A DNA stretch of 56,602 nucleotides from contig JANWLE010000054.1 in NCBI GenBank assembly GCA_025451035.1, forward strand, positions 1-56,602. Direction: 5' to 3'. Of this stretch, positions 1-56,602 are shown in pieces (positions within the stretch are counted from its first letter, which is position 1; each line of letters starts with the position of its first letter). The translations under genes were made by a program, and so were the position numbers. The notes beneath the pieces were generated by a model. The model searched no databases. It was not told the DNA's origin and was given only the letters and a program-made list of their open reading frames with translations. The stretch comes from Solirubrobacteraceae bacterium. GTDB lineage: Bacteria; Actinomycetota; Thermoleophilia; Solirubrobacterales; Solirubrobacteraceae.

Positions 1-54
1 CTTAGGTCGTTGCCCGCCCAGTAAACGTGGACCCGAGCACGTGTGCAGAATCCG

Positions 55-76
55 TTGTTTGCACTTTTGTTTGCAC
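55..76. repeat. Tandem 10-bp direct repeat TTGTTTGCAC
   Basis: Two exact copies of TTGTTTGCAC (55-64 and 67-76) are separated by two bases. They lie on the 3' side of the minus-strand tRNA, where integrating elements often leave attachment or arm-type sites. No integrase is inside the window, so the link to an element is only a possibility. The remainder of 1-112 shows no gene. Confidence 0.4.
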
Positions 77-112
77 CCCGCTCTGATCATCGTCCGCGGG
101 CGCATGACAAGC

Positions 113-142
113 TAAGAAAAAAGGCTCTACAGAGCCCTTTTT
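113..142 (-). terminator. Rho-independent terminator of the tRNA
   Basis: Read on the minus strand, a GGCTCT/AGAGCC stem with a two-base loop is flanked by A-rich and T-rich arms and ends in a T run, just after the tRNA 3' end. The A and T tracts make it potentially bidirectional. Confidence 0.8.
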
Positions 143-147
143 CTCAG

Positions 148-244
148 TGCGCCCGGCGGGAATCGAACCCGCGGCCTGCGGTTTGAAAGACCGCTGCTCT
201 TCTCCACCGATAAACGTTGGATTTGACCACTGAGCTACGGGCGC
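148..244 (-). tRNA. tRNA-Glu(TTC)-like, with 23-nt D-loop insertion
   Basis: On the minus strand the acceptor GCGCCCG (244-238) pairs with CGGGCGC (155-149). The anticodon arm is GCGGT-CTTTCAA-ACCGC, which puts TTC at positions 34-36. The T arm is GCGGG-TTCGATT-CCCGC. The D arm starts GCTC and closes GAGC, but its loop is about 23 nt too long: a segment bounded by duplicated GTGG (plus-strand CCAC at 204-207 and 227-230) is inserted. Removing one 23-nt unit leaves a normal 74-nt tRNA. The D stem is not the GTCT type usual in bacterial tRNA-Glu, so identity and function are less certain than the fold. No CCA is encoded. Confidence 0.65.
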
Positions 245-260
245 CTGGTCAGGTCCCTAC

Positions 261-266
261 AGGATA
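261..266 (-). promoter_or_regulatory. Candidate -10 box (TATCCT) of the tRNA
   Basis: TATCCT on the minus strand lies about 16 bases before the tRNA 5' end, so a transcript start near 254 would give a short 5' leader. No convincing -35 was seen. Confidence 0.3.
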
Positions 267-369
267 TGAACTTACACGGAACGAGCCGGCAACGTCGCGT
301 TCTGGGCCCTTCGTGTGCTCGATGCCAAGTGTAGGGCCGATCGAGCAGACACCGCAGCGGTCGGGGTAA

Positions 370-383
370 CGAACATCTGTTCG
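370..383. promoter_or_regulatory. LexA (SOS) box of uvrA
   Basis: CGAACATCTGTTCG is a perfect CGAAC-N4-GTTCG palindrome, the LexA site of Gram-positive bacteria. It lies 21 bp before the uvrA start and just upstream of the -10 box at 390-395, where a bound repressor would block RNA polymerase. The match is seen directly; LexA control is the family expectation for uvrA. Confidence 0.9.
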
Positions 384-389
384 CGCTCG

Positions 390-395
390 TAATAT
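390..395 (+). promoter_or_regulatory. -10 box (TAATAT) of uvrA
   Basis: TAATAT ends nine bases before the uvrA ATG, so transcription would begin within about three bases of the start codon, giving a nearly leaderless mRNA. No Shine-Dalgarno sequence is present, which agrees. Confidence 0.6.
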
Positions 396-404
396 GAGTG
401 TCTC

Positions 405-3397
<2,993 letters not shown>

Positions 3398-3401
<4 letters not shown>

Positions 3402-3997
3402 GTGTCCACGCCGCGCGCGAGCTCGCGCGCCGGGCACGGTTGTGGGGCGTGAAGTGGCGCTGGTATGAGCGCAACTCGCTGCCGTGGCGCAGGGCGCGGA
3501 TCCACTGGCATTTCCTGCGCCGCGAAGCGTTCCTGCGCTGGCCGGTGCACGGCAATGTGTTGGAGGCCCTCGACGAGGGGCGCCTTGAGATCGGCGCGGG
3601 GACGCTGCTCGAGCCGCAAGTGTGGATCACCGCGCCCGACTGCGCGCGCGTGCGGATCGGCGCGGGAACGTTCTTGAACAACGGCGTGATGATCGCCGCG
3701 CAAGAGCTCGTGGAGATCGGGGATCACTGCATGCTCGCCAACGGCTGCTTCGTCACCGACTCAAGCCACCGCTACGAGGATCCCGAGAAGCCGATCACGT
3801 GGCAGGGCTTCTGCTCCAAGGGACAGACCAGGATCGGCGATAACTGCTGGCTTGGTATGAACGTCGTAGTGACCAGTGGCGTGACGATTGGCGAGCGCTG
3901 CGTGATCGGCGCGAACAGCGTCGTGACCGGCGACATCGAGCCGTTCTCGCTCGCGGTGGGCGCGCCCGCTCGCGTGATCCGCCAGATCCCGCACTGA
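3398..3997 (+). CDS. Hexapeptide-repeat acyltransferase (maltose/xenobiotic O-acetyltransferase type)
   Basis: This 199-aa protein is a left-handed beta-helix transferase, expected to form trimers and move an acetyl group from acetyl-CoA to a sugar or other hydroxyl. Hexapeptide turns are visible around residues 65-190 (for example [32 protein letters not shown]). The DSSHRYEDP segment carries the likely catalytic histidine, and VGAPARVI is the usual C-terminal end of the family. The ATG chosen overlaps the uvrA stop (ATGA), which excludes the longer reading with 72 extra residues. The helical basic N-terminus of about 55 residues is not explained by the domain. The substrate cannot be told. 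Confidence 0.85.
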
Positions 3998-4036
3998 AAA
4001 CCTGCCAGAAGCGCAGCCCGGCGGTGCACGAGCGGC

Positions 4037-4042
4037 TACCGT
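4037..4042 (+). promoter_or_regulatory. -10 box (TACCGT), leaderless type
   Basis: TACCGT ends seven bases before the nitroreductase ATG at 4050; no Shine-Dalgarno is seen. It fits the recurrent TANNNT-N7-start pattern of the window. Confidence 0.4.
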
Positions 4043-4049
4043 CTAGGCA

Positions 4050-4709
4050 ATGGAGCTGTTCGATTGCATGCGCAACGCGCCGACGACCCGCCGCTTTAGC
4101 GCCGAGCCGGTCTCGCGCGAGACCCTCCTTGATGTTCTCGAGCACGCGCGCTTCGCACCCAGCGGCGGCAACCGTCAGGGCTGGCGTGTCATAGCCGTCA
4201 CGCAGGCCGAGCGCCGACGCGCGCTGCGCGACCTCTACCTTCCCCATTGGCGGGCCTACCTGGAGCAGACCGGCGGCGCACGGATGCTCGCCGAACCGGA
4301 GGGCTTCGATCCCGTGCGTGTGCGGATGCTCAAACGCGCCGACGAATACGCCAACCATCTGGACAAGGTCCCGCTTCATCTCGTCGTCGGCGTGCGAATC
4401 GCCGACCTCGCCATTACCGACGCGGAGCTTGACCGCCTGAGCATCGTCGGCGGCGCCTCCGTCTATCCGTTCGTCCAGAACATCCTGCTCGGCCTGCGCG
4501 CCCACGGTCTGGGGGCCGCGCTGACAACGCTGCTCGTGCCCGCCGAGAAGCAGGTCAAGGAGCTGCTGGGAATTCCCGACGACATCGCGCTCGCTGCGTA
4601 CATCGGCGTGGGCCATCGCGCCGAGGCATGGCCTGAGAGGCTCAGCCGCAACCCGCCCCAGCAGTTCGCCTTCGCGGAGCGCTGGGGCGAGCCACTCGCA
4701 TCGGACTGA
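4050..4709 (+). CDS. Nitroreductase family protein
   Basis: A 219-aa flavoprotein of the nitroreductase fold, which normally binds FMN as a dimer and reduces nitro compounds, quinones or other acceptors with NAD(P)H. The N-terminal TTRRFSAEPV and APSGGNRQGW motifs are the FMN-contacting arginine and serine/glycine segments of the family. NILLGLRAHGLGAALTT (about residues 147-163) and a late IGVGHRAE segment match the C-terminal half. It faces the pantothenate operon convergently with a 12-bp gap. The physiological substrate is unknown; many paralogues occur in actinobacteria. Confidence 0.85.
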   Translation: MELFDCMRNAPTTRRFSAEPVSRETLLDVLEHARFAPSGGNRQGWRVIAVTQAERRRALRDLYLPHWRAYLEQTGGARMLAEPEGFDPVRVRMLKRADEYANHLDKVPLHLVVGVRIADLAITDAELDRLSIVGGASVYPFVQNILLGLRAHGLGAALTTLLVPAEKQVKELLGIPDDIALAAYIGVGHRAEAWPERLSRNPPQQFAFAERWGEPLASD

Positions 4710-4721
4710 TCCGCCCGTCCG

Positions 4722-5615
4722 TCAGGCGTTCTCAGAGAGCTGCTGGCGCAGCTCTGCGAGCTCCCCAGGGTCGATCGAGTAGGTGTACTCGCTCGTCGGG
4801 AACTGGCCGGCCCGCACCTCGCCTGCGTAGCTGCGCAGCGCCTCGAGGATCTGCGGGCGAAGCTCCGCATAGCGCTTGACAAAACGCGGGCTGCCCCACT
4901 CGTACAGGCCGAGCAGATCGTGCCAGACGAGCACCTGGCCGTCAGTGGCACTGCCGGCGCCGATGCCGATCACGGGTATCTCGATCCGCTCCATCGCGAC
5001 CTCGGCGACGGGAGCTGGTATCGCCTCGAAGACGATCGCGCAACAGCCAGCTGCCTGCAGGGCGAGCGCGTCCTCGACCACTCCTCGCGCGCGCTCCGCG
5101 GTGCGGCCCTGCGCCTTGAAGCCGCCGAGCGCGGTCGCCGTCTGCGGCGTCAGGCCGACATGGCCGACCACCGGTATGCCTGTCTGGGCGATCGCGCGCG
5201 CGCGATCGATCATGACGCCCCCGCCCTCCAACTTGACGGCGTCGCAACCGGCCTCCTTGACGAAGCGCTGCGCGGTGGTGACCGCCTGCTCGTTGGAGAC
5301 CTCATAGGAGCCGAACGGCAGATCGCCGACGAGCAGCGGGCTGCGCAGCCCGCGGCGCACCGCCTTAACAAGCACCAGCAGTTCATCGACGGTCACCGGG
5401 ACGGTCGAGTCGTAGCCGAGGACCGTCATCGCGGCGGTGTCCCCGACGAGCACGAGATCCACGCCCGCCTCCTCGACGATCCTCGCGCTGGGGTAGTCGT
5501 AACAGGTGACCATGACCAGCGGCTCGCCCCTGTGCTTGTGGTCCAGCAACGCTGGGATGGTCATCGGCAGTCGCTCACGTGTGGAGGACACCTTGATCAT
5601 TGGCTCGGTTGACAT
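4722..5615 (-). CDS. panB: 3-methyl-2-oxobutanoate hydroxymethyltransferase
   Basis: PanB transfers a hydroxymethyl group from methylenetetrahydrofolate to ketoisovalerate, giving ketopantoate, the first step to pantothenate and CoA. The 297-aa barrel protein shows MVTCYDYPSARI, VLVGDTAAMTVLGYDST (metal-binding Asp), LPFGSYE, VKLEGGG, GHVGLTPQ and IGIGAG, the standard family motifs. GGAG lies 8 bases before the ATG, supporting this start. It is the last gene of a minus-strand operon DUF2520-panC-panD-panB, 37 bp behind panD. Confidence 0.97.
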   Translation of the reverse strand: MSTEPMIKVSSTRERLPMTIPALLDHKHRGEPLVMVTCYDYPSARIVEEAGVDLVLVGDTAAMTVLGYDSTVPVTVDELLVLVKAVRRGLRSPLLVGDLPFGSYEVSNEQAVTTAQRFVKEAGCDAVKLEGGGVMIDRARAIAQTGIPVVGHVGLTPQTATALGGFKAQGRTAERARGVVEDALALQAAGCCAIVFEAIPAPVAEVAMERIEIPVIGIGAGSATDGQVLVWHDLLGLYEWGSPRFVKRYAELRPQILEALRSYAGEVRAGQFPTSEYTYSIDPGELAELRQQLSENA

Positions 5616-5652
5616 GCGCTGGCTCCTATCTGACGCTGGTTGACGCCCGGCG

Positions 5653-6072
5653 CTAGTCGGACAGGCCCGCTGTGAGCGGAACCTGAGGGGACGTGAGCAG
5701 GGTCGCCACTGCGTCGTCGACGGTGATGATGCGGTTGGTGTTCGCCTCCACGTGTACGACGCGAGGCTGGTAATGCTCGAGCTCCACGCTCGAGTACTGC
5801 GCGTAGGAGATGACGATCACGGTGTCACCGCGGTGCACCAGGCGGGCGGCGGCGCCGTTGACCTTGATCTCGCCAGTCCCACGCTCACCGGCGATCGTGT
5901 AGGTCTCAAAGCGGGAGCCGTTGTCGACGTCCACCACATGCACCTGCTCGTGCTCGAGCATGTCGGCGGCCTCCAACAGATCGGGGTCGACCGTGATCGA
6001 CCCGACGTAGTGCAGGTCGCAGTCGGTTACGGTCGCCCGGTGGATCTTTGACTTGAGCATCGTTCGCTGCAT
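5653..6072 (-). CDS. panD: Aspartate 1-decarboxylase proenzyme
   Basis: PanD makes beta-alanine from L-aspartate for pantothenate synthesis. The 139-aa proenzyme cleaves itself to create a pyruvoyl cofactor. With this start the cleavage pair is Gly24-Ser25 in HYVGSITVD, the same position as in the well-studied enzymes. [13 protein letters not shown] and the [21 protein letters not shown] segment are typical. The C-terminal tail after VEANTN is longer than in Escherichia coli and resembles actinobacterial versions. It lies between panC and panB in the same transcript. Confidence 0.97.
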
Positions 6073-6113
6073 CTGGCTGTTGGGTCTCCTGGGTCGCTTT
6101 GAACGGGTCCGCT

Positions 6114-7076
6114 CTATTGAGCGATCAGTGCGGCTTTTTGCCGCGCCTCGCCGGGATGCTCCCGGTGCGGCAGGGGGTCTGCCTGTAGCTGGGGTGAGCG
6201 GTTGGCCTGTGAAAGGTCGGCTGGCGGCACCGCCGGCTCCAGCCTCACGTTGTCGATAAGCCTGGTGGCGCCCACGCGAGCAGCGATCGCGAGCAGTGCC
6301 GGTGCGGTGAGCTCCGCGAGATCCTCGAGCGTCTCGGGATCGACGAGCGCCAGGTACTCGGGCTCCAGGCCGAAGGGCGCCATCGCGCCGCGCGCGCCAG
6401 CGAGCAGCCGCTCGCTGCGCCGCTCGCCGTTGCCGGCCAGCTCGCGCGCGGCCTCCAGTGCGCAGAACAGCGCTAGGGCCTGCGCGCGCTCGTCGGGGCT
6501 GAGATGGGCGTTGCGGCTGGACATCGCGAGACCGCCGGTCTCGCGGACGGTCGGGCAGGTCTCGATTTGCACCGGCAGATTCAGATCCTCGACTAGGCGC
6601 TTGATGACGACGACCTGCTGGGCGTCCTTCTGTCCGAAGAACGCGACGTCCGGGAGCGTCATGTTGAGCAGCTTCGTCACGACGGTCGTGACACCACGGA
6701 AGTGGCCGTTGCCGCGCACCGCGCCCTCTAGGCGATCGGTGATTCCGAGCACCTCGACCGAGGTGGCAAAGCCGGCCGGGTACACCTCTTCCAACGTGGG
6801 GGCGAACAGGATGTCGGCGCCCGCCTCGTGCGCCAGTCGGCTGTCGCGCTCCTGTTGGCGCGGGTAGCCTTCGAGGTCGGTCGGCTCGTTGAACTGCATC
6901 GGGTTTACGAACAGAGAGACGACGACGAGCTCACACGCTTGGCGGGCTCGCCTTATCAGCGACAGGTGCCCGTCGTGCAGGGCGCCCATCGTCGGCACCA
7001 GGCCGATGCGCAGGCCATTGCGGCGGGCCGGCTCGAGCTCGCAGCGCAGCTCCTTGACGGTGGTGATCCTCTTCAT
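6114..7076 (-). CDS. panC: Pantothenate synthetase
   Basis: PanC joins pantoate and beta-alanine with ATP through a pantoyl-adenylate. [13 protein letters not shown] near residue 28 holds the HxGH nucleotide-binding motif, [12 protein letters not shown] binds pantoate, and FFGQKDAQQ plus a late MSSRNAHLS form the KMSKS-like loop. At 320 aa it is about 35-40 residues longer than usual because of a hydrophilic C-terminal tail after the end of the second domain. It overlaps the upstream DUF2520 gene by four bases, so the two are translationally coupled. Confidence 0.97.
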
Positions 7077-7843
7077 GCCGCGACCGCCTCTGTGGCCAGC
7101 GCGCGTGTTGCGCGGGCGAGTGAATCGAACAGCTCCAGCAGCTCCGGTGCGCGCTCGGCCACCGCTCGACGTTGGCGCTCGACGGTTGCCTCATCGCCGC
7201 GCGCGATCGGCCCGGTCAGAGCACGCTGGCCGCCCGCCGCCCAGTTGCTGACCGTCTGGGCTATGAGCGGCACGAGCGCCTGGCGGTCGCATCCGGCGCT
7301 CAGCGCGATCCGCTCGGCGGCGCTCTCGAGCGTGACCAGGAAGTTGGAAGCGATCGACGCCGCCGCGTGGTAGGCGGCCCGGTCGGCATCGTCGATCTCG
7401 AGTGCGTGCATGCCGAGACTCTCGGCCAGCTGCCGGGCGACGGAGAGCCCCGTGTCGCTACCCGCCGCCACGGCGGCGGCGCAGCCGTCCAGGACATGCG
7501 GCTGCTCGTCGGTGACGCTCATCAGGGGGTGCAGCGAGAAACGCTCACCGGGAGGTATGGGGAAGAGCGCCTCGAGCGTACTCGCACCAGAGCAATGCCC
7601 CACCAGAGGGCACCTGCCGCTGAGCTCCAGGCGCTTAAAGAGCGCTCGCGCGGCAATCTGGATCTCACGGTCGGGGACGCACAGCAGCACGACCTGCGCA
7701 TCAAGCAGGTCGTCGGCCGCGTAGTCACGCGGGAGCGGCCCGGCGAGCGCATAGCCGGCCTGCCGCAGGCTCGCAGCAAAAGCACGACCGACACGGCCAG
7801 GGCCGACGATCGCTACACGACGGGCGGAGTTGACTTGGCTCAC
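7073..7843 (-). CDS. Rossmann/DUF2520 NAD(P)-binding protein of the pantothenate operon
   Basis: The 256-aa protein begins with a dinucleotide-binding Rossmann motif (VAIVGPGRVGRAFA) and continues with the all-helical DUF2520 domain (ARQLAESLG, then AAYHAAASIASNFLVTL). It resembles ketopantoate reductase and 6-phosphogluconate-dehydrogenase-like enzymes in layout. It is the first gene of the panC-panD-panB operon and overlaps panC by 4 bp; in mycobacteria a DUF2520 gene also sits next to panC. No panE is present here, so ketopantoate reduction is a reasonable candidate role, but this is inferred from position only. Confidence 0.85.
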   Translation of the reverse strand: MSQVNSARRVAIVGPGRVGRAFAASLRQAGYALAGPLPRDYAADDLLDAQVVLLCVPDREIQIAARALFKRLELSGRCPLVGHCSGASTLEALFPIPPGERFSLHPLMSVTDEQPHVLDGCAAAVAAGSDTGLSVARQLAESLGMHALEIDDADRAAYHAAASIASNFLVTLESAAERIALSAGCDRQALVPLIAQTVSNWAAGGQRALTGPIARGDEATVERQRRAVAERAPELLELFDSLARATRALATEAVAA

Positions 7844-7986
7844 AGGGATCGATCCAGTTCCCAGGCGGGATACCGGTCGCTACTAGGTACAAGACGACAA
7901 TCGCGGGTACATCCCGGGCCAGCCGATGATGGCCCACTGAGCAGATTATACATCCTGTCGGATAGCCCGCCTAGGGCCTGACGGCG

Positions 7987-9867
7987 GTGGCCCTCGCTCG
8001 AGACGGCTGCATGGCCTCCTCATCGAGCCTCTTTGAGGCGAACCTCTCTCCGGATAGCTGGCTAGGATCACGGTCCGTGTCAACTCCACCCGCAGACGCG
8101 TCCCAGTCAGCCGACGAGCGTCGCGAGGCGCTCAAGGATCTCTACAAGCTCACACACGCCTGCGAGCGCTGCACCGAGCTGGCCGCCACGCGCAAGACGG
8201 TCGTCTTCGGGGCGGGCAACGCCGATGCGGACCTCATGTTCGTGGGGGAGGCGCCCGGCGCCAGCGAGGACGAGCAGGGGCTGCCGTTCGTCGGTCAGGC
8301 CGGCAAGCTCCTGGAGAAGCTGCTGGGAGAGATCGGCCTGGAGCGCAAGGACGTCTTTATCTGCAACACCCTCAAGTGCCTAAGGCACAACTCTTTGGTT
8401 CAGCTCGGCGATGGCTCGTGGGAGCGCATCGGGAGGCTGGTTCGCTCGCGCTACTCGGGCGAGGTCATGTCGGTCGACGAGCGAGGCATGCTGGTTCGTC
8501 GCCGTGTTACCGGCTGGCATGCCACCCCGCTCGCCGGTCGTCGTGTGTTTCGTCTCACCTACCGATCCTGCAAGAACGCAGAAGCCGGCGGTGTGGGCAT
8601 AGAGCTCACGGGCGATCACCCCGTCCTGACCGAGCGTGGATACGTTCCGGTCGAAGAGCTCCGGTCTTCAGATCGGATCGCGACGGGCCAAGGCCTCAGC
8701 GCGCTCGCCGCAGATGTGGTGTACGGGTCAGTTCTCGGGGACGGCTGTTTGCAGAGCAAGTATTCATGCCTCAGCTTCTCCCATTCTCAGAGGCAGGCCG
8801 AGTACGCGCGCTTCAAGGCGGATCTGCTCGCCGAGTTGACCACGGAGGTGGAGGAGCGCGAAGTTGCCGCGGTCGTGGGTGGCCGCGGCCACGGAGTCGT
8901 GCTGGTGCGAACGCTTGCGCATCGGGCTCTGCGCGTGATACGTCAGGATTTCTACCGGCCCCATAAGGTGGTTCCGTCGTGGATGGCCGACGAGCTGAAC
9001 GCGCGGATACTGGCTTTTTGGTTCATGGACGATGGCTACATGCGGACTCGGAGTGGAGGACGGCGACCGCTGGCCGAGATCGCCACGGTCGGATTCTCAG
9101 ACGGTGACCTACAGATTCTGTTGCGTGGGCTTCTGCGACTGGGTCTGCCAGCGAAGGCGATGCGCAGACGGCTCTATTTCGACGTGCCGACCACCGAGCG
9201 TCTGAGCGAGTTGATCGCTCCCTATATCCCAGCGTCCATGCGATACAAGCTTCACCCCGACGTCGAGGCGCGGATTCCGTTCGATCCCTCGCGTCTTGAT
9301 CGCGGTCCGACCGCAGTTCTCTATGACGAGGTCGAGGTCGAGGACATCACCGAACACGAGCGGTATGACGTCACGTTCTTCTGCATAGACGTGGAGGACA
9401 CACACAACTTCGTGACCGCAGGAGGCGTGGTCCACAACTGCCGTCCCCCAGGCAACCGTGACCCGCAGCCGGTGGAGATCGAGAACTGTCGGGAGTATCT
9501 GTACCGTCAGGTCGAGCTGATTCAGCCCAAGGTGATCTGCACGCTGGGCAACTTCTCCACCAAGCTCCTGCGCGGCGACACGACCGGGATCACGCGCCTG
9601 CACGGGCAGCCGGAGGTGCTCACGCTCGGCCGGCGTGCCGTGCGCCTGTACCCAATCTTCCACCCTGCCGCCGCGCTTTACACACCCAGGATGCTCGAGA
9701 CTCTGCGGGAGGACTTCAAGCGGATACCGGAGCTGCTGGCATTGGGTGTCCTCGAGCAGCCGGAGTTCCTGGAGGAGGTTCCCGAGCCTGCGCTCGAGGC
9801 GGAGGAACCCGAGCAGCCCAGCGACGGTGAGCAGCCGGCCGAGCCCGATCAGCTGGGTCTTTTCTGA
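7987..9867 (+). CDS. Family 4 uracil-DNA glycosylase precursor with intein
   Basis: The 626-aa precursor splits into an N-extein (residues 1-130), an intein (131-484) and a C-extein (485-626). The joined 272-aa exteins form a thermostable-type UDG that removes uracil from DNA: motif [12 protein letters not shown] near 88, motif HPAAALY late, and four Fe-S cysteines C59, C62, C485 and C501. After splicing the junction reads TLKCRPPGNR, the canonical family 4 sequence. The open frame starts at a GTG (7987), but GTG at 8077 lies 8 bases after a TAGGAT box and may be the true leaderless start; it would remove 30 residues with no family similarity. The C-terminal tail is Glu/Pro-rich. Confidence 0.93.
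8063..8068 (+). promoter_or_regulatory. -10 box (TAGGAT) for UDG, leaderless from GTG 8077
   Basis: TAGGAT ends eight bases before an in-frame GTG at 8077. This matches the spacing seen at other genes in the window and argues for that start rather than 7987. Confidence 0.45.
8377..9438 (+). other. Intein with LAGLIDADG homing endonuclease (354 aa)
   Basis: The intein begins at Cys131 ([13 protein letters not shown], block A) and ends VVHN484 before Cys485. Block B has TGDH at residues 208-211. The endonuclease core has two LAGLIDADG helices, VYGSVLGDG (245-253) and [10 protein letters not shown] (341-350), each with its acidic residue. Block F is [15 protein letters not shown] and block G is GGVVHN/C. 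All nucleophiles (Cys1, block B His, penultimate His, terminal Asn, Cys+1) are present, so it looks splicing- and homing-competent. It lies exactly at a cluster-ligand cysteine of the host enzyme. Confidence 0.95.
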
Positions 9868-9966
9868 GCGGTCGGGCCGGCGCACGCACCCGAGCATCGT
9901 CCAACACGCTAAAGGTTGCGGCTAGTCCCGCCGATAAGCGGGATATCTCCATCCTCCCGTAGTGTC

Positions 9967-10006
9967 AAGGGCCGGCTCGCGAACTCCTCTGCGGGCCGGC
10001 CCTTTC
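9967..10006 (+). terminator. Terminator after UDG
   Basis: A perfect 10-bp stem (AAGGGCCGGC at 9967-9976 with GCCGGCCCTT at 9995-10004) has an 18-nt loop and a short T-containing end. It separates the UDG from the tsaE operon. Confidence 0.75.
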
Positions 10007-10014
10007 TGTGAAGC

Positions 10015-10020
10015 TAGAGT
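10015..10020 (+). promoter_or_regulatory. -10 box (TAGAGT) of the tsaE operon
   Basis: TAGAGT directly follows the UDG terminator and ends seven bases before a GTG at 10028. The same TAGAGT-N7-start arrangement occurs before rex and before the ORF at 34383. Confidence 0.5.
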
Positions 10021-10027
10021 TCAGGAC

Positions 10028-10111
10028 GTGCCCGTCACGAGACTCGAGCAGATGCGGGCCTGCGCTCGAGCAGGTCGTGCCCAGGAGCCGTGTGATGGGC
10101 CACTCGTCTGA
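10028..10111 (+). CDS. Possible 27-aa leader peptide upstream of tsaE
   Basis: A GTG seven bases after the TAGAGT box opens a 27-codon frame that ends at TGA 10109-10111, overlapping the tsaE start (10095) in another frame. The tsaE Shine-Dalgarno AGGAG lies inside it. It could couple or tune tsaE translation. There is no protein similarity to support it; the case rests on promoter spacing alone. Confidence 0.3.
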   Translation: MPVTRLEQMRACARAGRAQEPCDGPLV

Positions 10112-10550
10112 CCAACGGGCGGTGGCTCGCAGCTGGACCCTTGAAACATCCTCGGCGCAGGAGACAGAGGGCCTTGCCGCCGAGCTCGCACCGATGCTGA
10201 AAGCCGGTGACGTCGTCCTGCTCAAGGGCGAGCTCGGAACCGGCAAGACGACTTTCGTAAGGGGCGTGGTTCACGCGCTGGGAATCAAAGATGCTGTGAA
10301 CAGCCCTACGTTCAGTATCGGACACCGCTATGTCGGCGAGCACACAACCGTTTCGCATCTGGACCTGTATCGCCTGGGGATGCTCGAGGAAGAGGACCCA
10401 GGGCTCTTGGGCGACTACCTCACGGGCGAGGAGATCGCGCTGATCGAGTGGCCGGACGCCGCCCATGGTCTGCTCGGCGAGCCGCGGCTTGAGATCAAGA
10501 TCAGCCACCGCGGTCAGGACAAGCGGCTGATCGAGGTGTCACAGCGATGA
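10095..10550 (+). CDS. tsaE: tRNA t6A biosynthesis ATPase TsaE
   Basis: TsaE is the small ATPase that resets the TsaB-TsaD complex during t6A37 modification of ANN-decoding tRNAs. Walker A GELGTGKTTF is near residue 47 of the 151-aa reading, followed by the family segments SPTFSIGHRY, HLDLYRL and IEWPD. The ATG at 10095 has AGGAG seven bases upstream and gives the usual family length; the open frame extends 29 codons further upstream without similarity. It is the first of four t6A/ribosome-maturation genes, overlapping tsaB by 4 bp. Confidence 0.93.
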   Translation: MGHSSDQRAVARSWTLETSSAQETEGLAAELAPMLKAGDVVLLKGELGTGKTTFVRGVVHALGIKDAVNSPTFSIGHRYVGEHTTVSHLDLYRLGMLEEEDPGLLGDYLTGEEIALIEWPDAAHGLLGEPRLEIKISHRGQDKRLIEVSQR

Positions 10551-11245
10551 CCGTCACGCTCTCCTTCGACACCGCAACCCCCGCCACCGCCGTCGCGCTG
10601 CGGCGGCCCGACGGCCAAATCCTTGAAGCGCGCGACGACCCGCCGCCAGGCGCTCGCCCCGGGCATGCGACCCGGCTCTTGGTGCTCGCCGACGGCCTGC
10701 TACGGGAGGCCTCGATCGATTGGCGCGAACTCGAACTGCTCGCGGTGGGACTGGGCCCCGGCACGTTCACCGGCCTGCGCATCGGCGTCTCCAGCGCCCG
10801 CGCGCTCGCACAATCGCTAAACGTGGGCGTCAGGGGGGTGTCGAGCCTCGCGGCACTGGCGCACGGCGCGCTGAGCGCCGAGGCCACGGCGCAACGTGTG
10901 CTCGCGGTGCTCGACGCGCGCCGCGGCGAGGCGTTCGCGGCAGCCTCTAGCCCCACCGGTGAGCTGTCCGCTCCCCGCGCGCTCGCCCCGGGGCAGCTGC
11001 CGAGCATGCTCGAGACGGCGTGCCGCGAGGACTGGCTTGCGATCGGCGACGGGGCCGTCCGCTACGCGGAGATTCTCACCGCCGCAGGCGCACGCGTGCC
11101 CGCGGGCGACTCGCCGCTGCATCTCGTCAGCGCGCGTGCGATATGCGAACTAGCTGACAGCGTGCCTGCCGCCGAGCCGGACCAGCTCGTCCCCGAATAC
11201 TGCCGCAGACCGGACGCGGAGATCGCGCTAGAGGGCGCAGCGTGA
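10547..11245 (+). CDS. tsaB: tRNA t6A biosynthesis protein TsaB
   Basis: TsaB is the ASKHA-fold scaffold that dimerises with TsaD for transfer of threonylcarbamoyl to tRNA A37. The 232-aa protein has the N-terminal LSFDTATPATAVAL motif and the diagnostic GLGPGTFTGLRIGVSSARALAQ near residue 67, then AVLDARRGEAFAA. The C-terminal half is more variable, as in the family. It overlaps tsaE and rimI by four bases each, so the operon is strongly coupled. Confidence 0.93.
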   Translation: MTVTLSFDTATPATAVALRRPDGQILEARDDPPPGARPGHATRLLVLADGLLREASIDWRELELLAVGLGPGTFTGLRIGVSSARALAQSLNVGVRGVSSLAALAHGALSAEATAQRVLAVLDARRGEAFAAASSPTGELSAPRALAPGQLPSMLETACREDWLAIGDGAVRYAEILTAAGARVPAGDSPLHLVSARAICELADSVPAAEPDQLVPEYCRRPDAEIALEGAA

Positions 11246-11769
11246 TGAGCGAGCCGACCGCCGCCACCTCTCGCGAGAGCCACCCGCTCGTCGAAATCCG
11301 CCCGCTCAGCTACCAGGACCTGCCGCAGGTGATCACGATCGAGCGGCGGGCTTTCCCGACGCCATGGTCGCTTGCGATGTTCGTGCTCGAGCTCTCCAAG
11401 ACATCAGGCATATGCCTGGCAGCCTTCCGCCAAGAGGAGCTGCTGGGTTACACGATCTGCTCGCGCTATGAGACGGTCTGGCACATCATGAATATCGCTG
11501 TCTCGCCAGAGCACCGCCGTCGTGGGATCGCCACGAAGCTGCTCGCCGAGCTGTACCGGCGCGCAGGGGGGGACCAGGCTCGCTACACGCTGGAGGTTCG
11601 GCGCACCAACCAGGAGGCGATCAACCTGTATGAAGTGCAGGGCTTTCGCCCCGCCGGGATGCGCCGCCGCTACTACCAGGACAACGGGGAGGACGCGCTG
11701 ATCATGTGGCGTACCCCGGGGACGCTCGCCGGCGTGCTCGATGACGTACCGAACCCGGGGTTCGTATGA
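11242..11769 (+). CDS. rimI: GNAT N-acetyltransferase RimI
   Basis: RimI acetylates the N-terminus of ribosomal protein S18 and related substrates. The 175-aa protein has the GNAT acetyl-CoA loop (EHRRRGIATKLL, near residue 92), the preceding IMNIAVSP strand, and NQEAINLYEVQGF plus RRYYQDNGEDALIM, which are characteristic of RimI. An extra N-terminal stretch of about 18 residues precedes the domain. The position between tsaB and tsaD is the common actinobacterial order. Confidence 0.9.
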   Translation: MMSEPTAATSRESHPLVEIRPLSYQDLPQVITIERRAFPTPWSLAMFVLELSKTSGICLAAFRQEELLGYTICSRYETVWHIMNIAVSPEHRRRGIATKLLAELYRRAGGDQARYTLEVRRTNQEAINLYEVQGFRPAGMRRRYYQDNGEDALIMWRTPGTLAGVLDDVPNPGFV

Positions 11770-12824
11770 GCGCCGACGCCAGTCGGGCGCTTGTGCTCGC
11801 GATCGAGACTAGCTGCGACGACACGTGCGCCGCCGTCGTCGACTGGCAGGGCCACGTCCGCTCGAATGTGATCTCCTCCCAGGGCGTGCACGAGCGCTTC
11901 GGCGGGGTGGTGCCGGAGATCGCCTCCCGCCACCACATGCAGCTCGTCAACGTGATCGTCGCGGCGGCGCTACAGCAGGCATCCGTGACGCTGGACGAGA
12001 TCTCGCTCGTCGCGGTCACCCAGGGACCGGGCCTGATCGGCGCGCTGCTCGTCGGGCTTTCCACCGCCAAGGCACTCGCCGCCGCTCGCCGCCTGCCGCT
12101 CGCTGCCGTCGACCACCTCCAGGGTCACGTCGCCGCGAACTTCCTGCAGGCGCTCGAGCCCGGCAAGTCGGGTGTGCTTGAGCCCCCTTTCTTGTGCCTG
12201 ATCGCAAGCGGCGGGCACACACTGCTGGCGGCCGTACGCGACCACGACGGCTTTGAGGTTCTCGGCCGCACGCTCGACGACGCCGCCGGCGAGGCGTTCG
12301 ACAAGGGCGCGCGGATGCTCGGCCTCGGCTTCCCCGGCGGCCCTGCGCTCCAGCGCCTGGCCGAGGCCGGGGATCCACGCGCGTTCGCTTTCCCCGGATC
12401 AGCCGAGCACCCGCGCGCCGGGCGACGCGGCGCGCTGCACGACAGCCTCGACTTTTCCTTCGCGGGACTGAAGACATCGCTGCTGTACAAGCTCAAGGAG
12501 CTCGGCGAGGCGCGCTCTGGGGAACGCGCGGCGGACCTCGCGGCTTCCTACCAGGCCGCGATCGTGGAGAGCCTGATGGTCCGCGTCGAGCGGGCGCTGG
12601 AGCGCAGCGGGCTCGAGCACCTGGCGGTCGGCGGCGGCGTCGCCGCCAACGGCGAGCTGCGCAGGCGTCTGGCGGAGCTCGGCGCCGCCGTGCACGTCCC
12701 GCCGGCGGTGCTCTGCACCGACAACGCCGCGATGATCGCGAGCGCCGCCCGCTTCGGCGCGCAGCTCGAGTACCCCGCCTACCTGACGCTCGACGCGTAT
12801 GCCACGGGGGAGCGTGCAATGTGA
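11766..12824 (+). CDS. tsaD: tRNA t6A transferase TsaD
   Basis: TsaD catalyses transfer of the threonylcarbamoyl group to A37 of tRNA. It is a 352-aa ASKHA metalloprotein. AIETSCDDTCAAVV near residue 12, the metal-binding SRHHMQLVN helix near 59, TQGPGLIGALLVG near 82, IASGGHT near 143, DDAAGEAFDKGARMLGLG and the late GGGVAANGELRRRL are all present. It overlaps rimI and the following glutaredoxin gene by four bases each. Confidence 0.95.
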   Translation: MSADASRALVLAIETSCDDTCAAVVDWQGHVRSNVISSQGVHERFGGVVPEIASRHHMQLVNVIVAAALQQASVTLDEISLVAVTQGPGLIGALLVGLSTAKALAAARRLPLAAVDHLQGHVAANFLQALEPGKSGVLEPPFLCLIASGGHTLLAAVRDHDGFEVLGRTLDDAAGEAFDKGARMLGLGFPGGPALQRLAEAGDPRAFAFPGSAEHPRAGRRGALHDSLDFSFAGLKTSLLYKLKELGEARSGERAADLAASYQAAIVESLMVRVERALERSGLEHLAVGGGVAANGELRRRLAELGAAVHVPPAVLCTDNAAMIASAARFGAQLEYPAYLTLDAYATGERAM

Positions 12825-13117
12825 GGCGCGTGACCGTCTACTCAAAGCCCGACTGCCATCTCTGCCAGCAGGCGATCGGGCGCCTCCAGGCGCTCTCCAC
12901 GGAGCTTTCCTTCGAGCTGACCGAGCTCGACATCACGCTGGATGAGGCGCTGCACCGCGCCTATTTCGAGCGCATCCCGGTCATCGCGCTCGACGGCGAG
13001 GAGCTCTTTGACTACTTCGTCGACGAGCGGATTCTGCGCGCGAGATTGAGCGCTGGAGCCCAGCCGCGGCCCGAGGGGGGATCCTGCCCCGAGCATCCTC
13101 TAGAGTCACGGCGATGA
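12821..13117 (+). CDS. Glutaredoxin family thiol oxidoreductase
   Basis: A 98-aa protein with a thioredoxin fold. VTVYSKPDCHLC places the redox pair at Cys12 and Cys15; RIPVIALDGEELF has the cis-proline loop. It matches the DUF836/glutaredoxin-like group, which lacks a known dedicated partner. It lies between tsaD and rex, overlapping both by four bases, so thiol redox and NADH/NAD sensing are co-expressed. About 15 polar residues at the C-terminus lie outside the fold. Confidence 0.85.
   Translation: MRRVTVYSKPDCHLCQQAIGRLQALSTELSFELTELDITLDEALHRAYFERIPVIALDGEELFDYFVDERILRARLSAGAQPRPEGGSCPEHPLESRR
13101..13106 (+). promoter_or_regulatory. Internal -10 box (TAGAGT) for rex
   Basis: TAGAGT inside the glutaredoxin 3' end stops seven bases before the rex ATG at 13114, suggesting rex also has its own leaderless promoter. 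Confidence 0.4.
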
Positions 13118-13803
13118 CGCGTCAAGATCTTGTGGGCCACGTCGCCTCAAACAGCTCGGACAACCACGATGGTGGCGAGGGCATGCCCGAGCGCCTCTCG
13201 CTCGGGGTCGCCGCTCGCTTGTCGCGCTACCTGCAGGTGCTAACCCAGGCCAAGAAGATGGGCAAGGAGACGATCTCCTCCAAGGAGCTCTCCGACTACA
13301 CGCACGTCAACTCGACCCAGATCCGTCGGGACCTGTCGGGCTTTGGCAAGTTCGGCAAGCGTGGCGTCGGCTACAACGTCGAGTCGCTGGTCTCGCAGAT
13401 CCGCAAGATTCTGCGTACGGCCGGGCAGCACAACATTGCGCTGCTGGGCGCGGGCCATCTCGGCAAGGCGATCGCCTCCTCTGACATATTTGCCGACCAC
13501 GGCTTCCGCGTCGTTGCGATCTTCGACTCAGACCCCGTTAAGATCGGCACCGAGGTCGGCAACCAGGTGGTGCGCGACATCTCCGATCTGCACCAGCTGG
13601 TCGAGGAAGAGGACATCGTCGTCGGTGTGCTGGCGGTGCCCAGCCACGCCTCGCAGAAGCTTGCGGACGAGCTGGTGAGGGCGGGCGTGAAGATCATCTT
13701 CAACTACTCTGAATCGCTGCTGGTAGTACCACCCGAGGTGACGGTCCACACCTCGAGTCCCGCCGTGGACCTCCTCTACGCACTCTACTTCTACCTGACC
13801 TGA
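13114..13803 (+). CDS. rex: Redox-sensing transcriptional repressor Rex
   Basis: Rex represses respiratory and fermentative genes and leaves DNA when NADH rises. The 229-aa protein has an N-terminal winged helix (RLSRYLQVLTQ, then STQIRRDLSGFGKFGKRG near residue 68) and a Rossmann domain with GAGHLGKAI near 111, then FDSDPVKIG and the C-terminal swapped helix VDLLYALYFYL. The ATG at 13114 overlaps the glutaredoxin stop; an ATG at 13183 would also give a full HTH. No classical Rex operator was found in the window. Confidence 0.95.
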   Translation: MTRQDLVGHVASNSSDNHDGGEGMPERLSLGVAARLSRYLQVLTQAKKMGKETISSKELSDYTHVNSTQIRRDLSGFGKFGKRGVGYNVESLVSQIRKILRTAGQHNIALLGAGHLGKAIASSDIFADHGFRVVAIFDSDPVKIGTEVGNQVVRDISDLHQLVEEEDIVVGVLAVPSHASQKLADELVRAGVKIIFNYSESLLVVPPEVTVHTSSPAVDLLYALYFYLT

Positions 13804-13835
13804 GCAACCGTGGGCGCGCGGCAGGCGCTAATGCC

Positions 13836-14993
13836 ATGAACAACCTTGATCTCGGCGAGGTGGCGGCGGTATTCGCCCGCTCAAGCGACTTCACTGTAGG
13901 GCTGGAGGAGGAGTTCCAGCTCTTGGACCCTGCGACGCTGGATCTCGTCCCGCGCTTCGAGCAGCTCAGGTCCGCCGCCGAGCCCGACGCGGCTCTGCGC
14001 GCCGCGATCGCGGGCGAGCTGATCTCCTCGGAGATCGAGATCATCTCCGGCGTCGGCAGCGACCTGCACGAGGCGGTAGTCCGTCAACGCGATCGGCGCC
14101 GGCGAATATTCGAGTTCGTCCACGCCCACGGCGTCGAGCTGGGCGCCACCGGCACCCACCCGTGGGCTGACTACCGCGCCCAGCGGATAATCGACACCGA
14201 GCACTACCGTCGTGTCGAGGACGGCCTGCGCTACGTCGCATGGCGCAACAACACGTTCAGCCTGCACGTGCACGTCGGCGTGCGCGACATCGACCGCGCG
14301 GTGCGCGTCTGCGACCGCCTGCGGCCGGTCCTGCCGCTGCTGCTGGCAGTGTCCGCGAACTCGCCGTACCTGGACGGGCGCGACTCGGGACTTCACTCGG
14401 CCCGCACACAGAGCTTCACCCGCAGCTTCCCGCGCTGTGGGATCCCCGACGCGTTCGGTGGCTGGGAGGCCTACCGCGACTACATCGACTTTCTCTTGCG
14501 CACCCGTTCGATCGTCGAGTTCACACAAGTGTGGTGGTCGGTGCGGCCTCATTTCGCGTTCGGGACGGTCGAGGTCCGCATCTGCGACGCGCAGAGCACA
14601 GCCGCCGAGTCGGAGGCGCTCGCCTCGCTGATCGTGGCGTGCGTCGCGCAGGCGGCGCGCGACATCGACGAGCGGGTGCCTTTCGTCGATCCGCCGCAGC
14701 GTCTGATCGAGGAGAACATGTGGCGGGCGATTCGCTTCGGCCTAGACGGGCGCATGATCGACCTCCACGCCGCCGAGGAGTACCCGGCGGCGGAGATCGT
14801 CGAGCGCCTGGCCGCGTGGACGGCGCCGGTGCGCGCAGAGCTCGGGATCGAGCTGTCCTTCCCCGCCCGCAACGGCGCCCAGCGCCAGCGCGCGATGATC
14901 GACGCCGGCGCGGACCCGGGCGAGGTGTTCGCGGCTGCGATCGAGGAGACCAGAGCAACGTATCCTAGGTATCCAGAGGAGGTCCGAGCATGA
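13836..14993 (+). CDS. Glutamate-cysteine ligase family 2 (GCS2/YbdK-type carboxylate-amine ligase)
   Basis: A 385-aa ATP-dependent carboxylate-amine ligase. FTVGLEEEFQLLDP near residue 17 holds the metal-binding glutamates; ATGTHPWADY, NNTFSLHVHVGV, ANSPYLDGRDSG and FGTVEVRICDAQ are the diagnostic motifs of the family. Members form gamma-glutamyl bonds, and some actinobacterial ones act early in mycothiol-like or ergothioneine-like thiol chemistry, but the substrate cannot be read from sequence. It begins 32 bp after rex and overlaps the next gene by four bases. Confidence 0.88.
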   Translation: MNNLDLGEVAAVFARSSDFTVGLEEEFQLLDPATLDLVPRFEQLRSAAEPDAALRAAIAGELISSEIEIISGVGSDLHEAVVRQRDRRRRIFEFVHAHGVELGATGTHPWADYRAQRIIDTEHYRRVEDGLRYVAWRNNTFSLHVHVGVRDIDRAVRVCDRLRPVLPLLLAVSANSPYLDGRDSGLHSARTQSFTRSFPRCGIPDAFGGWEAYRDYIDFLLRTRSIVEFTQVWWSVRPHFAFGTVEVRICDAQSTAAESEALASLIVACVAQAARDIDERVPFVDPPQRLIEENMWRAIRFGLDGRMIDLHAAEEYPAAEIVERLAAWTAPVRAELGIELSFPARNGAQRQRAMIDAGADPGEVFAAAIEETRATYPRYPEEVRA

Positions 14994-15460
14994 GTGAGCC
15001 GGGATCACAGCCCACAGAGGAGGAGCTGCGCGAAGCGTACGAGGCCGAGCTCAGTCGCATCACCGTGGACGACATGCTCCTGCAGACGGTGGTCTCGCTG
15101 TTGAACATCGGCGCACGCCGGCTCGGGCTCGCGGGCGAGGGTCAGGGCGCCCCGGGCACACAGCTCGATCTCGAGCAGGTCGGCGACGCGATTGACGGTG
15201 TGCGCGCGCTGCTGCCGATCCTCGAGCGCCGCCACCCCGAGAACCTGCGGCCCCTGCGCGACGCCCTATCACAGCTGCAGATGGCCTACGCTCGCCAGAC
15301 CCAGGCAGCTGGCGAGCGCGAGCAAGCTGCGCCGCAACCCGCCGCGGAGGGCACGCAAACGCCCCCATCGGCTTCACCCGACCAGGCCAACGGGGCCTCT
15401 GAGCAGTCCGGTCCCGGGCCGGCAGAGGCGAGCGGCAGGCTCTGGGTTCCCGGCAGCTGA
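14990..15460 (+). CDS. DUF1844-like small helical protein
   Basis: A 156-aa soluble protein with a strong Shine-Dalgarno (GGAGG) before its ATG. Residues 18-105 form a helical unit: LLQTVVSLLNIGARRLGL, then QVGDAIDGVRALLPILERR and LRPLRDALSQLQMAYAR. This is the length and pattern of DUF1844 proteins, which have no assigned activity. The last 50 residues are Ala/Pro/Gln-rich and probably disordered. It is the final gene of the transcript that starts at tsaE or rex. Confidence 0.7.
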   Translation: MSEPGSQPTEEELREAYEAELSRITVDDMLLQTVVSLLNIGARRLGLAGEGQGAPGTQLDLEQVGDAIDGVRALLPILERRHPENLRPLRDALSQLQMAYARQTQAAGEREQAAPQPAAEGTQTPPSASPDQANGASEQSGPGPAEASGRLWVPGS

Positions 15461-15587
15461 GCGCCCGCCGTGAGGGGTATGCGTCCGCCCGGGCGCCCGT
15501 CTAGGGGGCGTTCCGCTTGGCGGCACGATAGACTGCCCGCGCCTTTAGCCGGGTACGGGCTCGAATCGAGCGATCCGGGTGAAACCT

Positions 15588-15614
15588 GTGCACGCGAGCA
15601 CTCTCGCGCTGCAC
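15588..15614 (+). promoter_or_regulatory. Hairpin in the hppA 5' leader
   Basis: GTGC and GCAC enclose CGCGAG-CACT-CTCGCG, a stable stem-loop about 30 bases before the hppA start. It lies between a TAGACT hexamer (15529-15534) and the Shine-Dalgarno. A role in RNA stability or translation is possible; no known riboswitch matches. Confidence 0.45.
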
Positions 15615-15644
15615 CTAACGAGAACGCCTATTGGAGGAGTTTCT

Positions 15645-17717
15645 TTGAGCAGCTTTCTGACGAACCATGGGGTCGTCGTCGCCCTTGTTTGTGCTGGCTG
15701 TGCCGTCATATACGGGCTGGCGACGACAAAGGCTCTTTTGGGGCTCTCACCCGGCAACGACCGCATGCAGAGCATTTCGCGGGCCGTGCAGGCGGGTGCC
15801 CGCGCGTACCTCAACCGCCAGTACACGACGATCGCGTTCGTCGGGATCGCGCTGTTCGTGGCGCTGATCTTCGTCCAGAACATCGCTGTGGCGAGCGGGT
15901 TCGCGATCGGCGGTGTGCTGTCCGGCGCGGCCGGCTACATCGGCATGAACGTCTCGGTGCGCGCCAACTCTCGTGTCGCGGAGGCCGCCAGGGGCGGCGT
16001 ATCGCCCGCGCTGAGCGTCGCCTTCCGGGGCGGCGCGATCACCGGCCTGCTGGTGGCCGGCCTCGCGCTGATGGGCCTGTCGGGCTACTACGGCCTGCTG
16101 ACGGCCGTCTTCAACGACAGCCAGAAGACCGCGGTGGACGCGCTCGTCGGCCTTGGCTTCGGAGGCTCGCTGATCTCGATCTTCGCCCGTCTCGGGGGCG
16201 GCATCTTCACCAAGGCCGCTGACGTCGGCGCCGACATCGTTGGCAAGATCGAGGCGGGTATCCCCGAGGACGACCCGCGCAACCCGGCCGTTATCGCCGA
16301 CAACGTGGGCGACAACGTCGGCGACTGCGCCGGCATGGCCGCCGACCTGTTCGAGACCTACGCGGTCACCGCCGTTGCGGTGATGCTGCTCGGCGTGCTG
16401 ACCTTCCACGAGTCCACGCGCGTGGTGATGTACCCGCTGATCCTCGGCGGTGTCGCAGTGATCGCCTCGATCATCGGCACGTTCGCGGTGCGCTCCCGCG
16501 CCGGCAACGTCGAGCGCGCGCTGTATCAAGGGCTGATCGTCTCTGGCGTGCTCGCGGCGGGCGCGTTCGCTCCGGTCACCTACTGGCTGGTCAACAACCT
16601 CAGCTACAAGAATGCCGAAGGCCTCCTACAGACCCCCAGCTGGGGCGACTTGTATCTCTGCTCGCTGATCGGGATCGTCGTCACGGGCCTGTTGTTCGTA
16701 ATCACCGACTACTACACCTCGACACGCTTCTCGCCGGTGAAGAAGACCGCCAGGGCGTCGGTCACCGGCCACGCCACCAACATCATCCAGGGCTTCGGTT
16801 CGGGGCTGCAGGCGACGGCGCTGCCCGCGATCGTGCTCGTGCTCGGCATCTTCGGCGCGTGGAAGCTCGCCGGCGGCGGCACCCAGGGCATCTACGGCGT
16901 CGGTGTCGCGGTCATGGGCCAGCTCTCGCTGACCGGCCTGATCGTCGCGCTGGACGCGTTCGGCCCGATCACCGATAACGCTGGCGGTATCGCCGAGATG
17001 GCTGAGCTGCCCGAGGAGGTGCGCAACGTCACCGATCCGCTGGACGCGGTCGGCAACACCACCAAGGCTGTGACCAAGGGTTATGCGATCGGCTCGGCGG
17101 TGCTTGCCGCGGTGGTGCTGTTTGCCGGCTTCCGCCAGGAACTGGAAGACCACGGCACACACCTGGTCTACGGCATCAACGAACCGCCCGTGTTGATCGG
17201 GCTCTTGCTCGGCGGCCTGATGGTCTGCCTGTTCGCGTCGCTGTCGATCGAGGCTGTCGGTCGCGCCGGCGGCGCGGTGGTCGAGGAGGTGCGCCGCCAG
17301 TTCCGCGAGCACCCCGGGATCATGGAGGGCACCGAAGAGCCCGATTACGCCAGGTGCGTCGACATTGTCACCCGCACCGCGCAGCGCGAGATGATCCTGC
17401 CGTCGCTGCTGCCGATCGGGCTGACCGTGATCGTCGGCCTGATCGACACGCAGGCGCTCGGCGGGCTTTTGATCGGCGTGATCATCGTCGGTTTCTTCTT
17501 CGCCGTGCTGATGACCGCCGGCGGCGGGGCGTGGGACAACGCCAAGAAGCTGATCGAGGACGGTGCGTACGGCGGCAAGGGCTCGGAGGCGCACGCCGCG
17601 TCGGTCACCGGTGACACGGTCGGTGACCCGTTCAAGGACACCGCCGGTCCGGCGATCAACCCGATGATCAAGGTCTCGACGATCGTCGCGATCCTGATCA
17701 TCCCGCTGATCACGTGA
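15645..17717 (+). CDS. hppA: K+-independent membrane proton-pumping pyrophosphatase
   Basis: This 690-aa integral membrane enzyme couples hydrolysis of pyrophosphate to H+ export. The catalytic loop [13 protein letters not shown] (near residue 192) with [17 protein letters not shown] is complete, and acidic motifs recur late ([21 protein letters not shown]). GNTTKA near residue 474 has lysine where K+-dependent enzymes have alanine, so K+-independence is predicted. About 16 membrane helices are apparent. The start is TTG 15645: GGAGGAG lies seven bases upstream. The open frame continues to GTG 15579, but those 22 residues cover the leader hairpin and are unlikely to be translated. Confidence 0.95.
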
Positions 17718-17724
17718 TAACGGG

Positions 17725-17766
17725 GCTGGGCTGCCCCGCGGCATGCAGCCGCAGGCGCAGCCCAGC
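17725..17766 (+). terminator. Hairpin after hppA
   Basis: GCTGGGCTGC (17725-17734) pairs with GCAGCCCAGC (17757-17766), and an inner GCGGC/GCCGC pairing extends the stem. There is no T run, so termination would be of the GC-hairpin kind often seen in actinobacteria. Confidence 0.5.
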
Positions 17767-17804
17767 GAACCCCGCCATCGACGCCGCGGAGGTCTAAGCT
17801 CAGC

Positions 17805-18005
17805 GTGCAGATGCTAGGACAACGCGTTCACAAGGCCGGTGCGCTCGTCTTGTCGCTGCTGATGGCCCTGTTGGGAGTCATCCTCGTCGTGGAGACCGTG
17901 AGCGCGGGCCACAGCGTGATCTCCTCGCGGATGCTGATTGGTTTCCTACTAGCCGCCGGCGGCGTTGGCCGCCTGTATCTGGAGGCACGCAGGGGTCGCC
18001 CATGA
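17805..18005 (+). CDS. Small two-helix membrane protein
   Basis: A 66-aa hydrophobic protein with two predicted membrane spans (residues 13-31 and 43-58) joined by a short loop, ending in a basic EARRGRP tail. It starts at GTG 17805 (or ATG 17811, ten bases after a TAAGCT hexamer). The stop overlaps the ATG of the APC transporter by four bases, so it could be a small accessory subunit. No named family recognised. Confidence 0.6.
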   Translation: MQMLGQRVHKAGALVLSLLMALLGVILVVETVSAGHSVISSRMLIGFLLAAGGVGRLYLEARRGRP

Positions 18006-20035
18006 GCTCGCCCGTCGGACCTCAAGCGGGCCCTCCGGGAGCGTCAGGTGACGGTCGTCCCGCCGCGACCGAAGCAGCGCGCAGCACCCTGCGCCACAGC
18101 CTCGGCTCGCCGATCCTGTTCGCGATGGTCTACACGTCGCTGGCGAGCGCGGTTTTCTTCTCGCTGGGGGTGGTGGCCGATCACGCGCTCGGGCTGACCC
18201 CGATCGTCTTCCTCCTCGCCGCCGGCATGTTCGGCCTGACCGCGATGAGCTACATGGAGGGAGCCTCGCTGCACCGGGAGCCGGGGGGCTCCACCGTGTT
18301 CGCGCGTTACGCCTTCAACGAGTTCGTCAGCTTCATCGCCGGCTGGGCGATCCTGCTGGACTACGTGATCCTGATCGCGGTCACCGCGTTCGCCGCCACG
18401 CAGTACCTGCGTGTGTTCTGGGCGCCGCTCAGCCACACCGTGGAGGCGCTGCTGCTGGCGCTCGCGATCATCGCGTTCGTTGTGTTTGTGAACGTGCGCG
18501 GCTCGAGCTGGCGTCGGGAGTACCGCATCGGGCTGCTCGTCGCCGTGGCGGTCGCGCTCGAGGTCGTCGCAATCGGGATCGGTCTGGTGACCTCCTTCAG
18601 CCCGGGCCGGCTGTTCGCGGAGATCCATCTCGGCAGCGCCCCGACTTGGGGCGGGTTGATCTTCGCGATGACGATAACCGCGATCGCGTTCACCAGCGTC
18701 GAGTCGGCCTCCGGGCTCGCGGGCGAGGTGCGGGCCGGCCGCAACTCGCTGCGGCGGCTTATCGCCAGCGGCACCGTGACCGCGGCCGTCACGTACGTCG
18801 GCATCGCGATAGTCGCTGTCACGGCGCTGCCCCTGCCCGGCCACCATTTCTCCGACGCGCCTGTGGTGGACGTGTTCGAACAGGTCCGCCCGCACTGGCT
18901 CTCGCAGGCCATCGTTTACGCCGTCGGCATCGTCGCGGCCGGCACGCTGATCGCCGCCGCCAACTCCGCGATGATGGGCCTTTCCCGACTCGCCTACTCG
19001 CTCTCGACGAACCGTCAGATCCCGAGCGGGCTGGGACGGCTCCATCCCAAGCGCTCCACGCCGTATGTGCTGATCATCCTCGCCGGCGTGCTCGCCGGGG
19101 CGCTGGTGGTGCCGGAGAGCCTGGACTTCCTCGTCGGCATCTATGCCTTCGGCGCGATGCTCGCTTTCACGATCGCGCACCTGTCGGTGTGCAGGCTGCG
19201 CTACTCCGAGCCGGACCGCGACCGGCCGTACCGCATGCCGCTGTCGGTCCGCGTGCGCGGCGGCGATCTGCCGGTGCCGGCCGCGCTCGGCGTCGTGGCC
19301 TCGGGCGTCAGCCTCGGCGTGTTGGTGGTCGTGCACGAGCCCGCACGCTATGTCGGGCTGGCGTGGATGGCGATCGGGATAGCGCTCTACGTCGCCTACC
19401 GCAAGGCGGATGAAACCTCGCTCTTGCGGCGGGTCACGGTCTCGCCGCAGATGCTGCGCCCCGAGCCCCCGCGCCAACGCGACTACGGCTCCATCCTGGT
19501 GCCGTTGTTCGGCACCCCGCTAGACCAGGACATCATCCAGACCGCCGCGCTTTTGGTCGCCGGCGAGCCGACCGACGACGCGGAGATCGACCGCTCGACG
19601 ATCGAGGCGTTGTGGATCTTCGAGATCCCGATGTCGCTGCCGATCGACGCCCGCCTACCGGAAGCCCAGGTCAAGGAGGCACGCAAGGTGCTGGCGCGCG
19701 CCAAGGCGTTCGGCGAGGAGTACGCCGGGGTGCAGGTCGCCACCGCGACGGTCCGTGCCCGCCGGGCCGGGCACGCGATCGTCGAGGAGGCCCGCCGGCG
19801 CGGCGTCGAGGCGATCGTGCTCGGCGCCGAGGAGCCGTCGCTGATGCGCGGCGGTCCCCGCCTCGGCGGCCACGCGCCACTCGAGAACTTCGTGGGGGAT
19901 ACCACCAAGTACGTGGTGTCGAAGGCCCAGTGTCGCGTGATCCTCACGGCGCCGCCGGCCGGTTCGGTGCAGCCGGTCCAGGACCTGCCGACTCCGCTTG
20001 AGATGATGGCGGCCAAAGGCGGGCAGGGGCACTGA
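18002..20035 (+). CDS. APC-superfamily transporter with C-terminal USP domain
   Basis: The 677-aa protein has about 12 membrane helices (residues 35-465) of the amino acid-polyamine-organocation fold, then a cytosolic universal-stress-protein-like domain from about 490 (YGSILVPLFGTPLDQD, later IVLGAEEPS and CRVILTAPP). FTSVESASGLAGEVR is the conserved unwound-helix region. Transporters with this architecture import amino acids or, in the KimA/KUP-like branch, K+. The two TrkA/RCK genes directly downstream favour a cation or K+-linked role, but amino-acid transport is equally possible from sequence alone. Confidence 0.82.
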   Translation: MSSPVGPQAGPPGASGDGRPAATEAARSTLRHSLGSPILFAMVYTSLASAVFFSLGVVADHALGLTPIVFLLAAGMFGLTAMSYMEGASLHREPGGSTVFARYAFNEFVSFIAGWAILLDYVILIAVTAFAATQYLRVFWAPLSHTVEALLLALAIIAFVVFVNVRGSSWRREYRIGLLVAVAVALEVVAIGIGLVTSFSPGRLFAEIHLGSAPTWGGLIFAMTITAIAFTSVESASGLAGEVRAGRNSLRRLIASGTVTAAVTYVGIAIVAVTALPLPGHHFSDAPVVDVFEQVRPHWLSQAIVYAVGIVAAGTLIAAANSAMMGLSRLAYSLSTNRQIPSGLGRLHPKRSTPYVLIILAGVLAGALVVPESLDFLVGIYAFGAMLAFTIAHLSVCRLRYSEPDRDRPYRMPLSVRVRGGDLPVPAALGVVASGVSLGVLVVVHEPARYVGLAWMAIGIALYVAYRKADETSLLRRVTVSPQMLRPEPPRQRDYGSILVPLFGTPLDQDIIQTAALLVAGEPTDDAEIDRSTIEALWIFEIPMSLPIDARLPEAQVKEARKVLARAKAFGEEYAGVQVATATVRARRAGHAIVEEARRRGVEAIVLGAEEPSLMRGGPRLGGHAPLENFVGDTTKYVVSKAQCRVILTAPPAGSVQPVQDLPTPLEMMAAKGGQGH

Positions 20036-20113
20036 AATCGCTTGCCGGCAGCTCCTCGCGCCCCGGCGCGCGGCGGTTTGAGCCACTACTGCGCGGAGCG
20101 TCTCGAGCATCGC

Positions 20114-20119
20114 TAATGT
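20114..20119 (+). promoter_or_regulatory. -10 box (TAATGT) of the trkA pair
   Basis: TAATGT ends seven bases before the ATG at 20127, the leaderless spacing seen elsewhere. It supports 20127 rather than the GTG at 20118, which would lie one base inside the hexamer. Confidence 0.45.
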
Positions 20120-20126
20120 GCGCAGC

Positions 20127-20555
20127 ATGTTCGTCCTGATCGTAGGCGCCGGACGGGTCGGTTCGGCCGTCGCCAAGTCCGCCCTGGCCGCCGGCTATGA
20201 GGTTTCGGTACTGGACGAGGACCCGCTCTCGCACGAGCGCCTGGACGCCGGCCAACAGAAGAGCTGGGAGGACTCGGGCGGCGAGTTCACGCTCGGGACG
20301 GCGCTCGAGGTCGATGCGTTGATCCAGGCGGGTGTCGAACGCGCGGACGTGTTCATAGCCTCGACAGACGGCGATAACACGAACCTGATCATCGCCCAGA
20401 TCGCCCAGAAGCGGTTCGGCGTGCCGAAGGTGATCGTGCGCGTGATGGACCCGGCGCGCGCCGCGTGGTACCGCGAGCAGGGCCTGCAGACGATCTCCCC
20501 GACACAGCACGCCGTCGAAATGTTTCAAAGCGCCATGCAGCCGGAGAAGACGTGA
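20127..20555 (+). CDS. TrkA-N (RCK) NAD-binding protein
   Basis: A 142-aa single RCK_N domain beginning MFVLIVGAGRVGSAVA, the Rossmann glycine motif, with acidic residues at the end of the second strand (VLDEDP) and ADVFIASTDGDNTNLIIAQIAQ, typical of KtrA/TrkA gating subunits that bind NAD(H) or ATP. It lacks a TrkA_C domain. The next gene, five bases away, is a full RCK protein, so the two probably form a heteromeric gating ring. No Trk/Ktr membrane subunit is adjacent; the APC transporter upstream is the nearest partner. Confidence 0.88.
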   Translation: MFVLIVGAGRVGSAVAKSALAAGYEVSVLDEDPLSHERLDAGQQKSWEDSGGEFTLGTALEVDALIQAGVERADVFIASTDGDNTNLIIAQIAQKRFGVPKVIVRVMDPARAAWYREQGLQTISPTQHAVEMFQSAMQPEKT

Positions 20556-20559
20556 GCGG

Positions 20560-21231
20560 ATGTATGTGATCGTCGTAGGCGGCGGCAAGGTTGGCTGGAA
20601 CCTCGCCCGCGAGCTAATCTCAAAGGAACACGAGGTCACGCTGATCGAGTCCTCTCGATCCCGCTACCTGGCGATCGTAGAAGAGCTCGAGCACGCTGTG
20701 CAGTACGGCGACGCGACCGAGCTGTGGGTGCTCGAGCGCGCCGGGATCCAGCGCGCCGACCTGGTGATAGCCGTCACTGGCGACGATGAGGACAACATGC
20801 TCGTCTGCCAGGTGGCGAAGGAGAAGTATCTCTGCGACCGCATCATCGCGCGTGTCAACAACCCCCGCAACTACGACCACTTCAAGCTGCTGGGGATCCA
20901 GCCCGCGGTTTCCGCGACCGACCTGATCCTGCGCCTGATAGAGCACGAGGTGCCGCGCTACGGGCTGGTGCACCTGCTGGCGCTGGAGGAGGAGCGACTT
21001 GAGATCATCGAGCTGGAGGTCGGCGCGGACTCGCTGGTGATTGGTTGCAGCGTCGCCGAAATCGACCTGCCGGAGGGAAGCCTGATCATCTCCGTGCTGC
21101 GAAACGGCACCGGCTTCGTGCCGAAGGCGGACACCGTCATCGAAGCGGGCGACGAGGTGCTGCTGGTGCTGGACCCCGGTCTCGAGGAGACGATAACGAG
21201 CCGTTTCTCCACGGGCCACCCGGGCGCCTGA
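20560..21231 (+). CDS. TrkA family protein with RCK_N and RCK_C domains
   Basis: The 223-aa protein starts YVIVVGGGKVGWNLAREL (Rossmann), continues with DLVIAVTGDDEDNMLVCQVA, and ends in a TrkA_C domain (residues 138-218: LEIIELEVGADSLVIGCSV, then AGDEVLLVLDP), which in related proteins binds c-di-AMP or another ligand. It pairs with the N-only RCK protein before it. Regulation of K+ flux is the family role. Confidence 0.9.
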   Translation: MYVIVVGGGKVGWNLARELISKEHEVTLIESSRSRYLAIVEELEHAVQYGDATELWVLERAGIQRADLVIAVTGDDEDNMLVCQVAKEKYLCDRIIARVNNPRNYDHFKLLGIQPAVSATDLILRLIEHEVPRYGLVHLLALEEERLEIIELEVGADSLVIGCSVAEIDLPEGSLIISVLRNGTGFVPKADTVIEAGDEVLLVLDPGLEETITSRFSTGHPGA

Positions 21232-21261
21232 GCTGAGATTCACTATCCTTTGCAGGCGCGG

Positions 21262-21333
21262 TCCGGGATGGTGTAATTGGCAACACGCGACACTCTGGAT
21301 GTCGAATTTGGGGTTCGAGTCCCTGTCCCGGAG
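21262..21333 (+). tRNA. tRNA-Gln(CTG)
   Basis: Acceptor TCCGGGA pairs with TCCCGGA, the D arm is GTGTAATTGGCAACAC, the anticodon arm CGACA-CTCTGGA-TGTCG gives CTG, and the T arm is GGGTTCGAGTCCC. Discriminator base is G and no CCA is encoded. The GGTGTAATTGGCA segment is typical of actinobacterial tRNA-Gln. Confidence 0.95.
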
Positions 21334-21340
21334 CTCTCCT

Positions 21341-21362
21341 GCGGCCACCGCTCGGTGGCCGC
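21341..21362 (+). terminator. Hairpin after tRNA-Gln
   Basis: GCGGCCACCG and CGGTGGCCGC form a perfect 10-bp stem with a two-base loop, seven bases after the tRNA, followed by only two T residues. 21363-21515 shows no credible gene. Confidence 0.6.
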
Positions 21363-21515
21363 TTGGGCGTCGCGAGCGGTCTTCAGGAGCACTCCGCAGA
21401 GGCCCGCGGTGACGGTATTCGCGCCAGCAGCGGCGGGGCGGTGCTCGAACGTATGTCCATCCTGCTAGTGCGCTAACGGTTGTTAGGGCAACATCGGGCC
21501 CACAACACTACGTAC

Positions 21516-21594
21516 TGAAAAAGGGCAAACCCGTCGCGAGACGGGGACGCAAAGCTAGAGGTCTCGCATTTTCGAGATGGCTCGGCCGCCAGTA
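21516..21594 (+). promoter_or_regulatory. Cyclic di-GMP-I (GEMM-I) riboswitch
   Basis: The conserved core is clear: AAGGGCAAACC, a CCGTC-GCGA-GACGG arm with a GNRA tetraloop, GGGACGCAAAGC, and a second arm opening GAGGTCT and closing AGATGGCT followed by CGGCCGCC. This is the GEMM-I aptamer in order. G at the first position of GGGCAAACC suggests c-di-GMP rather than the cGAMP variant, though the exact position was assigned by eye. GAGGTCT in the aptamer is complementary to AGACCTC just downstream (21593-21599), and CCTC-CTG-GAGG there can hide the Shine-Dalgarno, which gives a plausible translational switch. Confidence 0.88.
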
Positions 21595-21614
21595 GACCTC
21601 CTGGAGGCCCGATC

Positions 21615-21890
21615 GTGTCATCGCGACCTTTTGCCCTAATCAGATCTTCTGCACGCCGCCGCCAGGGCGCGATCACGACCTGGGTTGGCCACCTGCGTAT
21701 GGATGCCGATCGCTTGCGAGCGGCATCCTTTGGCGCCGGTCATCTCGCGGTCGCCTTGAGCGCAGCGTGGGAGCCGACACCGCCGACGCTGGCGGGCGCC
21801 CTGCGCACCGAATGCGGCTTGCCGCTGACCTACCGCCACGCCGTGCCCGGCACGGCGAGCGAAGCTAGTTTGGACAGGCTGGCGCGCTAA
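21615..21890 (+). CDS. Orphan 91-aa protein under riboswitch control
   Basis: The frame opens at GTG 21615, seven bases after GGAGG (21603-21607), directly behind the c-di-GMP-I aptamer, so this is the most likely regulated gene. The product is basic at its N-terminus (RSSARRRQG), has no obvious signal peptide, membrane span or known domain, and is Ala/Leu/Thr-rich in the middle. Function unknown. The next gene is convergent, so nothing else lies downstream on this strand. Confidence 0.5.
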   Translation: MSSRPFALIRSSARRRQGAITTWVGHLRMDADRLRAASFGAGHLAVALSAAWEPTPPTLAGALRTECGLPLTYRHAVPGTASEASLDRLAR

Positions 21891-21912
21891 ACGAACAGCG
21901 CGCCGTGGGGAA

Positions 21913-21954
21913 GGGCTGGGCGGCCGGTGAAGTGGACCGGCCGCCCCTCAGCCC
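21913..21954. terminator. Strong hairpin between convergent genes
   Basis: GGGCTG plus GGCGGCCGGT pairs with ACCGGCCGCC plus CAGCCC across a seven-base loop, with a small bulge. It lies between the riboswitch-controlled ORF and the end of the minus-strand ABC exporter operon and could serve both. Confidence 0.65.
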
Positions 21955-21965
21955 GAGGCGCCTCG

Positions 21966-23810
21966 CTAGGCGGCTTGACTGGACCAGTCCTCATACAGCC
22001 GCTGGTAGCGGCCAGCGGCGGCGATCAGCTCCTCGTGGGTCCCCTCTTCGACTATGCGCCCGCCCTCCAAGACGACGATCCTTCCGGCGCGGCGGATCGT
22101 CGACAGGCGGTGAGCGATGACGATCGCCGTGCGGCCAGCCAAGAGCCGGCGCAGCCCCATCTCGATGTGCCCCTCTGTGTAGAGGTCGACGTTAGAGGTC
22201 GCCTCGTCCAGGATCAGCACGCGTGGGTCAGCGATCAGCGCCCGCGCGAAGGCGATCAGCTGGCGCTGGCCGGCTGACAGCTGCGCGCCGCGCTCACCGA
22301 CCTCGGTCTCGTAGCCGTCGGGGAGATCATCGATGAATGCGTTCGCGCCGATCGCGCCGGCCGCGCGCATGACCGCCTCGTCGCTTGCGCCCGGCCTCCC
22401 GAACGCGATGTTCTCGCGGATCGTGCCGGAGAACAGAAACGCCTCCTGTGGCACGATGCCCATCTGGGAGCGCAGCGAGTGGGCGGCGACGTCGCGCAGG
22501 TCGTGCCCGTCGATCAACACGCGTCCCTCGCTCGGGTCATAGAAGCGAGCTGCGAGCTTCGCCATCGTCGACTTGCCGGCGCCGGTGGCCCCCACGAGCG
22601 CCACTGTCTGCCCGGACGGGATGCGCAGGCTCACCTCCCGCAGCGCGTAGAGCTCCTCGCCGTCTGTGCTCGCTTGCGCTGATTCGCGCGCGCCGCGGTG
22701 GCGGCGGTAGGCGAAGGAGACGCCCTCGAACACCACCTCGCCGTGGATGCGCTCGAGCTCGGTCGCGTCCTTTCTGTCGGTCAGGTCGGGCCTGACGTCC
22801 AGCAGCTGGAAGATCTTCTCGAGCGCGGCCATGCCCGACTGGTAGGTCGCATAGAGCTGCGACAACTGCTGGATCGGGTCAAACAGGTAGGAGAGGGTGG
22901 CGACGAACGCGACGACCGTGCCGGCCGTTATGTGCCCTGCGATCGCCTGGTAGCCGCCGTAGAGCACGATTACCGCGAGCGCCAGGCCGGAGAGCATTTC
23001 CACCGCGGGGAAGTAGTTCGCGTTCAGGCGCACGGTCGTCATGTTCGCGGCGCGGTTGTCTTCGTTGAGCTGCGCGAACTGCTCTTCGTGACGCTGCTCT
23101 GAGCCGAACGTGCGCACCACCCGCACGCCTGAGAGGGTCTCCTGCAGGTTGCCGGTGATCGCTCCGATCGTCTCTCGCGTGCGCCTGAACGCGCCAGCCG
23201 AGGCGATCCGAAACCAGAGGCTGCCGGCAGCGATGATCGGCACTATGCAGAAGGTGAGCAGTGCGAGTTTCACGTCCAGATAGAGCAGCACGCCGGCGGC
23301 GCCGATCAGCGTCAGCCCCGACTGAAAGAGGGTGACGACGGAGTCGGTGACGAGGCTGTCGAGCGCCTCCACGTCGTTGGTGATGCGCGAGATCAGCACA
23401 CCGGCGGGGCGGTTCTCGTAGAAGCCGATCGGCAGCGCCTGCAGATGGCTGAAGATATTGATGCGCAGGTCCGCCAGCGCGCGCTGGCCGACCCACCCGA
23501 CCAGGTAGGTCTGCGCGTAGGTGAGCGCCCACACGAGCAGCGCGTCGGTGAAGAACACGAGCGCGATCACCACCAGCACTTTCAGGTCGCCGTGGCGTAT
23601 GCCCTCATCGATCGCGGCCTTCGCTAGCAGCGGCGGCGCGAGCGACGCGGCCGTGCCCAGCACGAGCGCCAGCAGCGCCACCGCCGCCCGCAGCCGGTAC
23701 GGGCCGATCAGCGCCAGCAGGCCGCGCAGATTACGTGAGCGGGTCCCCTTGCTCGCCCGCTCACCAGACCACTGGGGGCCGTGAAAGCCGCCTCTGCCGT
23801 GTGCGCTCAC
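21966..23810 (-). CDS. ABC exporter half-transporter, canonical ATP site subunit
   Basis: A 614-aa type IV ABC protein: about six membrane helices (residues 35-320) followed by a nucleotide-binding domain with VGATGAGKSTMAKLAARF (Walker A), signature LSAGQRQ and Walker B VLILDEATSNVD with the catalytic glutamate. It overlaps the upstream half-transporter by four bases. The partner has Asp in place of that glutamate, so the pair resembles heterodimeric TM287/288-type multidrug exporters. Drug, lipid or peptide export cannot be decided. Confidence 0.9.
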   Translation of the reverse strand: MSAHGRGGFHGPQWSGERASKGTRSRNLRGLLALIGPYRLRAAVALLALVLGTAASLAPPLLAKAAIDEGIRHGDLKVLVVIALVFFTDALLVWALTYAQTYLVGWVGQRALADLRINIFSHLQALPIGFYENRPAGVLISRITNDVEALDSLVTDSVVTLFQSGLTLIGAAGVLLYLDVKLALLTFCIVPIIAAGSLWFRIASAGAFRRTRETIGAITGNLQETLSGVRVVRTFGSEQRHEEQFAQLNEDNRAANMTTVRLNANYFPAVEMLSGLALAVIVLYGGYQAIAGHITAGTVVAFVATLSYLFDPIQQLSQLYATYQSGMAALEKIFQLLDVRPDLTDRKDATELERIHGEVVFEGVSFAYRRHRGARESAQASTDGEELYALREVSLRIPSGQTVALVGATGAGKSTMAKLAARFYDPSEGRVLIDGHDLRDVAAHSLRSQMGIVPQEAFLFSGTIRENIAFGRPGASDEAVMRAAGAIGANAFIDDLPDGYETEVGERGAQLSAGQRQLIAFARALIADPRVLILDEATSNVDLYTEGHIEMGLRRLLAGRTAIVIAHRLSTIRRAGRIVVLEGGRIVEEGTHEELIAAAGRYQRLYEDWSSQAA

Positions 23811-25672
23811 AGCCCACTGACCTCCCGTTCGCGCGTCTCGGTCGTCATAAAGACCGTCTCCGGCAGGCCCTTCTCCACGATTTCGCGGTACAGGCCGGAG
23901 TCCTCCAGCAGGCGCCGATGGTCACCCTGGGCGACGATGCGGCCGTGGTCGAGCACGACGATCTCGTCGGCTAGGGCGATCGTCGAGAGACGGTGGGCGA
24001 TGACCACGGTCGTCCTGCCGGCCATCGCCTCCGCCAGCGCGAGCTTGATCGACTGCTCGGTGGAGGCGTCCACGGAGGAGGTCGCGTCGTCGAGGATCAG
24101 CACCCGTGGGTTGGCCAGCAGCGCGCGCGCGATCGCGATGCGCTGGCGCTGCCCACCGGAGAGCGTCTGGCCGCGCTCCCCGACTCGCGTGTCGTAGCCC
24201 TGCGCCAGGCGCGTTATGAAGTCGTGCGCCTGAGATCGCTGCGCCGCCAGTTCGATCTCCGCGCGCGTAGCGTCAGGCCGCGCATAGGCGATGTTCTCGG
24301 CGACCGTCGTGGAGAACAGGAAGGGATCGTCGCTGACGACCGCGATCGCGCTCCGCAGCGAGCGCATCGTGACGTCGCGTACATCGATACCGTCGAGCAG
24401 GACCTGCCCCTCGCTGACGTCGTACAGGCGCGGGATCAGCGACACGAGGCTCGTCTTGCCCGACCCGGTCGCGCCGACGAGTGCGACCGTGCGCCCGCCG
24501 GCGATATCGAGGTTGATGTCGCTCAGCACGGCGCGGGCGTCCCGCTTGCCGTGGCGCTCGGTGGTAGCGGCGCCCAGCGCGGTGAGCTCGTGGTCGTGTT
24601 CGTAGTGCAGCGTCACGCCGCGCAACTGCACGTGCCCTCTGCCGGCTGGCAGCGGGGCCGCTCCCGCTCGCTCTGTCATTCGCGGCGCGCGGTCCAGCAG
24701 CTCGAAGATGCGCGCCCCCGAGGCGGTCGCGCGCTGCGCGAGGTTGAGTGTCATGCCCAGCGAGCGGGTGGGAGAGACCAGCATGTTCAGGTACAGATAG
24801 AACTTCGCGAACTGGCCGAGCGTGAGGTGCCCGTGGACGACGCTCTCGCCGCCGATCAGCAGCACGGCGGCGATCCCCAGCTGCGGCAGGAAGGCGATGA
24901 CCGGGTTGTATTTCGCCTCCAAGCGGGTGGCCACCATTGCCTGCTCGAACACGCGCGCGACGCTGCCCTTGAAGCGCTCGAGCTGGCGCGGCTCCTGCGC
25001 GAAGGACTTCACCACGCGCACACCCGAGATGTTCTCCTCGGCGTCCGCGGTGAGCTCGCCGATGCGCTGCTGCACCTCCTGGATGGCCGGCCGCGCCCGA
25101 CGGCCGTAGCGGTTTGAGATGACGACAACGAACGGCACGCTGGCCAGTGCGATCAGGGCGAGTTTGGCGTTGGTCGCGAACATCGCGCCCGCCGCGAGGA
25201 CGATCGTGAGGATGAACTGCATGATGAACACGAGGCCGTAGCCGAGGAAGAAGCGCACGGCCTGCAGATCAACGGTCACCCGCGACATCAGCTGTCCGGT
25301 CTGCTGGCGGTCGAAGAAGCCGAGCTCGAGGCTGTGTAGGTGGCGGTAGAGGCGCTCGCGCAGGTCGTACTCGATGCCGAGCGACACCCGGCCGGCGATC
25401 ATCCGTCGCATGTAGGTGAGCGCCCAGCGGGCGAGGACGGCGGCGACGACCGCCAGCGCGAGCAGGAGCAGCTCTCGGCGGTCGTGCGCCCGCAGCGCGA
25501 GCTCGTGCCGGCGGGTGTGGAGGGCGCCCTTGCTGATCGTTTCGACCGCATCGCCGGTCAGCGTCGGCAGCAGCACCGTCATGACCATCGCGCCGCTGGC
25601 GAGCAGCAGCGACGCGATCAGGCCGCGGCGATAAGGACCGAGGAAGCGAAGCAGCCGAAAGAACGTAGACAT
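23807..25672 (-). CDS. ABC exporter half-transporter with degenerate Walker B
   Basis: A 621-aa half-transporter with six predicted membrane helices (about 15-330) and an NBD carrying VGATGSGKTSLVSLIPRL, a canonical LSGGQRQR signature and Walker B VLILDDATSSVD. The residue after the Walker B aspartate is Asp instead of catalytic Glu, as in the degenerate-site subunit of heterodimeric exporters. An insert with many charged residues follows the A-loop region (TTERHGKRDAR). It is the first gene of the operon; a palindrome overlaps its start codon. Confidence 0.9.
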   Translation of the reverse strand: MSTFFRLLRFLGPYRRGLIASLLLASGAMVMTVLLPTLTGDAVETISKGALHTRRHELALRAHDRRELLLLALAVVAAVLARWALTYMRRMIAGRVSLGIEYDLRERLYRHLHSLELGFFDRQQTGQLMSRVTVDLQAVRFFLGYGLVFIMQFILTIVLAAGAMFATNAKLALIALASVPFVVVISNRYGRRARPAIQEVQQRIGELTADAEENISGVRVVKSFAQEPRQLERFKGSVARVFEQAMVATRLEAKYNPVIAFLPQLGIAAVLLIGGESVVHGHLTLGQFAKFYLYLNMLVSPTRSLGMTLNLAQRATASGARIFELLDRAPRMTERAGAAPLPAGRGHVQLRGVTLHYEHDHELTALGAATTERHGKRDARAVLSDINLDIAGGRTVALVGATGSGKTSLVSLIPRLYDVSEGQVLLDGIDVRDVTMRSLRSAIAVVSDDPFLFSTTVAENIAYARPDATRAEIELAAQRSQAHDFITRLAQGYDTRVGERGQTLSGGQRQRIAIARALLANPRVLILDDATSSVDASTEQSIKLALAEAMAGRTTVVIAHRLSTIALADEIVVLDHGRIVAQGDHRRLLEDSGLYREIVEKGLPETVFMTTETREREVSGL

Positions 25673-25693
25673 AATTGTTTAGTCAACGATTAT
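25671..25693. promoter_or_regulatory. Palindromic operator at the ABC exporter start
   Basis: ATAATTGTT and AACGATTAT are 9-base arms with eight matching pairs around a five-base centre (TAGTC). The size and A/T-rich arms with a GTT/AAC core look like a MarR-family site. It overlaps the ATG, where binding would block transcription or initiation. No MarR gene is adjacent. Confidence 0.55.
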
Positions 25694-25720
25694 TGCAGCT
25701 AGGGGAGGCTTGCGACTGTC

Positions 25721-25726
25721 TACCCT
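25721..25726 (+). promoter_or_regulatory. -10 box (TACCCT), leaderless type
   Basis: TACCCT ends six bases before GTG 25733, supporting that start and the reality of the small gene. Confidence 0.4.
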
Positions 25727-25732
25727 TACGCG

Positions 25733-25939
25733 GTGGCGAGCTATTCGGCAGGTGGACGACATCCCGGCGCGGGGCTGTGCGACCGTTGCCGCCACCAGCG
25801 TCAGGTTCGCAACACGCGCGGCTCGGTCTTTTCGCTGTGTGAACGCTCCAAGCACGATCCGGCTTACCCGCGCTACCCGCGCTTGCCGGTCCAGGAGTGC
25901 CGAGGGTTTGAACCGGCTGAGCCAGCGGACGGTGGCTAG
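25733..25939 (+). CDS. Small conserved cysteine-rich (zinc-ribbon-like) protein
   Basis: The 68-aa product has CDRCRHQRQV, GSVFSLCERSKHDP, YPRYPRLPV and CRGFEP. This C-x2-C...GSxFxLC...DPxYPRYPRLPVxxCxGFEP spacing strongly resembles a small conserved bacterial family with four cysteines that probably bind zinc; no function is assigned to it to my knowledge. GTG 25733 follows a TACCCT box. The gene fills most of the gap between two minus-strand operons and overlaps the 3' end of the convergent gene by four bases. Confidence 0.68.
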   Translation: MASYSAGGRHPGAGLCDRCRHQRQVRNTRGSVFSLCERSKHDPAYPRYPRLPVQECRGFEPAEPADGG

Positions 25940-27000
25940 CCACCGAGGCTCGGGGCCTGTAGCAGCATCACCAGCGTCGATTCCTGCTGGGTCAGCGTCG
26001 AGTCGTAGATCGCGTTCAGTGTGAGGCGATTCACCAGTGGCGCTTCGGGCGAGCGGTTCATCGCCGTGATCGTCGGCGCCTTCGCCGGCAGCGTCTCTTC
26101 CAGTGGCCTGGCGAGCTCTGTGGCGAGATCGCTTGGGCGGAACAGCAGCACGTGCGAGGGCGTCGTCTGCGACCCGGTAGAGCTGATCGTCGAGCTCAAG
26201 CTCGAGCTCTGTTTGGCGCTCGCGCTCTTCTTTTCGGGGCCGGTTGGCGGCGGCGGCGGGAAGGTCACGAGCACCTGGCTCGACTGGCTGATGTAGTGGA
26301 ATGTGTACAGCGCTAGCTCGAGCGCCTCGCGCTTGACCAGCAGCGCCCGCTCGACCGACGCTTTGCCGGGGATCGAGCAGTGCGGCCCGGTCCCGCACAG
26401 CTGGTAGAAGACGCCATCGTTCGGCAACGCCGATGGTTCTGACCCCGAGCTGCGCAAGGCGAGCACCACCGGCTGGCCGCCGACCGCTTGCGGGCCGCCC
26501 GTGACCTGGACCAGTTCGTGGCCGTCGGGCAGCCGGTATTGCGGCGCGACGTGCAGCGCTATCTGCTCGGCCGGGTCCCCGGCGCCCGAGACAGGACGCC
26601 AGAACGACCAAGCTACGCCGGGCTTCGGCGCCGGCCCGGTGACGATCGCGACGGTGACTGCGATCGCGGTGCCACCGATCGCGACAAGCGCGCCGATCAA
26701 GAACTGAAAGCGGGAGGCGTGAGAGGTGCGCGGCTCGCGCACGGCGATGGCTCGGGCGGTTGATCCGCTGTCTGGGAGGAGACCGTGCTCGCCGCTGAGG
26801 GCCAGTGCTGGCGCTGACTGCGGCGTACTCGTTCCAGGCGTGAGCGCAAGCTGACCCGGGTGGGTTGAAGGCAGCAGCGACTCTGGATCGACCTTCGGGC
26901 GAGTTCCGGCGGGGTCGTGCGGGCGCCGGCGCGGATCTGTGCTGCGCGGCGCGTCGGCCTGCGTGTTGTGCTCGTGGCTCTCGCTCACAGCCTGACCCAT
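25936..27000 (-). CDS. Single-span membrane protein coupled to the FtsH-like protease
   Basis: A 354-aa protein with a long polar Pro/Ser/Arg-rich N-terminus (1-95), one membrane helix (about 100-122, LIGALVAIGGTAIAVTVAIV) and an extracytoplasmic domain of about 230 residues that contains a low-complexity Ser/Thr/Pro stretch. A Cys pair (CGTGPHC) lies in the outer domain. It overlaps the FtsH-like gene by 16 bases, implying co-translation, so it may be a partner or adaptor. No known domain recognised. Confidence 0.75.
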   Translation of the reverse strand: MGQAVSESHEHNTQADAPRSTDPRRRPHDPAGTRPKVDPESLLPSTHPGQLALTPGTSTPQSAPALALSGEHGLLPDSGSTARAIAVREPRTSHASRFQFLIGALVAIGGTAIAVTVAIVTGPAPKPGVAWSFWRPVSGAGDPAEQIALHVAPQYRLPDGHELVQVTGGPQAVGGQPVVLALRSSGSEPSALPNDGVFYQLCGTGPHCSIPGKASVERALLVKREALELALYTFHYISQSSQVLVTFPPPPPTGPEKKSASAKQSSSLSSTISSTGSQTTPSHVLLFRPSDLATELARPLEETLPAKAPTITAMNRSPEAPLVNRLTLNAIYDSTLTQQESTLVMLLQAPSLGG

Positions 27001-29402
27001 GTCTCCTCGTCGTTTACGTCGATGAACGGCGCTTGTAGTTTGGCGGCGTCGAGGACTTCTACCACCTCGTCGCCGTGCAGCTCGCGTCTGTTCACGAGCG
27101 TCTCGGCGACCTGCAGCGTCTGCTCACGGTTGTGGCGGATCAAACAGAGCGCGGTGATGTATGCCTGGCCCAGTATTTGGGCGGCCGCCTTGCGCTTGCC
27201 CGGGTCCGATAGAACCGCGGCGATAGGGTCACCTGACTCGCGCATCCCGGCCGCGCGGTTCATTATCTGCGCGCCGATCTGCTCAAAGCGCTTCATGTAG
27301 AGCTCCTCGGCCTGCTGGCGCTCATCCTCGCTGTCAAAGCGCCGACCGTTGAGGCTGACCGGCTCAGGGCCCATGCCGCACATGCCGACCATCCACGCCG
27401 CCCGCTGGGTGGCGCTCTGCACGTCGCCGCCCACACCTGTGGAGTTCTCGCCGTAGAAGACGTGCTCGGCGGCCATCGCCCCGAGGGTCCACACGAGCTT
27501 GCCGACCTCCTCGTGACGCCAGGAGGAGAAGCGCTCCTCCTTCTCGATCGCCTGATGGTGTCCCAGCGAGCCGCCGCGCTTGCGGATTGACAGGCGCGTG
27601 GAGAGCACGTCCTGCATGTAGACGTGGGAGGCGACGGCGTGCCCAGCCTCGTGGATCGCCACAGCGCGCGTTTCATCCGGGACATAGTCGATCCCCTGGG
27701 CGGTGCCGGACTCGATCGTGGTCATCGCCTCGACTATGTCCTGCCACTCAAAGGCGGCTCGTGCGTCCGAATGCGCGAGCGTCAGCGCCATTGAGCAAAC
27801 CTGCTCGATCATCGCCGGGGAGTAGCCGTTGGTGATGCGTGCCAGCTCCTCGCGGCGCTTGTCGCTGTCGAGATCCTCATCGTGGTCGACCTTTGCCAGA
27901 TAGAGGTCGAAGATGTCCTTGCGGTCATCCTTCGTGGGGGTCCGAAACCAGATGTGCCGGCCCATGCGCCCCGGGCGGATCAGCGCCGGGTCCAGGCGAT
28001 CGATCGGGACGTTGGTCGCACCGATGAAGTAGAGCTGCTCGGGCCGTGGCTTGGGTGTTTTCAGTCGCAACGACGCAAACCCGACGCGCGCCGGAATTAT
28101 GTAGGTGGCGTCGAGCAGCGTGTTGATCCTGTTCGTGAAGAACTTTCGCACCAGAGGTGGCTCATCGACACCGTCCATCTGGACTAGCAGCTGGTTGAGC
28201 GCCATCTGGCCGCCCATCATTCCGCCCATCATCCCTCCCGGGAAGACGGCGTTCGCGATGCGGTTGACGACATGTGGATAGACCGTCCGCGGCTGATCGG
28301 CTCGCGCGGCGAACAGCTTCTCGCGCCATGCTCTCGACTCGAGGATCAGATCGCCACTGGGATTCAGGGCGCCGTGCGGCCCGTAGAAGGCGAGATCGTT
28401 GAAGGACTCGATTCCTTGGTGCAGAGGAGCCATGGCCGTACCGCCACCCAGCGCCTGGCGGCGCAGGCCAACGGCATCGATCTCGTCGATGAAGATGATG
28501 CACTGGCCCCCCCACTTGCGCGCCAATCGGCGTGCCTTGGCGATCATCAGCGAGACGACAAGGACGTCCATGCCGATGAACATTTGAGCGAACCCCGATC
28601 CCGGCATGGTCACGATCGGCGAGTTGAAGCTGGTGGCGATGGCCTTGGAGAGCATCGTCTTACCGGTTCCGGGAGCGCCGATGAACAACAAGCCACGCTC
28701 GGGCTTGCCTCCTGCCTTGCGGAACTCATCGCCGGACTGCCAGAGGGTGATCACGCGCGTGACCTCCTCCTTTGGCTCGGTCTGACCGCGAACGTCGCTC
28801 AGACGCACTCCCCAGTCGGCGTCGCCGGGCTCATATCCCTTCATCTGCCGTACTGCCATCAACATCATTGGGCCGAACAGGATCCCGAAGTTGATCAGGA
28901 ACAAGAGCGGCAACTGCAGTAGCAGTACGAGCAGCGTGGCGCCGTTCTGACTGTTTTGCCCGCCGAAGACGTTGCCGATGCTGCTGAGCGTCCCACTGAG
29001 GTCGCTGGGGTGGCCGGTGAGGTTCTGGATGATGTTGATCGCGAGCAGCAGCGTGAACAGCGTTCCGGCAAACCAGAGCGTGTGGCGAAACTTCTTGCGC
29101 CAGTACCAAACCCGTCTGCGCGCCCTCGCGTCCTCTGTGAGCGTCTCCTTATCTGCGCCGAGGAGGCTGGGGCGCGGGATGAGCCGATGGGCGAGCACAT
29201 CGATCAGCCCGCGGAAGACCACTACGGCCAGGAAGGTCACCACGAGCGAGCCTGTGAGGCTCCAGCCGTCGCTGTAGTAGAGCAGCGAGAACAGCGCCGG
29301 ACTGGTGAGCAGCGCAACGAACGTGGCCGCGCGGCCCAAGCGGCGCCATTCGCTGCCCAGGTTGTTCTGAGTGCCCTCAGGTTGCACTATGAAAGCCAGC
29401 AC
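26985..29402 (-). CDS. Atypical FtsH-like AAA+ zinc metalloprotease
   Basis: An 805-aa membrane protease: helices near 27-45, 50-70, 107-126 and 157-186; AAA+ domain with Walker A GAPGTGKT (242-249), Walker B IIFIDEIDA (to 310), SRH GATNVPIDRLDPALIRPGR (461-479); M41 domain with HEAGH (584-588) and STGVGGDVQSA as the region of the third zinc ligand. Unlike classical FtsH (about 640 aa), roughly 85 residues are inserted after Walker B (316-400, with a Met/Gly repeat) and about 45 before the SRH (411-456). The start is GTG 29402, overlapped by a possible 14-aa leader ORF. It may degrade membrane or damaged proteins. Confidence 0.88.
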   Translation of the reverse strand: MLAFIVQPEGTQNNLGSEWRRLGRAATFVALLTSPALFSLLYYSDGWSLTGSLVVTFLAVVVFRGLIDVLAHRLIPRPSLLGADKETLTEDARARRRVWYWRKKFRHTLWFAGTLFTLLLAINIIQNLTGHPSDLSGTLSSIGNVFGGQNSQNGATLLVLLLQLPLLFLINFGILFGPMMLMAVRQMKGYEPGDADWGVRLSDVRGQTEPKEEVTRVITLWQSGDEFRKAGGKPERGLLFIGAPGTGKTMLSKAIATSFNSPIVTMPGSGFAQMFIGMDVLVVSLMIAKARRLARKWGGQCIIFIDEIDAVGLRRQALGGGTAMAPLHQGIESFNDLAFYGPHGALNPSGDLILESRAWREKLFAARADQPRTVYPHVVNRIANAVFPGGMMGGMMGGQMALNQLLVQMDGVDEPPLVRKFFTNRINTLLDATYIIPARVGFASLRLKTPKPRPEQLYFIGATNVPIDRLDPALIRPGRMGRHIWFRTPTKDDRKDIFDLYLAKVDHDEDLDSDKRREELARITNGYSPAMIEQVCSMALTLAHSDARAAFEWQDIVEAMTTIESGTAQGIDYVPDETRAVAIHEAGHAVASHVYMQDVLSTRLSIRKRGGSLGHHQAIEKEERFSSWRHEEVGKLVWTLGAMAAEHVFYGENSTGVGGDVQSATQRAAWMVGMCGMGPEPVSLNGRRFDSEDERQQAEELYMKRFEQIGAQIMNRAAGMRESGDPIAAVLSDPGKRKAAAQILGQAYITALCLIRHNREQTLQVAETLVNRRELHGDEVVEVLDAAKLQAPFIDVNDEETWVRL

Positions 29403-29421
29403 CGCTGCGGATCGGACCCAT
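29377..29421 (-). CDS. Possible 14-aa leader ORF before the FtsH-like gene
   Basis: ATG 29421-29419 lies six bases after a TACTCT hexamer and opens a frame of 14 codons that ends inside the protease gene in another frame. The arrangement parallels the one at tsaE. No protein evidence. Confidence 0.25.
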   Translation of the reverse strand: MGPIRSGAGFHSAT

Positions 29422-29427
29422 GCTCAG

Positions 29428-29433
29428 AGAGTA
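29428..29433 (-). promoter_or_regulatory. -10 box (TACTCT) before the FtsH-like gene
   Basis: TACTCT on the minus strand, six bases before ATG 29421 and 25 bases before GTG 29402. Confidence 0.35.
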
Positions 29434-29499
29434 CCTGTCCGCGACCCTCTGTCCAGGATCGAACCGAGATATCAGCTGGGCTTTAGCTGGTGAGGTGGG

Positions 29500-30993
29500 C
29501 TAGCTCGCGCCGGCTCGCGCGGGCTGCGTGGCGGGGGCTTCGCCTGTGGGCGCCGCCTCGCTCGGGGACGGGTAGGGGGCGACGAAGTCGCGTTGGCGCA
29601 CGAGCGCAAAGCCGGCGAGCGCTCCGGCGAAAGCGACCGCGGCGGCGATCTTGAGGATCGAGTCGAACGCGCCCACGAACGCGGTGCGACTGACGTGACC
29701 GGCGATCGCGCCGCTGGTCACGGTGTGGCCGTGCAGCCCCGCCCGTCGAGCGATGTCGTGCTGGAAGACCGCGCCTAGGCCGGCGATACCGGTAGCTATG
29801 CCCACCTGGCGGAAGGTCGAGTTGGCGCCCGAGGCCATGCCGCTGCGGTTGTGCGGCACCACGCTGATGGCGGCAGAGGCAAGCGCCGGGTTGACCAGTC
29901 CGACGCCGGCGCCCTGGATCACGAAGCCGGGGATCAGCGCCGTCCACGAGGAGGTGGGGGTGACGGCCGTCATCGCTAGTAGGCCCGCGCCCACGAGCAA
30001 GAGCCCGAAGCCGAGTAGCAGCCTGACCGGCATGTGAGCGCTCAGGCGTCCTGCGACAGGCGCCACGGCGAACATCAACAGCGTGTTGGGCAAAAAGCGC
30101 AGGCCGGCCTGAAGCGGCGAGTAGTGCAGCACCTGCTGGATGTAGAGGGTGAGGTAGAGGAACATCGCGAACGCCGAGGCGGACAGCGTGAATGCCACGA
30201 TGCTGGCGCCGGCGAACGCTGGCCTTTTGAACAGCGAGAGGTCGAGCATGGGTCGCTCCTGGCGCAGCTCGGCGAGCGCGAACAGCGCAAGCAGCGCGCA
30301 CGCGCCGGCGAGCAGCGCGACGATCTCGGTGGAGCCCCAGCCCAGGTCGTTGCCGCGGACCAGCGCGAACACGAGCAGGAAAAGGGCGCCGGAGAAGGTG
30401 AGCAGGCCCGCCCAGTCGATCCCGGTGGCATGAGGGTCGCGTGACTCGTGCACGCGCGCGAGTGTGAGCGCCACGGCCGCCACGCCGATCGGCAGGTTGA
30501 CGAAGAAGATCCACTCCCAGCCGATTCCCGAGGTGATCAGCCCGCCCACCAAGGGGCCCACGGCCACGGCGATCCCGGTGACCGCCCCGAACACGCCGAA
30601 GGCGACCCCCCGCTCGCGGCCGTGGAAGGCCTGGGCGAGCAGCGCCAGCGAGGTCGCGAACATCAGCGCGCCGCCGATGCCCTGCACTCCGCGCGCGAGG
30701 TTCAGCATCAGCGGCGTGGAGGAGAGCCCGCACGCCGCAGAGGAGGCGGTGAACACGACCAGCCCGATCGTGAACAAGAGCCGGCGCCCGAACAGGTCCG
30801 CCAGCGCACCGCCGGTGAGCAGCAGCGCAGCGAGCATCAGTGAGTAGGCGTCCACCACCCACTGCAAGTCCTGGAAGCTCGAATGCAGCGAGCGCTGGAT
30901 CGATGGCAGCGCGACGTTGACGACGGTTATGTCCAGCAGCAGCATGAAGATCGCCACGCACACGGCGATCAGAGTCCACCACTTGCGGTCCAT
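29500..30993 (-). CDS. DHA2-family (EmrB/QacA) drug:H+ antiporter
   Basis: A 497-aa major facilitator with about 14 membrane spans. VVNVALPSIQRSL near residue 25, LLTGGALADLFGRRLLF (motif A) and the later GPLVGGLI (motif C of antiporters) define DHA2. The C-terminus is a polar Pro/Ala tail. GTG 30996 is also possible, but ATG 30993 has TATGGT six bases upstream. It lies 42 bp behind the dienelactone hydrolase gene, possibly in the same MerR-linked transcript. Confidence 0.9.
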   Translation of the reverse strand: MDRKWWTLIAVCVAIFMLLLDITVVNVALPSIQRSLHSSFQDLQWVVDAYSLMLAALLLTGGALADLFGRRLLFTIGLVVFTASSAACGLSSTPLMLNLARGVQGIGGALMFATSLALLAQAFHGRERGVAFGVFGAVTGIAVAVGPLVGGLITSGIGWEWIFFVNLPIGVAAVALTLARVHESRDPHATGIDWAGLLTFSGALFLLVFALVRGNDLGWGSTEIVALLAGACALLALFALAELRQERPMLDLSLFKRPAFAGASIVAFTLSASAFAMFLYLTLYIQQVLHYSPLQAGLRFLPNTLLMFAVAPVAGRLSAHMPVRLLLGFGLLLVGAGLLAMTAVTPTSSWTALIPGFVIQGAGVGLVNPALASAAISVVPHNRSGMASGANSTFRQVGIATGIAGLGAVFQHDIARRAGLHGHTVTSGAIAGHVSRTAFVGAFDSILKIAAAVAFAGALAGFALVRQRDFVAPYPSPSEAAPTGEAPATQPARAGAS

Positions 30994-30999
30994 CACCCA

Positions 31000-31005
31000 A
31001 CCATA
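31000..31005 (-). promoter_or_regulatory. -10 box (TATGGT) of the DHA2 transporter
   Basis: TATGGT on the minus strand ends six bases before ATG 30993, which suggests the transporter can be transcribed apart from the upstream operon. Confidence 0.35.
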
Positions 31006-31035
31006 GCCGGGCCGCGGCTCGCCGTCACCGGCGCA

Positions 31036-31842
31036 TCAGCCTTGCTTGAGGTGGCGCTCGAAGAACGGGACCACCGCCCGCCACAGCTTCGCCGCCGGCT
31101 CGGGTCGGTATGTCGGCCTGTAATCGGCGAAGAAGGCGTGACCGGCGCCCTCGTATATCTCCAGGCATGTCTCGTGCGGGGTGGGCTCGAGCGCCCCGCG
31201 CAACCGCTCACCAAGATCGGGCGAGGGATTGTGGTCTTCGGCCCCCACCGCTGCATACAGCGGGCAGTGGAGGCGCTCGACGAGCTCGAGCGGCGGCACC
31301 GGGCGCTCTGGCGTTGAGCGCTGCTCGGCGGTGGCCATGTCTATGAAGCCGCCCCAGCAGTCCACCGCCGCGTCCAGGCGATCGCTCGCGCAGGCGAACA
31401 GCAGTGTGTAGCGGCCGCCCATGCAAAAGCCGATGCAGCCGATCTTGCCGGTCACGTCCCCGCGGGAGCGCAGGAAGTCAGCGGCACCCTCCAGGTCGGC
31501 GAGCGCGGTCGCGTCGGACATCGAGAACAGACGCTCCATGAGCGCCTGCAAGTCCCCGCTCGGCGGTGGGCCGCCTTCGCGCGTGTACAGGTCGACGCCG
31601 AGCGCGACGTAGCCGAGATTGGCAAAGCGCCGTACGACATCGGTGATGTGCTCGCCGAGCCCGCCGGCCTCGTGGATCACGATCACCGCGGGGTAGGCGC
31701 CCTCCGCGCGGGGGCGGGCTAGATAGCCGTTTATCTGCGTACCGTCGGCGCTCGGGTAGGTGAGCTCTTCGGCGGTCAGCGTGCTCGTGTCGAGCACCGC
31801 TCCTGGCACACCTTGCGGGCTGGGCGGCGGCGAATCGGGCAT
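31036..31842 (-). CDS. Dienelactone hydrolase family protein
   Basis: A 268-aa alpha/beta hydrolase. IGCIGFCMGGRYTLLFA carries the nucleophilic cysteine of the GxCxGG elbow, typical of dienelactone hydrolase; AVGAEDHNPS supplies the acid and GAGHAFFAD the histidine. VIVIHEAGGLGEH is the oxyanion region. Members hydrolyse dienelactones in aromatic catabolism or act as general esterases; no ring-cleavage genes are nearby. It follows the MerR gene by three bases, with a GAGGAG Shine-Dalgarno. Confidence 0.88.
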   Translation of the reverse strand: MPDSPPPSPQGVPGAVLDTSTLTAEELTYPSADGTQINGYLARPRAEGAYPAVIVIHEAGGLGEHITDVVRRFANLGYVALGVDLYTREGGPPPSGDLQALMERLFSMSDATALADLEGAADFLRSRGDVTGKIGCIGFCMGGRYTLLFACASDRLDAAVDCWGGFIDMATAEQRSTPERPVPPLELVERLHCPLYAAVGAEDHNPSPDLGERLRGALEPTPHETCLEIYEGAGHAFFADYRPTYRPEPAAKLWRAVVPFFERHLKQG

Positions 31843-31845
31843 GGC

Positions 31846-32310
31846 CTAACTCCTCGCTCCGCGGGTATGGGCATCGAGTGCGCCCAGCTTACGGCGCACC
31901 CGGCGTCGGGTGGCGGACAGCTCCTCGTGCAGCTTGGCCAGATCGCGGGCGCGTCGCTCGACCAGCTCTACCTGGCGGTCCAGATGGCCGAGCGCCTGGT
32001 TCAACAGCTCGCGCCGACGCTCTGGTTCCACGTCGTCGCGGCGCAGCTCGGCGCGCACCGCGGCGCGCGCCTCCTCGGCGGCGAGGAGCTCCTTGAGCTC
32101 CTGCAGGGACACCCCGAGCAGCTCCTTCAGGCGCATCACCTCGCGCAGACGATCGACCTCGGCCTGGGTGTAGAGGCGGTGCCCGCCCGAGGGGCGTCCC
32201 GGCGCCTGCGGCAGCAGGCCGAGTTCCTCGTAATAGCGGATCGTGCGGGGCGTGGTGCCCGCGAGACGCGCGACGTCGCCGATGCGCAGGCTCTGCTCAA
32301 GCGTGGTCAT
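31846..32310 (-). CDS. MerR family transcriptional regulator
   Basis: A 154-aa regulator: winged helix RIGDVARLAGTTPRTIRYYEEL (in the first 35 residues), LGLLPQ, then HRLYTQAEVDRLREV, and a coiled-coil dimerisation helix (about 85-140) rich in Arg/Glu. No cysteine-based metal-binding motif is seen, so it is more likely of the drug- or stress-sensing kind. It overlaps the DHA2 transporter gene (its start lies 14 bases inside) and precedes the hydrolase gene, so it is probably autoregulated with them. Confidence 0.9.
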   Translation of the reverse strand: MTTLEQSLRIGDVARLAGTTPRTIRYYEELGLLPQAPGRPSGGHRLYTQAEVDRLREVMRLKELLGVSLQELKELLAAEEARAAVRAELRRDDVEPERRRELLNQALGHLDRQVELVERRARDLAKLHEELSATRRRVRRKLGALDAHTRGARS

Positions 32311-33811
32311 ACGACATCTCCTCGACGTGCTCGCGCGTGTGCGCCTGAGCTCGCCGTGGTCGCATCAGGCACACCACCGCGCCGACCATACACGTTCCGA
32401 CCAGCGCCCACAGGGCAACGTGCATGTTGGCGATGAACGGGTCGAGCTTCGCCACCGACAGGCCGCGGGCGAGGCCCGAGAAGACCGCGAACAGAGTCGC
32501 CTTCGGTACGGCCGAGGTGACGATCGCCATCACGAACGCGATCGAGAGCACCGCGCCTGTGTTCTGCAGCAGCGTGCGCGCACCGGCGGCGATGCCACGG
32601 CGGTGGGCCGGCACCGCACCCATCATGGCGGCCGTGTTGGGGCTGTTGAACATGCCCGAGCCGACTCCCACCATCGCCAGCCAGAGCATGGACTGCCAGT
32701 AGGGCGAATGGACCTCGAGCGTGGTCATCGCCGCCAGCCCGGCGCCCGTCACGAGCATGCCCCAGGCGGCCAGGCCGCGCGAGCCGTGCCGGTCGGCGTG
32801 GACGCCGGCGATCGGGGAGGCCACCAGCATCCCCAGAGCGAGCGGCATCAGCTTGATGCCCGCCATGATCGGGTCGTTGCCCTGGGCGCCCTGGAAGTAG
32901 AACACGAACAGGAACATCAGCGCGAAGCGCGCCAGCCCGTTTATGAACGCGGCGGCGGTCGCCGCTGCGAACAGGCGGTTCTCGAACAAGGAGAGGTCGA
33001 GCATCGGCGCGCGCGTGCGACGCTCGATCAGAACCCAGGCCGGCAGCAGCACCACGGCGCACAGCAACCCGCCGAGCACCACCGGGTTGTCCCACCCGGA
33101 CAGGCCGCCCTTTGAGACGCCGAGCACGAGGCCTGTCAGGCCGAGAATGAAGGTCGTGGTTCCCAAGCTGTCCAAGCCCCTGATCGCATCTGGTTTTGCC
33201 AGCTCGTGCAAGACCAGCGCGCCCCATGCCGCGCCCGCTAGGGCGAGCGGAACGTTGAACCAGAACACCCAGTGCCATGAGATTCCGACCAGCGCGCCGC
33301 CGAGCACCGGTCCCAGCACGAGCCCGATCGCCGCGACCATCGTGTTGGCGCCCATCGCCAGGCCGAGCTGCTGCTTGGGGAACGCGTCGGTGACAAGTGC
33401 TGCCGCGTTGGCGAACAGGAACGCCGAGCCGACGCCCTGCAGGATCCGCCACAGGATCAGCACGGTGGCGTCGGTCGAGAAACCGGCACCGAGCGATGCC
33501 AGCGCAAATAGCAGGAAGCCGCCCACATACGCGCGCTTGCGGCCGAACAGGTCGCTTAGACGCCCGGCGCTCAGCACGAGCACGGTTGCCGCGATCAGGT
33601 AGGCGAGGATCACCCAGACGAGCGCCAGCAGGCTGGCGTGCAGCGAGCGCTCGAGGTTCGGCAGCGCGATGATCAGCGTTCCGGAGTTGGTCGCCGCGAG
33701 CAGCATGCCCAGGCTGGTGCAGGACAGCGCCCACCACTTGTATGACTCGTGGCCGGCGGCGACGCCGACGCGACGGGGAGGTGCGTGCGTGATCAGTCCT
33801 GCTCGGGCCAA
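32297..33811 (-). CDS. DHA2-family MFS transporter, first gene of the MerR operon
   Basis: A 504-aa (with TTG start) facilitator of about 14 spans. NSGTLIIALPNLERSL, SAGRLSDLFGRKRAY (motif A) and LGPVLGGALVG (motif C) mark a drug or metabolite antiporter. The open frame runs 70 codons further upstream, but that part crosses the promoter, operator and divergent msrB leader, so the start is placed at TTG 33811, behind AGGA and the GGGCGAAAGGA element; a GTG or ATG further inside cannot be excluded. It differs from the second DHA2 gene in this region. Confidence 0.85.
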   Translation of the reverse strand: MARAGLITHAPPRRVGVAAGHESYKWWALSCTSLGMLLAATNSGTLIIALPNLERSLHASLLALVWVILAYLIAATVLVLSAGRLSDLFGRKRAYVGGFLLFALASLGAGFSTDATVLILWRILQGVGSAFLFANAAALVTDAFPKQQLGLAMGANTMVAAIGLVLGPVLGGALVGISWHWVFWFNVPLALAGAAWGALVLHELAKPDAIRGLDSLGTTTFILGLTGLVLGVSKGGLSGWDNPVVLGGLLCAVVLLPAWVLIERRTRAPMLDLSLFENRLFAAATAAAFINGLARFALMFLFVFYFQGAQGNDPIMAGIKLMPLALGMLVASPIAGVHADRHGSRGLAAWGMLVTGAGLAAMTTLEVHSPYWQSMLWLAMVGVGSGMFNSPNTAAMMGAVPAHRRGIAAGARTLLQNTGAVLSIAFVMAIVTSAVPKATLFAVFSGLARGLSVAKLDPFIANMHVALWALVGTCMVGAVVCLMRPRRAQAHTREHVEEMSYDHA

Positions 33812-33825
33812 GTGGCGACTCTTTG

Positions 33826-33838
33826 TCCTTTCGCCCAA
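33826..33838 (-). repeat. TTGGGCGAAAGGA element, minus copy
   Basis: On the minus strand TTGGGCGAAAGGA precedes the DHA2 gene; the identical 13 bases precede msrB on the plus strand (33940-33952). Both contain the ribosome-binding AAAGGA, but the identity extends beyond what a Shine-Dalgarno requires. Confidence 0.55.
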
Positions 33839-33842
33839 CAAA

Positions 33843-33858
33843 TTTACGTGAACGTAAA
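33843..33858. promoter_or_regulatory. Perfect palindrome TTTACGTGAACGTAAA
   Basis: TTTACGT and ACGTAAA are perfect seven-base arms around GA, placed between the divergent DHA2/MerR/hydrolase operon and msrB. TATTAT (33868-33863, minus) would start the operon transcript inside the palindrome, so a bound regulator would block it. The MerR protein of the operon is the nearest candidate, though the site is shorter than usual for MerR. Confidence 0.6.
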
Positions 33859-33939
33859 GATCATAATAGCAGCGCTTTATTTCTCCCCGGCCAACGGAGG
33901 ATGAGCCCGCAACGCTTGAGCCTCCTGCTAGAAAGTTCT

Positions 33940-33952
33940 TTGGGCGAAAGGA
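33940..33952 (+). repeat. TTGGGCGAAAGGA element, plus copy
   Basis: The plus copy supplies the Shine-Dalgarno (AAAGGAG) of msrB, seven bases before its ATG, and matches the copy before the divergent DHA2 gene over 13 bases. Confidence 0.55.
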
Positions 33953-33958
33953 GACCTC

Positions 33959-34372
33959 ATGGCCGAGACACACCTCGAGAAGACAGATCAGCAGTGGCGC
34001 CAGCAGCTGAGCCCGGCGCAATACGACGTCCTGCGCCGGGCGGGTACCGAGCCGCCGTTCACCGGCGAGTACGTCTACAACAAAGAATCGGGCAGCTATC
34101 GCTGCGCCGGCTGCGGCGCAGAGCTGTTTGACGCAGACACGAAGTTCGACTCAGGGACGGGCTGGCCGAGCTTCACCGAGCCGGCCGTCGCACAGGCCGT
34201 AGAGCTACGGCCCGACAATGGCCTCTTCATGAAACGCACGGAGGTCCTCTGTCGCCGCTGCGGCGGGCACCTCGGGCACGTCTTCGACGATGGGCCCGGC
34301 CCAACCGGCCAGCGCTACTGCATAAATTCCGCGGCGCTGGACTTCAAACCAAAGCCGGCTGAGCACCTCTAG
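33959..34372 (+). CDS. msrB: Peptide-methionine (R)-S-oxide reductase
   Basis: MsrB reduces the R epimer of methionine sulfoxide in proteins. The 137-aa enzyme has zinc cysteine pairs CAGC (near 50) and CRRC (near 98), the substrate segment [22 protein letters not shown], and the catalytic cysteine in RYCINSAAL near 121. It is divergently transcribed from the DHA2 operon with shared regulatory sequence. msrA is about 2 kb downstream on the other strand, so both epimers are covered. Confidence 0.96.
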
Positions 34373-34375
34373 AGT
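34370..34375 (+). promoter_or_regulatory. -10 box (TAGAGT), leaderless type
   Basis: TAGAGT overlaps the msrB stop codon and ends seven bases before ATG 34383, the same motif and spacing as at rex. Confidence 0.45.
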
Positions 34376-34382
34376 CAACGCC

Positions 34383-34703
34383 ATGATCATGATCGATCAG
34401 TCCAAGCGGCTGTCGCAGCCGCTGCGCTGGACGCGCGCCGGGCGGCTTGCGCTGATCGCCACGGGAGCGACTCTGCTCGCGGCCGTGGCGGTCGTCGCGG
34501 TGATCGCCTCGACCCGCGGCACCCACCAGCGTCCCGGCTGCATCGAAGTCACATTCGCGAGCACGCTCGGGGGCGCCGTCGTGCACCAGTGCGGCGCCAA
34601 GGCGCGGGCCACGTGCGCCACGCCCGGAGAGAACCCGGCGCTCACGGCGCATGGCGCGCTGCGCGAGGCCTGCCGCCGCGCGCACCTCCTCTACGGTCAC
34701 TAG
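34383..34703 (+). CDS. Small membrane-anchored protein with extracytoplasmic cysteines
   Basis: A 106-aa protein with a basic N-terminus, one helix (about 22-43, LALIATGATLLAAVAVVAVIAS) and a short outer domain with four cysteines (GCIEV, HQCGAK, ATCATP, EACRRA) that could form two disulfides. No known domain. It begins seven bases after its own TAGAGT box behind msrB, which may link it to oxidative or envelope stress, but this is only positional. Confidence 0.6.
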   Translation: MIMIDQSKRLSQPLRWTRAGRLALIATGATLLAAVAVVAVIASTRGTHQRPGCIEVTFASTLGGAVVHQCGAKARATCATPGENPALTAHGALREACRRAHLLYGH

Positions 34704-34731
34704 GCCGTATCGACATTTGTCCAAAGCCATA

Positions 34732-34746
34732 GGCCAACTATTGGCC
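34732..34746. promoter_or_regulatory. Palindrome GGCCAA-CTA-TTGGCC upstream of amt
   Basis: Perfect six-base arms with a three-base centre lie about 100 bp before the amt start. It could be an operator; it does not match the GTNAC half-sites of GlnR that usually control amt in actinobacteria. Confidence 0.35.
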
Positions 34747-34787
34747 ATGTCTCTCTATCTGCGTCTCCGCTGTGCCGGTTTCATGCA

Positions 34788-34826
34788 GTGACTCGGAAAG
34801 CGCTTCCCGCGGGGAAGCCGACTCAC
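34788..34826 (+). promoter_or_regulatory. Structured 5' leader of amt
   Basis: GTGACTCGG pairs with CCGACTCAC (one C-C mismatch), enclosing a six-base one-sided bulge and an inner CTTCCC-GCG-GGGAAG hairpin. The structure ends ten bases before the amt ribosome-binding site. Its shape suggests a cis-regulatory element; no known class recognised. Confidence 0.45.
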
Positions 34827-34843
34827 AAAAGGAACGGAGGCGT

Positions 34844-36256
34844 ATGTCCATTTTGGCGGTAGCCGAATCGGTGCCATACCTGAACTGGCTAAACCCAGGC
34901 GATAACGCCTGGCAGATGACGGCCGCGACGCTCGTCGGCCTTATGAGCATTCCTGGCCTTGCGGTGCTCTATGGCGGGGTCATGCAGAAGCGCTGGTCGG
35001 TCAACAGCATGATGCTCACGTTCGTCGCGTTCTCGCTAGTCCTGGTCGCATGGTGCCTGTGGGCCTTCAAGATGGGTTTCGGAACGCCGATCGGCAAAGG
35101 CTCGGGCTTCTTCGACACGTTCTGGGGCAGACCCGGAAGCGTCCTCGGGCACGTGGGCGAGGAGGGTCAAGCGCTGATCCCTTCGATCAAATCTGGTCCC
35201 TCGTTCCATTTCCCGCAATCCACGCTTGTCTACTTCCAGTTCGTGTTCGCCGCCATCACGCCGATCCTAATGCTCGGGTCGGTGCTCGGCCGCATCAACT
35301 TCAAGGCATGGATTCCGTTCGTGCTCTTGTGGATCACCTTCGTTTACACCATCAACGCCTTCCTCATCTGGGGCGGCGGCTACTTCGCCGCGCATGGCGC
35401 GCTCGACTACTCGGGTGGCTACGTGATCCACCTATCGGCTGGCATCTCCGGCTTCGTCGCCGCTGCCGTGATCGGGCCTCGCCTGCAGCGTGACCGCGAG
35501 ATCGACGCACCCAACAACCTGTTGATGGTCGCCGTCGGTGCCGGTCTGCTGTGGCTCGGCTGGAACGGCTTCAACGGCGGTGACTCCTACTATGCCGGCC
35601 CCAACGCCTCCGCAGCGGTGCTCAACACGAACCTCTGCACCGCCGTGGCGATGCTCGTATGGATCGGCTGGGATTACATCTTCCGTGACAAGCCGTCGCT
35701 GATCGGGTCCGTGAATGGCATGATCACCGGACTGGTGGCGATCACCCCGGCGGCCGGCTTCGTCAATGGTTACGGGTCGATCGTGATCGGCGTCGTCGCC
35801 TCGACGATCGTGTGGATGGCGATCCGCTTCCTGAGCAGGGCGCCCGTCTTCCGGCACGTCGACGACACGCTCGGCGTGATCTACACCCACGGCATCGCCG
35901 GTCTGATGGGTGGCCTGCTGGTGGGCGTGCTCGCCGACCAACACATGGTCGAGTACTTCGGCCTCGGTGGGGAAGCGAACCTTCCCGGCATCTCCGGTGC
36001 CATCCACGGCAGTTGGACGCTGCTGCGCTGGCAGGCTGAGACGGCCGCGTTCGTGATCATCTTCAGCGGCGCGATGACGTTCATCCTGCTGAAGCTGGTC
36101 GGGATCTTCGTGCCGTTGCGCCTCTCCGAGGAGGAGCTCGAGATCGGCGATCACGCGATCCACGGCAACGAGGTCTACCCCTCGGACGTGCCCACCCTCG
36201 GTGGACCCCACGCCCCTGGTTGGCAGACCCCCGAGCCGGCTGGTAGCCCGGCGTAG
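34844..36256 (+). CDS. amt: Ammonium transporter
   Basis: A 470-aa Amt/MEP/Rh channel with about 11 spans. LYGGVMQKR near residue 45, the twin-histidine positions in YVIHLSAGISG (helix 5) and YTHGIAGLMGG (helix 10), and WLGWNGFNGGDS are typical. ATG 34844 follows GGAGG closely; the frame could begin 24 codons earlier but that segment covers the leader hairpin. No glnK gene follows, unlike most amt loci, and the C-terminus ends in a Pro/Gly-rich tail. Confidence 0.95.
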   Translation: MSILAVAESVPYLNWLNPGDNAWQMTAATLVGLMSIPGLAVLYGGVMQKRWSVNSMMLTFVAFSLVLVAWCLWAFKMGFGTPIGKGSGFFDTFWGRPGSVLGHVGEEGQALIPSIKSGPSFHFPQSTLVYFQFVFAAITPILMLGSVLGRINFKAWIPFVLLWITFVYTINAFLIWGGGYFAAHGALDYSGGYVIHLSAGISGFVAAAVIGPRLQRDREIDAPNNLLMVAVGAGLLWLGWNGFNGGDSYYAGPNASAAVLNTNLCTAVAMLVWIGWDYIFRDKPSLIGSVNGMITGLVAITPAAGFVNGYGSIVIGVVASTIVWMAIRFLSRAPVFRHVDDTLGVIYTHGIAGLMGGLLVGVLADQHMVEYFGLGGEANLPGISGAIHGSWTLLRWQAETAAFVIIFSGAMTFILLKLVGIFVPLRLSEEELEIGDHAIHGNEVYPSDVPTLGGPHAPGWQTPEPAGSPA

Positions 36257-36270
36257 GGGCAAGCGATCCG

Positions 36271-36303
36271 GTTGGGCCGCGCCACCTCTGTGCGCGGCCC
36301 AAC
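36271..36303 (+). terminator. Terminator after amt
   Basis: GTTGGGCCGCGC (36271-36282) and GCGCGGCCCAAC (36292-36303) form a perfect 12-bp stem with a nine-base loop, with no T run. Confidence 0.65.
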
Positions 36304-36324
36304 GGCGATATGCGAAGTGCGCGC

Positions 36325-36344
36325 GGCCCCGCTTCGGCGGGGTC
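36325..36344 (-). terminator. UUCG-type hairpin at the 3' end of msrA
   Basis: GGCCCCGC-TTCG-GCGGGGTC (plus) is a strong tetraloop hairpin in the gap between amt and msrA. On the minus strand it would follow the msrA stop at 36360. Confidence 0.5.
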
Positions 36345-36359
36345 GCGTCGTTAAGCCCC

Positions 36360-37019
36360 TCAGGCGCTCGCGAGCCCCACCGGGCAGGCAACCCCGGTCC
36401 CACCAAGCCCGCAGTAGCCGCCAGGGTTCTTCGCGAGGTACTGCTGGTGGTAGTCCTCGGCGTAGTAGAACGGGTGGCCTTCGGCCGTGACCAATTCAGT
36501 GGTGATCTGGCCGTGCCCGGCTGCGGCGAGCATCTGCTGGTAGGCCTGCAGGGATGCCTGTGCGGCCGCTCGCTGCGGCTCATCGAGCCACATGATCAGC
36601 GAACGGTACTGCGTGCCGACGTCGTTGCCCTGGCGCATGCCCTGCGTGGGGTCGTGCCCCTCCCAGAACAGCTTGAGCAACTCGCTGTAGCTGGTCCTCT
36701 CGCCGTTGAACGCCACGAGCACCACCTCGGCGTGGGCGGTGCGGCCCGAGCAGACCTCCTCGTAGGAGGGGTTCGGGGTCACCCCGCCGGCATATCCCAC
36801 AGCCGTGGTGTAGACGCCGGGCGCTTCCCAGAAGATCCGCTCTGCGCCCCAGAAGCAGCCCATGCCGAAGATCGCTTGCTCCACGTCCTGCGGGAACGGC
36901 CCCCGAAGAGGGGTGCCAAGCACCTCGTGTGCCTGCGGCACAGCCACCGGCTGGGTTCGTCCTGGCAGCGCGGCGTCGGGCTCGACCATCGTTGTCTTGT
37001 CGCTGCCGAAGAGGCGCAC
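36360..37019 (-). CDS. msrA: Peptide-methionine (S)-S-oxide reductase
   Basis: MsrA reduces the S epimer of methionine sulfoxide. The 219-aa protein has the catalytic GMGCFWGAE near residue 53, [17 protein letters not shown], and the C-terminal [13 protein letters not shown] segment with resolving cysteines. A polar N-terminal extension of about 48 residues precedes the domain, as in the E. coli-type enzyme. It converges on amt and lies about 2 kb from msrB. Confidence 0.96.
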
Positions 37020-37048
37020 CTCACCAGGCTAGCTAATCGCAGACTCAG

Positions 37049-38242
37049 CTAGCGGGTGTATACGGCGAAGAAGTCGCGGTCGTCCGGTTCCAAATAGCGG
37101 GTGTCGGACCGTTCCATCGTCGGCAGCAGGTTGGTGGGGTCTTCCGCGCCCGGGGCGCCGTAGGTGATGAAGCTGACCCAGTAGGAGTTGATGTCGAGCT
37201 CCATGGCCCGTACCGCGCCAGCGCGGATCAGCACCTTCGCGAGGCTCTCGACGGTCTGGTCGTTGCCCGCCGCGTAGATCAGGTTGCCCCGCCGATCGAC
37301 CCCTATCGCCGAGCGCCAGACCATCACGGCGTTGCCGACAGTGGCGCCCCATTCGGATGCTTTTCCGATGTTTGGGCTCGGCTTGCCTTCATTGACTATC
37401 AAAGGCAGGTTCTGGCGCGCAAAGGACACATCGGGCGGTGCCTGCGGGCCGTAGCTCCAGTCGACGACATCGACGCGACCGTCGCGGTAGCCGATGAGCG
37501 TCCCCTGCCCTTCGCGCATGATTGCGTAGGTGCGTCCGCCGACGACGAAGCCGCCTTTGGAGTCACCCAGCTTAAAGCCGCTGTTGAACGTCGCGAGCAG
37601 ACGCGGACGGGCCGGGAGGGGAACATCCATCGACCCACGCGGGACAGCGACCGAAGGCTCGAGACGCCCGGGGTTCAAGGCGAGGGTCGTGCGGTTGGTG
37701 TCGATCCACACCAGTCCCGCGACGACGCGTGGATATTCCGGCTCGTCGCGCAGCGTGGCCACGAGCAACGGCGGTTTACTCGCGAGGCTCGAGCGGGCGG
37801 CGTGCCAGACTCCCTCGCCGGGAAGCGCCGGGCTGATCATCGCCGGGACTCGCGCGGGGCGGTATTCGCTCGGCGTTACCGGGTGGCCCGGGGCGGTGCG
37901 TGAAGGCGCATGTTCGGCGGTGTGATAGCCGACCCGCGGGAGCGCGTGCAGCGCCGGGCCGCCCTTTTCCGGTGCGGTCAGCGCGTAGTAGATCGACTCG
38001 ACCTGTGCGACTAGGCCGGCCGCGCCGTGGTCGCGTAGCCACTCGACCGAGCGGATCCCGGCGCTCGAGTTAGACGGTTCGGTCATCGCGCGCAGGTAGG
38101 AGAAGGCGGCCGGTAGGAGTGCCACGAGCGCGGCGATCAGCGCAATCCGGCGAAGGCGGCCGAACGCCCCGGTCGACGCGTACCTGCCAGCTCCCGGTCC
38201 TGTGAGCCACTGCTCGTCATGCGGGGGAGCCGTTGAGTGCAT
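37049..38242 (-). CDS. Membrane-anchored phosphodiester glycosidase (NAGPA) family protein
   Basis: A 397-aa protein with one membrane helix (about 32-52) and an outer domain. FNSGFKLGDSKGG, YAIMREGQGTLIGYRDG, SAIGVDRRGNLIYAAG and AVRAMELDINSYWVSF are the core strands of the NAGPA (DUF2233) fold, which cleaves N-acetylglucosamine-1-phosphodiester bonds or related linkages. It probably acts on cell-wall or surface phosphodiesters. It is divergent from the arabinosyl-donor cluster. ATG 38242 is chosen; a TTG three codons upstream is also in frame. Confidence 0.8.
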   Translation of the reverse strand: MHSTAPPHDEQWLTGPGAGRYASTGAFGRLRRIALIAALVALLPAAFSYLRAMTEPSNSSAGIRSVEWLRDHGAAGLVAQVESIYYALTAPEKGGPALHALPRVGYHTAEHAPSRTAPGHPVTPSEYRPARVPAMISPALPGEGVWHAARSSLASKPPLLVATLRDEPEYPRVVAGLVWIDTNRTTLALNPGRLEPSVAVPRGSMDVPLPARPRLLATFNSGFKLGDSKGGFVVGGRTYAIMREGQGTLIGYRDGRVDVVDWSYGPQAPPDVSFARQNLPLIVNEGKPSPNIGKASEWGATVGNAVMVWRSAIGVDRRGNLIYAAGNDQTVESLAKVLIRAGAVRAMELDINSYWVSFITYGAPGAEDPTNLLPTMERSDTRYLEPDDRDFFAVYTR

Positions 38243-38251
38243 CGCCAACAA

Positions 38252-38257
38252 ACTGTA
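38252..38257 (-). promoter_or_regulatory. -10 box (TACAGT) of the NAGPA-family gene
   Basis: TACAGT on the minus strand ends nine bases before ATG 38242. Confidence 0.35.
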
Positions 38258-38331
38258 AGCGCAGTACGTGCCGTGCGGATCTCATCGGGCGGGGGATGAG
38301 CGGATTCTCACTAAGAAAACTCTCACCATAA

Positions 38332-39399
38332 ATGGGCTTTCGGCTCAACGTAACCGATGTCGGGTGTGCGATCCTTCGCTCGCGCGGGCAGGGGGCTGGA
38401 TCCGCCACTACGTCCCTACGCCGGAGGTGCACCATTAACTCAGTCGAGGCAATTGCCAGCGATGAGCAGGCGCGTGCGGCCGCGGACCCGTCCTCGCCTC
38501 AACTGCGGTCGCTGCCGAGCGTGCGCCCGCGCGCCACCCCGAGAGCCATCGTGCTGCTACGCGCCTGTCGTCCGCGCCAGTGGAGCAAGAACCTGCTCGT
38601 GCTCGCCGCGCCGTGTGCAGCCGGTGTGATCGACAGATTCGACATAGCGGCTCGCCTCGCGGGGGCCTTCGCGGTGATGTGTTTGGCCTCGAGCGCCACC
38701 TACCTGGTGAACGACGTTCGTGACCGAGACGAGGACCGCTCTCATCCGCGCAAGCGTTCCCGGCCTCTGGCGGCGGGTGAGCTCTCGCCGGCTGCGGCGC
38801 TACGCCTAGCGCTGGCACTAGCCATCGTCGGGGTCCTCGGCGCCGTCGCGATAGCCCCGCCTCTCGCCGCGGTCGTGTGCTGCTATCTGCTGCTGACGAT
38901 GAGCTACTCGCTTTGGTGGCGCCACGTTGTCGTTCTAGACATCCTCGCGATCGCCGCCGGTTTCGTGTTGCGCGCGATCGCGGGGGGAGCGGCGACTGAC
39001 ATTTACCTCTCGCGGTGGTTTGTGATCGTGAGCGGTTGCTGCGCGGTATTCGTGGTGGCCGCCAAGCGGCATGCCGAGCTGTGCGAGCAGGACCCCTCCA
39101 GCGGCGTCCGCGCGACGTTGAAGCACTACTCGGTCGGTGGCTTGCGGCTCACTCTCGGCTCGGCGGCGGCGCTCGCCCTGATCGCCTACATCTCCTGGGC
39201 GTTCACCCGGCCGAGTCATCTCTACTGGTACGGCCTGTCGATAATCCCCTTCGTGCTGTCGCTCGGGCGTTACGCGATGCTGATCGGGTCCGGTGCAGGA
39301 CAAGCGCCGGAGGAGCTGATCATGCGGGACCGAACGCTGCTGGTGCTCAGCCTTCTGTGGGCGGCGCTGTTCCTCGGCGGGGTGTATGTCGGCCGTTGA
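38332..39399 (+). CDS. UbiA-family decaprenyl-phosphate phosphoribosyltransferase
   Basis: A 355-aa (longest reading) membrane prenyltransferase. YLVNDVRDRDEDRSHPRKRS holds the first Asp-rich motif and WWRHVVVLDILAIAAGFVLR the second; RPRQWSKNLLVLAAP is the typical N-terminal segment of the enzyme that puts phosphoribose on decaprenyl phosphate (Rv3806c type). About eight or nine spans. The start is uncertain: ATG 38332 is the only standard start before the domain with reasonable length, but an in-frame ATT at 38433 has GGAGG seven bases upstream. It overlaps dprE1 by 14 bases. Confidence 0.88.
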   Translation: MGFRLNVTDVGCAILRSRGQGAGSATTSLRRRCTINSVEAIASDEQARAAADPSSPQLRSLPSVRPRATPRAIVLLRACRPRQWSKNLLVLAAPCAAGVIDRFDIAARLAGAFAVMCLASSATYLVNDVRDRDEDRSHPRKRSRPLAAGELSPAAALRLALALAIVGVLGAVAIAPPLAAVVCCYLLLTMSYSLWWRHVVVLDILAIAAGFVLRAIAGGAATDIYLSRWFVIVSGCCAVFVVAAKRHAELCEQDPSSGVRATLKHYSVGGLRLTLGSAAALALIAYISWAFTRPSHLYWYGLSIIPFVLSLGRYAMLIGSGAGQAPEELIMRDRTLLVLSLLWAALFLGGVYVGR

Positions 39400-40807
39400 G
39401 TCCGGCGCTCGCGCGCCGCTACAGATCACCGAGCGTTTGCTCTGCGGCTGGGGAAGAACGGCGCGAAGCCGCTGCCGCGTTGCGCGTCCGCGTAGCGTCG
39501 AGGATGTGCTGGAGGTGCTCGCGCGCTCCGCCGGCTCGCCGGCTGGAGTGATCGCGCGCGGCGCTGGCCGCAGCTATGGAGATGCCGCGCAACGCAACGG
39601 CGGCGAGGTCCTGGACATGACCGGGATGAACGGGATCATCTCGATCGATCCCGGGCGCGCCGTGGTGAGCGTCGAGGCGGGCGCGACGATCGGCCAGGTT
39701 ATGGGCGCGCTGGCGCCTCACGGGTTGACGCTGCCGGTCCTGCCGGGAACACGGCACGTCACGCTCGCTGGCGCGATCGCCAGCGACATTCACGGCAAGA
39801 ACCATCACCGCGACGGTGCGATCGCCCGGCACGTGCTGTCGATCTCGCTGTGTACGCCCGCCGCCGGCCTGCTCGAGGTCTCACCCGAGAGCGACCCAGA
39901 TCTCTTCTATGCCACGCTCGGCGGCATGGGGCTCACCGGGGTCATGGTGCGAGCGACGCTGCGCGCGGAGCGCCTCGCGTGCCCGTGGGTCGCCGCCGAC
40001 ATCGACCGCACCGACAGCCTGCAGCACACGCTGGAGCTGATGAGCGGCGAGGATGGGCACCGCTACTCGGTGGCGTGGCTCGATCTGCTGGCGGAGGGCT
40101 CAAAGATGGGCAGGGCGGTGGTGAGCCGGGCCGACCCGCTGCCGTCTGACGGTTCGTCGCTGCACGGGCGCGGTCGGCGTGCGAGCTCCTACCCTGGTGC
40201 GCTTTCGCGGCGTGCGACGTTCGACGTACCTCACCGGTTTCCCACGGCGCTGCTTCGCCGCTCCAGCATGAGCACCTTCAACGCCCTTCGCTGGCGTTCG
40301 ACGCCTAGGCAGGAGCGGGGCCGGCGGTTGGCGATGGTGCCCTACTTCTTCCCGCTGGATGGGCTGGGCGAATGGAACCGGCTGTATGGAGCTTCGGGCT
40401 TGATCCAATATCAGTTCGTGGTTCCAGCCGGCCAGGAGCACGCGCTCGAACGCTGCTTTGCGCTGATCAGCGACCGGCGGCTGCCCGTGTATCTAGCCGT
40501 TTTCAAGCGCTTCGGGCCGGCCTTCGGCGGTCCCTTGTCGTTCCCGCTTGAGGGCTGGACCCTCGCGGTCGACCTGCCTGCCGCCGCTGAGGGCGTGCGG
40601 GCGGCGCTCGACGAGCTCGACGAGATCCTCATCGCTTGCGGCGGTCGCGTGTACCTGAGCAAGGACGTCCGCCTGCGCGCTGAGCTGATGAGCGTGATGT
40701 ACCCCCGGCTCGAGGACTTCCAGACGCAGCGAGCGAGGGTTGACCCCGCGGGTCTCCTACGGTCGGACTTGGCTCTCCGCCTCGGCCTGTGCGGGGCTCG
40801 CGCGTGA
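39386..40807 (+). CDS. dprE1: Decaprenylphosphoryl-beta-D-ribose 2-oxidase
   Basis: DprE1 is the FAD enzyme that oxidises decaprenylphosphoryl ribose as half of its epimerisation to the arabinose donor. The 473-aa protein has RGAGRSYGDAAQ near 49, DMTGMNGI, LPGTRHVTLAGAIASDIHGKNHH, a VAO-type FAD domain, and the C-terminal KRFGPAFGGPLSFPLEGW and YLSKDVR segments. In the benzothiazinone-reactive position of the mycobacterial enzyme (Cys387, GWNICVDFP) this protein has alanine (GWTLAVDLP, Ala394). It lies between the UbiA-type transferase and dprE2. Confidence 0.93.
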   Translation: MSAVESGARAPLQITERLLCGWGRTARSRCRVARPRSVEDVLEVLARSAGSPAGVIARGAGRSYGDAAQRNGGEVLDMTGMNGIISIDPGRAVVSVEAGATIGQVMGALAPHGLTLPVLPGTRHVTLAGAIASDIHGKNHHRDGAIARHVLSISLCTPAAGLLEVSPESDPDLFYATLGGMGLTGVMVRATLRAERLACPWVAADIDRTDSLQHTLELMSGEDGHRYSVAWLDLLAEGSKMGRAVVSRADPLPSDGSSLHGRGRRASSYPGALSRRATFDVPHRFPTALLRRSSMSTFNALRWRSTPRQERGRRLAMVPYFFPLDGLGEWNRLYGASGLIQYQFVVPAGQEHALERCFALISDRRLPVYLAVFKRFGPAFGGPLSFPLEGWTLAVDLPAAAEGVRAALDELDEILIACGGRVYLSKDVRLRAELMSVMYPRLEDFQTQRARVDPAGLLRSDLALRLGLCGARA

Positions 40808-41565
40808 GCGCCACGGCATCCGTCCAGCAGCGCGTGATCGTCCTCGGCGGAACCTCCGAGATCGCCCTCGCGATCGTGTCCGAGCTGCAGCGGCGAGCGC
40901 CCCGCGAGGTGGTCCTCGCCGCGCGCGACCGAAACGGCCTGCAGGCGGCGGCTGAGGAGCTGCGTTCGCAGGGATGCACGCGGGTCAGCACGATCGAGTT
41001 CGACGCGCTCGACATCGATTCGCACGTTGGCCTGGTGGATCGTGCCTTCGCGGAGCACGGCGGCGGCGAGATTGTGATCCTCGCCGTCGGGGTGCTCGGA
41101 CAGCGGGGCGGATTGCCGGCGGACCTCGCCGACGCCGTCGAGGTTATGCAGGTGAACTTCGTCGGCGCGGGATCGCTGCTCATCTGCGCCGCACGGCGCC
41201 TGCGGGACGGCAAAGGGGGAACGATCATCGTGCTCTCCTCGGCTGCGGGTGCGCGACCACGGCGCGCCAACGTCGTCTACGGGGCGGCCAAGGCCGGCCT
41301 TGATTTCCTCGCGCGGGGGCTCGGCGACGATCTGCACGACGACGGCGTGCGAGTGCTGGTGGTGCGGCCAGGCTTTGTGCACACGCGCATGACGGTTGGG
41401 CTTGAGCCGGCGCCGATGGCGAGCACGCCGCAGGCCGTCGCTCGCGACGCCGTCGATGCACTGGGCACCAACCGTCAGGTCTTGTGGTCCCCGCGTGGTT
41501 TGCGCTGGCCGATGCTCGTTATCAGGGCGCTACCGCGCGTCATCCTACGCAGGATGAGGCGATGA
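40804..41565 (+). CDS. dprE2: Decaprenylphosphoryl-2-keto-D-erythropentose reductase
   Basis: DprE2 reduces the keto intermediate of DprE1 with NADH to give decaprenylphosphoryl arabinose. The 253-aa SDR protein has LGGTSEIALAIV near residue 14, LSSAAGARPRRANVVYGAAKAG with the catalytic Tyr and Lys, and the RPGFVHTRMT loop typical of DprE2. The GTG start overlaps the dprE1 stop by four bases. The last 30 residues are basic and hydrophobic, as in homologues that associate with the membrane. Confidence 0.93.
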   Translation: MSATASVQQRVIVLGGTSEIALAIVSELQRRAPREVVLAARDRNGLQAAAEELRSQGCTRVSTIEFDALDIDSHVGLVDRAFAEHGGGEIVILAVGVLGQRGGLPADLADAVEVMQVNFVGAGSLLICAARRLRDGKGGTIIVLSSAAGARPRRANVVYGAAKAGLDFLARGLGDDLHDDGVRVLVVRPGFVHTRMTVGLEPAPMASTPQAVARDAVDALGTNRQVLWSPRGLRWPMLVIRALPRVILRRMRR

Positions 41566-41831
41566 GTAGCGTGCGTCCATCCCGTCCGAGTGTCCCCGTC
41601 GCCCCCGACCGACGTTACTCCACCGCGGAGATCTCGCGTCTGCGTGCGCGCCGGCGCCGGGCGCGCCGGCGCCGGCGGCTGGCCAGGATAGACATGGCTC
41701 TCGGCGTCGCCCTGGCGCTCGTGGTCATCATCGCGAGCCCTGGCCTGGCGGTCACGGCGCTCATTGCCTTCACGCTGCTCGTCTTCTGCTTGGTGTCCTG
41801 CGCCGTCGCGTGGTTGCGCGGCCGCGGCTGA
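41562..41831 (+). CDS. Small Arg-rich membrane protein after dprE2
   Basis: An 89-aa protein with an N-terminal part very rich in arginine (RLRARRRRARRRRRLAR) and two adjacent hydrophobic segments (about 46-82). Its ATG overlaps the dprE2 stop by four bases, so it belongs to the arabinosyl-donor operon. The frame extends upstream but that would lie inside dprE2. No known domain. Confidence 0.65.
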   Translation: MSSVRPSRPSVPVAPDRRYSTAEISRLRARRRRARRRRRLARIDMALGVALALVVIIASPGLAVTALIAFTLLVFCLVSCAVAWLRGRG

Positions 41832-41858
41832 GCGCCGGCGCGATTTCACGTTTGGCAT

Positions 41859-41940
41859 TTTCCCGCATGGGAATCATTGAGGTGACGGATTCCTCCTTCC
41901 CTGTTCACCGGAGGAATTCTCTCCCCTCAATCTCCCCATC
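41859..41940 (+). ncRNA. Candidate structured small RNA (C-rich loops)
   Basis: Three nested or adjacent stems occur in a 270-bp gap: TTCCC-GCAT-GGGAA (41859-41872), ATTGAGG/CCTCAAT (41876-41882 with 41925-41931), and inside it GGATTCCTCC/GGAGGAATTC (41887-41896 with 41910-41919, one G-U) with a 13-base C-rich loop. A strong terminator follows. The order and C-rich single strands resemble regulatory sRNAs that pair with ribosome-binding sites, but no family match is claimed. Confidence 0.45.
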
Positions 41941-41941
41941 G

Positions 41942-41973
41942 ACCGGCCCGCCTGCCCCTAGCGGGCCGGTCTT
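41942..41973 (+). terminator. Terminator after the dprE2 region
   Basis: ACCGGCCCGC (41942-41951) pairs perfectly with GCGGGCCGGT (41961-41970) over a nine-base C-rich loop, ending CTT. It may end the dprE operon and the candidate sRNA. Confidence 0.75.
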
Positions 41974-42104
41974 ATGGGGGCCCCTTTTGGCGAGTTCGGG
42001 CTCGAGCAGCCCTGGTCTGCGGCCCCGGCGAGCCGCATCGTCCCATCTCAATCGAGCTTTACTCTGCTCGCAACCATGCATGGGCTCGCGATCTGGATAG
42101 AGGT

Positions 42105-42683
42105 ATGGGTAAGACACCGATCTGGACGGTAGGACATTCGAATCATCCATTTGAGACGTTCGCCGAGCTCCTGAAGCTCGAGCGGATAGAGCTCGTGGTT
42201 GATGTCCGCTCCTACCCGTACTCGCGCCACGCGCCGCAGTTCGGCCGCGAGGAGATGCAGGGATCCCTCGGCGAGCTCGGCATCGCCTACGTGTTTAGGG
42301 GTGAACACCTCGGCGGCCGGCCCATCAGAGAAGAGCACTATGACGAGCGAGGTCACGCACTGTATGAGCTGATGGCCGAGGAGCCCGGTTTCAAGGACGC
42401 CATCGAAGAGCTCGTCCACCGCTCGGGCAAAGAACGCGTCGCGATCGTCTGCAGTGAGGCTGACCCCGAGCACTGTCACCGGCGACTGCTGGTCGGCAAG
42501 GTGCTCGCCGAGCAGGGCATGGAGCTCAGGCACATTCTGCCTGACGCATCAGTCTGCTTGGAGCACGAAGTAACGCTTCCCAGGTACACCCAAGACACCC
42601 TCTTTGGAGAAGGTGAGCGCGCGTGGAGATCTACACGATCGGTTTCACACAAACGACCGCTGAACACTTTTTTGATCGACTGA
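42105..42683 (+). CDS. DUF488 protein, first of a pair
   Basis: A 192-aa protein of the DUF488 family: TVGHSNHPFETFAELL at the start, VVDVRSYPYSRHAPQFG near residue 33, RGEHLGGRP near 66, and CSEADPEHCHRRLL near 116. The CxE...CHR motif is the family signature and may be a catalytic or metal site. DUF488 has been linked to nucleotide or nucleic-acid chemistry in conflict systems, but no activity is proven. The start is ATG 42105 behind AGAGG. It overlaps the next DUF488 gene by 61 bases, an unusually long overlap. Confidence 0.85.
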   Translation: MGKTPIWTVGHSNHPFETFAELLKLERIELVVDVRSYPYSRHAPQFGREEMQGSLGELGIAYVFRGEHLGGRPIREEHYDERGHALYELMAEEPGFKDAIEELVHRSGKERVAIVCSEADPEHCHRRLLVGKVLAEQGMELRHILPDASVCLEHEVTLPRYTQDTLFGEGERAWRSTRSVSHKRPLNTFLID

Positions 42684-43060
42684 TCGAGGCTGGCATCGAG
42701 CGCCTGATCGATGTCCGCCTGAAGAACGTCTCACAACTGGCTGGGTTCGCGGCTGTGCGCGACCTGCCGTACTTCCTCGAGCAGCTCGCTGGCGTCGAGT
42801 ACGAGCACGCTCCGCTGCTCGCGCCGACGGAGGACCTCCTGAAGGCCTACCGCAAGCGCACGCTCGACTGGGACAACTATGAACGAGGGTTTTTGTGGCT
42901 CATGGCCGAACGCGAAATCCACAACGTCCTCAGGCCGGAGGACTTCAACACACCAACCGCGCTGCTGTGCAGCGAGGCGACCGCCGACTGCTGTCACCGC
43001 AGGCTGCTGGGCGAGTACCTCGCGGAGCACTGGAGCGATCTAAGAATGGAGCATCTGTGA
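42623..43060 (+). CDS. DUF488 protein, second of a pair
   Basis: A 145-aa second DUF488 protein: TIGFTQTTAEHFFDRLIEAG, LIDVRLKNVSQLAGFA, and CSEATADCCHRRLLGEYLA. It is more distant from the first copy and lacks its C-terminal part, so this is a paralogous pair rather than a recent duplication. It starts at GTG 42623 inside the 3' end of the first gene and ends one base into the next, implying coupled translation of all three. Confidence 0.85.
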   Translation: MEIYTIGFTQTTAEHFFDRLIEAGIERLIDVRLKNVSQLAGFAAVRDLPYFLEQLAGVEYEHAPLLAPTEDLLKAYRKRTLDWDNYERGFLWLMAEREIHNVLRPEDFNTPTALLCSEATADCCHRRLLGEYLAEHWSDLRMEHL

Positions 43061-43755
43061 TGAAGATCCTGATCAATCACCTGACCCGCATGCGCGAGGG
43101 CCGGATATGTGTCGCCGGCGTGGACCCCAGGGGACGCCACGTGCGTCCCGTCACGTCGAGCACGCACAAACTGACCCGCATGATGCTGACCGATCGCGGC
43201 GGCCCGTTTGAGATCGGCGCGGTGCTGGACCTCGGCGAGGTGGCCGCGGTGCCGAACGCTCCCGCAACCGAGGACTACCGCTTCTCGGTCACCAAAACCA
43301 AGCGGGTCAAGCGCCTGGACGGGGATGAGTACTTTCACCTACTCGACCGGGTCGCCCACGACGACCTCGAGTCCATCTTCGGGCCCGACCTCAAGCGCCG
43401 CAAGGACACTTATGCAGTCGACCGCGGCGAGGGCAGCGCGTCCCTCGGCGTCCTGCGGGTCAAGCGCAAGGTCGACCTGACGACCCGCTACGGCCGCCTG
43501 CGCCTGAAGCTGAACGACGGCAAAGCCACGATCTCGCTGCCGGTGACCGATATCCGCTTCGTGGAGGAGAACCACGAGACGATCAGAAACGACGTCGTCG
43601 AAGAGGTCCGCTGGCGCATGAAATCTGGTGTCGAGGTGATCCTGATGATGGGCCTCACGCGACCGTTCCAGGTCAAAGACGACGATGACGAGCGTCACTG
43701 GCTGCAGGTCAACGGCATCTGCCTGGCAGACCGGCCCCTGGGCAGCCGTCCGTAG
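43060..43755 (+). CDS. Probable dual-OB nucleic-acid-binding protein
   Basis: A 231-aa protein starting MKILINHLTRMREGRICVAG, then DPRGRHVRPV and repeated beta-strand-rich segments (VLDLGEVAAVPNAP, KATISLPVTDIRFVEEN, VEVILMMGLTRPFQ). It has the look of the dual-OB domain proteins that accompany DUF488 genes. ATG 43060 overlaps the stop of the second DUF488 gene by one base. The family call is made from pattern and context, so it is less certain than the pair before it. It could bind nucleic acid or a nucleotide ligand. Confidence 0.6.
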   Translation: MKILINHLTRMREGRICVAGVDPRGRHVRPVTSSTHKLTRMMLTDRGGPFEIGAVLDLGEVAAVPNAPATEDYRFSVTKTKRVKRLDGDEYFHLLDRVAHDDLESIFGPDLKRRKDTYAVDRGEGSASLGVLRVKRKVDLTTRYGRLRLKLNDGKATISLPVTDIRFVEENHETIRNDVVEEVRWRMKSGVEVILMMGLTRPFQVKDDDDERHWLQVNGICLADRPLGSRP

Positions 43756-43892
43756 GCTGAGCGCTGAGGAGCCTCGCCGGTGGTGCTCGCGCCGCCCGTG
43801 CGCTCAGACGCCGAGTCGCAGGTGGCCGGCACTTCTCTTCGCTAGCGCGGCCGCCGCTCGCGCGCGCACGCGGGAACATCCGGCGGCATCTC

Positions 43893-43898
43893 TAGCGT
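43893..43898 (+). promoter_or_regulatory. -10 box (TAGCGT) of xseA
   Basis: TAGCGT ends seven bases before the xseA ATG at 43906; the ORF is probably transcribed apart from the DUF488 cassette. Confidence 0.45.
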
Positions 43899-43905
43899 TG
43901 AGGGG

Positions 43906-45525
43906 ATGGCGCCCGCCGCATGTGATAACGCCAGTGTGCTCGCCGCGTTGTCGGTCAGTCAGCTCGCGCGACGCATTGACGGTGCACTGAGAGATCTCGG
44001 TGACGGGTGGATCGAGGGGGAGGTCAGGTCCATCACACAGCATCGCTCCGGGCACGTGTATCTCACGCTGGCCGACGAGGACTCGAACCTCGACGCGTGC
44101 ATCTGGAAGGGGCGCGTCAAGCGCTGCCTGCCGCTGCCGAAGCAGGGCGATCTCGTGCAAGCCCACTACGAGCGCATCGACTTCTACGCGCCACGCGGCG
44201 CGACCAAGCTCGTCGTCGACGAGATCCGCCCCACCGGGGAAGGAGAGCTGCTGCGACGGCGGGCCGAAATCTTGCAGCGCTTGCGGGCCGACGGCCTGTG
44301 CGACGAGCAGCGACGCAAGCCGCTGCGCGCTTTCCCGCGACGGGTGGGTGTGATCGCGGCACAGTCCTCCGACGCGAAGGTGGATGTGATCCGCCACCTA
44401 CGCGAGCGGATGCCCTGCCAAGACATCGTGTTCGCCGCCGCCTCGGTCCAGGGTGTGGAGGCGGTCGGCTCGGTGATCGACGCCCTCGGTCGCCTGCAGG
44501 CGATAGACGACGTCGATGTGATCATCCTCGCCCGCGGCGGCGGCTCTGTCGCTGATCTCGTCGCGTTCGACGACGAGCGCCTGTGCCGCGCCGTGTTCGC
44601 CTGTGCCGTGCCCGTGGTCACCAGCATCGGGCACACCAAGGACCGTCCCAACTGCGACCACGTCGCCGCCGCGTTCGCGCCCGTGCCGGCACGGGCCGCC
44701 GAGTACGCGATCGCGCGCTCGGCCGACACGCTGCTCGAGGATTTCGACCGGTACCTGACGCATCTGAGCGTGACCGCCACCGCCACCCGTCGCCGTTACG
44801 AGCAGATCGCGGAGTGCTGGCGCCAGATCAGGCCCGTGCAGCGCATGGAGAGACTCGCCCAGGATCTGCTGGGCGCCGGCGAGCTGCTCAGGTCGCGCTC
44901 GCGTGCAGCCTGCGGCGAGCAGAAGCTGATGCTGAGCGCCGCCGCGGGCGGGCTCGATCGTTCCGCCACACTACTGCCGCGCGCGGCGGCGCTCAACGAG
45001 TCGCGCGAGCAGATGCGGCGTGCAGCGACGGCGTTCATGAACTCCCAGCTGCAGGCGCTCGACGCGCATGGGCGCTCGCTGTGCGACGCGACCCATCGCA
45101 CCCCGCGCCCCGCCGCTCTGGACGTGTGCGCGGTTCAGTTGACCAACACGGCCGCGCGCCTGCGCGAGCGCCGTCGTGACTACGGCCGGGCGTTCGACCG
45201 GCTCTGCGAGGACGCCGATCGCGAGCTGCGCCGCCGCTGCGCAGCCGACTCGAGCACGGTGAGTGCCAGCGCCCAGCTTTTGCGCAGCGCCGCCGATCGC
45301 GTTCTGGCTCGCGCGCATGAACGCGTCACGCAGTTGGGGGCGCTCGCTAGCGCAAAGGATTTCCGTAACCGTGGCTGGGTCCTCGCCAGCGACGAGCAAG
45401 ACCAGCCTGTGCGCAGCGTGGGGCAGTTGCGGCGCGGATCGTCGCTCGCGCTGATGTTCATCGACGGACAGGCCGCCGTGACGGTGGACAAAATCACGTC
45501 TTGCCAGCAAGGAGAGGGAACATGA
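43906..45525 (+). CDS. xseA: Exodeoxyribonuclease VII large subunit
   Basis: XseA carries the catalytic and OB domains of the ssDNA nuclease ExoVII. The 539-aa protein has the N-terminal OB fold (GWIEGEVRSITQHRSGHVYL), RVGVIAAQSSDAKVDVIRHL, VIILARGGGSVADLVAFDDE and SIGHTKDRPNCDHVAAA. The usual GHExD motif reads GHTKD, with Glu changed to Thr but Asp kept. The long C-terminal coiled-coil (about 280-490) is Arg/Ala-rich. The small subunit follows with an ATGA overlap. Confidence 0.92.
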   Translation: MAPAACDNASVLAALSVSQLARRIDGALRDLGDGWIEGEVRSITQHRSGHVYLTLADEDSNLDACIWKGRVKRCLPLPKQGDLVQAHYERIDFYAPRGATKLVVDEIRPTGEGELLRRRAEILQRLRADGLCDEQRRKPLRAFPRRVGVIAAQSSDAKVDVIRHLRERMPCQDIVFAAASVQGVEAVGSVIDALGRLQAIDDVDVIILARGGGSVADLVAFDDERLCRAVFACAVPVVTSIGHTKDRPNCDHVAAAFAPVPARAAEYAIARSADTLLEDFDRYLTHLSVTATATRRRYEQIAECWRQIRPVQRMERLAQDLLGAGELLRSRSRAACGEQKLMLSAAAGGLDRSATLLPRAAALNESREQMRRAATAFMNSQLQALDAHGRSLCDATHRTPRPAALDVCAVQLTNTAARLRERRRDYGRAFDRLCEDADRELRRRCAADSSTVSASAQLLRSAADRVLARAHERVTQLGALASAKDFRNRGWVLASDEQDQPVRSVGQLRRGSSLALMFIDGQAAVTVDKITSCQQGEGT

Positions 45526-45887
45526 GCAAGTCAACTACGACAGACCGCGAAGACATCACATTCGAGCAGGGCTATGAGGAGCTGAAGAGCATCGTCGCGC
45601 GCCTCAACGAAGACGATGTCCCCGTACACGAGATGTTCGAGGGGTTCCGTCGCGGGAAGGGCCTCGAGCAGGCGTTGCGCAGCTATCTCACCGAGCGGGA
45701 GGGTGAGCTGACCGAAATCGAGCAGGGCGACAACCTGCCCGAATTCAACATCGTCGCACCGTCGGGGCGAGACGAAGACCGCGCTTCGGGCCCGGACGCT
45801 GGCGTCGAGGGCGAGCTCGTGGCCCGCAGCTCCTCCTCCAAGGAGAGCCGCGGCACGACCGCGATCGACGAGGAAATCCCGTTCTAA
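45522..45887 (+). CDS. xseB: Exodeoxyribonuclease VII small subunit with acidic tail
   Basis: XseB wraps the XseA coiled coil. ITFEQGYEELKSIVARLNED and HEMFEGFRRGKGLEQALRSYL (residues 10-60) form its two helices. At 121 aa it exceeds the usual 70-80 because of a polar acidic C-terminus (EDRASGPDAGVEGELV, ending AIDEEIPF). The end resembles the acidic tip that binds SSB-interacting pockets, which would fit an ssDNA enzyme, but this is a guess. ATG 45522 has GGAGAGG upstream. Confidence 0.9.
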   Translation: MSKSTTTDREDITFEQGYEELKSIVARLNEDDVPVHEMFEGFRRGKGLEQALRSYLTEREGELTEIEQGDNLPEFNIVAPSGRDEDRASGPDAGVEGELVARSSSSKESRGTTAIDEEIPF

Positions 45888-45905
45888 AGCGCCCTGGCGG
45901 CTAAC

Positions 45906-47429
45906 TCACCGCCCGACCCTGGTGCTCGCCGGCGTGGCCGAGGCACGCGGCTGTTTGTGCGCCTCGGAATCGGGCGCGTGAAAGCGTGGGAACTCGAGCT
46001 CGATCGTGGTGCCGCCGCCGGGCCGCTTTAGGGCGCGCACACCGCCGCCGTGCGCCTCGGCAATCGCACGGACGATCGCCAGCCCGAGCCCCGAGCCCCC
46101 GAGGGCGCGATTGCGCGCCGAGTCAGTCCGGTGGAAGCGATCAAAGACCCGCTCACGCTGGTCGGCGGGTATTCCCGGGCCATCGTCTTCGACGCTGAAG
46201 CACAGCCGGTCGCCTGCTGTCTGGTGGGCGTGCATAGCGACCAGCCCGCTGCCGCTCGCGGTGTGCTCGATCGAGTTCGCGGTGAGGTTCCGCAGCGCCT
46301 GGGCGAGCCTGTCGGGGTCCGCGTGCAGCGTGCCCTTGGGTATCGTGCCGAGCTCAAAGCGCCGCTTGGCCGTCGCGCTCACGCCACTCCAAAGCTCGTC
46401 TATGTAGGGCTGCAAATCGATCGGCTCCATCTGTAGGAAGGTCCTCTGCTCGGACTTGGCGAGCAGCAACAGGTCGTCGACGAGACGGCTCATCCGAGAT
46501 ATCTCCGAGCGCACGAGGTGCTCCACCCGCCTGACCTCCTGGGAGGAGGGATGCTCCTGTGCGGCGAGGACCTCGAGCTGGCCCCCGATCACCGTCAGCG
46601 GTGTGCGCAGCTCATGCGAGGCGTCGGCGATGAACGCCCGCTGACCCGCGAAGGCGGTGGAGAGCCTGTCGAGCATGTGGTTGAACGCGTCGGCCAACAC
46701 CCGCACCTCGTCTCCCGAGGTCCCGCTCGTCTCGATGCGCGGCTCCAAATCCCCGCCGTCGACCCGTGCGGCTATCGCCGCCATCTTGCGCAACGGCCGC
46801 GAGACCCTCGCCCCGACGAGGTATGAGGCCAGCAACGCGCCTGCGAGGGCCAGCACGCCGGCGAGGATGAACGCCCTAGCCACCCCGTCCTTCGCGCGGT
46901 CGACTCCGCCAAGCGGCTCGCCGACACCGATGATCGCCTGCGTGTGGCCGATCTGCACAGACCGCTCCAGCAGGCGAAGCTCACCCACGTCTGGCAGCGG
47001 CAGTGTCCTGTAGCCGACGCGGATGACCCTCAGCTGGGCTGTGAGCCTGTTCTCTCGCGCCTGCTCGACAGACGTCTCCTTGCGGTCGGGTGGAAGCTGT
47101 TCGAACAGCTCGGGCTGATTGGTGCTAGTCCCCGTTCCAGGAATGACCGCGAATAGCAGCGTCGAGCTCGCCCCGAACGTCTGACCGTTCACGTAGCGTG
47201 AGGCGGCGCGCGTGAGCGCGGCGGGGGAGGAGCTGCGCAGCTGCTGGAGGGCGTGGGTGAACTCGCCGACGTCGCCGGCCAGCTCGTGGTCGATTTGATG
47301 GCGCAGCTGGGTCTCCGTGCCGCGGTAGACCGCGATGAAGATCACGCCCGCGCAAAGCCCCATCACGATGGCGACCCATGCCGTCAGGCGCCAGCGCAGA
47401 CCGCCCGGGAGGAGCTTCCTAGCGCGCAT
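45906..47429 (-). CDS. Sensor histidine kinase
   Basis: A 507-aa membrane kinase: helix 1 (about 17-36), an extracytoplasmic sensor of about 145 residues, helix 2 (184-206), HAMP (to about 258), HisKA with phospho-His272 in ADASHELRTP, then HATPase_c with NLTANSIEHT (N box), DDGPGIP and GGSGLGLAIV (G boxes). It overlaps the response regulator gene by 11 bases. The divergent redox cluster (48250-52728) is the nearest likely target. The sensor domain gives no clue to the signal. Confidence 0.94.
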   Translation of the reverse strand: MRARKLLPGGLRWRLTAWVAIVMGLCAGVIFIAVYRGTETQLRHQIDHELAGDVGEFTHALQQLRSSSPAALTRAASRYVNGQTFGASSTLLFAVIPGTGTSTNQPELFEQLPPDRKETSVEQARENRLTAQLRVIRVGYRTLPLPDVGELRLLERSVQIGHTQAIIGVGEPLGGVDRAKDGVARAFILAGVLALAGALLASYLVGARVSRPLRKMAAIAARVDGGDLEPRIETSGTSGDEVRVLADAFNHMLDRLSTAFAGQRAFIADASHELRTPLTVIGGQLEVLAAQEHPSSQEVRRVEHLVRSEISRMSRLVDDLLLLAKSEQRTFLQMEPIDLQPYIDELWSGVSATAKRRFELGTIPKGTLHADPDRLAQALRNLTANSIEHTASGSGLVAMHAHQTAGDRLCFSVEDDGPGIPADQRERVFDRFHRTDSARNRALGGSGLGLAIVRAIAEAHGGGVRALKRPGGGTTIELEFPRFHAPDSEAHKQPRASATPASTRVGR

Positions 47430-48090
47430 CGTCGAGGCGATAGCCGACCGAGCGTACGGTCGTTATCGGCGCGGGACTGTCGGGCGTCCCGAGCTTGCGG
47501 CGCAGATAGCCGACGTACACGTCGACGATGTTGGTCTGCGGGTCGTGCTCATAACCCCACACCGCGGCCAGGATCTGCTCGCGCGAGAGCACCCGCCCAC
47601 GGTGACGAAGCATGTAGACGAGCAGGTCGAATTCCGTCGTGGAGAGAGAGATCGTCCTGCCGTCCCTGGCCACCTCTCGGGTGAGCAGGCTGACCTCGAT
47701 GTCGGCGGCGCGCAGGATGCTGTTGGGAGAGCGCATCGTCAAGCGCAGCTGTGCCCGGACCCTCGCCGCTAGCTCGGCGAGCGAGAACGGCTTTACCAGG
47801 TAGTCGACCGCGCCGGCGTCTAGGCCGGCGACACGGTCCTCGACCTCGCCGCGGGCGGTCAGCGCGATGACCGGCACTGTGATCCTCGCCTCTCGCAGCG
47901 TCGCCAGGATCTCAAGACCACTGCGGCCCGGAAGCATAAGGTCGAGCACGATCAGGTCGAAGCTCTCCTCGAGCGCTCGCTGCTGCCCCTCCAATCCGTC
48001 GAGGGCTGCCTCAACCGGAAAACCCTCGGCTTCAAGGCCGCGCTTGACGAAGTCGACGATGCCGGGCTCGTCCTCGATTAGAAGAATCAT
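47419..48090 (-). CDS. OmpR/PhoB-family response regulator
   Basis: A 223-aa regulator with receiver domain (acidic E7-D8, phospho-acceptor Asp50 in IVLDLMLPGRSG, conserved Lys in YLVKPFSLAEL) and winged-helix DNA-binding domain (ISLSTTEFDLLVYMLRH, then ILAAVWGYEHDPQTNIVDVYVGYLRRKLG). It precedes its kinase. The divergent 160-bp gap to the cytochrome gene has GAGAATTCTC (48193-48202) and CTCTTAG-like repeats that could be its sites. Confidence 0.95.
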   Translation of the reverse strand: MILLIEDEPGIVDFVKRGLEAEGFPVEAALDGLEGQQRALEESFDLIVLDLMLPGRSGLEILATLREARITVPVIALTARGEVEDRVAGLDAGAVDYLVKPFSLAELAARVRAQLRLTMRSPNSILRAADIEVSLLTREVARDGRTISLSTTEFDLLVYMLRHRGRVLSREQILAAVWGYEHDPQTNIVDVYVGYLRRKLGTPDSPAPITTVRSVGYRLDDAR

Positions 48091-48249
48091 GCGGCTAGTA
48101 TCGCGTTATCGTGGCAGCGATCATCGCAGTGCCCATAGCTGCAGGATAGATCCGAGCAGCCACAGCAGCTTTGACGCCAGCGGCTCGATAAAGAGAATTC
48201 TCATCTTGCGGTTAGGGCCCTCTTAGCAGCCGCACGCACACTGGCGGCA

Positions 48250-48954
48250 ATGACTAGCAGTCAAGAGCTGCGCATAACTGGTGCTCTAGCGCCCGAAAAA
48301 CATGTGCAAGAAGACGCTACGCCGCCGCGCCCTCGCAGCGGAGTTGAGCGCTTCACGGGCGGCGGGACCGACGGCAATGAGCGTCTGACGGCCGCCACGG
48401 GCATCGTCCTCGTCGCCTTGCTGGCGATCATCGGCTTGACGCTCCTGGCGCTAAGACCGCTCCTGTCGGTCCACCTGTTCGTCGGCATGCTCTTGATCGG
48501 GCCGGTCGCGCTGAAGATGGCGAGTACCGGGTACCGCTTCATGCGCTACTACTCGCGCGATACCGCATACCGTCATGTCGGTCCGCCGCTGTTGCTGCTA
48601 CGCGTGATCGCGCCGATCGTCGTGATCACGACTGTCGGCGTGTTGGCGAGCGGAGTGGCGCTGCTGTTCGTGGGGCCGAGCTCGCGCGAGACGCTGCTCC
48701 CGCTGCACAAGGCGAGCTTCGTAATCTGGTTGATATTTACCGGACTACACGTACTCGGACACCTGCCGGGGCTTCCCGCCGCGCTGCGAGCGGACTACAC
48801 CCGCCACGAGGGGCTGCCGGGCTATCAGCCGGGTCGCGCGGGTCGGCTGCTGTCACTCGTCGGCGCTCTCACCGCGGGTGCCGTGATCGCTGTCTTGACG
48901 TTGCCACAGTTCGGCCCGTGGCTGCACACCCACGACTTCTTCGTCAACCATTAG
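48250..48954 (+). CDS. Four-helix b-type cytochrome-like membrane protein
   Basis: A 234-aa protein with a polar N-terminus (1-47) and about five hydrophobic segments. Histidines fall in membrane helices (SVHLFVGMLLIG, LHKASFVIWLIFTGLHVLGHL), the spacing used for bis-His heme ligation in cytochrome b561 and related families. The first gene of the redox cluster; the following genes (ApbE, ferric-reductase-like protein, NuoF-like, ferredoxin) fit an electron-transfer chain across the membrane. Heme binding is inferred from the histidines. Confidence 0.65.
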   Translation: MTSSQELRITGALAPEKHVQEDATPPRPRSGVERFTGGGTDGNERLTAATGIVLVALLAIIGLTLLALRPLLSVHLFVGMLLIGPVALKMASTGYRFMRYYSRDTAYRHVGPPLLLLRVIAPIVVITTVGVLASGVALLFVGPSSRETLLPLHKASFVIWLIFTGLHVLGHLPGLPAALRADYTRHEGLPGYQPGRAGRLLSLVGALTAGAVIAVLTLPQFGPWLHTHDFFVNH

Positions 48955-48966
48955 AGGTGCGCCATC

Positions 48967-49494
48967 GTGAACCCTCCTAGTCGCCCACCAAGACAGCCAC
49001 GGCGTCCACGCGAGCCGCGGGCTGCTGCGCCAGCCGCGCACCCCGCAACGCACTCGCCGCTCTCGCGAGAGCGGGCGCTCGGGCTTCTCAGGCGCTGTAA
49101 TCGCCTCGTCATCGGTGCTGCCGTGGCGCTCACGGCGCTGCTCGCAGAGGTCGCGGCCCAGGCCTTCCCGGGCAAGACGCTCGCCGCGAGCAACGGTGCG
49201 GCTAGCCACTCCAGCTCGCGTGGTGGCGAAGCGTCGGGCAGCTCAACTACCCCGCTGCAGCCACCGGCCGAAGCGCCGCAGGAACCGACGACCACACCCA
49301 CCGAACCGTCCGCAGAAGGCTCCGAACACGACAGCGAAACGGCACCGCAGAGCAGCGAACAAGCACCGCAGAGCAGCGAAGTACCACAGACCTCAGAACC
49401 CCAAGCCAGCAGCGAAGCTCCCGCCGCGCCGCAACCCACTGAAGAAACACCAGTTCCGGAAACAGCCCCGCCCGTCGTGTCCGGTGGTTCCTAG
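48967..49494 (+). CDS. Low-complexity surface-anchored protein
   Basis: A 175-aa protein with a basic Arg/Pro-rich N-terminus (1-45), one hydrophobic helix (about 46-66) and a Ser/Thr/Pro/Glu/Gln-rich outer tail to the C-terminus. An 18-bp sequence (GCACCGCAGAGCAGCGAA) is repeated at 49342-49359 and 49363-49380, encoding APQSSE twice. No ApbE target motif ([ST]GA[ST]) was found. Start GTG 48967 twelve bases after the cytochrome stop. It may be a spacer or cell-wall-spanning stalk. Confidence 0.6.
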   Translation: MNPPSRPPRQPRRPREPRAAAPAAHPATHSPLSRERALGLLRRCNRLVIGAAVALTALLAEVAAQAFPGKTLAASNGAASHSSSRGGEASGSSTTPLQPPAEAPQEPTTTPTEPSAEGSEHDSETAPQSSEQAPQSSEVPQTSEPQASSEAPAAPQPTEETPVPETAPPVVSGGS

Positions 49495-49506
49495 GAGGCT
49501 CCTACG

Positions 49507-50490
49507 GTGCTTGCTGCTTCAGCGCTACGAAATACCGCGAACTGGCAGGCGCTGGGCACCAGCGTCACGCTCCAGCTCGCCGCTGGCGGCGAGCTGGAGC
49601 AAGCGCGGGCTATCGTCGAGCGTGAGCTCGACTGGATCGACCGGACATGCAGCCGCTTCCGCGGCGACTCTGATCTCGCTCGCGTCAACGCCGCGGCCGG
49701 CCAGATGCTCACCGTCGATCCACTGCTGATCGCAGCAGTCGATGTCGCGCTTCGCGCGGCGCGGCTCACCGACGGCGCCGTCACCCCGACCGTCGGAGAG
49801 GCGCTTGTGCTCAGCGGGTATGACCGCGACTGGAGTCTGCTGGCTGCACCCGGCTCCCCTGAAGAGGACGGCGAGTGCGGCATCTCTCGGCCGCCGCGCC
49901 TCATCGCGCGCATACGCGACGGCTGGCGGGCGATCGAGCTCAACCGCTCGAGCTGTGCGATACGCGTGCCGGCGGGAGTCCAGTTGGACCTTGGTGCGAC
50001 CGCCAAGGCATGGGCCTCGGACCGCGCCGCGCGAGCCGTTCACGATGCCCTGCGCTGCGGTGTGCTCGTCAGCCTCGGCGGCGACATCGCCACCGCGGGT
50101 GAGCCACCGGCCGCGGGATGGCAGGTCCATGTGACCGACGATCACCGCAATGGGGCAAATGCACCCGGACAGAGGATCACGCTCTCAAGCGGCGGTCTGG
50201 CTACCTCCAGCAGCACCGTTAGGCGATGGCGACACGCCGGCGCCACGATGCACCACATCATCGACCCCGCGACGTGCGCGCCGGCGCGCAGTGCCTGGCG
50301 CACGGTCAGCGTCGCCGCGGGTAACTGCACTGACGCGAACATCGCGAGCACCGCCGCGCTCGTGCTCAGTGAGACCGCGCCGCGTTGGCTAGCGGAACGC
50401 GGGCTGCCCGCACGGCTAGTCACCCACGAGGGCGTGGTGCGGAGCGTCGGGGCCTGGCCAGCGGCTGGCACCGAGGTTGGTGTGCGATGA
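49507..50490 (+). CDS. apbE: FAD:protein FMN transferase (ApbE)
   Basis: ApbE attaches FMN from FAD to Thr or Ser of partner proteins, usually outside the membrane. The 327-aa protein has RTCSRF-like and DSDLARVN segments (CSRFRGDSDLARVN near residue 46), ALVLSGYDRDWSL, QLDLGATAKAWASDRAA, LVSLGGDIATAG and MHHIIDPATCAPA near 257, all typical. No lipoprotein or Sec signal is obvious, so it may act in the cytosol or be exported otherwise. It overlaps the ferric-reductase-like gene by four bases. Confidence 0.92.
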   Translation: MLAASALRNTANWQALGTSVTLQLAAGGELEQARAIVERELDWIDRTCSRFRGDSDLARVNAAAGQMLTVDPLLIAAVDVALRAARLTDGAVTPTVGEALVLSGYDRDWSLLAAPGSPEEDGECGISRPPRLIARIRDGWRAIELNRSSCAIRVPAGVQLDLGATAKAWASDRAARAVHDALRCGVLVSLGGDIATAGEPPAAGWQVHVTDDHRNGANAPGQRITLSSGGLATSSSTVRRWRHAGATMHHIIDPATCAPARSAWRTVSVAAGNCTDANIASTAALVLSETAPRWLAERGLPARLVTHEGVVRSVGAWPAAGTEVGVR

Positions 50491-51209
50491 GCTTTTCGCT
50501 GGCGGCTGCGGGGCCGAGCCTCGCGTGGTACCTGACGCGCTCGACTGGAACGGTGGCGCTTTTGCTGCTCACGGTGTCCCTGCTGCTGGGGATTCTCGAC
50601 GTTCGCCGCTTCGCCACTCCGCGATGGCCTCGCTTCGTCGTCGATGAGCTGCACAGGAATGTGGCGCTGCTGTCGATCGTGTTCCTCGCGTTGCACATCA
50701 TCACCGCCGTGCTCGACAGCTTCACCTCGATATCGATCCTGGATGCCTTCATCCCGTTCATCGGCTCATACAGGCCGTTCTGGCTGGGTCTGGGGGCAGT
50801 CTCGTTTGACCTCCTACTCGCGGTGAGCATCACCAGTGGCCTGCGGCGGCGGATCGGCTACACGGCGTGGCGCGCGACACACTGGGCTTCGTATGCCTGC
50901 TGGCCGATCGCGCTGCTGCACGGCTTCGGCACCGGCAGCGACGTCAAAGCGACCTGGCTGCTCGGCTTGAGCATCATCTGCGTGTTGGCGGTCCTCGCGG
51001 CAACACTCTGGCGAGCGTTCACGAGTCCGGCGCAGCGCGTCCGTGAGCGGACGCTAGCGATCGGTCTGGTGGCGGCCTTCTCGTTGTTCTTGGTGCTGTG
51101 GCTGCCGGGCGGTCCGCTTGGCCATGGCTGGGCGCGACGTGCGGGCACGCCGACGTCGTTGCTCAAGCACGCCGCGAGCAGCAGCACGAACGGGAGCCCC
51201 GGGCAATGA
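50487..51209 (+). CDS. Ferric-reductase-like transmembrane protein
   Basis: A 240-aa protein with about six spans. Paired histidines in ELHRNVALLSIVFLALHIITAV and THWASYACWPIALLHGFG give the bis-heme arrangement of the ferric reductase domain (PF01794). Such proteins pass electrons across the membrane to flavin or Fe. ATG 50487 overlaps the apbE stop. It is followed by a NuoF-like protein and a ferredoxin, the cytosolic electron donors. Confidence 0.85.
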   Translation: MSFSLAAAGPSLAWYLTRSTGTVALLLLTVSLLLGILDVRRFATPRWPRFVVDELHRNVALLSIVFLALHIITAVLDSFTSISILDAFIPFIGSYRPFWLGLGAVSFDLLLAVSITSGLRRRIGYTAWRATHWASYACWPIALLHGFGTGSDVKATWLLGLSIICVLAVLAATLWRAFTSPAQRVRERTLAIGLVAAFSLFLVLWLPGGPLGHGWARRAGTPTSLLKHAASSSTNGSPGQ

Positions 51210-52522
51210 GTGAAAACGGAAGCAGCGGCGGTCTGCCGAGGCTGCTCGCCGGGATCTCCCCGAGCGGAGCGCTCACCTTCGACCAGCATCTGGAGATCCA
51301 CGGTGAACTGCCCGTCAGCCGCAGGCGGGAGCGCAATGGCTCAGCCGCCTTGATCGACCAGATCGAGCGGGCTGGGCTTCTGGGGCGCGGTGGCGCGTCT
51401 TTCCCGACGGCGCTGAAGCTGCGCGCCGTGGCTAGCGCTCGCGGACGCCCCGTGGTCGTCATCAACGCCGCCGAGGGCGAGCCGGCGAGCCTCAAGGACC
51501 GCACCCTGATCCAGTCGCTTCCCCACCTCGCGTTGGATGGCGCGACTGTCGCGGCGGCGGCGCTCGGTGCCGAGGAAATCATCCTCTGCGTCGGTTCGCG
51601 ACGCTCGGTATTCGACAGCGCCGCGCAGGCGATCGGTGAACGCCAGCAGCTACTCGGCTCCTCGCCCAGGCTACGCCTGGCCCAGGTCCCAGACCGCTAC
51701 GTGTCCGGTCAGGAGTCAGCGCTCGTCAACCACCTCAACGGAGGTGAGGCCAAGCCGACGTTCACGCCGCCGATGCCGTTCCAGAGCGGCGTTCGCGGCT
51801 GCCCCACGCTTGTCAGCAACGCCGAGACATTTGCCCACATCGGGCTTATCGCCCGTCACGGACCCGAGTGGTTTCGTTCGATCGGGACCGCCTCGCAGCC
51901 CGGCTCGGCGCTCGTCACGCTCACCGGCCCGCTCGCCTATCCCGGCGTGTATGAGATCGAGCACGGGACCTCGCTCGCATCGCTTATCGACGCCGCCGGT
52001 GGGTTGAGCAGCAGGGTCAGCGCTGTGCTCTGCGGAGGCTATTCGGGAGTGTGGATTGACGGCGGACAGCTGGACGCGTTGAGCCTGTCAAACGAGGACC
52101 TGGCGCCGTATGGCGGGTCGCTCGGGCCGGGTGTCGTGCTGCTGCTCTCAGAGCAGGCATGCCCGGTCTCGGAGACCGCGCGTCTGGCGCGCTGGCTGGC
52201 GAGCGAGAGCACTCGCCAGTGTGGTCCGTGCATTCACGGCCTGGACACCATCGCGACTGTGATCGAACGGGTTCGCGTGGCCAAGGGAGAGCGCGGCTCC
52301 GGCCAGCATCTGGCTCGCCTGGTGTCGATGACCCGCGGGCGTGGCGCGTGCGCGCACCCTGACGGAGCAGTCAACGTCCTTGCCAGCGCGTTCGAAGTGT
52401 TCTCTGAGGAGTTCGTGTCCCACTCGCGGTACGGGCGCTGCGAGGCGTGTGAGCTCCCGCCCGAGCTTCCATATCCAGGCGTCCGCCAGGCGCGGGCGGA
52501 TACGCTAGTCCCCGCTGGCTGA
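51206..52522 (+). CDS. NuoF-like NADH-binding flavoprotein with SLBB and Fe-S domain
   Basis: A 438-aa relative of the 51-kDa subunit of complex I. GLLGRGGASFPTALKLRAV (FMN/NADH fold, near residue 54), NAAEGEPASLKDR (NADH region), VPDRYVSGQESALVN, an SLBB segment and an Fe-S region. Complex I has ESCGKCTPC; here it reads ESTRQCGPC, so the first ligand is Thr, and a third Cys follows in GACAHPDG. This variant may carry an altered cluster. It overlaps the ferric-reductase-like gene by four bases. It is probably the entry point for electrons from NADH. Confidence 0.85.
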   Translation: MSENGSSGGLPRLLAGISPSGALTFDQHLEIHGELPVSRRRERNGSAALIDQIERAGLLGRGGASFPTALKLRAVASARGRPVVVINAAEGEPASLKDRTLIQSLPHLALDGATVAAAALGAEEIILCVGSRRSVFDSAAQAIGERQQLLGSSPRLRLAQVPDRYVSGQESALVNHLNGGEAKPTFTPPMPFQSGVRGCPTLVSNAETFAHIGLIARHGPEWFRSIGTASQPGSALVTLTGPLAYPGVYEIEHGTSLASLIDAAGGLSSRVSAVLCGGYSGVWIDGGQLDALSLSNEDLAPYGGSLGPGVVLLLSEQACPVSETARLARWLASESTRQCGPCIHGLDTIATVIERVRVAKGERGSGQHLARLVSMTRGRGACAHPDGAVNVLASAFEVFSEEFVSHSRYGRCEACELPPELPYPGVRQARADTLVPAG

Positions 52523-52728
52523 TGGCCGACAGGATCAGGGTCAACCCGATCACCTGTGAGGCGCACGGAATGTGCGCCGAGCTCTTGCCTGAGATGATCA
52601 CGCTCGACGATTGGGGCTATCCGATCGTCGACGGGCGACCGGTGCCGCGTGAGCTGGTGGAGCACGCAAGGCGTGCGGTCAAGTCCTGCCCCAAGTTCGC
52701 GCTGCTGATCGAGGACAAGCGTGACTAG
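52522..52728 (+). CDS. Single-cluster ferredoxin
   Basis: A 68-aa ferredoxin with CEAHGMC (residues 12-18) and a late CP pair (KSCPKFALL near 56), the pattern of [3Fe-4S] or one-cluster [4Fe-4S] ferredoxins found with P450s in actinobacteria. No P450 is near. Overlap with the NuoF-like gene by one base makes it the cytosolic electron shuttle of the cluster. Confidence 0.9.
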   Translation: MADRIRVNPITCEAHGMCAELLPEMITLDDWGYPIVDGRPVPRELVEHARRAVKSCPKFALLIEDKRD

Positions 52729-52813
52729 AAGCTCACTTCTCCGGCGAGAGGCCATCTGAGCCGTCTACGAGGTCCCGAGACATCAGTCTCCGATGTCTTG
52801 AGACACAACAAAA

Positions 52814-52887
52814 AGCGGCTGAAGGGACTCGAACCCTCGACCTTCTGCATGGCAAGCAGACGCTCTAGCCAACTGAGCTACAGCCGC
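52814..52887 (-). tRNA. tRNA-Gly(GCC)
   Basis: Minus strand: acceptor GCGGCTG with CAGCCGC, D arm GCTCAGTTGGCTAGAGC, anticodon arm TCTGC-TTGCCAT-GCAGA giving GCC, T arm GAGGGTTCGAGTCCCTT, discriminator T. A T run follows the 3' end, consistent with termination. No CCA is encoded. Confidence 0.95.
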
Positions 52888-52987
52888 AGTGACCGCCAAT
52901 TATAGGGGGCTGCGCGTCGGAGGGACTCGGCTTGGGTGCATCTAGGCGCCGCGGCGGCGAACCTCGGGTTGGGCCCTGGGGTCTGCT

Positions 52988-54199
52988 TTAGCTGGGGGCG
53001 ACACCGAGGCCGGCGCAAGGCACGTAGCGACCGCCGTCGCCGCGGGTGATCTTGCCCATCAGCTCGAGCTCGGTCAATGCCATCAGAGCGTCCTGGGGGT
53101 CCAGCCCGGTCGCCGCGAGCTTGTTTACCGTGTCGTGGCCGGAGCCGACCTTCTCGATGATCGACTGCAGCGCTGGCTCGAGGTCGGGGCCGGGTGGCGG
53201 GACGTGCCTGGCGCCCACGCCGTAGAGCAAGTCGAGGATGTCCTGCGCGCCTTCCACCAGACGTGCGCCTTGGGTCAGGAGCGAGTGGGTGCCACGAGAG
53301 CTCGAGGAGGTGACGCGCCCCGGCACCGCAGCGACCGTCTTGCCGAGCATCCGCGCGAGGTTCGCGACCATCAGGTCGACCGGGGACTTGTCGGCCTCCA
53401 CGACGACGACGACGCGGGCCAGGCCCGTGACTATGCGGCTGCGTCCCGCATAGCACCAGCGGCGCATGCGAAATCCGCAGGGTAGCTCGGAGACCGCGCA
53501 GCCAGAGCCCTTCATGCTGGCGAACAGCGCGCGCTTGTTAGCCGGGTAGCAGATGTCGACTCCGCCAGGCATCACGGTCAGGGTGGGGCCGCCGGCGTCG
53601 ATCGCCCCGAGGTGCGCGGCCGCCGCAATGCCTTCGGCCAGGCCGCTGATGACTGGCACCCCGGCGGCGGTGAGGTCGCGGGCCATGCTCCGGGCTATCT
53701 CGATGCCGTAGTCGGTGGCCTTGCGGATCCCGACGATCGCCACCGCCGGCTCTGTGAACATCGTCTTGAAGCGCTCGACGTCACCATCGATGTAGAGCAC
53801 CGCGGGCGTGCCGAGCGCTTGCGCCTGGTTGAGCATGTAGGGGTAGTTCGGGTCGTGCCGGCAGATCGCTGCGGCGCACAAACCCAGACGCACGCGGCTG
53901 CGCTCGAAGCTTTCGTACTGTTCGCGCAAGTCTTGGCGCTTGTGGGCGCCTAGGGCCCTCACCAGATCACCGTCTGACAACGTCAGCAGCCGTGTGAGGC
54001 GTTGCAGGTCGTGGCGCCGAGCGTCCAGGTAACCGGCCAAAGCCGTGAGCAGCCAGCTGCGTCGCAGGCAGCCGTCGCACGCGTGCAGGCCATAGTCGGG
54101 TCGCGAGCTGCTCGCGGCGAGCGGCTCGTCGAGATTCAGCAGCTCCGCGTAGCTCTCGGGCTCAAGCTCCAACGCACTGGAGATGCCGATGCTCATCAC
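52988..54199 (-). CDS. dprA: DNA-processing protein DprA
   Basis: DprA loads RecA on incoming single-stranded DNA during transformation. The 403-aa protein has an N-terminal helical domain (CDGCLRRSWLLTALAGYLDA near 41), the Rossmann fold and a C-terminal winged-helix (DTVNKLAATGLDPQDALMALTELELMG). The usual SGLARGIDAAAH reads SGLAEGIAAAAH, and the RNRIIAGLS motif reads GRSRIVTGLA, so ssDNA-binding residues have changed. It overlaps comM by four bases. No other competence gene is visible. Confidence 0.88.
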   Translation of the reverse strand: MMSIGISSALELEPESYAELLNLDEPLAASSSRPDYGLHACDGCLRRSWLLTALAGYLDARRHDLQRLTRLLTLSDGDLVRALGAHKRQDLREQYESFERSRVRLGLCAAAICRHDPNYPYMLNQAQALGTPAVLYIDGDVERFKTMFTEPAVAIVGIRKATDYGIEIARSMARDLTAAGVPVISGLAEGIAAAAHLGAIDAGGPTLTVMPGGVDICYPANKRALFASMKGSGCAVSELPCGFRMRRWCYAGRSRIVTGLARVVVVVEADKSPVDLMVANLARMLGKTVAAVPGRVTSSSSRGTHSLLTQGARLVEGAQDILDLLYGVGARHVPPPGPDLEPALQSIIEKVGSGHDTVNKLAATGLDPQDALMALTELELMGKITRGDGGRYVPCAGLGVAPS

Positions 54200-55725
54200 G
54201 CTGCCCTTGTGCCAGCCAGGCTCGCCTCTGGGCGCAGCGACAGGGCCATCGCGACGTGCTGGGGGGCGACGTCGTCACTGCCCGCCAAATCGGCGACAGT
54301 GCGAGCGACACGCAGCGTACGGTGCTGACCGCGCGCGCTCAGCAGGCCCCGCTCGTGCGCCGAGCGCAGCATCATTTCGCTCTTGTCATCCAGTTTGACG
54401 TGGCGCTGGATGAGGCGAGTGTCCATGTGCGCGTTCGCGATGGTCCCCTCCCCGGCGAAGCGGTCGGTCTGCCGTTCGCGAGACAGCATCACTGCCTCGC
54501 GTGCCTGCGCTGAGCTGGTCAGCGGCTCCTCGTGCAGATCATGGGTCTTGGGTCGTTCCAGGTGCGTGAGCAGGTCGATCCGGTCGAGCAGCGGTCCGCT
54601 CAGCTTGCGGCGATGGCGGGCGAGGTCCGCCTCGCTGCAGTGACAGCGCTCGGCCACGCCGGCAAAGCCGCAAGGACATGGATTTGTGGCAGCGACAAGC
54701 ATGAAGCGCGCCGGGTAAACCGCCGCGTGCTGGGCCCTGACGATCGCGACACGGCCATCCTCCAGCGGCTGGCGCAACGCCTCGAGCGTCTGGCGCGCGA
54801 ACTCCGATAGCTCATCGAGGAACAACACGCCATTGTGGGCGAGGACGATCTCGCCGACCCACCCGGAGCCTGCGCCTCCCACCAGCCCGGCGGTGGTCGC
54901 GGTGTGGTGCGGCGCGCGAAATGGCCGTCGGGTCATCAACCCTGTTTTTTCCAGCGAGCCGGTGATGCTGTGGATGCGTGTCACTTCGATCGCCTCCGAG
55001 CGGGTCAGAGGGGGCAGGATCGACGGCATGCGCTGGGCGAGCATCGTCTTGCCGGTGCCCGGTGGCCCGCACAGCAAGCTGTTGTGCGCGCCCGCGGCGG
55101 CGATGATCATCGCCTTGACCGCCTGATGCTGTCCGCGCACCTCATTCAGGTCCGGTTCTTTGCTCACGACGGGATCCTCGCTGGCGTGGGCGCTCTCTGG
55201 CAGCGGGTCCGATGTCCCCTCGGTCAGGATCCGGACGGCGCTGCTCAAGCGCTCGGCGACGCCGATCTCGAGACCGTCGACGAGGGTGGCCTCGCCGGCC
55301 CGTTCGGGGCCGAGGATAAGCGTATGCAGGCCCGCCGCCAACGAGGCTTGCGCGACGGCGAGAGTCCCCTGGCAGGAGCGCACCTCCCCGTCGAGAGAGA
55401 GCTCGCCGAAGAAGGCAAAGCCTTCGAGCTGCTCGCAGGAGATCTGATCGCTGGCTGCTAGTACTGCGCACGCGAGCGCCAGGTCAAGGCCGGCGCCGAC
55501 CTTGCGAATATCGCCAGGGGCGAGATTCGCGGTGATGCGTCGCGCAGGGAAGTCAAAGCCTGAGTTCAGGATCGCGGCGCGCACCCGATCGCGCGCCTCC
55601 CGGACCGCGGCGTCGGCCAGACCCACGATCGTGAAGCTGGGCAGGCCAACGCGAATATCGACCTCTACGGTTACAGGCCGCGCCTCCAGACCTTCAATGG
55701 TGAACGTATGTGCCCGAGCAAGCAT
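54196..55725 (-). CDS. comM: YifB/ComM-family Mg-chelatase-like AAA+ ATPase
   Basis: ComM is a hexameric helicase-like AAA+ that promotes branch migration in natural transformation. The 509-aa protein has the YifB N-terminal domain (IEGLEARPVTVEVDI, LPSFTIVGLADAAVREAR, ITANLAPGDIRKVGAGLDLAL), Walker A GPPGTGKTMLAQRM near 219, Walker B VLFLDELSEF and a CPCGF...CHC cysteine cluster near 355. It begins at ATG 55725 behind GGAGA and is followed by dprA with overlap. Confidence 0.95.
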   Translation of the reverse strand: MLARAHTFTIEGLEARPVTVEVDIRVGLPSFTIVGLADAAVREARDRVRAAILNSGFDFPARRITANLAPGDIRKVGAGLDLALACAVLAASDQISCEQLEGFAFFGELSLDGEVRSCQGTLAVAQASLAAGLHTLILGPERAGEATLVDGLEIGVAERLSSAVRILTEGTSDPLPESAHASEDPVVSKEPDLNEVRGQHQAVKAMIIAAAGAHNSLLCGPPGTGKTMLAQRMPSILPPLTRSEAIEVTRIHSITGSLEKTGLMTRRPFRAPHHTATTAGLVGGAGSGWVGEIVLAHNGVLFLDELSEFARQTLEALRQPLEDGRVAIVRAQHAAVYPARFMLVAATNPCPCGFAGVAERCHCSEADLARHRRKLSGPLLDRIDLLTHLERPKTHDLHEEPLTSSAQAREAVMLSRERQTDRFAGEGTIANAHMDTRLIQRHVKLDDKSEMMLRSAHERGLLSARGQHRTLRVARTVADLAGSDDVAPQHVAMALSLRPEASLAGTRAA

Positions 55726-56081
55726 AAGTTTCTCCGTGTTGCCGTTGAGTCCTGGCGACTCAAACTAGGCTTCGCTTGGGACGGGAAAGTCCGCTCGGGT
55801 GCACGCAGTGCGACGCTGCGAGCCACGCAGAATTGGCCCGGCGCGAAATCACCAGAGCGCTTGCGCTTCGCTTTGGCGGAGACCGGTCGCGTGAGAAAAA
55901 GTCGCTCTGAGTTTCAGGAACGTGGCGGCTGCGTGCCGATTGGCATAGCCGCGTTAGCCGGCCCGCCCGGTGTCTGGCGGGCGGGCAGGGCGCCGGGTAC
56001 AGCTGGCGTCGGCGCGAGCGTCGCCGAGCGGTGTCGACGGCGTTCGAACTAGACTCTGGTTTGTGTGAATGTTGGTGCTGA
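55726..56081. other. 356-bp intergenic region between comM and the NlpC/P60 gene
   Basis: Beyond the comM ribosome-binding site and a GAGTC-GCCAG-GACTC hairpin in its leader (55766-55780), this contains one strong stem (GCCCGCC at 55961 with GGCGGGC at 55976) that may end the NlpC/P60 transcript. A GGGAAAGTCC-like segment near 55783 looks superficially like the RNase P core but lacks the rest. No gene could be supported. Confidence 0.5.
55961..55982 (-). terminator. Possible terminator of the NlpC/P60 gene
   Basis: GCCCGCC and GGCGGGC form a seven-base stem with an eight-base loop about 100 bases after the stop of the minus-strand NlpC/P60 gene; no T run follows on either strand. Confidence 0.35.
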
Positions 56082-56602
56082 TTACAGGCCGGCCGGATGC
56101 CTTACCACATAACCCGCAGTGGAGGACATCGATGAAGACCATCTCGTGCCGGTTTCCTGTTGGGCGATGGTGTCAAAGCGCCTGCCGTCGATCACCATGA
56201 AAGCGTGTTCTGAGTTCGCGTAAATGGTGATGTGCGCGCCGGGACCCGGTTCGCCGTATGACTCCAGTTCGCTTGAGTCCTCGGGCGAGCCCAGCAGGCC
56301 ACCGCCATGCAGTGCGTAGGAGACAGAGCCCGAGCAGTCATAGCCCGTGGACTGGAAGGACCCATGCCCGCCCCCATAGACGTAGGGTCTGGTCGCGATT
56401 TCGTCGGCGGCTGCGATCACGCGTGAGATCACGCTCGGAGTTTCGCCGCCACCGGCGGTGCTGCTTGAGCGGTGATGGGGTGGGTGCAGTGTTGGTGCGC
56501 CTTGGATGCCGAGGGCTGCCCAGGTCGCTGGGCCGACGATGCCGTCGACGGTGAGGTTGTGGCTTTTCTGGAAGGTGCGGATCGCTGCCTGGGTTTCGGG
56601 TC
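56082..56602 (-). CDS. PG_binding_1 and NlpC/P60 cell-wall hydrolase (partial, 5' end outside the window)
   Basis: The minus-strand frame is open to the right edge; only its C-terminal 173 residues are present. It reads ETQAAIRTFQKSHN...VDGIVGPATWAALG, a PG_binding_1 repeat, then a Ser/His/Gly linker and an NlpC/P60 domain with catalytic cysteine in GYDCSGSVSYALHGGG and a histidine in SEHAFMVIDG. An internal GTG (56432) is not the true start. Secreted peptidoglycan peptidases of this architecture cut muropeptides. The signal peptide and any further repeats lie beyond the window. Confidence 0.88.
   Translation of the reverse strand, partial: PETQAAIRTFQKSHNLTVDGIVGPATWAALGIQGAPTLHPPHHRSSSTAGGGETPSVISRVIAAADEIATRPYVYGGGHGSFQSTGYDCSGSVSYALHGGGLLGSPEDSSELESYGEPGPGAHITIYANSEHAFMVIDGRRFDTIAQQETGTRWSSSMSSTAGYVVRHPAGL

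Follow-up and report, generated by a model that had tools for sequence, protein, structure and literature searches.

The family 4 uracil-DNA glycosylase (UDG) gene of a Solirubrobacteraceae bacterium very probably contains a class 1, self-splicing intein of the homing type, located directly before the codon of an invariant iron-sulfur (Fe-S) cysteine, and this intein would be a mobile element that parasitizes a residue of its host. The gene lies in a window of 56,602 nucleotides, the whole stretch of DNA that was analyzed, and all features described below are on its forward (+) strand.

The interrupted glycosylase gene and its insert

The precursor reading frame (7987..9867; 626 codons, no stop) is taken to begin at the GTG at 7987, from which the residue numbers C59, C62, C485 and C501 are counted. 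The start codon is uncertain: the true start may be the GTG at 8077, and the first possible start in another intein-bearing genome (G052) falls near the same place. With numbering from 7987, the intein coordinates (8377..9438) and the four cysteine numbers of the earlier, sequence-only reading are correct. When the flanks were searched apart from the insert, the N-extein (7987..8376) alone matched positions 1-71 of the type-4 UDG model TIGR00758 (E 1.5e-25) and the C-extein (9439..9864) alone matched positions 72-171 (E 1.1e-26), leaving neither gap nor overlap between them. The whole reading frame scores 183.0 bits with TIGR00758 (curated cut-off 125.3) and 193.9 bits with the equivalog NF040953, below its cut-off of 250. 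Judged from these profiles, the host is a type-4 (family 4) UDG interrupted between TIGR00758 positions 71 and 72. Its family 4 features include four cysteines at Thermus-like spacing, predicted to hold a cluster, together with GEAPG (motif A, 8245-8259) in the N-extein and HPAAAL (motif B, 9661-9678) in the C-extein, the motif names following the accessible part of PMC10359453. For annotation, a UDG interrupted in this way mostly misses the family 4 cut-off in a six-frame search, with one of nine genomes carrying an intein at the UDG site giving a match above it.

The codons of C59 and C62 (CxxC, 8161..8172), C485 (9439..9441) and C501 (9487..9489) pair with residues 13, 16, 84 and 100 of 1ui0, counted from the alignments, which we take to be the cluster-binding cysteines of the Thermus UDG. 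In alignments with solved UDGs, the extein junction corresponds to residues 83/84 of 1ui0 and 85/86 of 4zbx, and the C-extein begins at the third ligand cysteine. The available text of PMC7412058 gives 1ui0 as the Thermus enzyme, and that of PMC5295032 describes four coordinating cysteines in UDGs of families 4 and 5. Each of the 15 intein-bearing and 26 intein-free rows keeps all four cysteines. The sequence-only reading had placed the end of the intein directly before the third of the four Fe-S ligands, with a cysteine spacing after splicing like that of the Thermus enzyme, and both statements hold in these alignments. The comparison with intein-free UDGs that it had proposed as a check gave the same answer, the position of C485 being a cysteine, encoded by TGC, in 27 of 27 intein-free relatives (including one row left out of the 26). 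In DNA conservation the insertion site does not stand out: in intein-free relatives the 24-mer at -4..+3 ranks 113 of 169, and the notion that the intein sits in the best conserved stretch of the gene was ruled out.

The insert encodes 354 amino acids, and domain matches and alignment identify it as a predicted class 1 intein. It carries the first nucleophile Cys1 (8377..8379), the block B TxxH (T78 and H81 of the intein; 8608..8619), a cysteine at position 4 of block F (C336; 9382..9384) and the block G His-Asn pair (H353 and N354; 9433..9438), all six residues being invariant across 13 aligned inteins. The Intein_splicing model PF14890 scores 36.4 bits on the insert alone and 34.0 on the whole reading frame (cut-off 35.8), the N-terminal model TIGR01445 scores 22.3 bits, below its cut-off of 24.5, and the C-terminal model TIGR01443 scores 21.8 bits, above its cut-off of 15.6. 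Taken singly, these splicing-domain scores are borderline, but added to the endonuclease match and to the precise interruption of the UDG profile they put the predicted intein far beyond chance. By sequence criteria, Cys1 (13/13) and TxxH (13/13) are present and HN is followed by C485 at +1; the intein is assigned to class 1 because TxxH occurs with Cys1. The earlier claim of a complete intein with intact splicing and endonuclease motifs is confirmed by the domain matches, the invariant residues and the LGDG and MDDG motifs.

Among the strings caught by a pattern search, block F position 4 is cysteine in all 15 distinct ones from the UDG site (14 bacterial, one phage; UDG hosts judged from the flanking sequence displayed) and aspartate in all 24 from RecA reading frames and in both others. 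The block F cysteine thus marks the UDG-site inteins together with the phage PolA inteins looked at. It is not odd in itself because, in the part of PMC4031507 available, cysteine is the second commonest residue at this position after aspartate. No second related intein was found in the genome of the window. As a mark of recent import, G+C content is weak, with 62% in the intein versus 66% in the exteins, and 71% versus 72-74% in G052. Downstream of udg, the window (10008-13803) contains tsaE, tsaB, a rimI-like gene (labelled by reading), tsaD and the gene for the redox-sensing repressor Rex; the last lies 3.2 kb downstream of udg and was given no weight for a redox reading.

Decay of the homing endonuclease and distribution of the intein

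The LAGLIDADG homing endonuclease (8716..9141, intein residues 114-255) matches PF03161 (LAGLIDADG_2) with an E-value of 8.5e-19, and both catalytic aspartate motifs, VLGDG (8731-8745) and MDDG (9025-9036), are present. Both motifs occur in seven of 14 copies, with one or both altered or deleted in the other seven. Mini-inteins of 191, 175 and 148 amino acids and one partly deleted copy (282 amino acids) retain the splicing residues. We compared dN/dS (Nei-Gojobori) in nine pairs, where several dS above 1 and some short stretches make the values indicative. In four damaged-endonuclease pairs among L050, L051, L053 and L055, the endonuclease gave 0.48-1.38 (in two pairs from 24 remnant codons), the N-terminal splicing part 0.20-0.29, the C-terminal splicing part 0.16-0.58 and the exteins 0.07-0.26; in L050/L051 the C-terminal splicing value is above that of the endonuclease. 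The three intact-motif pairs (the window with L045, the window with G052, and G052 with L045) gave 0.16-0.35 for the endonuclease, 0.12-0.34 for splicing parts and 0.22-0.59 for exteins. The endonuclease remnant in the window/L054 pair (35 codons) gave 0.47, and the window/L049 pair gave 0.23. Over all nine pairs, exteins and splicing parts range from 0.07 to 0.59. Splicing appears to be kept despite endonuclease decay because its loss would destroy the UDG.

The intein was found at the UDG site in at least 16 bacterial genomes, mostly Actinomycetota, plus one gammaproteobacterial and one deltaproteobacterial metagenome-assembled genome (MAG). The 16 are G000, G052, G011 (=L054), G106 (=L045), G139, G179 (=L049), G415 (=L048), G466 (=L069), L046, L047, L050, L051, L052, L053, L055 and L056, with the identities of L054, L045, L049 and L048 with G-labelled genomes confirmed by sequence; MAGs make up the majority of the named records. 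The distribution counts are lower bounds, based in several groups on the best few candidates per genome and, in large groups, on samples: at least six of 146 genomes in the family of the window (the G139 copy ending at a contig end), at least four of 399 in its class and at least two of 396 in its phylum, where seven further weak matches were left out of the count. In the genus of the window, one of the 23 other genomes (G011) has the intein, while two of the 23 gave no UDG match. The centre genome alone accounts for the intein in the class of G803/L053 (at least 1/296), the order of G798/L046 (at least 1/53), the class of G802/L052 (at least 1/8) and the order of G800/L050 (at least 1/198). 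A scan of genome contigs gave 13 loci, 12 of them in UDG, with hosts in Solirubrobacterales, Candidatus Solirubrobacter pratensis, Thermoleophilia, Acidimicrobiia and kin, ‘Actinomycetes’, Gammaproteobacteria and Deltaproteobacteria. The remaining locus, L057, is a partial intein in an apparent phage-like gene and not a UDG. In the deltaproteobacterial MAG (L052, 1-1711), the deposited contig has two frames within the intein, which may be a sequencing error or a real break.

Inteins related to the query were also found in other hosts. Among 77 loci, 64 are in RecA, nine in UDG (seven genomes) and four in neither. The nearest non-UDG matches in the family of the window are RecA inteins in four genomes (E 4e-27 to 1e-30), and query-related RecA inteins (L125-L144) occur in 20 of the 296 genomes sampled from the class to which G803, an Acidimicrobiales genome, belongs. 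One RecA reading frame (L070, in G775) has three intein-type C-termini, in which HN is followed by TTVALHA, SPETTPGG or CAPPFRQ, and so apparently contains three inteins. Plasmids gave two matches below 60% identity, annotated as RNA ligase and hypothetical protein, and named phages gave 10 matches below 30% identity, those with an annotation being labelled DNA polymerase or RNA ligase.

In phages, an intein lies at the equivalent position within a UDG-like domain in two distinct IMG/VR proteins, L098 (=L151) and L152 (identical in L153 and L154). On the N-terminal side of the intein, the PF03167 match extends to position 55 and 54, respectively, as compared with 57 in the window, and on the C-terminal side there is a DNA_pol_A domain (3e-49 and 4e-44). 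The residues following the intein in L152 match PF03167 positions 68-124 at 20.2 bits, below the cut-off of 24.3. The L098 reading frame (L098:4722-9890) encodes 1723 amino acids with a UDG-like domain, a DNA polymerase A and two LAGLIDADG/intein regions, of which the first occupies the site of the Fe-S cysteine in the UDG. L155-L161, considered as further UDG-site copies, are located in other proteins. The phage PolA inteins L099, L100 (=L101 and L102 in the part shown) and L162 lie at another site and have the block F cysteine, and L099 and L100 have the start VQLGDGSW in common with the UDG inteins. Site-specific placement, inferred in the sequence-only reading, is thus supported: 16 bacterial genomes and two different phage UDG-PolA fusions share the insertion site.

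The UDG-site inteins of bacteria and phages cluster apart from the phage PolA, RecA and RNA-ligase inteins at a support of 94/89, short of the star given by the tool, and the bacterial UDG-site inteins alone have support of 89/81; a clade of Actinomycetota inteins only is not rejected (p 0.163). On an extein tree of 41 rows, intein presence is sporadic, with six changes of which at least four are forced, a count that depends on the sample, the intein-free rows being from the family of the window only. The gammaproteobacterial copy (L046), on a contig carrying ilvC, pssA and leuA (names read from matches), is 63% identical to the window in the intein and 45% in the exteins, and therefore the UDG-site intein seems, from its sequence, to move between lineages. 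Intein and extein identities to the window are 64% and 54% for L069, 64-72% and 65-84% for the Thermoleophilia group (G052, L045, L048, L049 and L054), and 46-61% and 54-61% for L047, L050, L051, L053, L055 and L056.

Probable requirement for splicing and alternative readings

From the motifs and the known chemistry of class 1 inteins, the precursor would be translated as a single chain, Cys1 would attack the junction at Lys130, the N-extein would pass to host Cys485, and cyclization of intein Asn354 would yield a mature UDG that has all four cluster cysteines. The LAGLIDADG domain, with its catalytic residues present, would presumably cut udg alleles that lack the intein, allowing the element to be copied into them. 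Such an element may have spread between lineages, possibly with phages, with the endonuclease decaying in some lineages and splicing being retained. The sequence-only reading had argued that an unspliced precursor forms no cluster and so has no UDG activity. UDG activity probably does depend on splicing, because motifs A and B sit on opposite sides of the intein. The route through the cluster is weaker because, in the accessible part of PMC5295032, disruption of the cluster cysteines costs UDG activity only in part. Two further UDG-superfamily genes in the genome (labelled C62 and C69, the former read as family 5 from its GLAPA motif) may also soften the need for the interrupted gene.

One alternative takes the intein to be a redox switch, in which oxidation would form a disulfide among Cys1, Cys336 and Cys485, precursor would accumulate, and UDG with its cluster would be released only under reducing conditions. 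These three cysteines do not vary in any of the sets compared, the 148-amino-acid mini-intein L056 has cysteines only at C1 and block F, and the excerpts available of PMC6195587 and PMC10663303 provide precedents in a DnaBi1 disulfide formed under H2O2 and a MoaA N-extein disulfide. However, each thiol is otherwise required, either for splicing chemistry or for the cluster, and the block F cysteine, the second commonest residue at its position (PMC4031507, in part), is also present in PolA inteins of phages, which lie at a different site. An N-extein disulfide like that of MoaA was ruled out, as the N-extein has no conserved cysteine close to the junction (position -5 is Cys in one of 14 intein copies and three of 27 intein-free sequences). 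The two other UDG-superfamily genes and the presence of the intein in just one other genome of the genus also count against a switch, which is without specific support here and which we regard as unlikely. We are equally doubtful of a wider proposal, that one cysteine would serve serially as nucleophile and then as Fe-S ligand, with oxidation or iron-sulfur shortage holding UDG inert, in a module common to bacterial repair genes and phage UDG-polymerase fusions.

That splicing begins at the block F cysteine as in class 3 inteins, leaving Cys1 as a bystander, is suggested by the contrast between cysteine in all UDG-site strings and aspartate in the RecA and other strings. The block F cysteine of class 3 (C336) is indeed present, but the Trp and Thr of the WCT triplet are missing, the window intein having V83 and V352; across the 13 rows, column 83 has no Trp and V352 is invariant. 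Class 3 inteins are defined by having no position-1 nucleophile, and here Cys1 is present, although some WCT inteins retain a residue-1 nucleophile. With TxxH and Cys1 in place and the triplet incomplete (places after the available part of PMC6195587), the class 3 mechanism itself was ruled out and a class 3-like start is very improbable. Least probable is a splicing-dead insert that disrupts udg while its paralogues serve as backup: the two other UDG-superfamily genes would allow it, whereas the conservation of the splicing residues and both exteins, and their dN/dS values in the nine pairs, argue against it. Parasitism of an unchangeable host residue best explains the site, better than regulation does. 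The allelic series of full, decayed and mini-inteins at one Fe-S cysteine codon, found in Actinomycetota, a gammaproteobacterium, a deltaproteobacterium and phage polymerases, is suited to tests of homing, endonuclease loss and redox tuning of splicing at a metal-ligand residue.

Comparison with known inteins

No report of a UDG intein was found in the open-licence literature, in the portions available, and it may be catalogued elsewhere, for example in intein databases. The available portions of PMC7412058, PMC7886860 and PMC5871332 name both UDG and inteins with no UDG intein among them, and ‘uracil’ was not found in that of PMC5050341. By its sequence, the UDG-site intein is of an ordinary kind, a class 1 mobile intein, at a site found in no paper searched. 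Class 1 LAGLIDADG inteins of the RecA/DnaB type are like it in C1, in HN followed by C, S or T at +1, and in the LAGLIDADG domain, but they differ in host protein and site, and the UDG intein has cysteine rather than aspartate in block F. Phage PolA inteins, such as that of the Escherichia phage Gostya9 polymerase, have C1, the block F cysteine, C+1 and the kind of endonuclease in common with it, yet occupy another host site, are 28.5% identical to the window intein and form a separate branch of the tree.

Other known inteins resemble it in the cofactor chemistry of their hosts. MoaA is an Fe-S enzyme. SufB, also an intein host, is an Fe-S assembly protein (PMC8891592, in the part available), and the +1 serine of DnaBi1 is a P-loop serine that contributes to coordinating Mg in the mature protein (PMC6195587, likewise in part), a likeness at the level of a +1 cofactor ligand. 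In contrast to DnaBi1, SufB and MoaA, the UDG-site intein has a +1 cysteine that would be a structural ligand of the Fe-S cluster in a DNA glycosylase, and any redox response of this intein is hypothetical.
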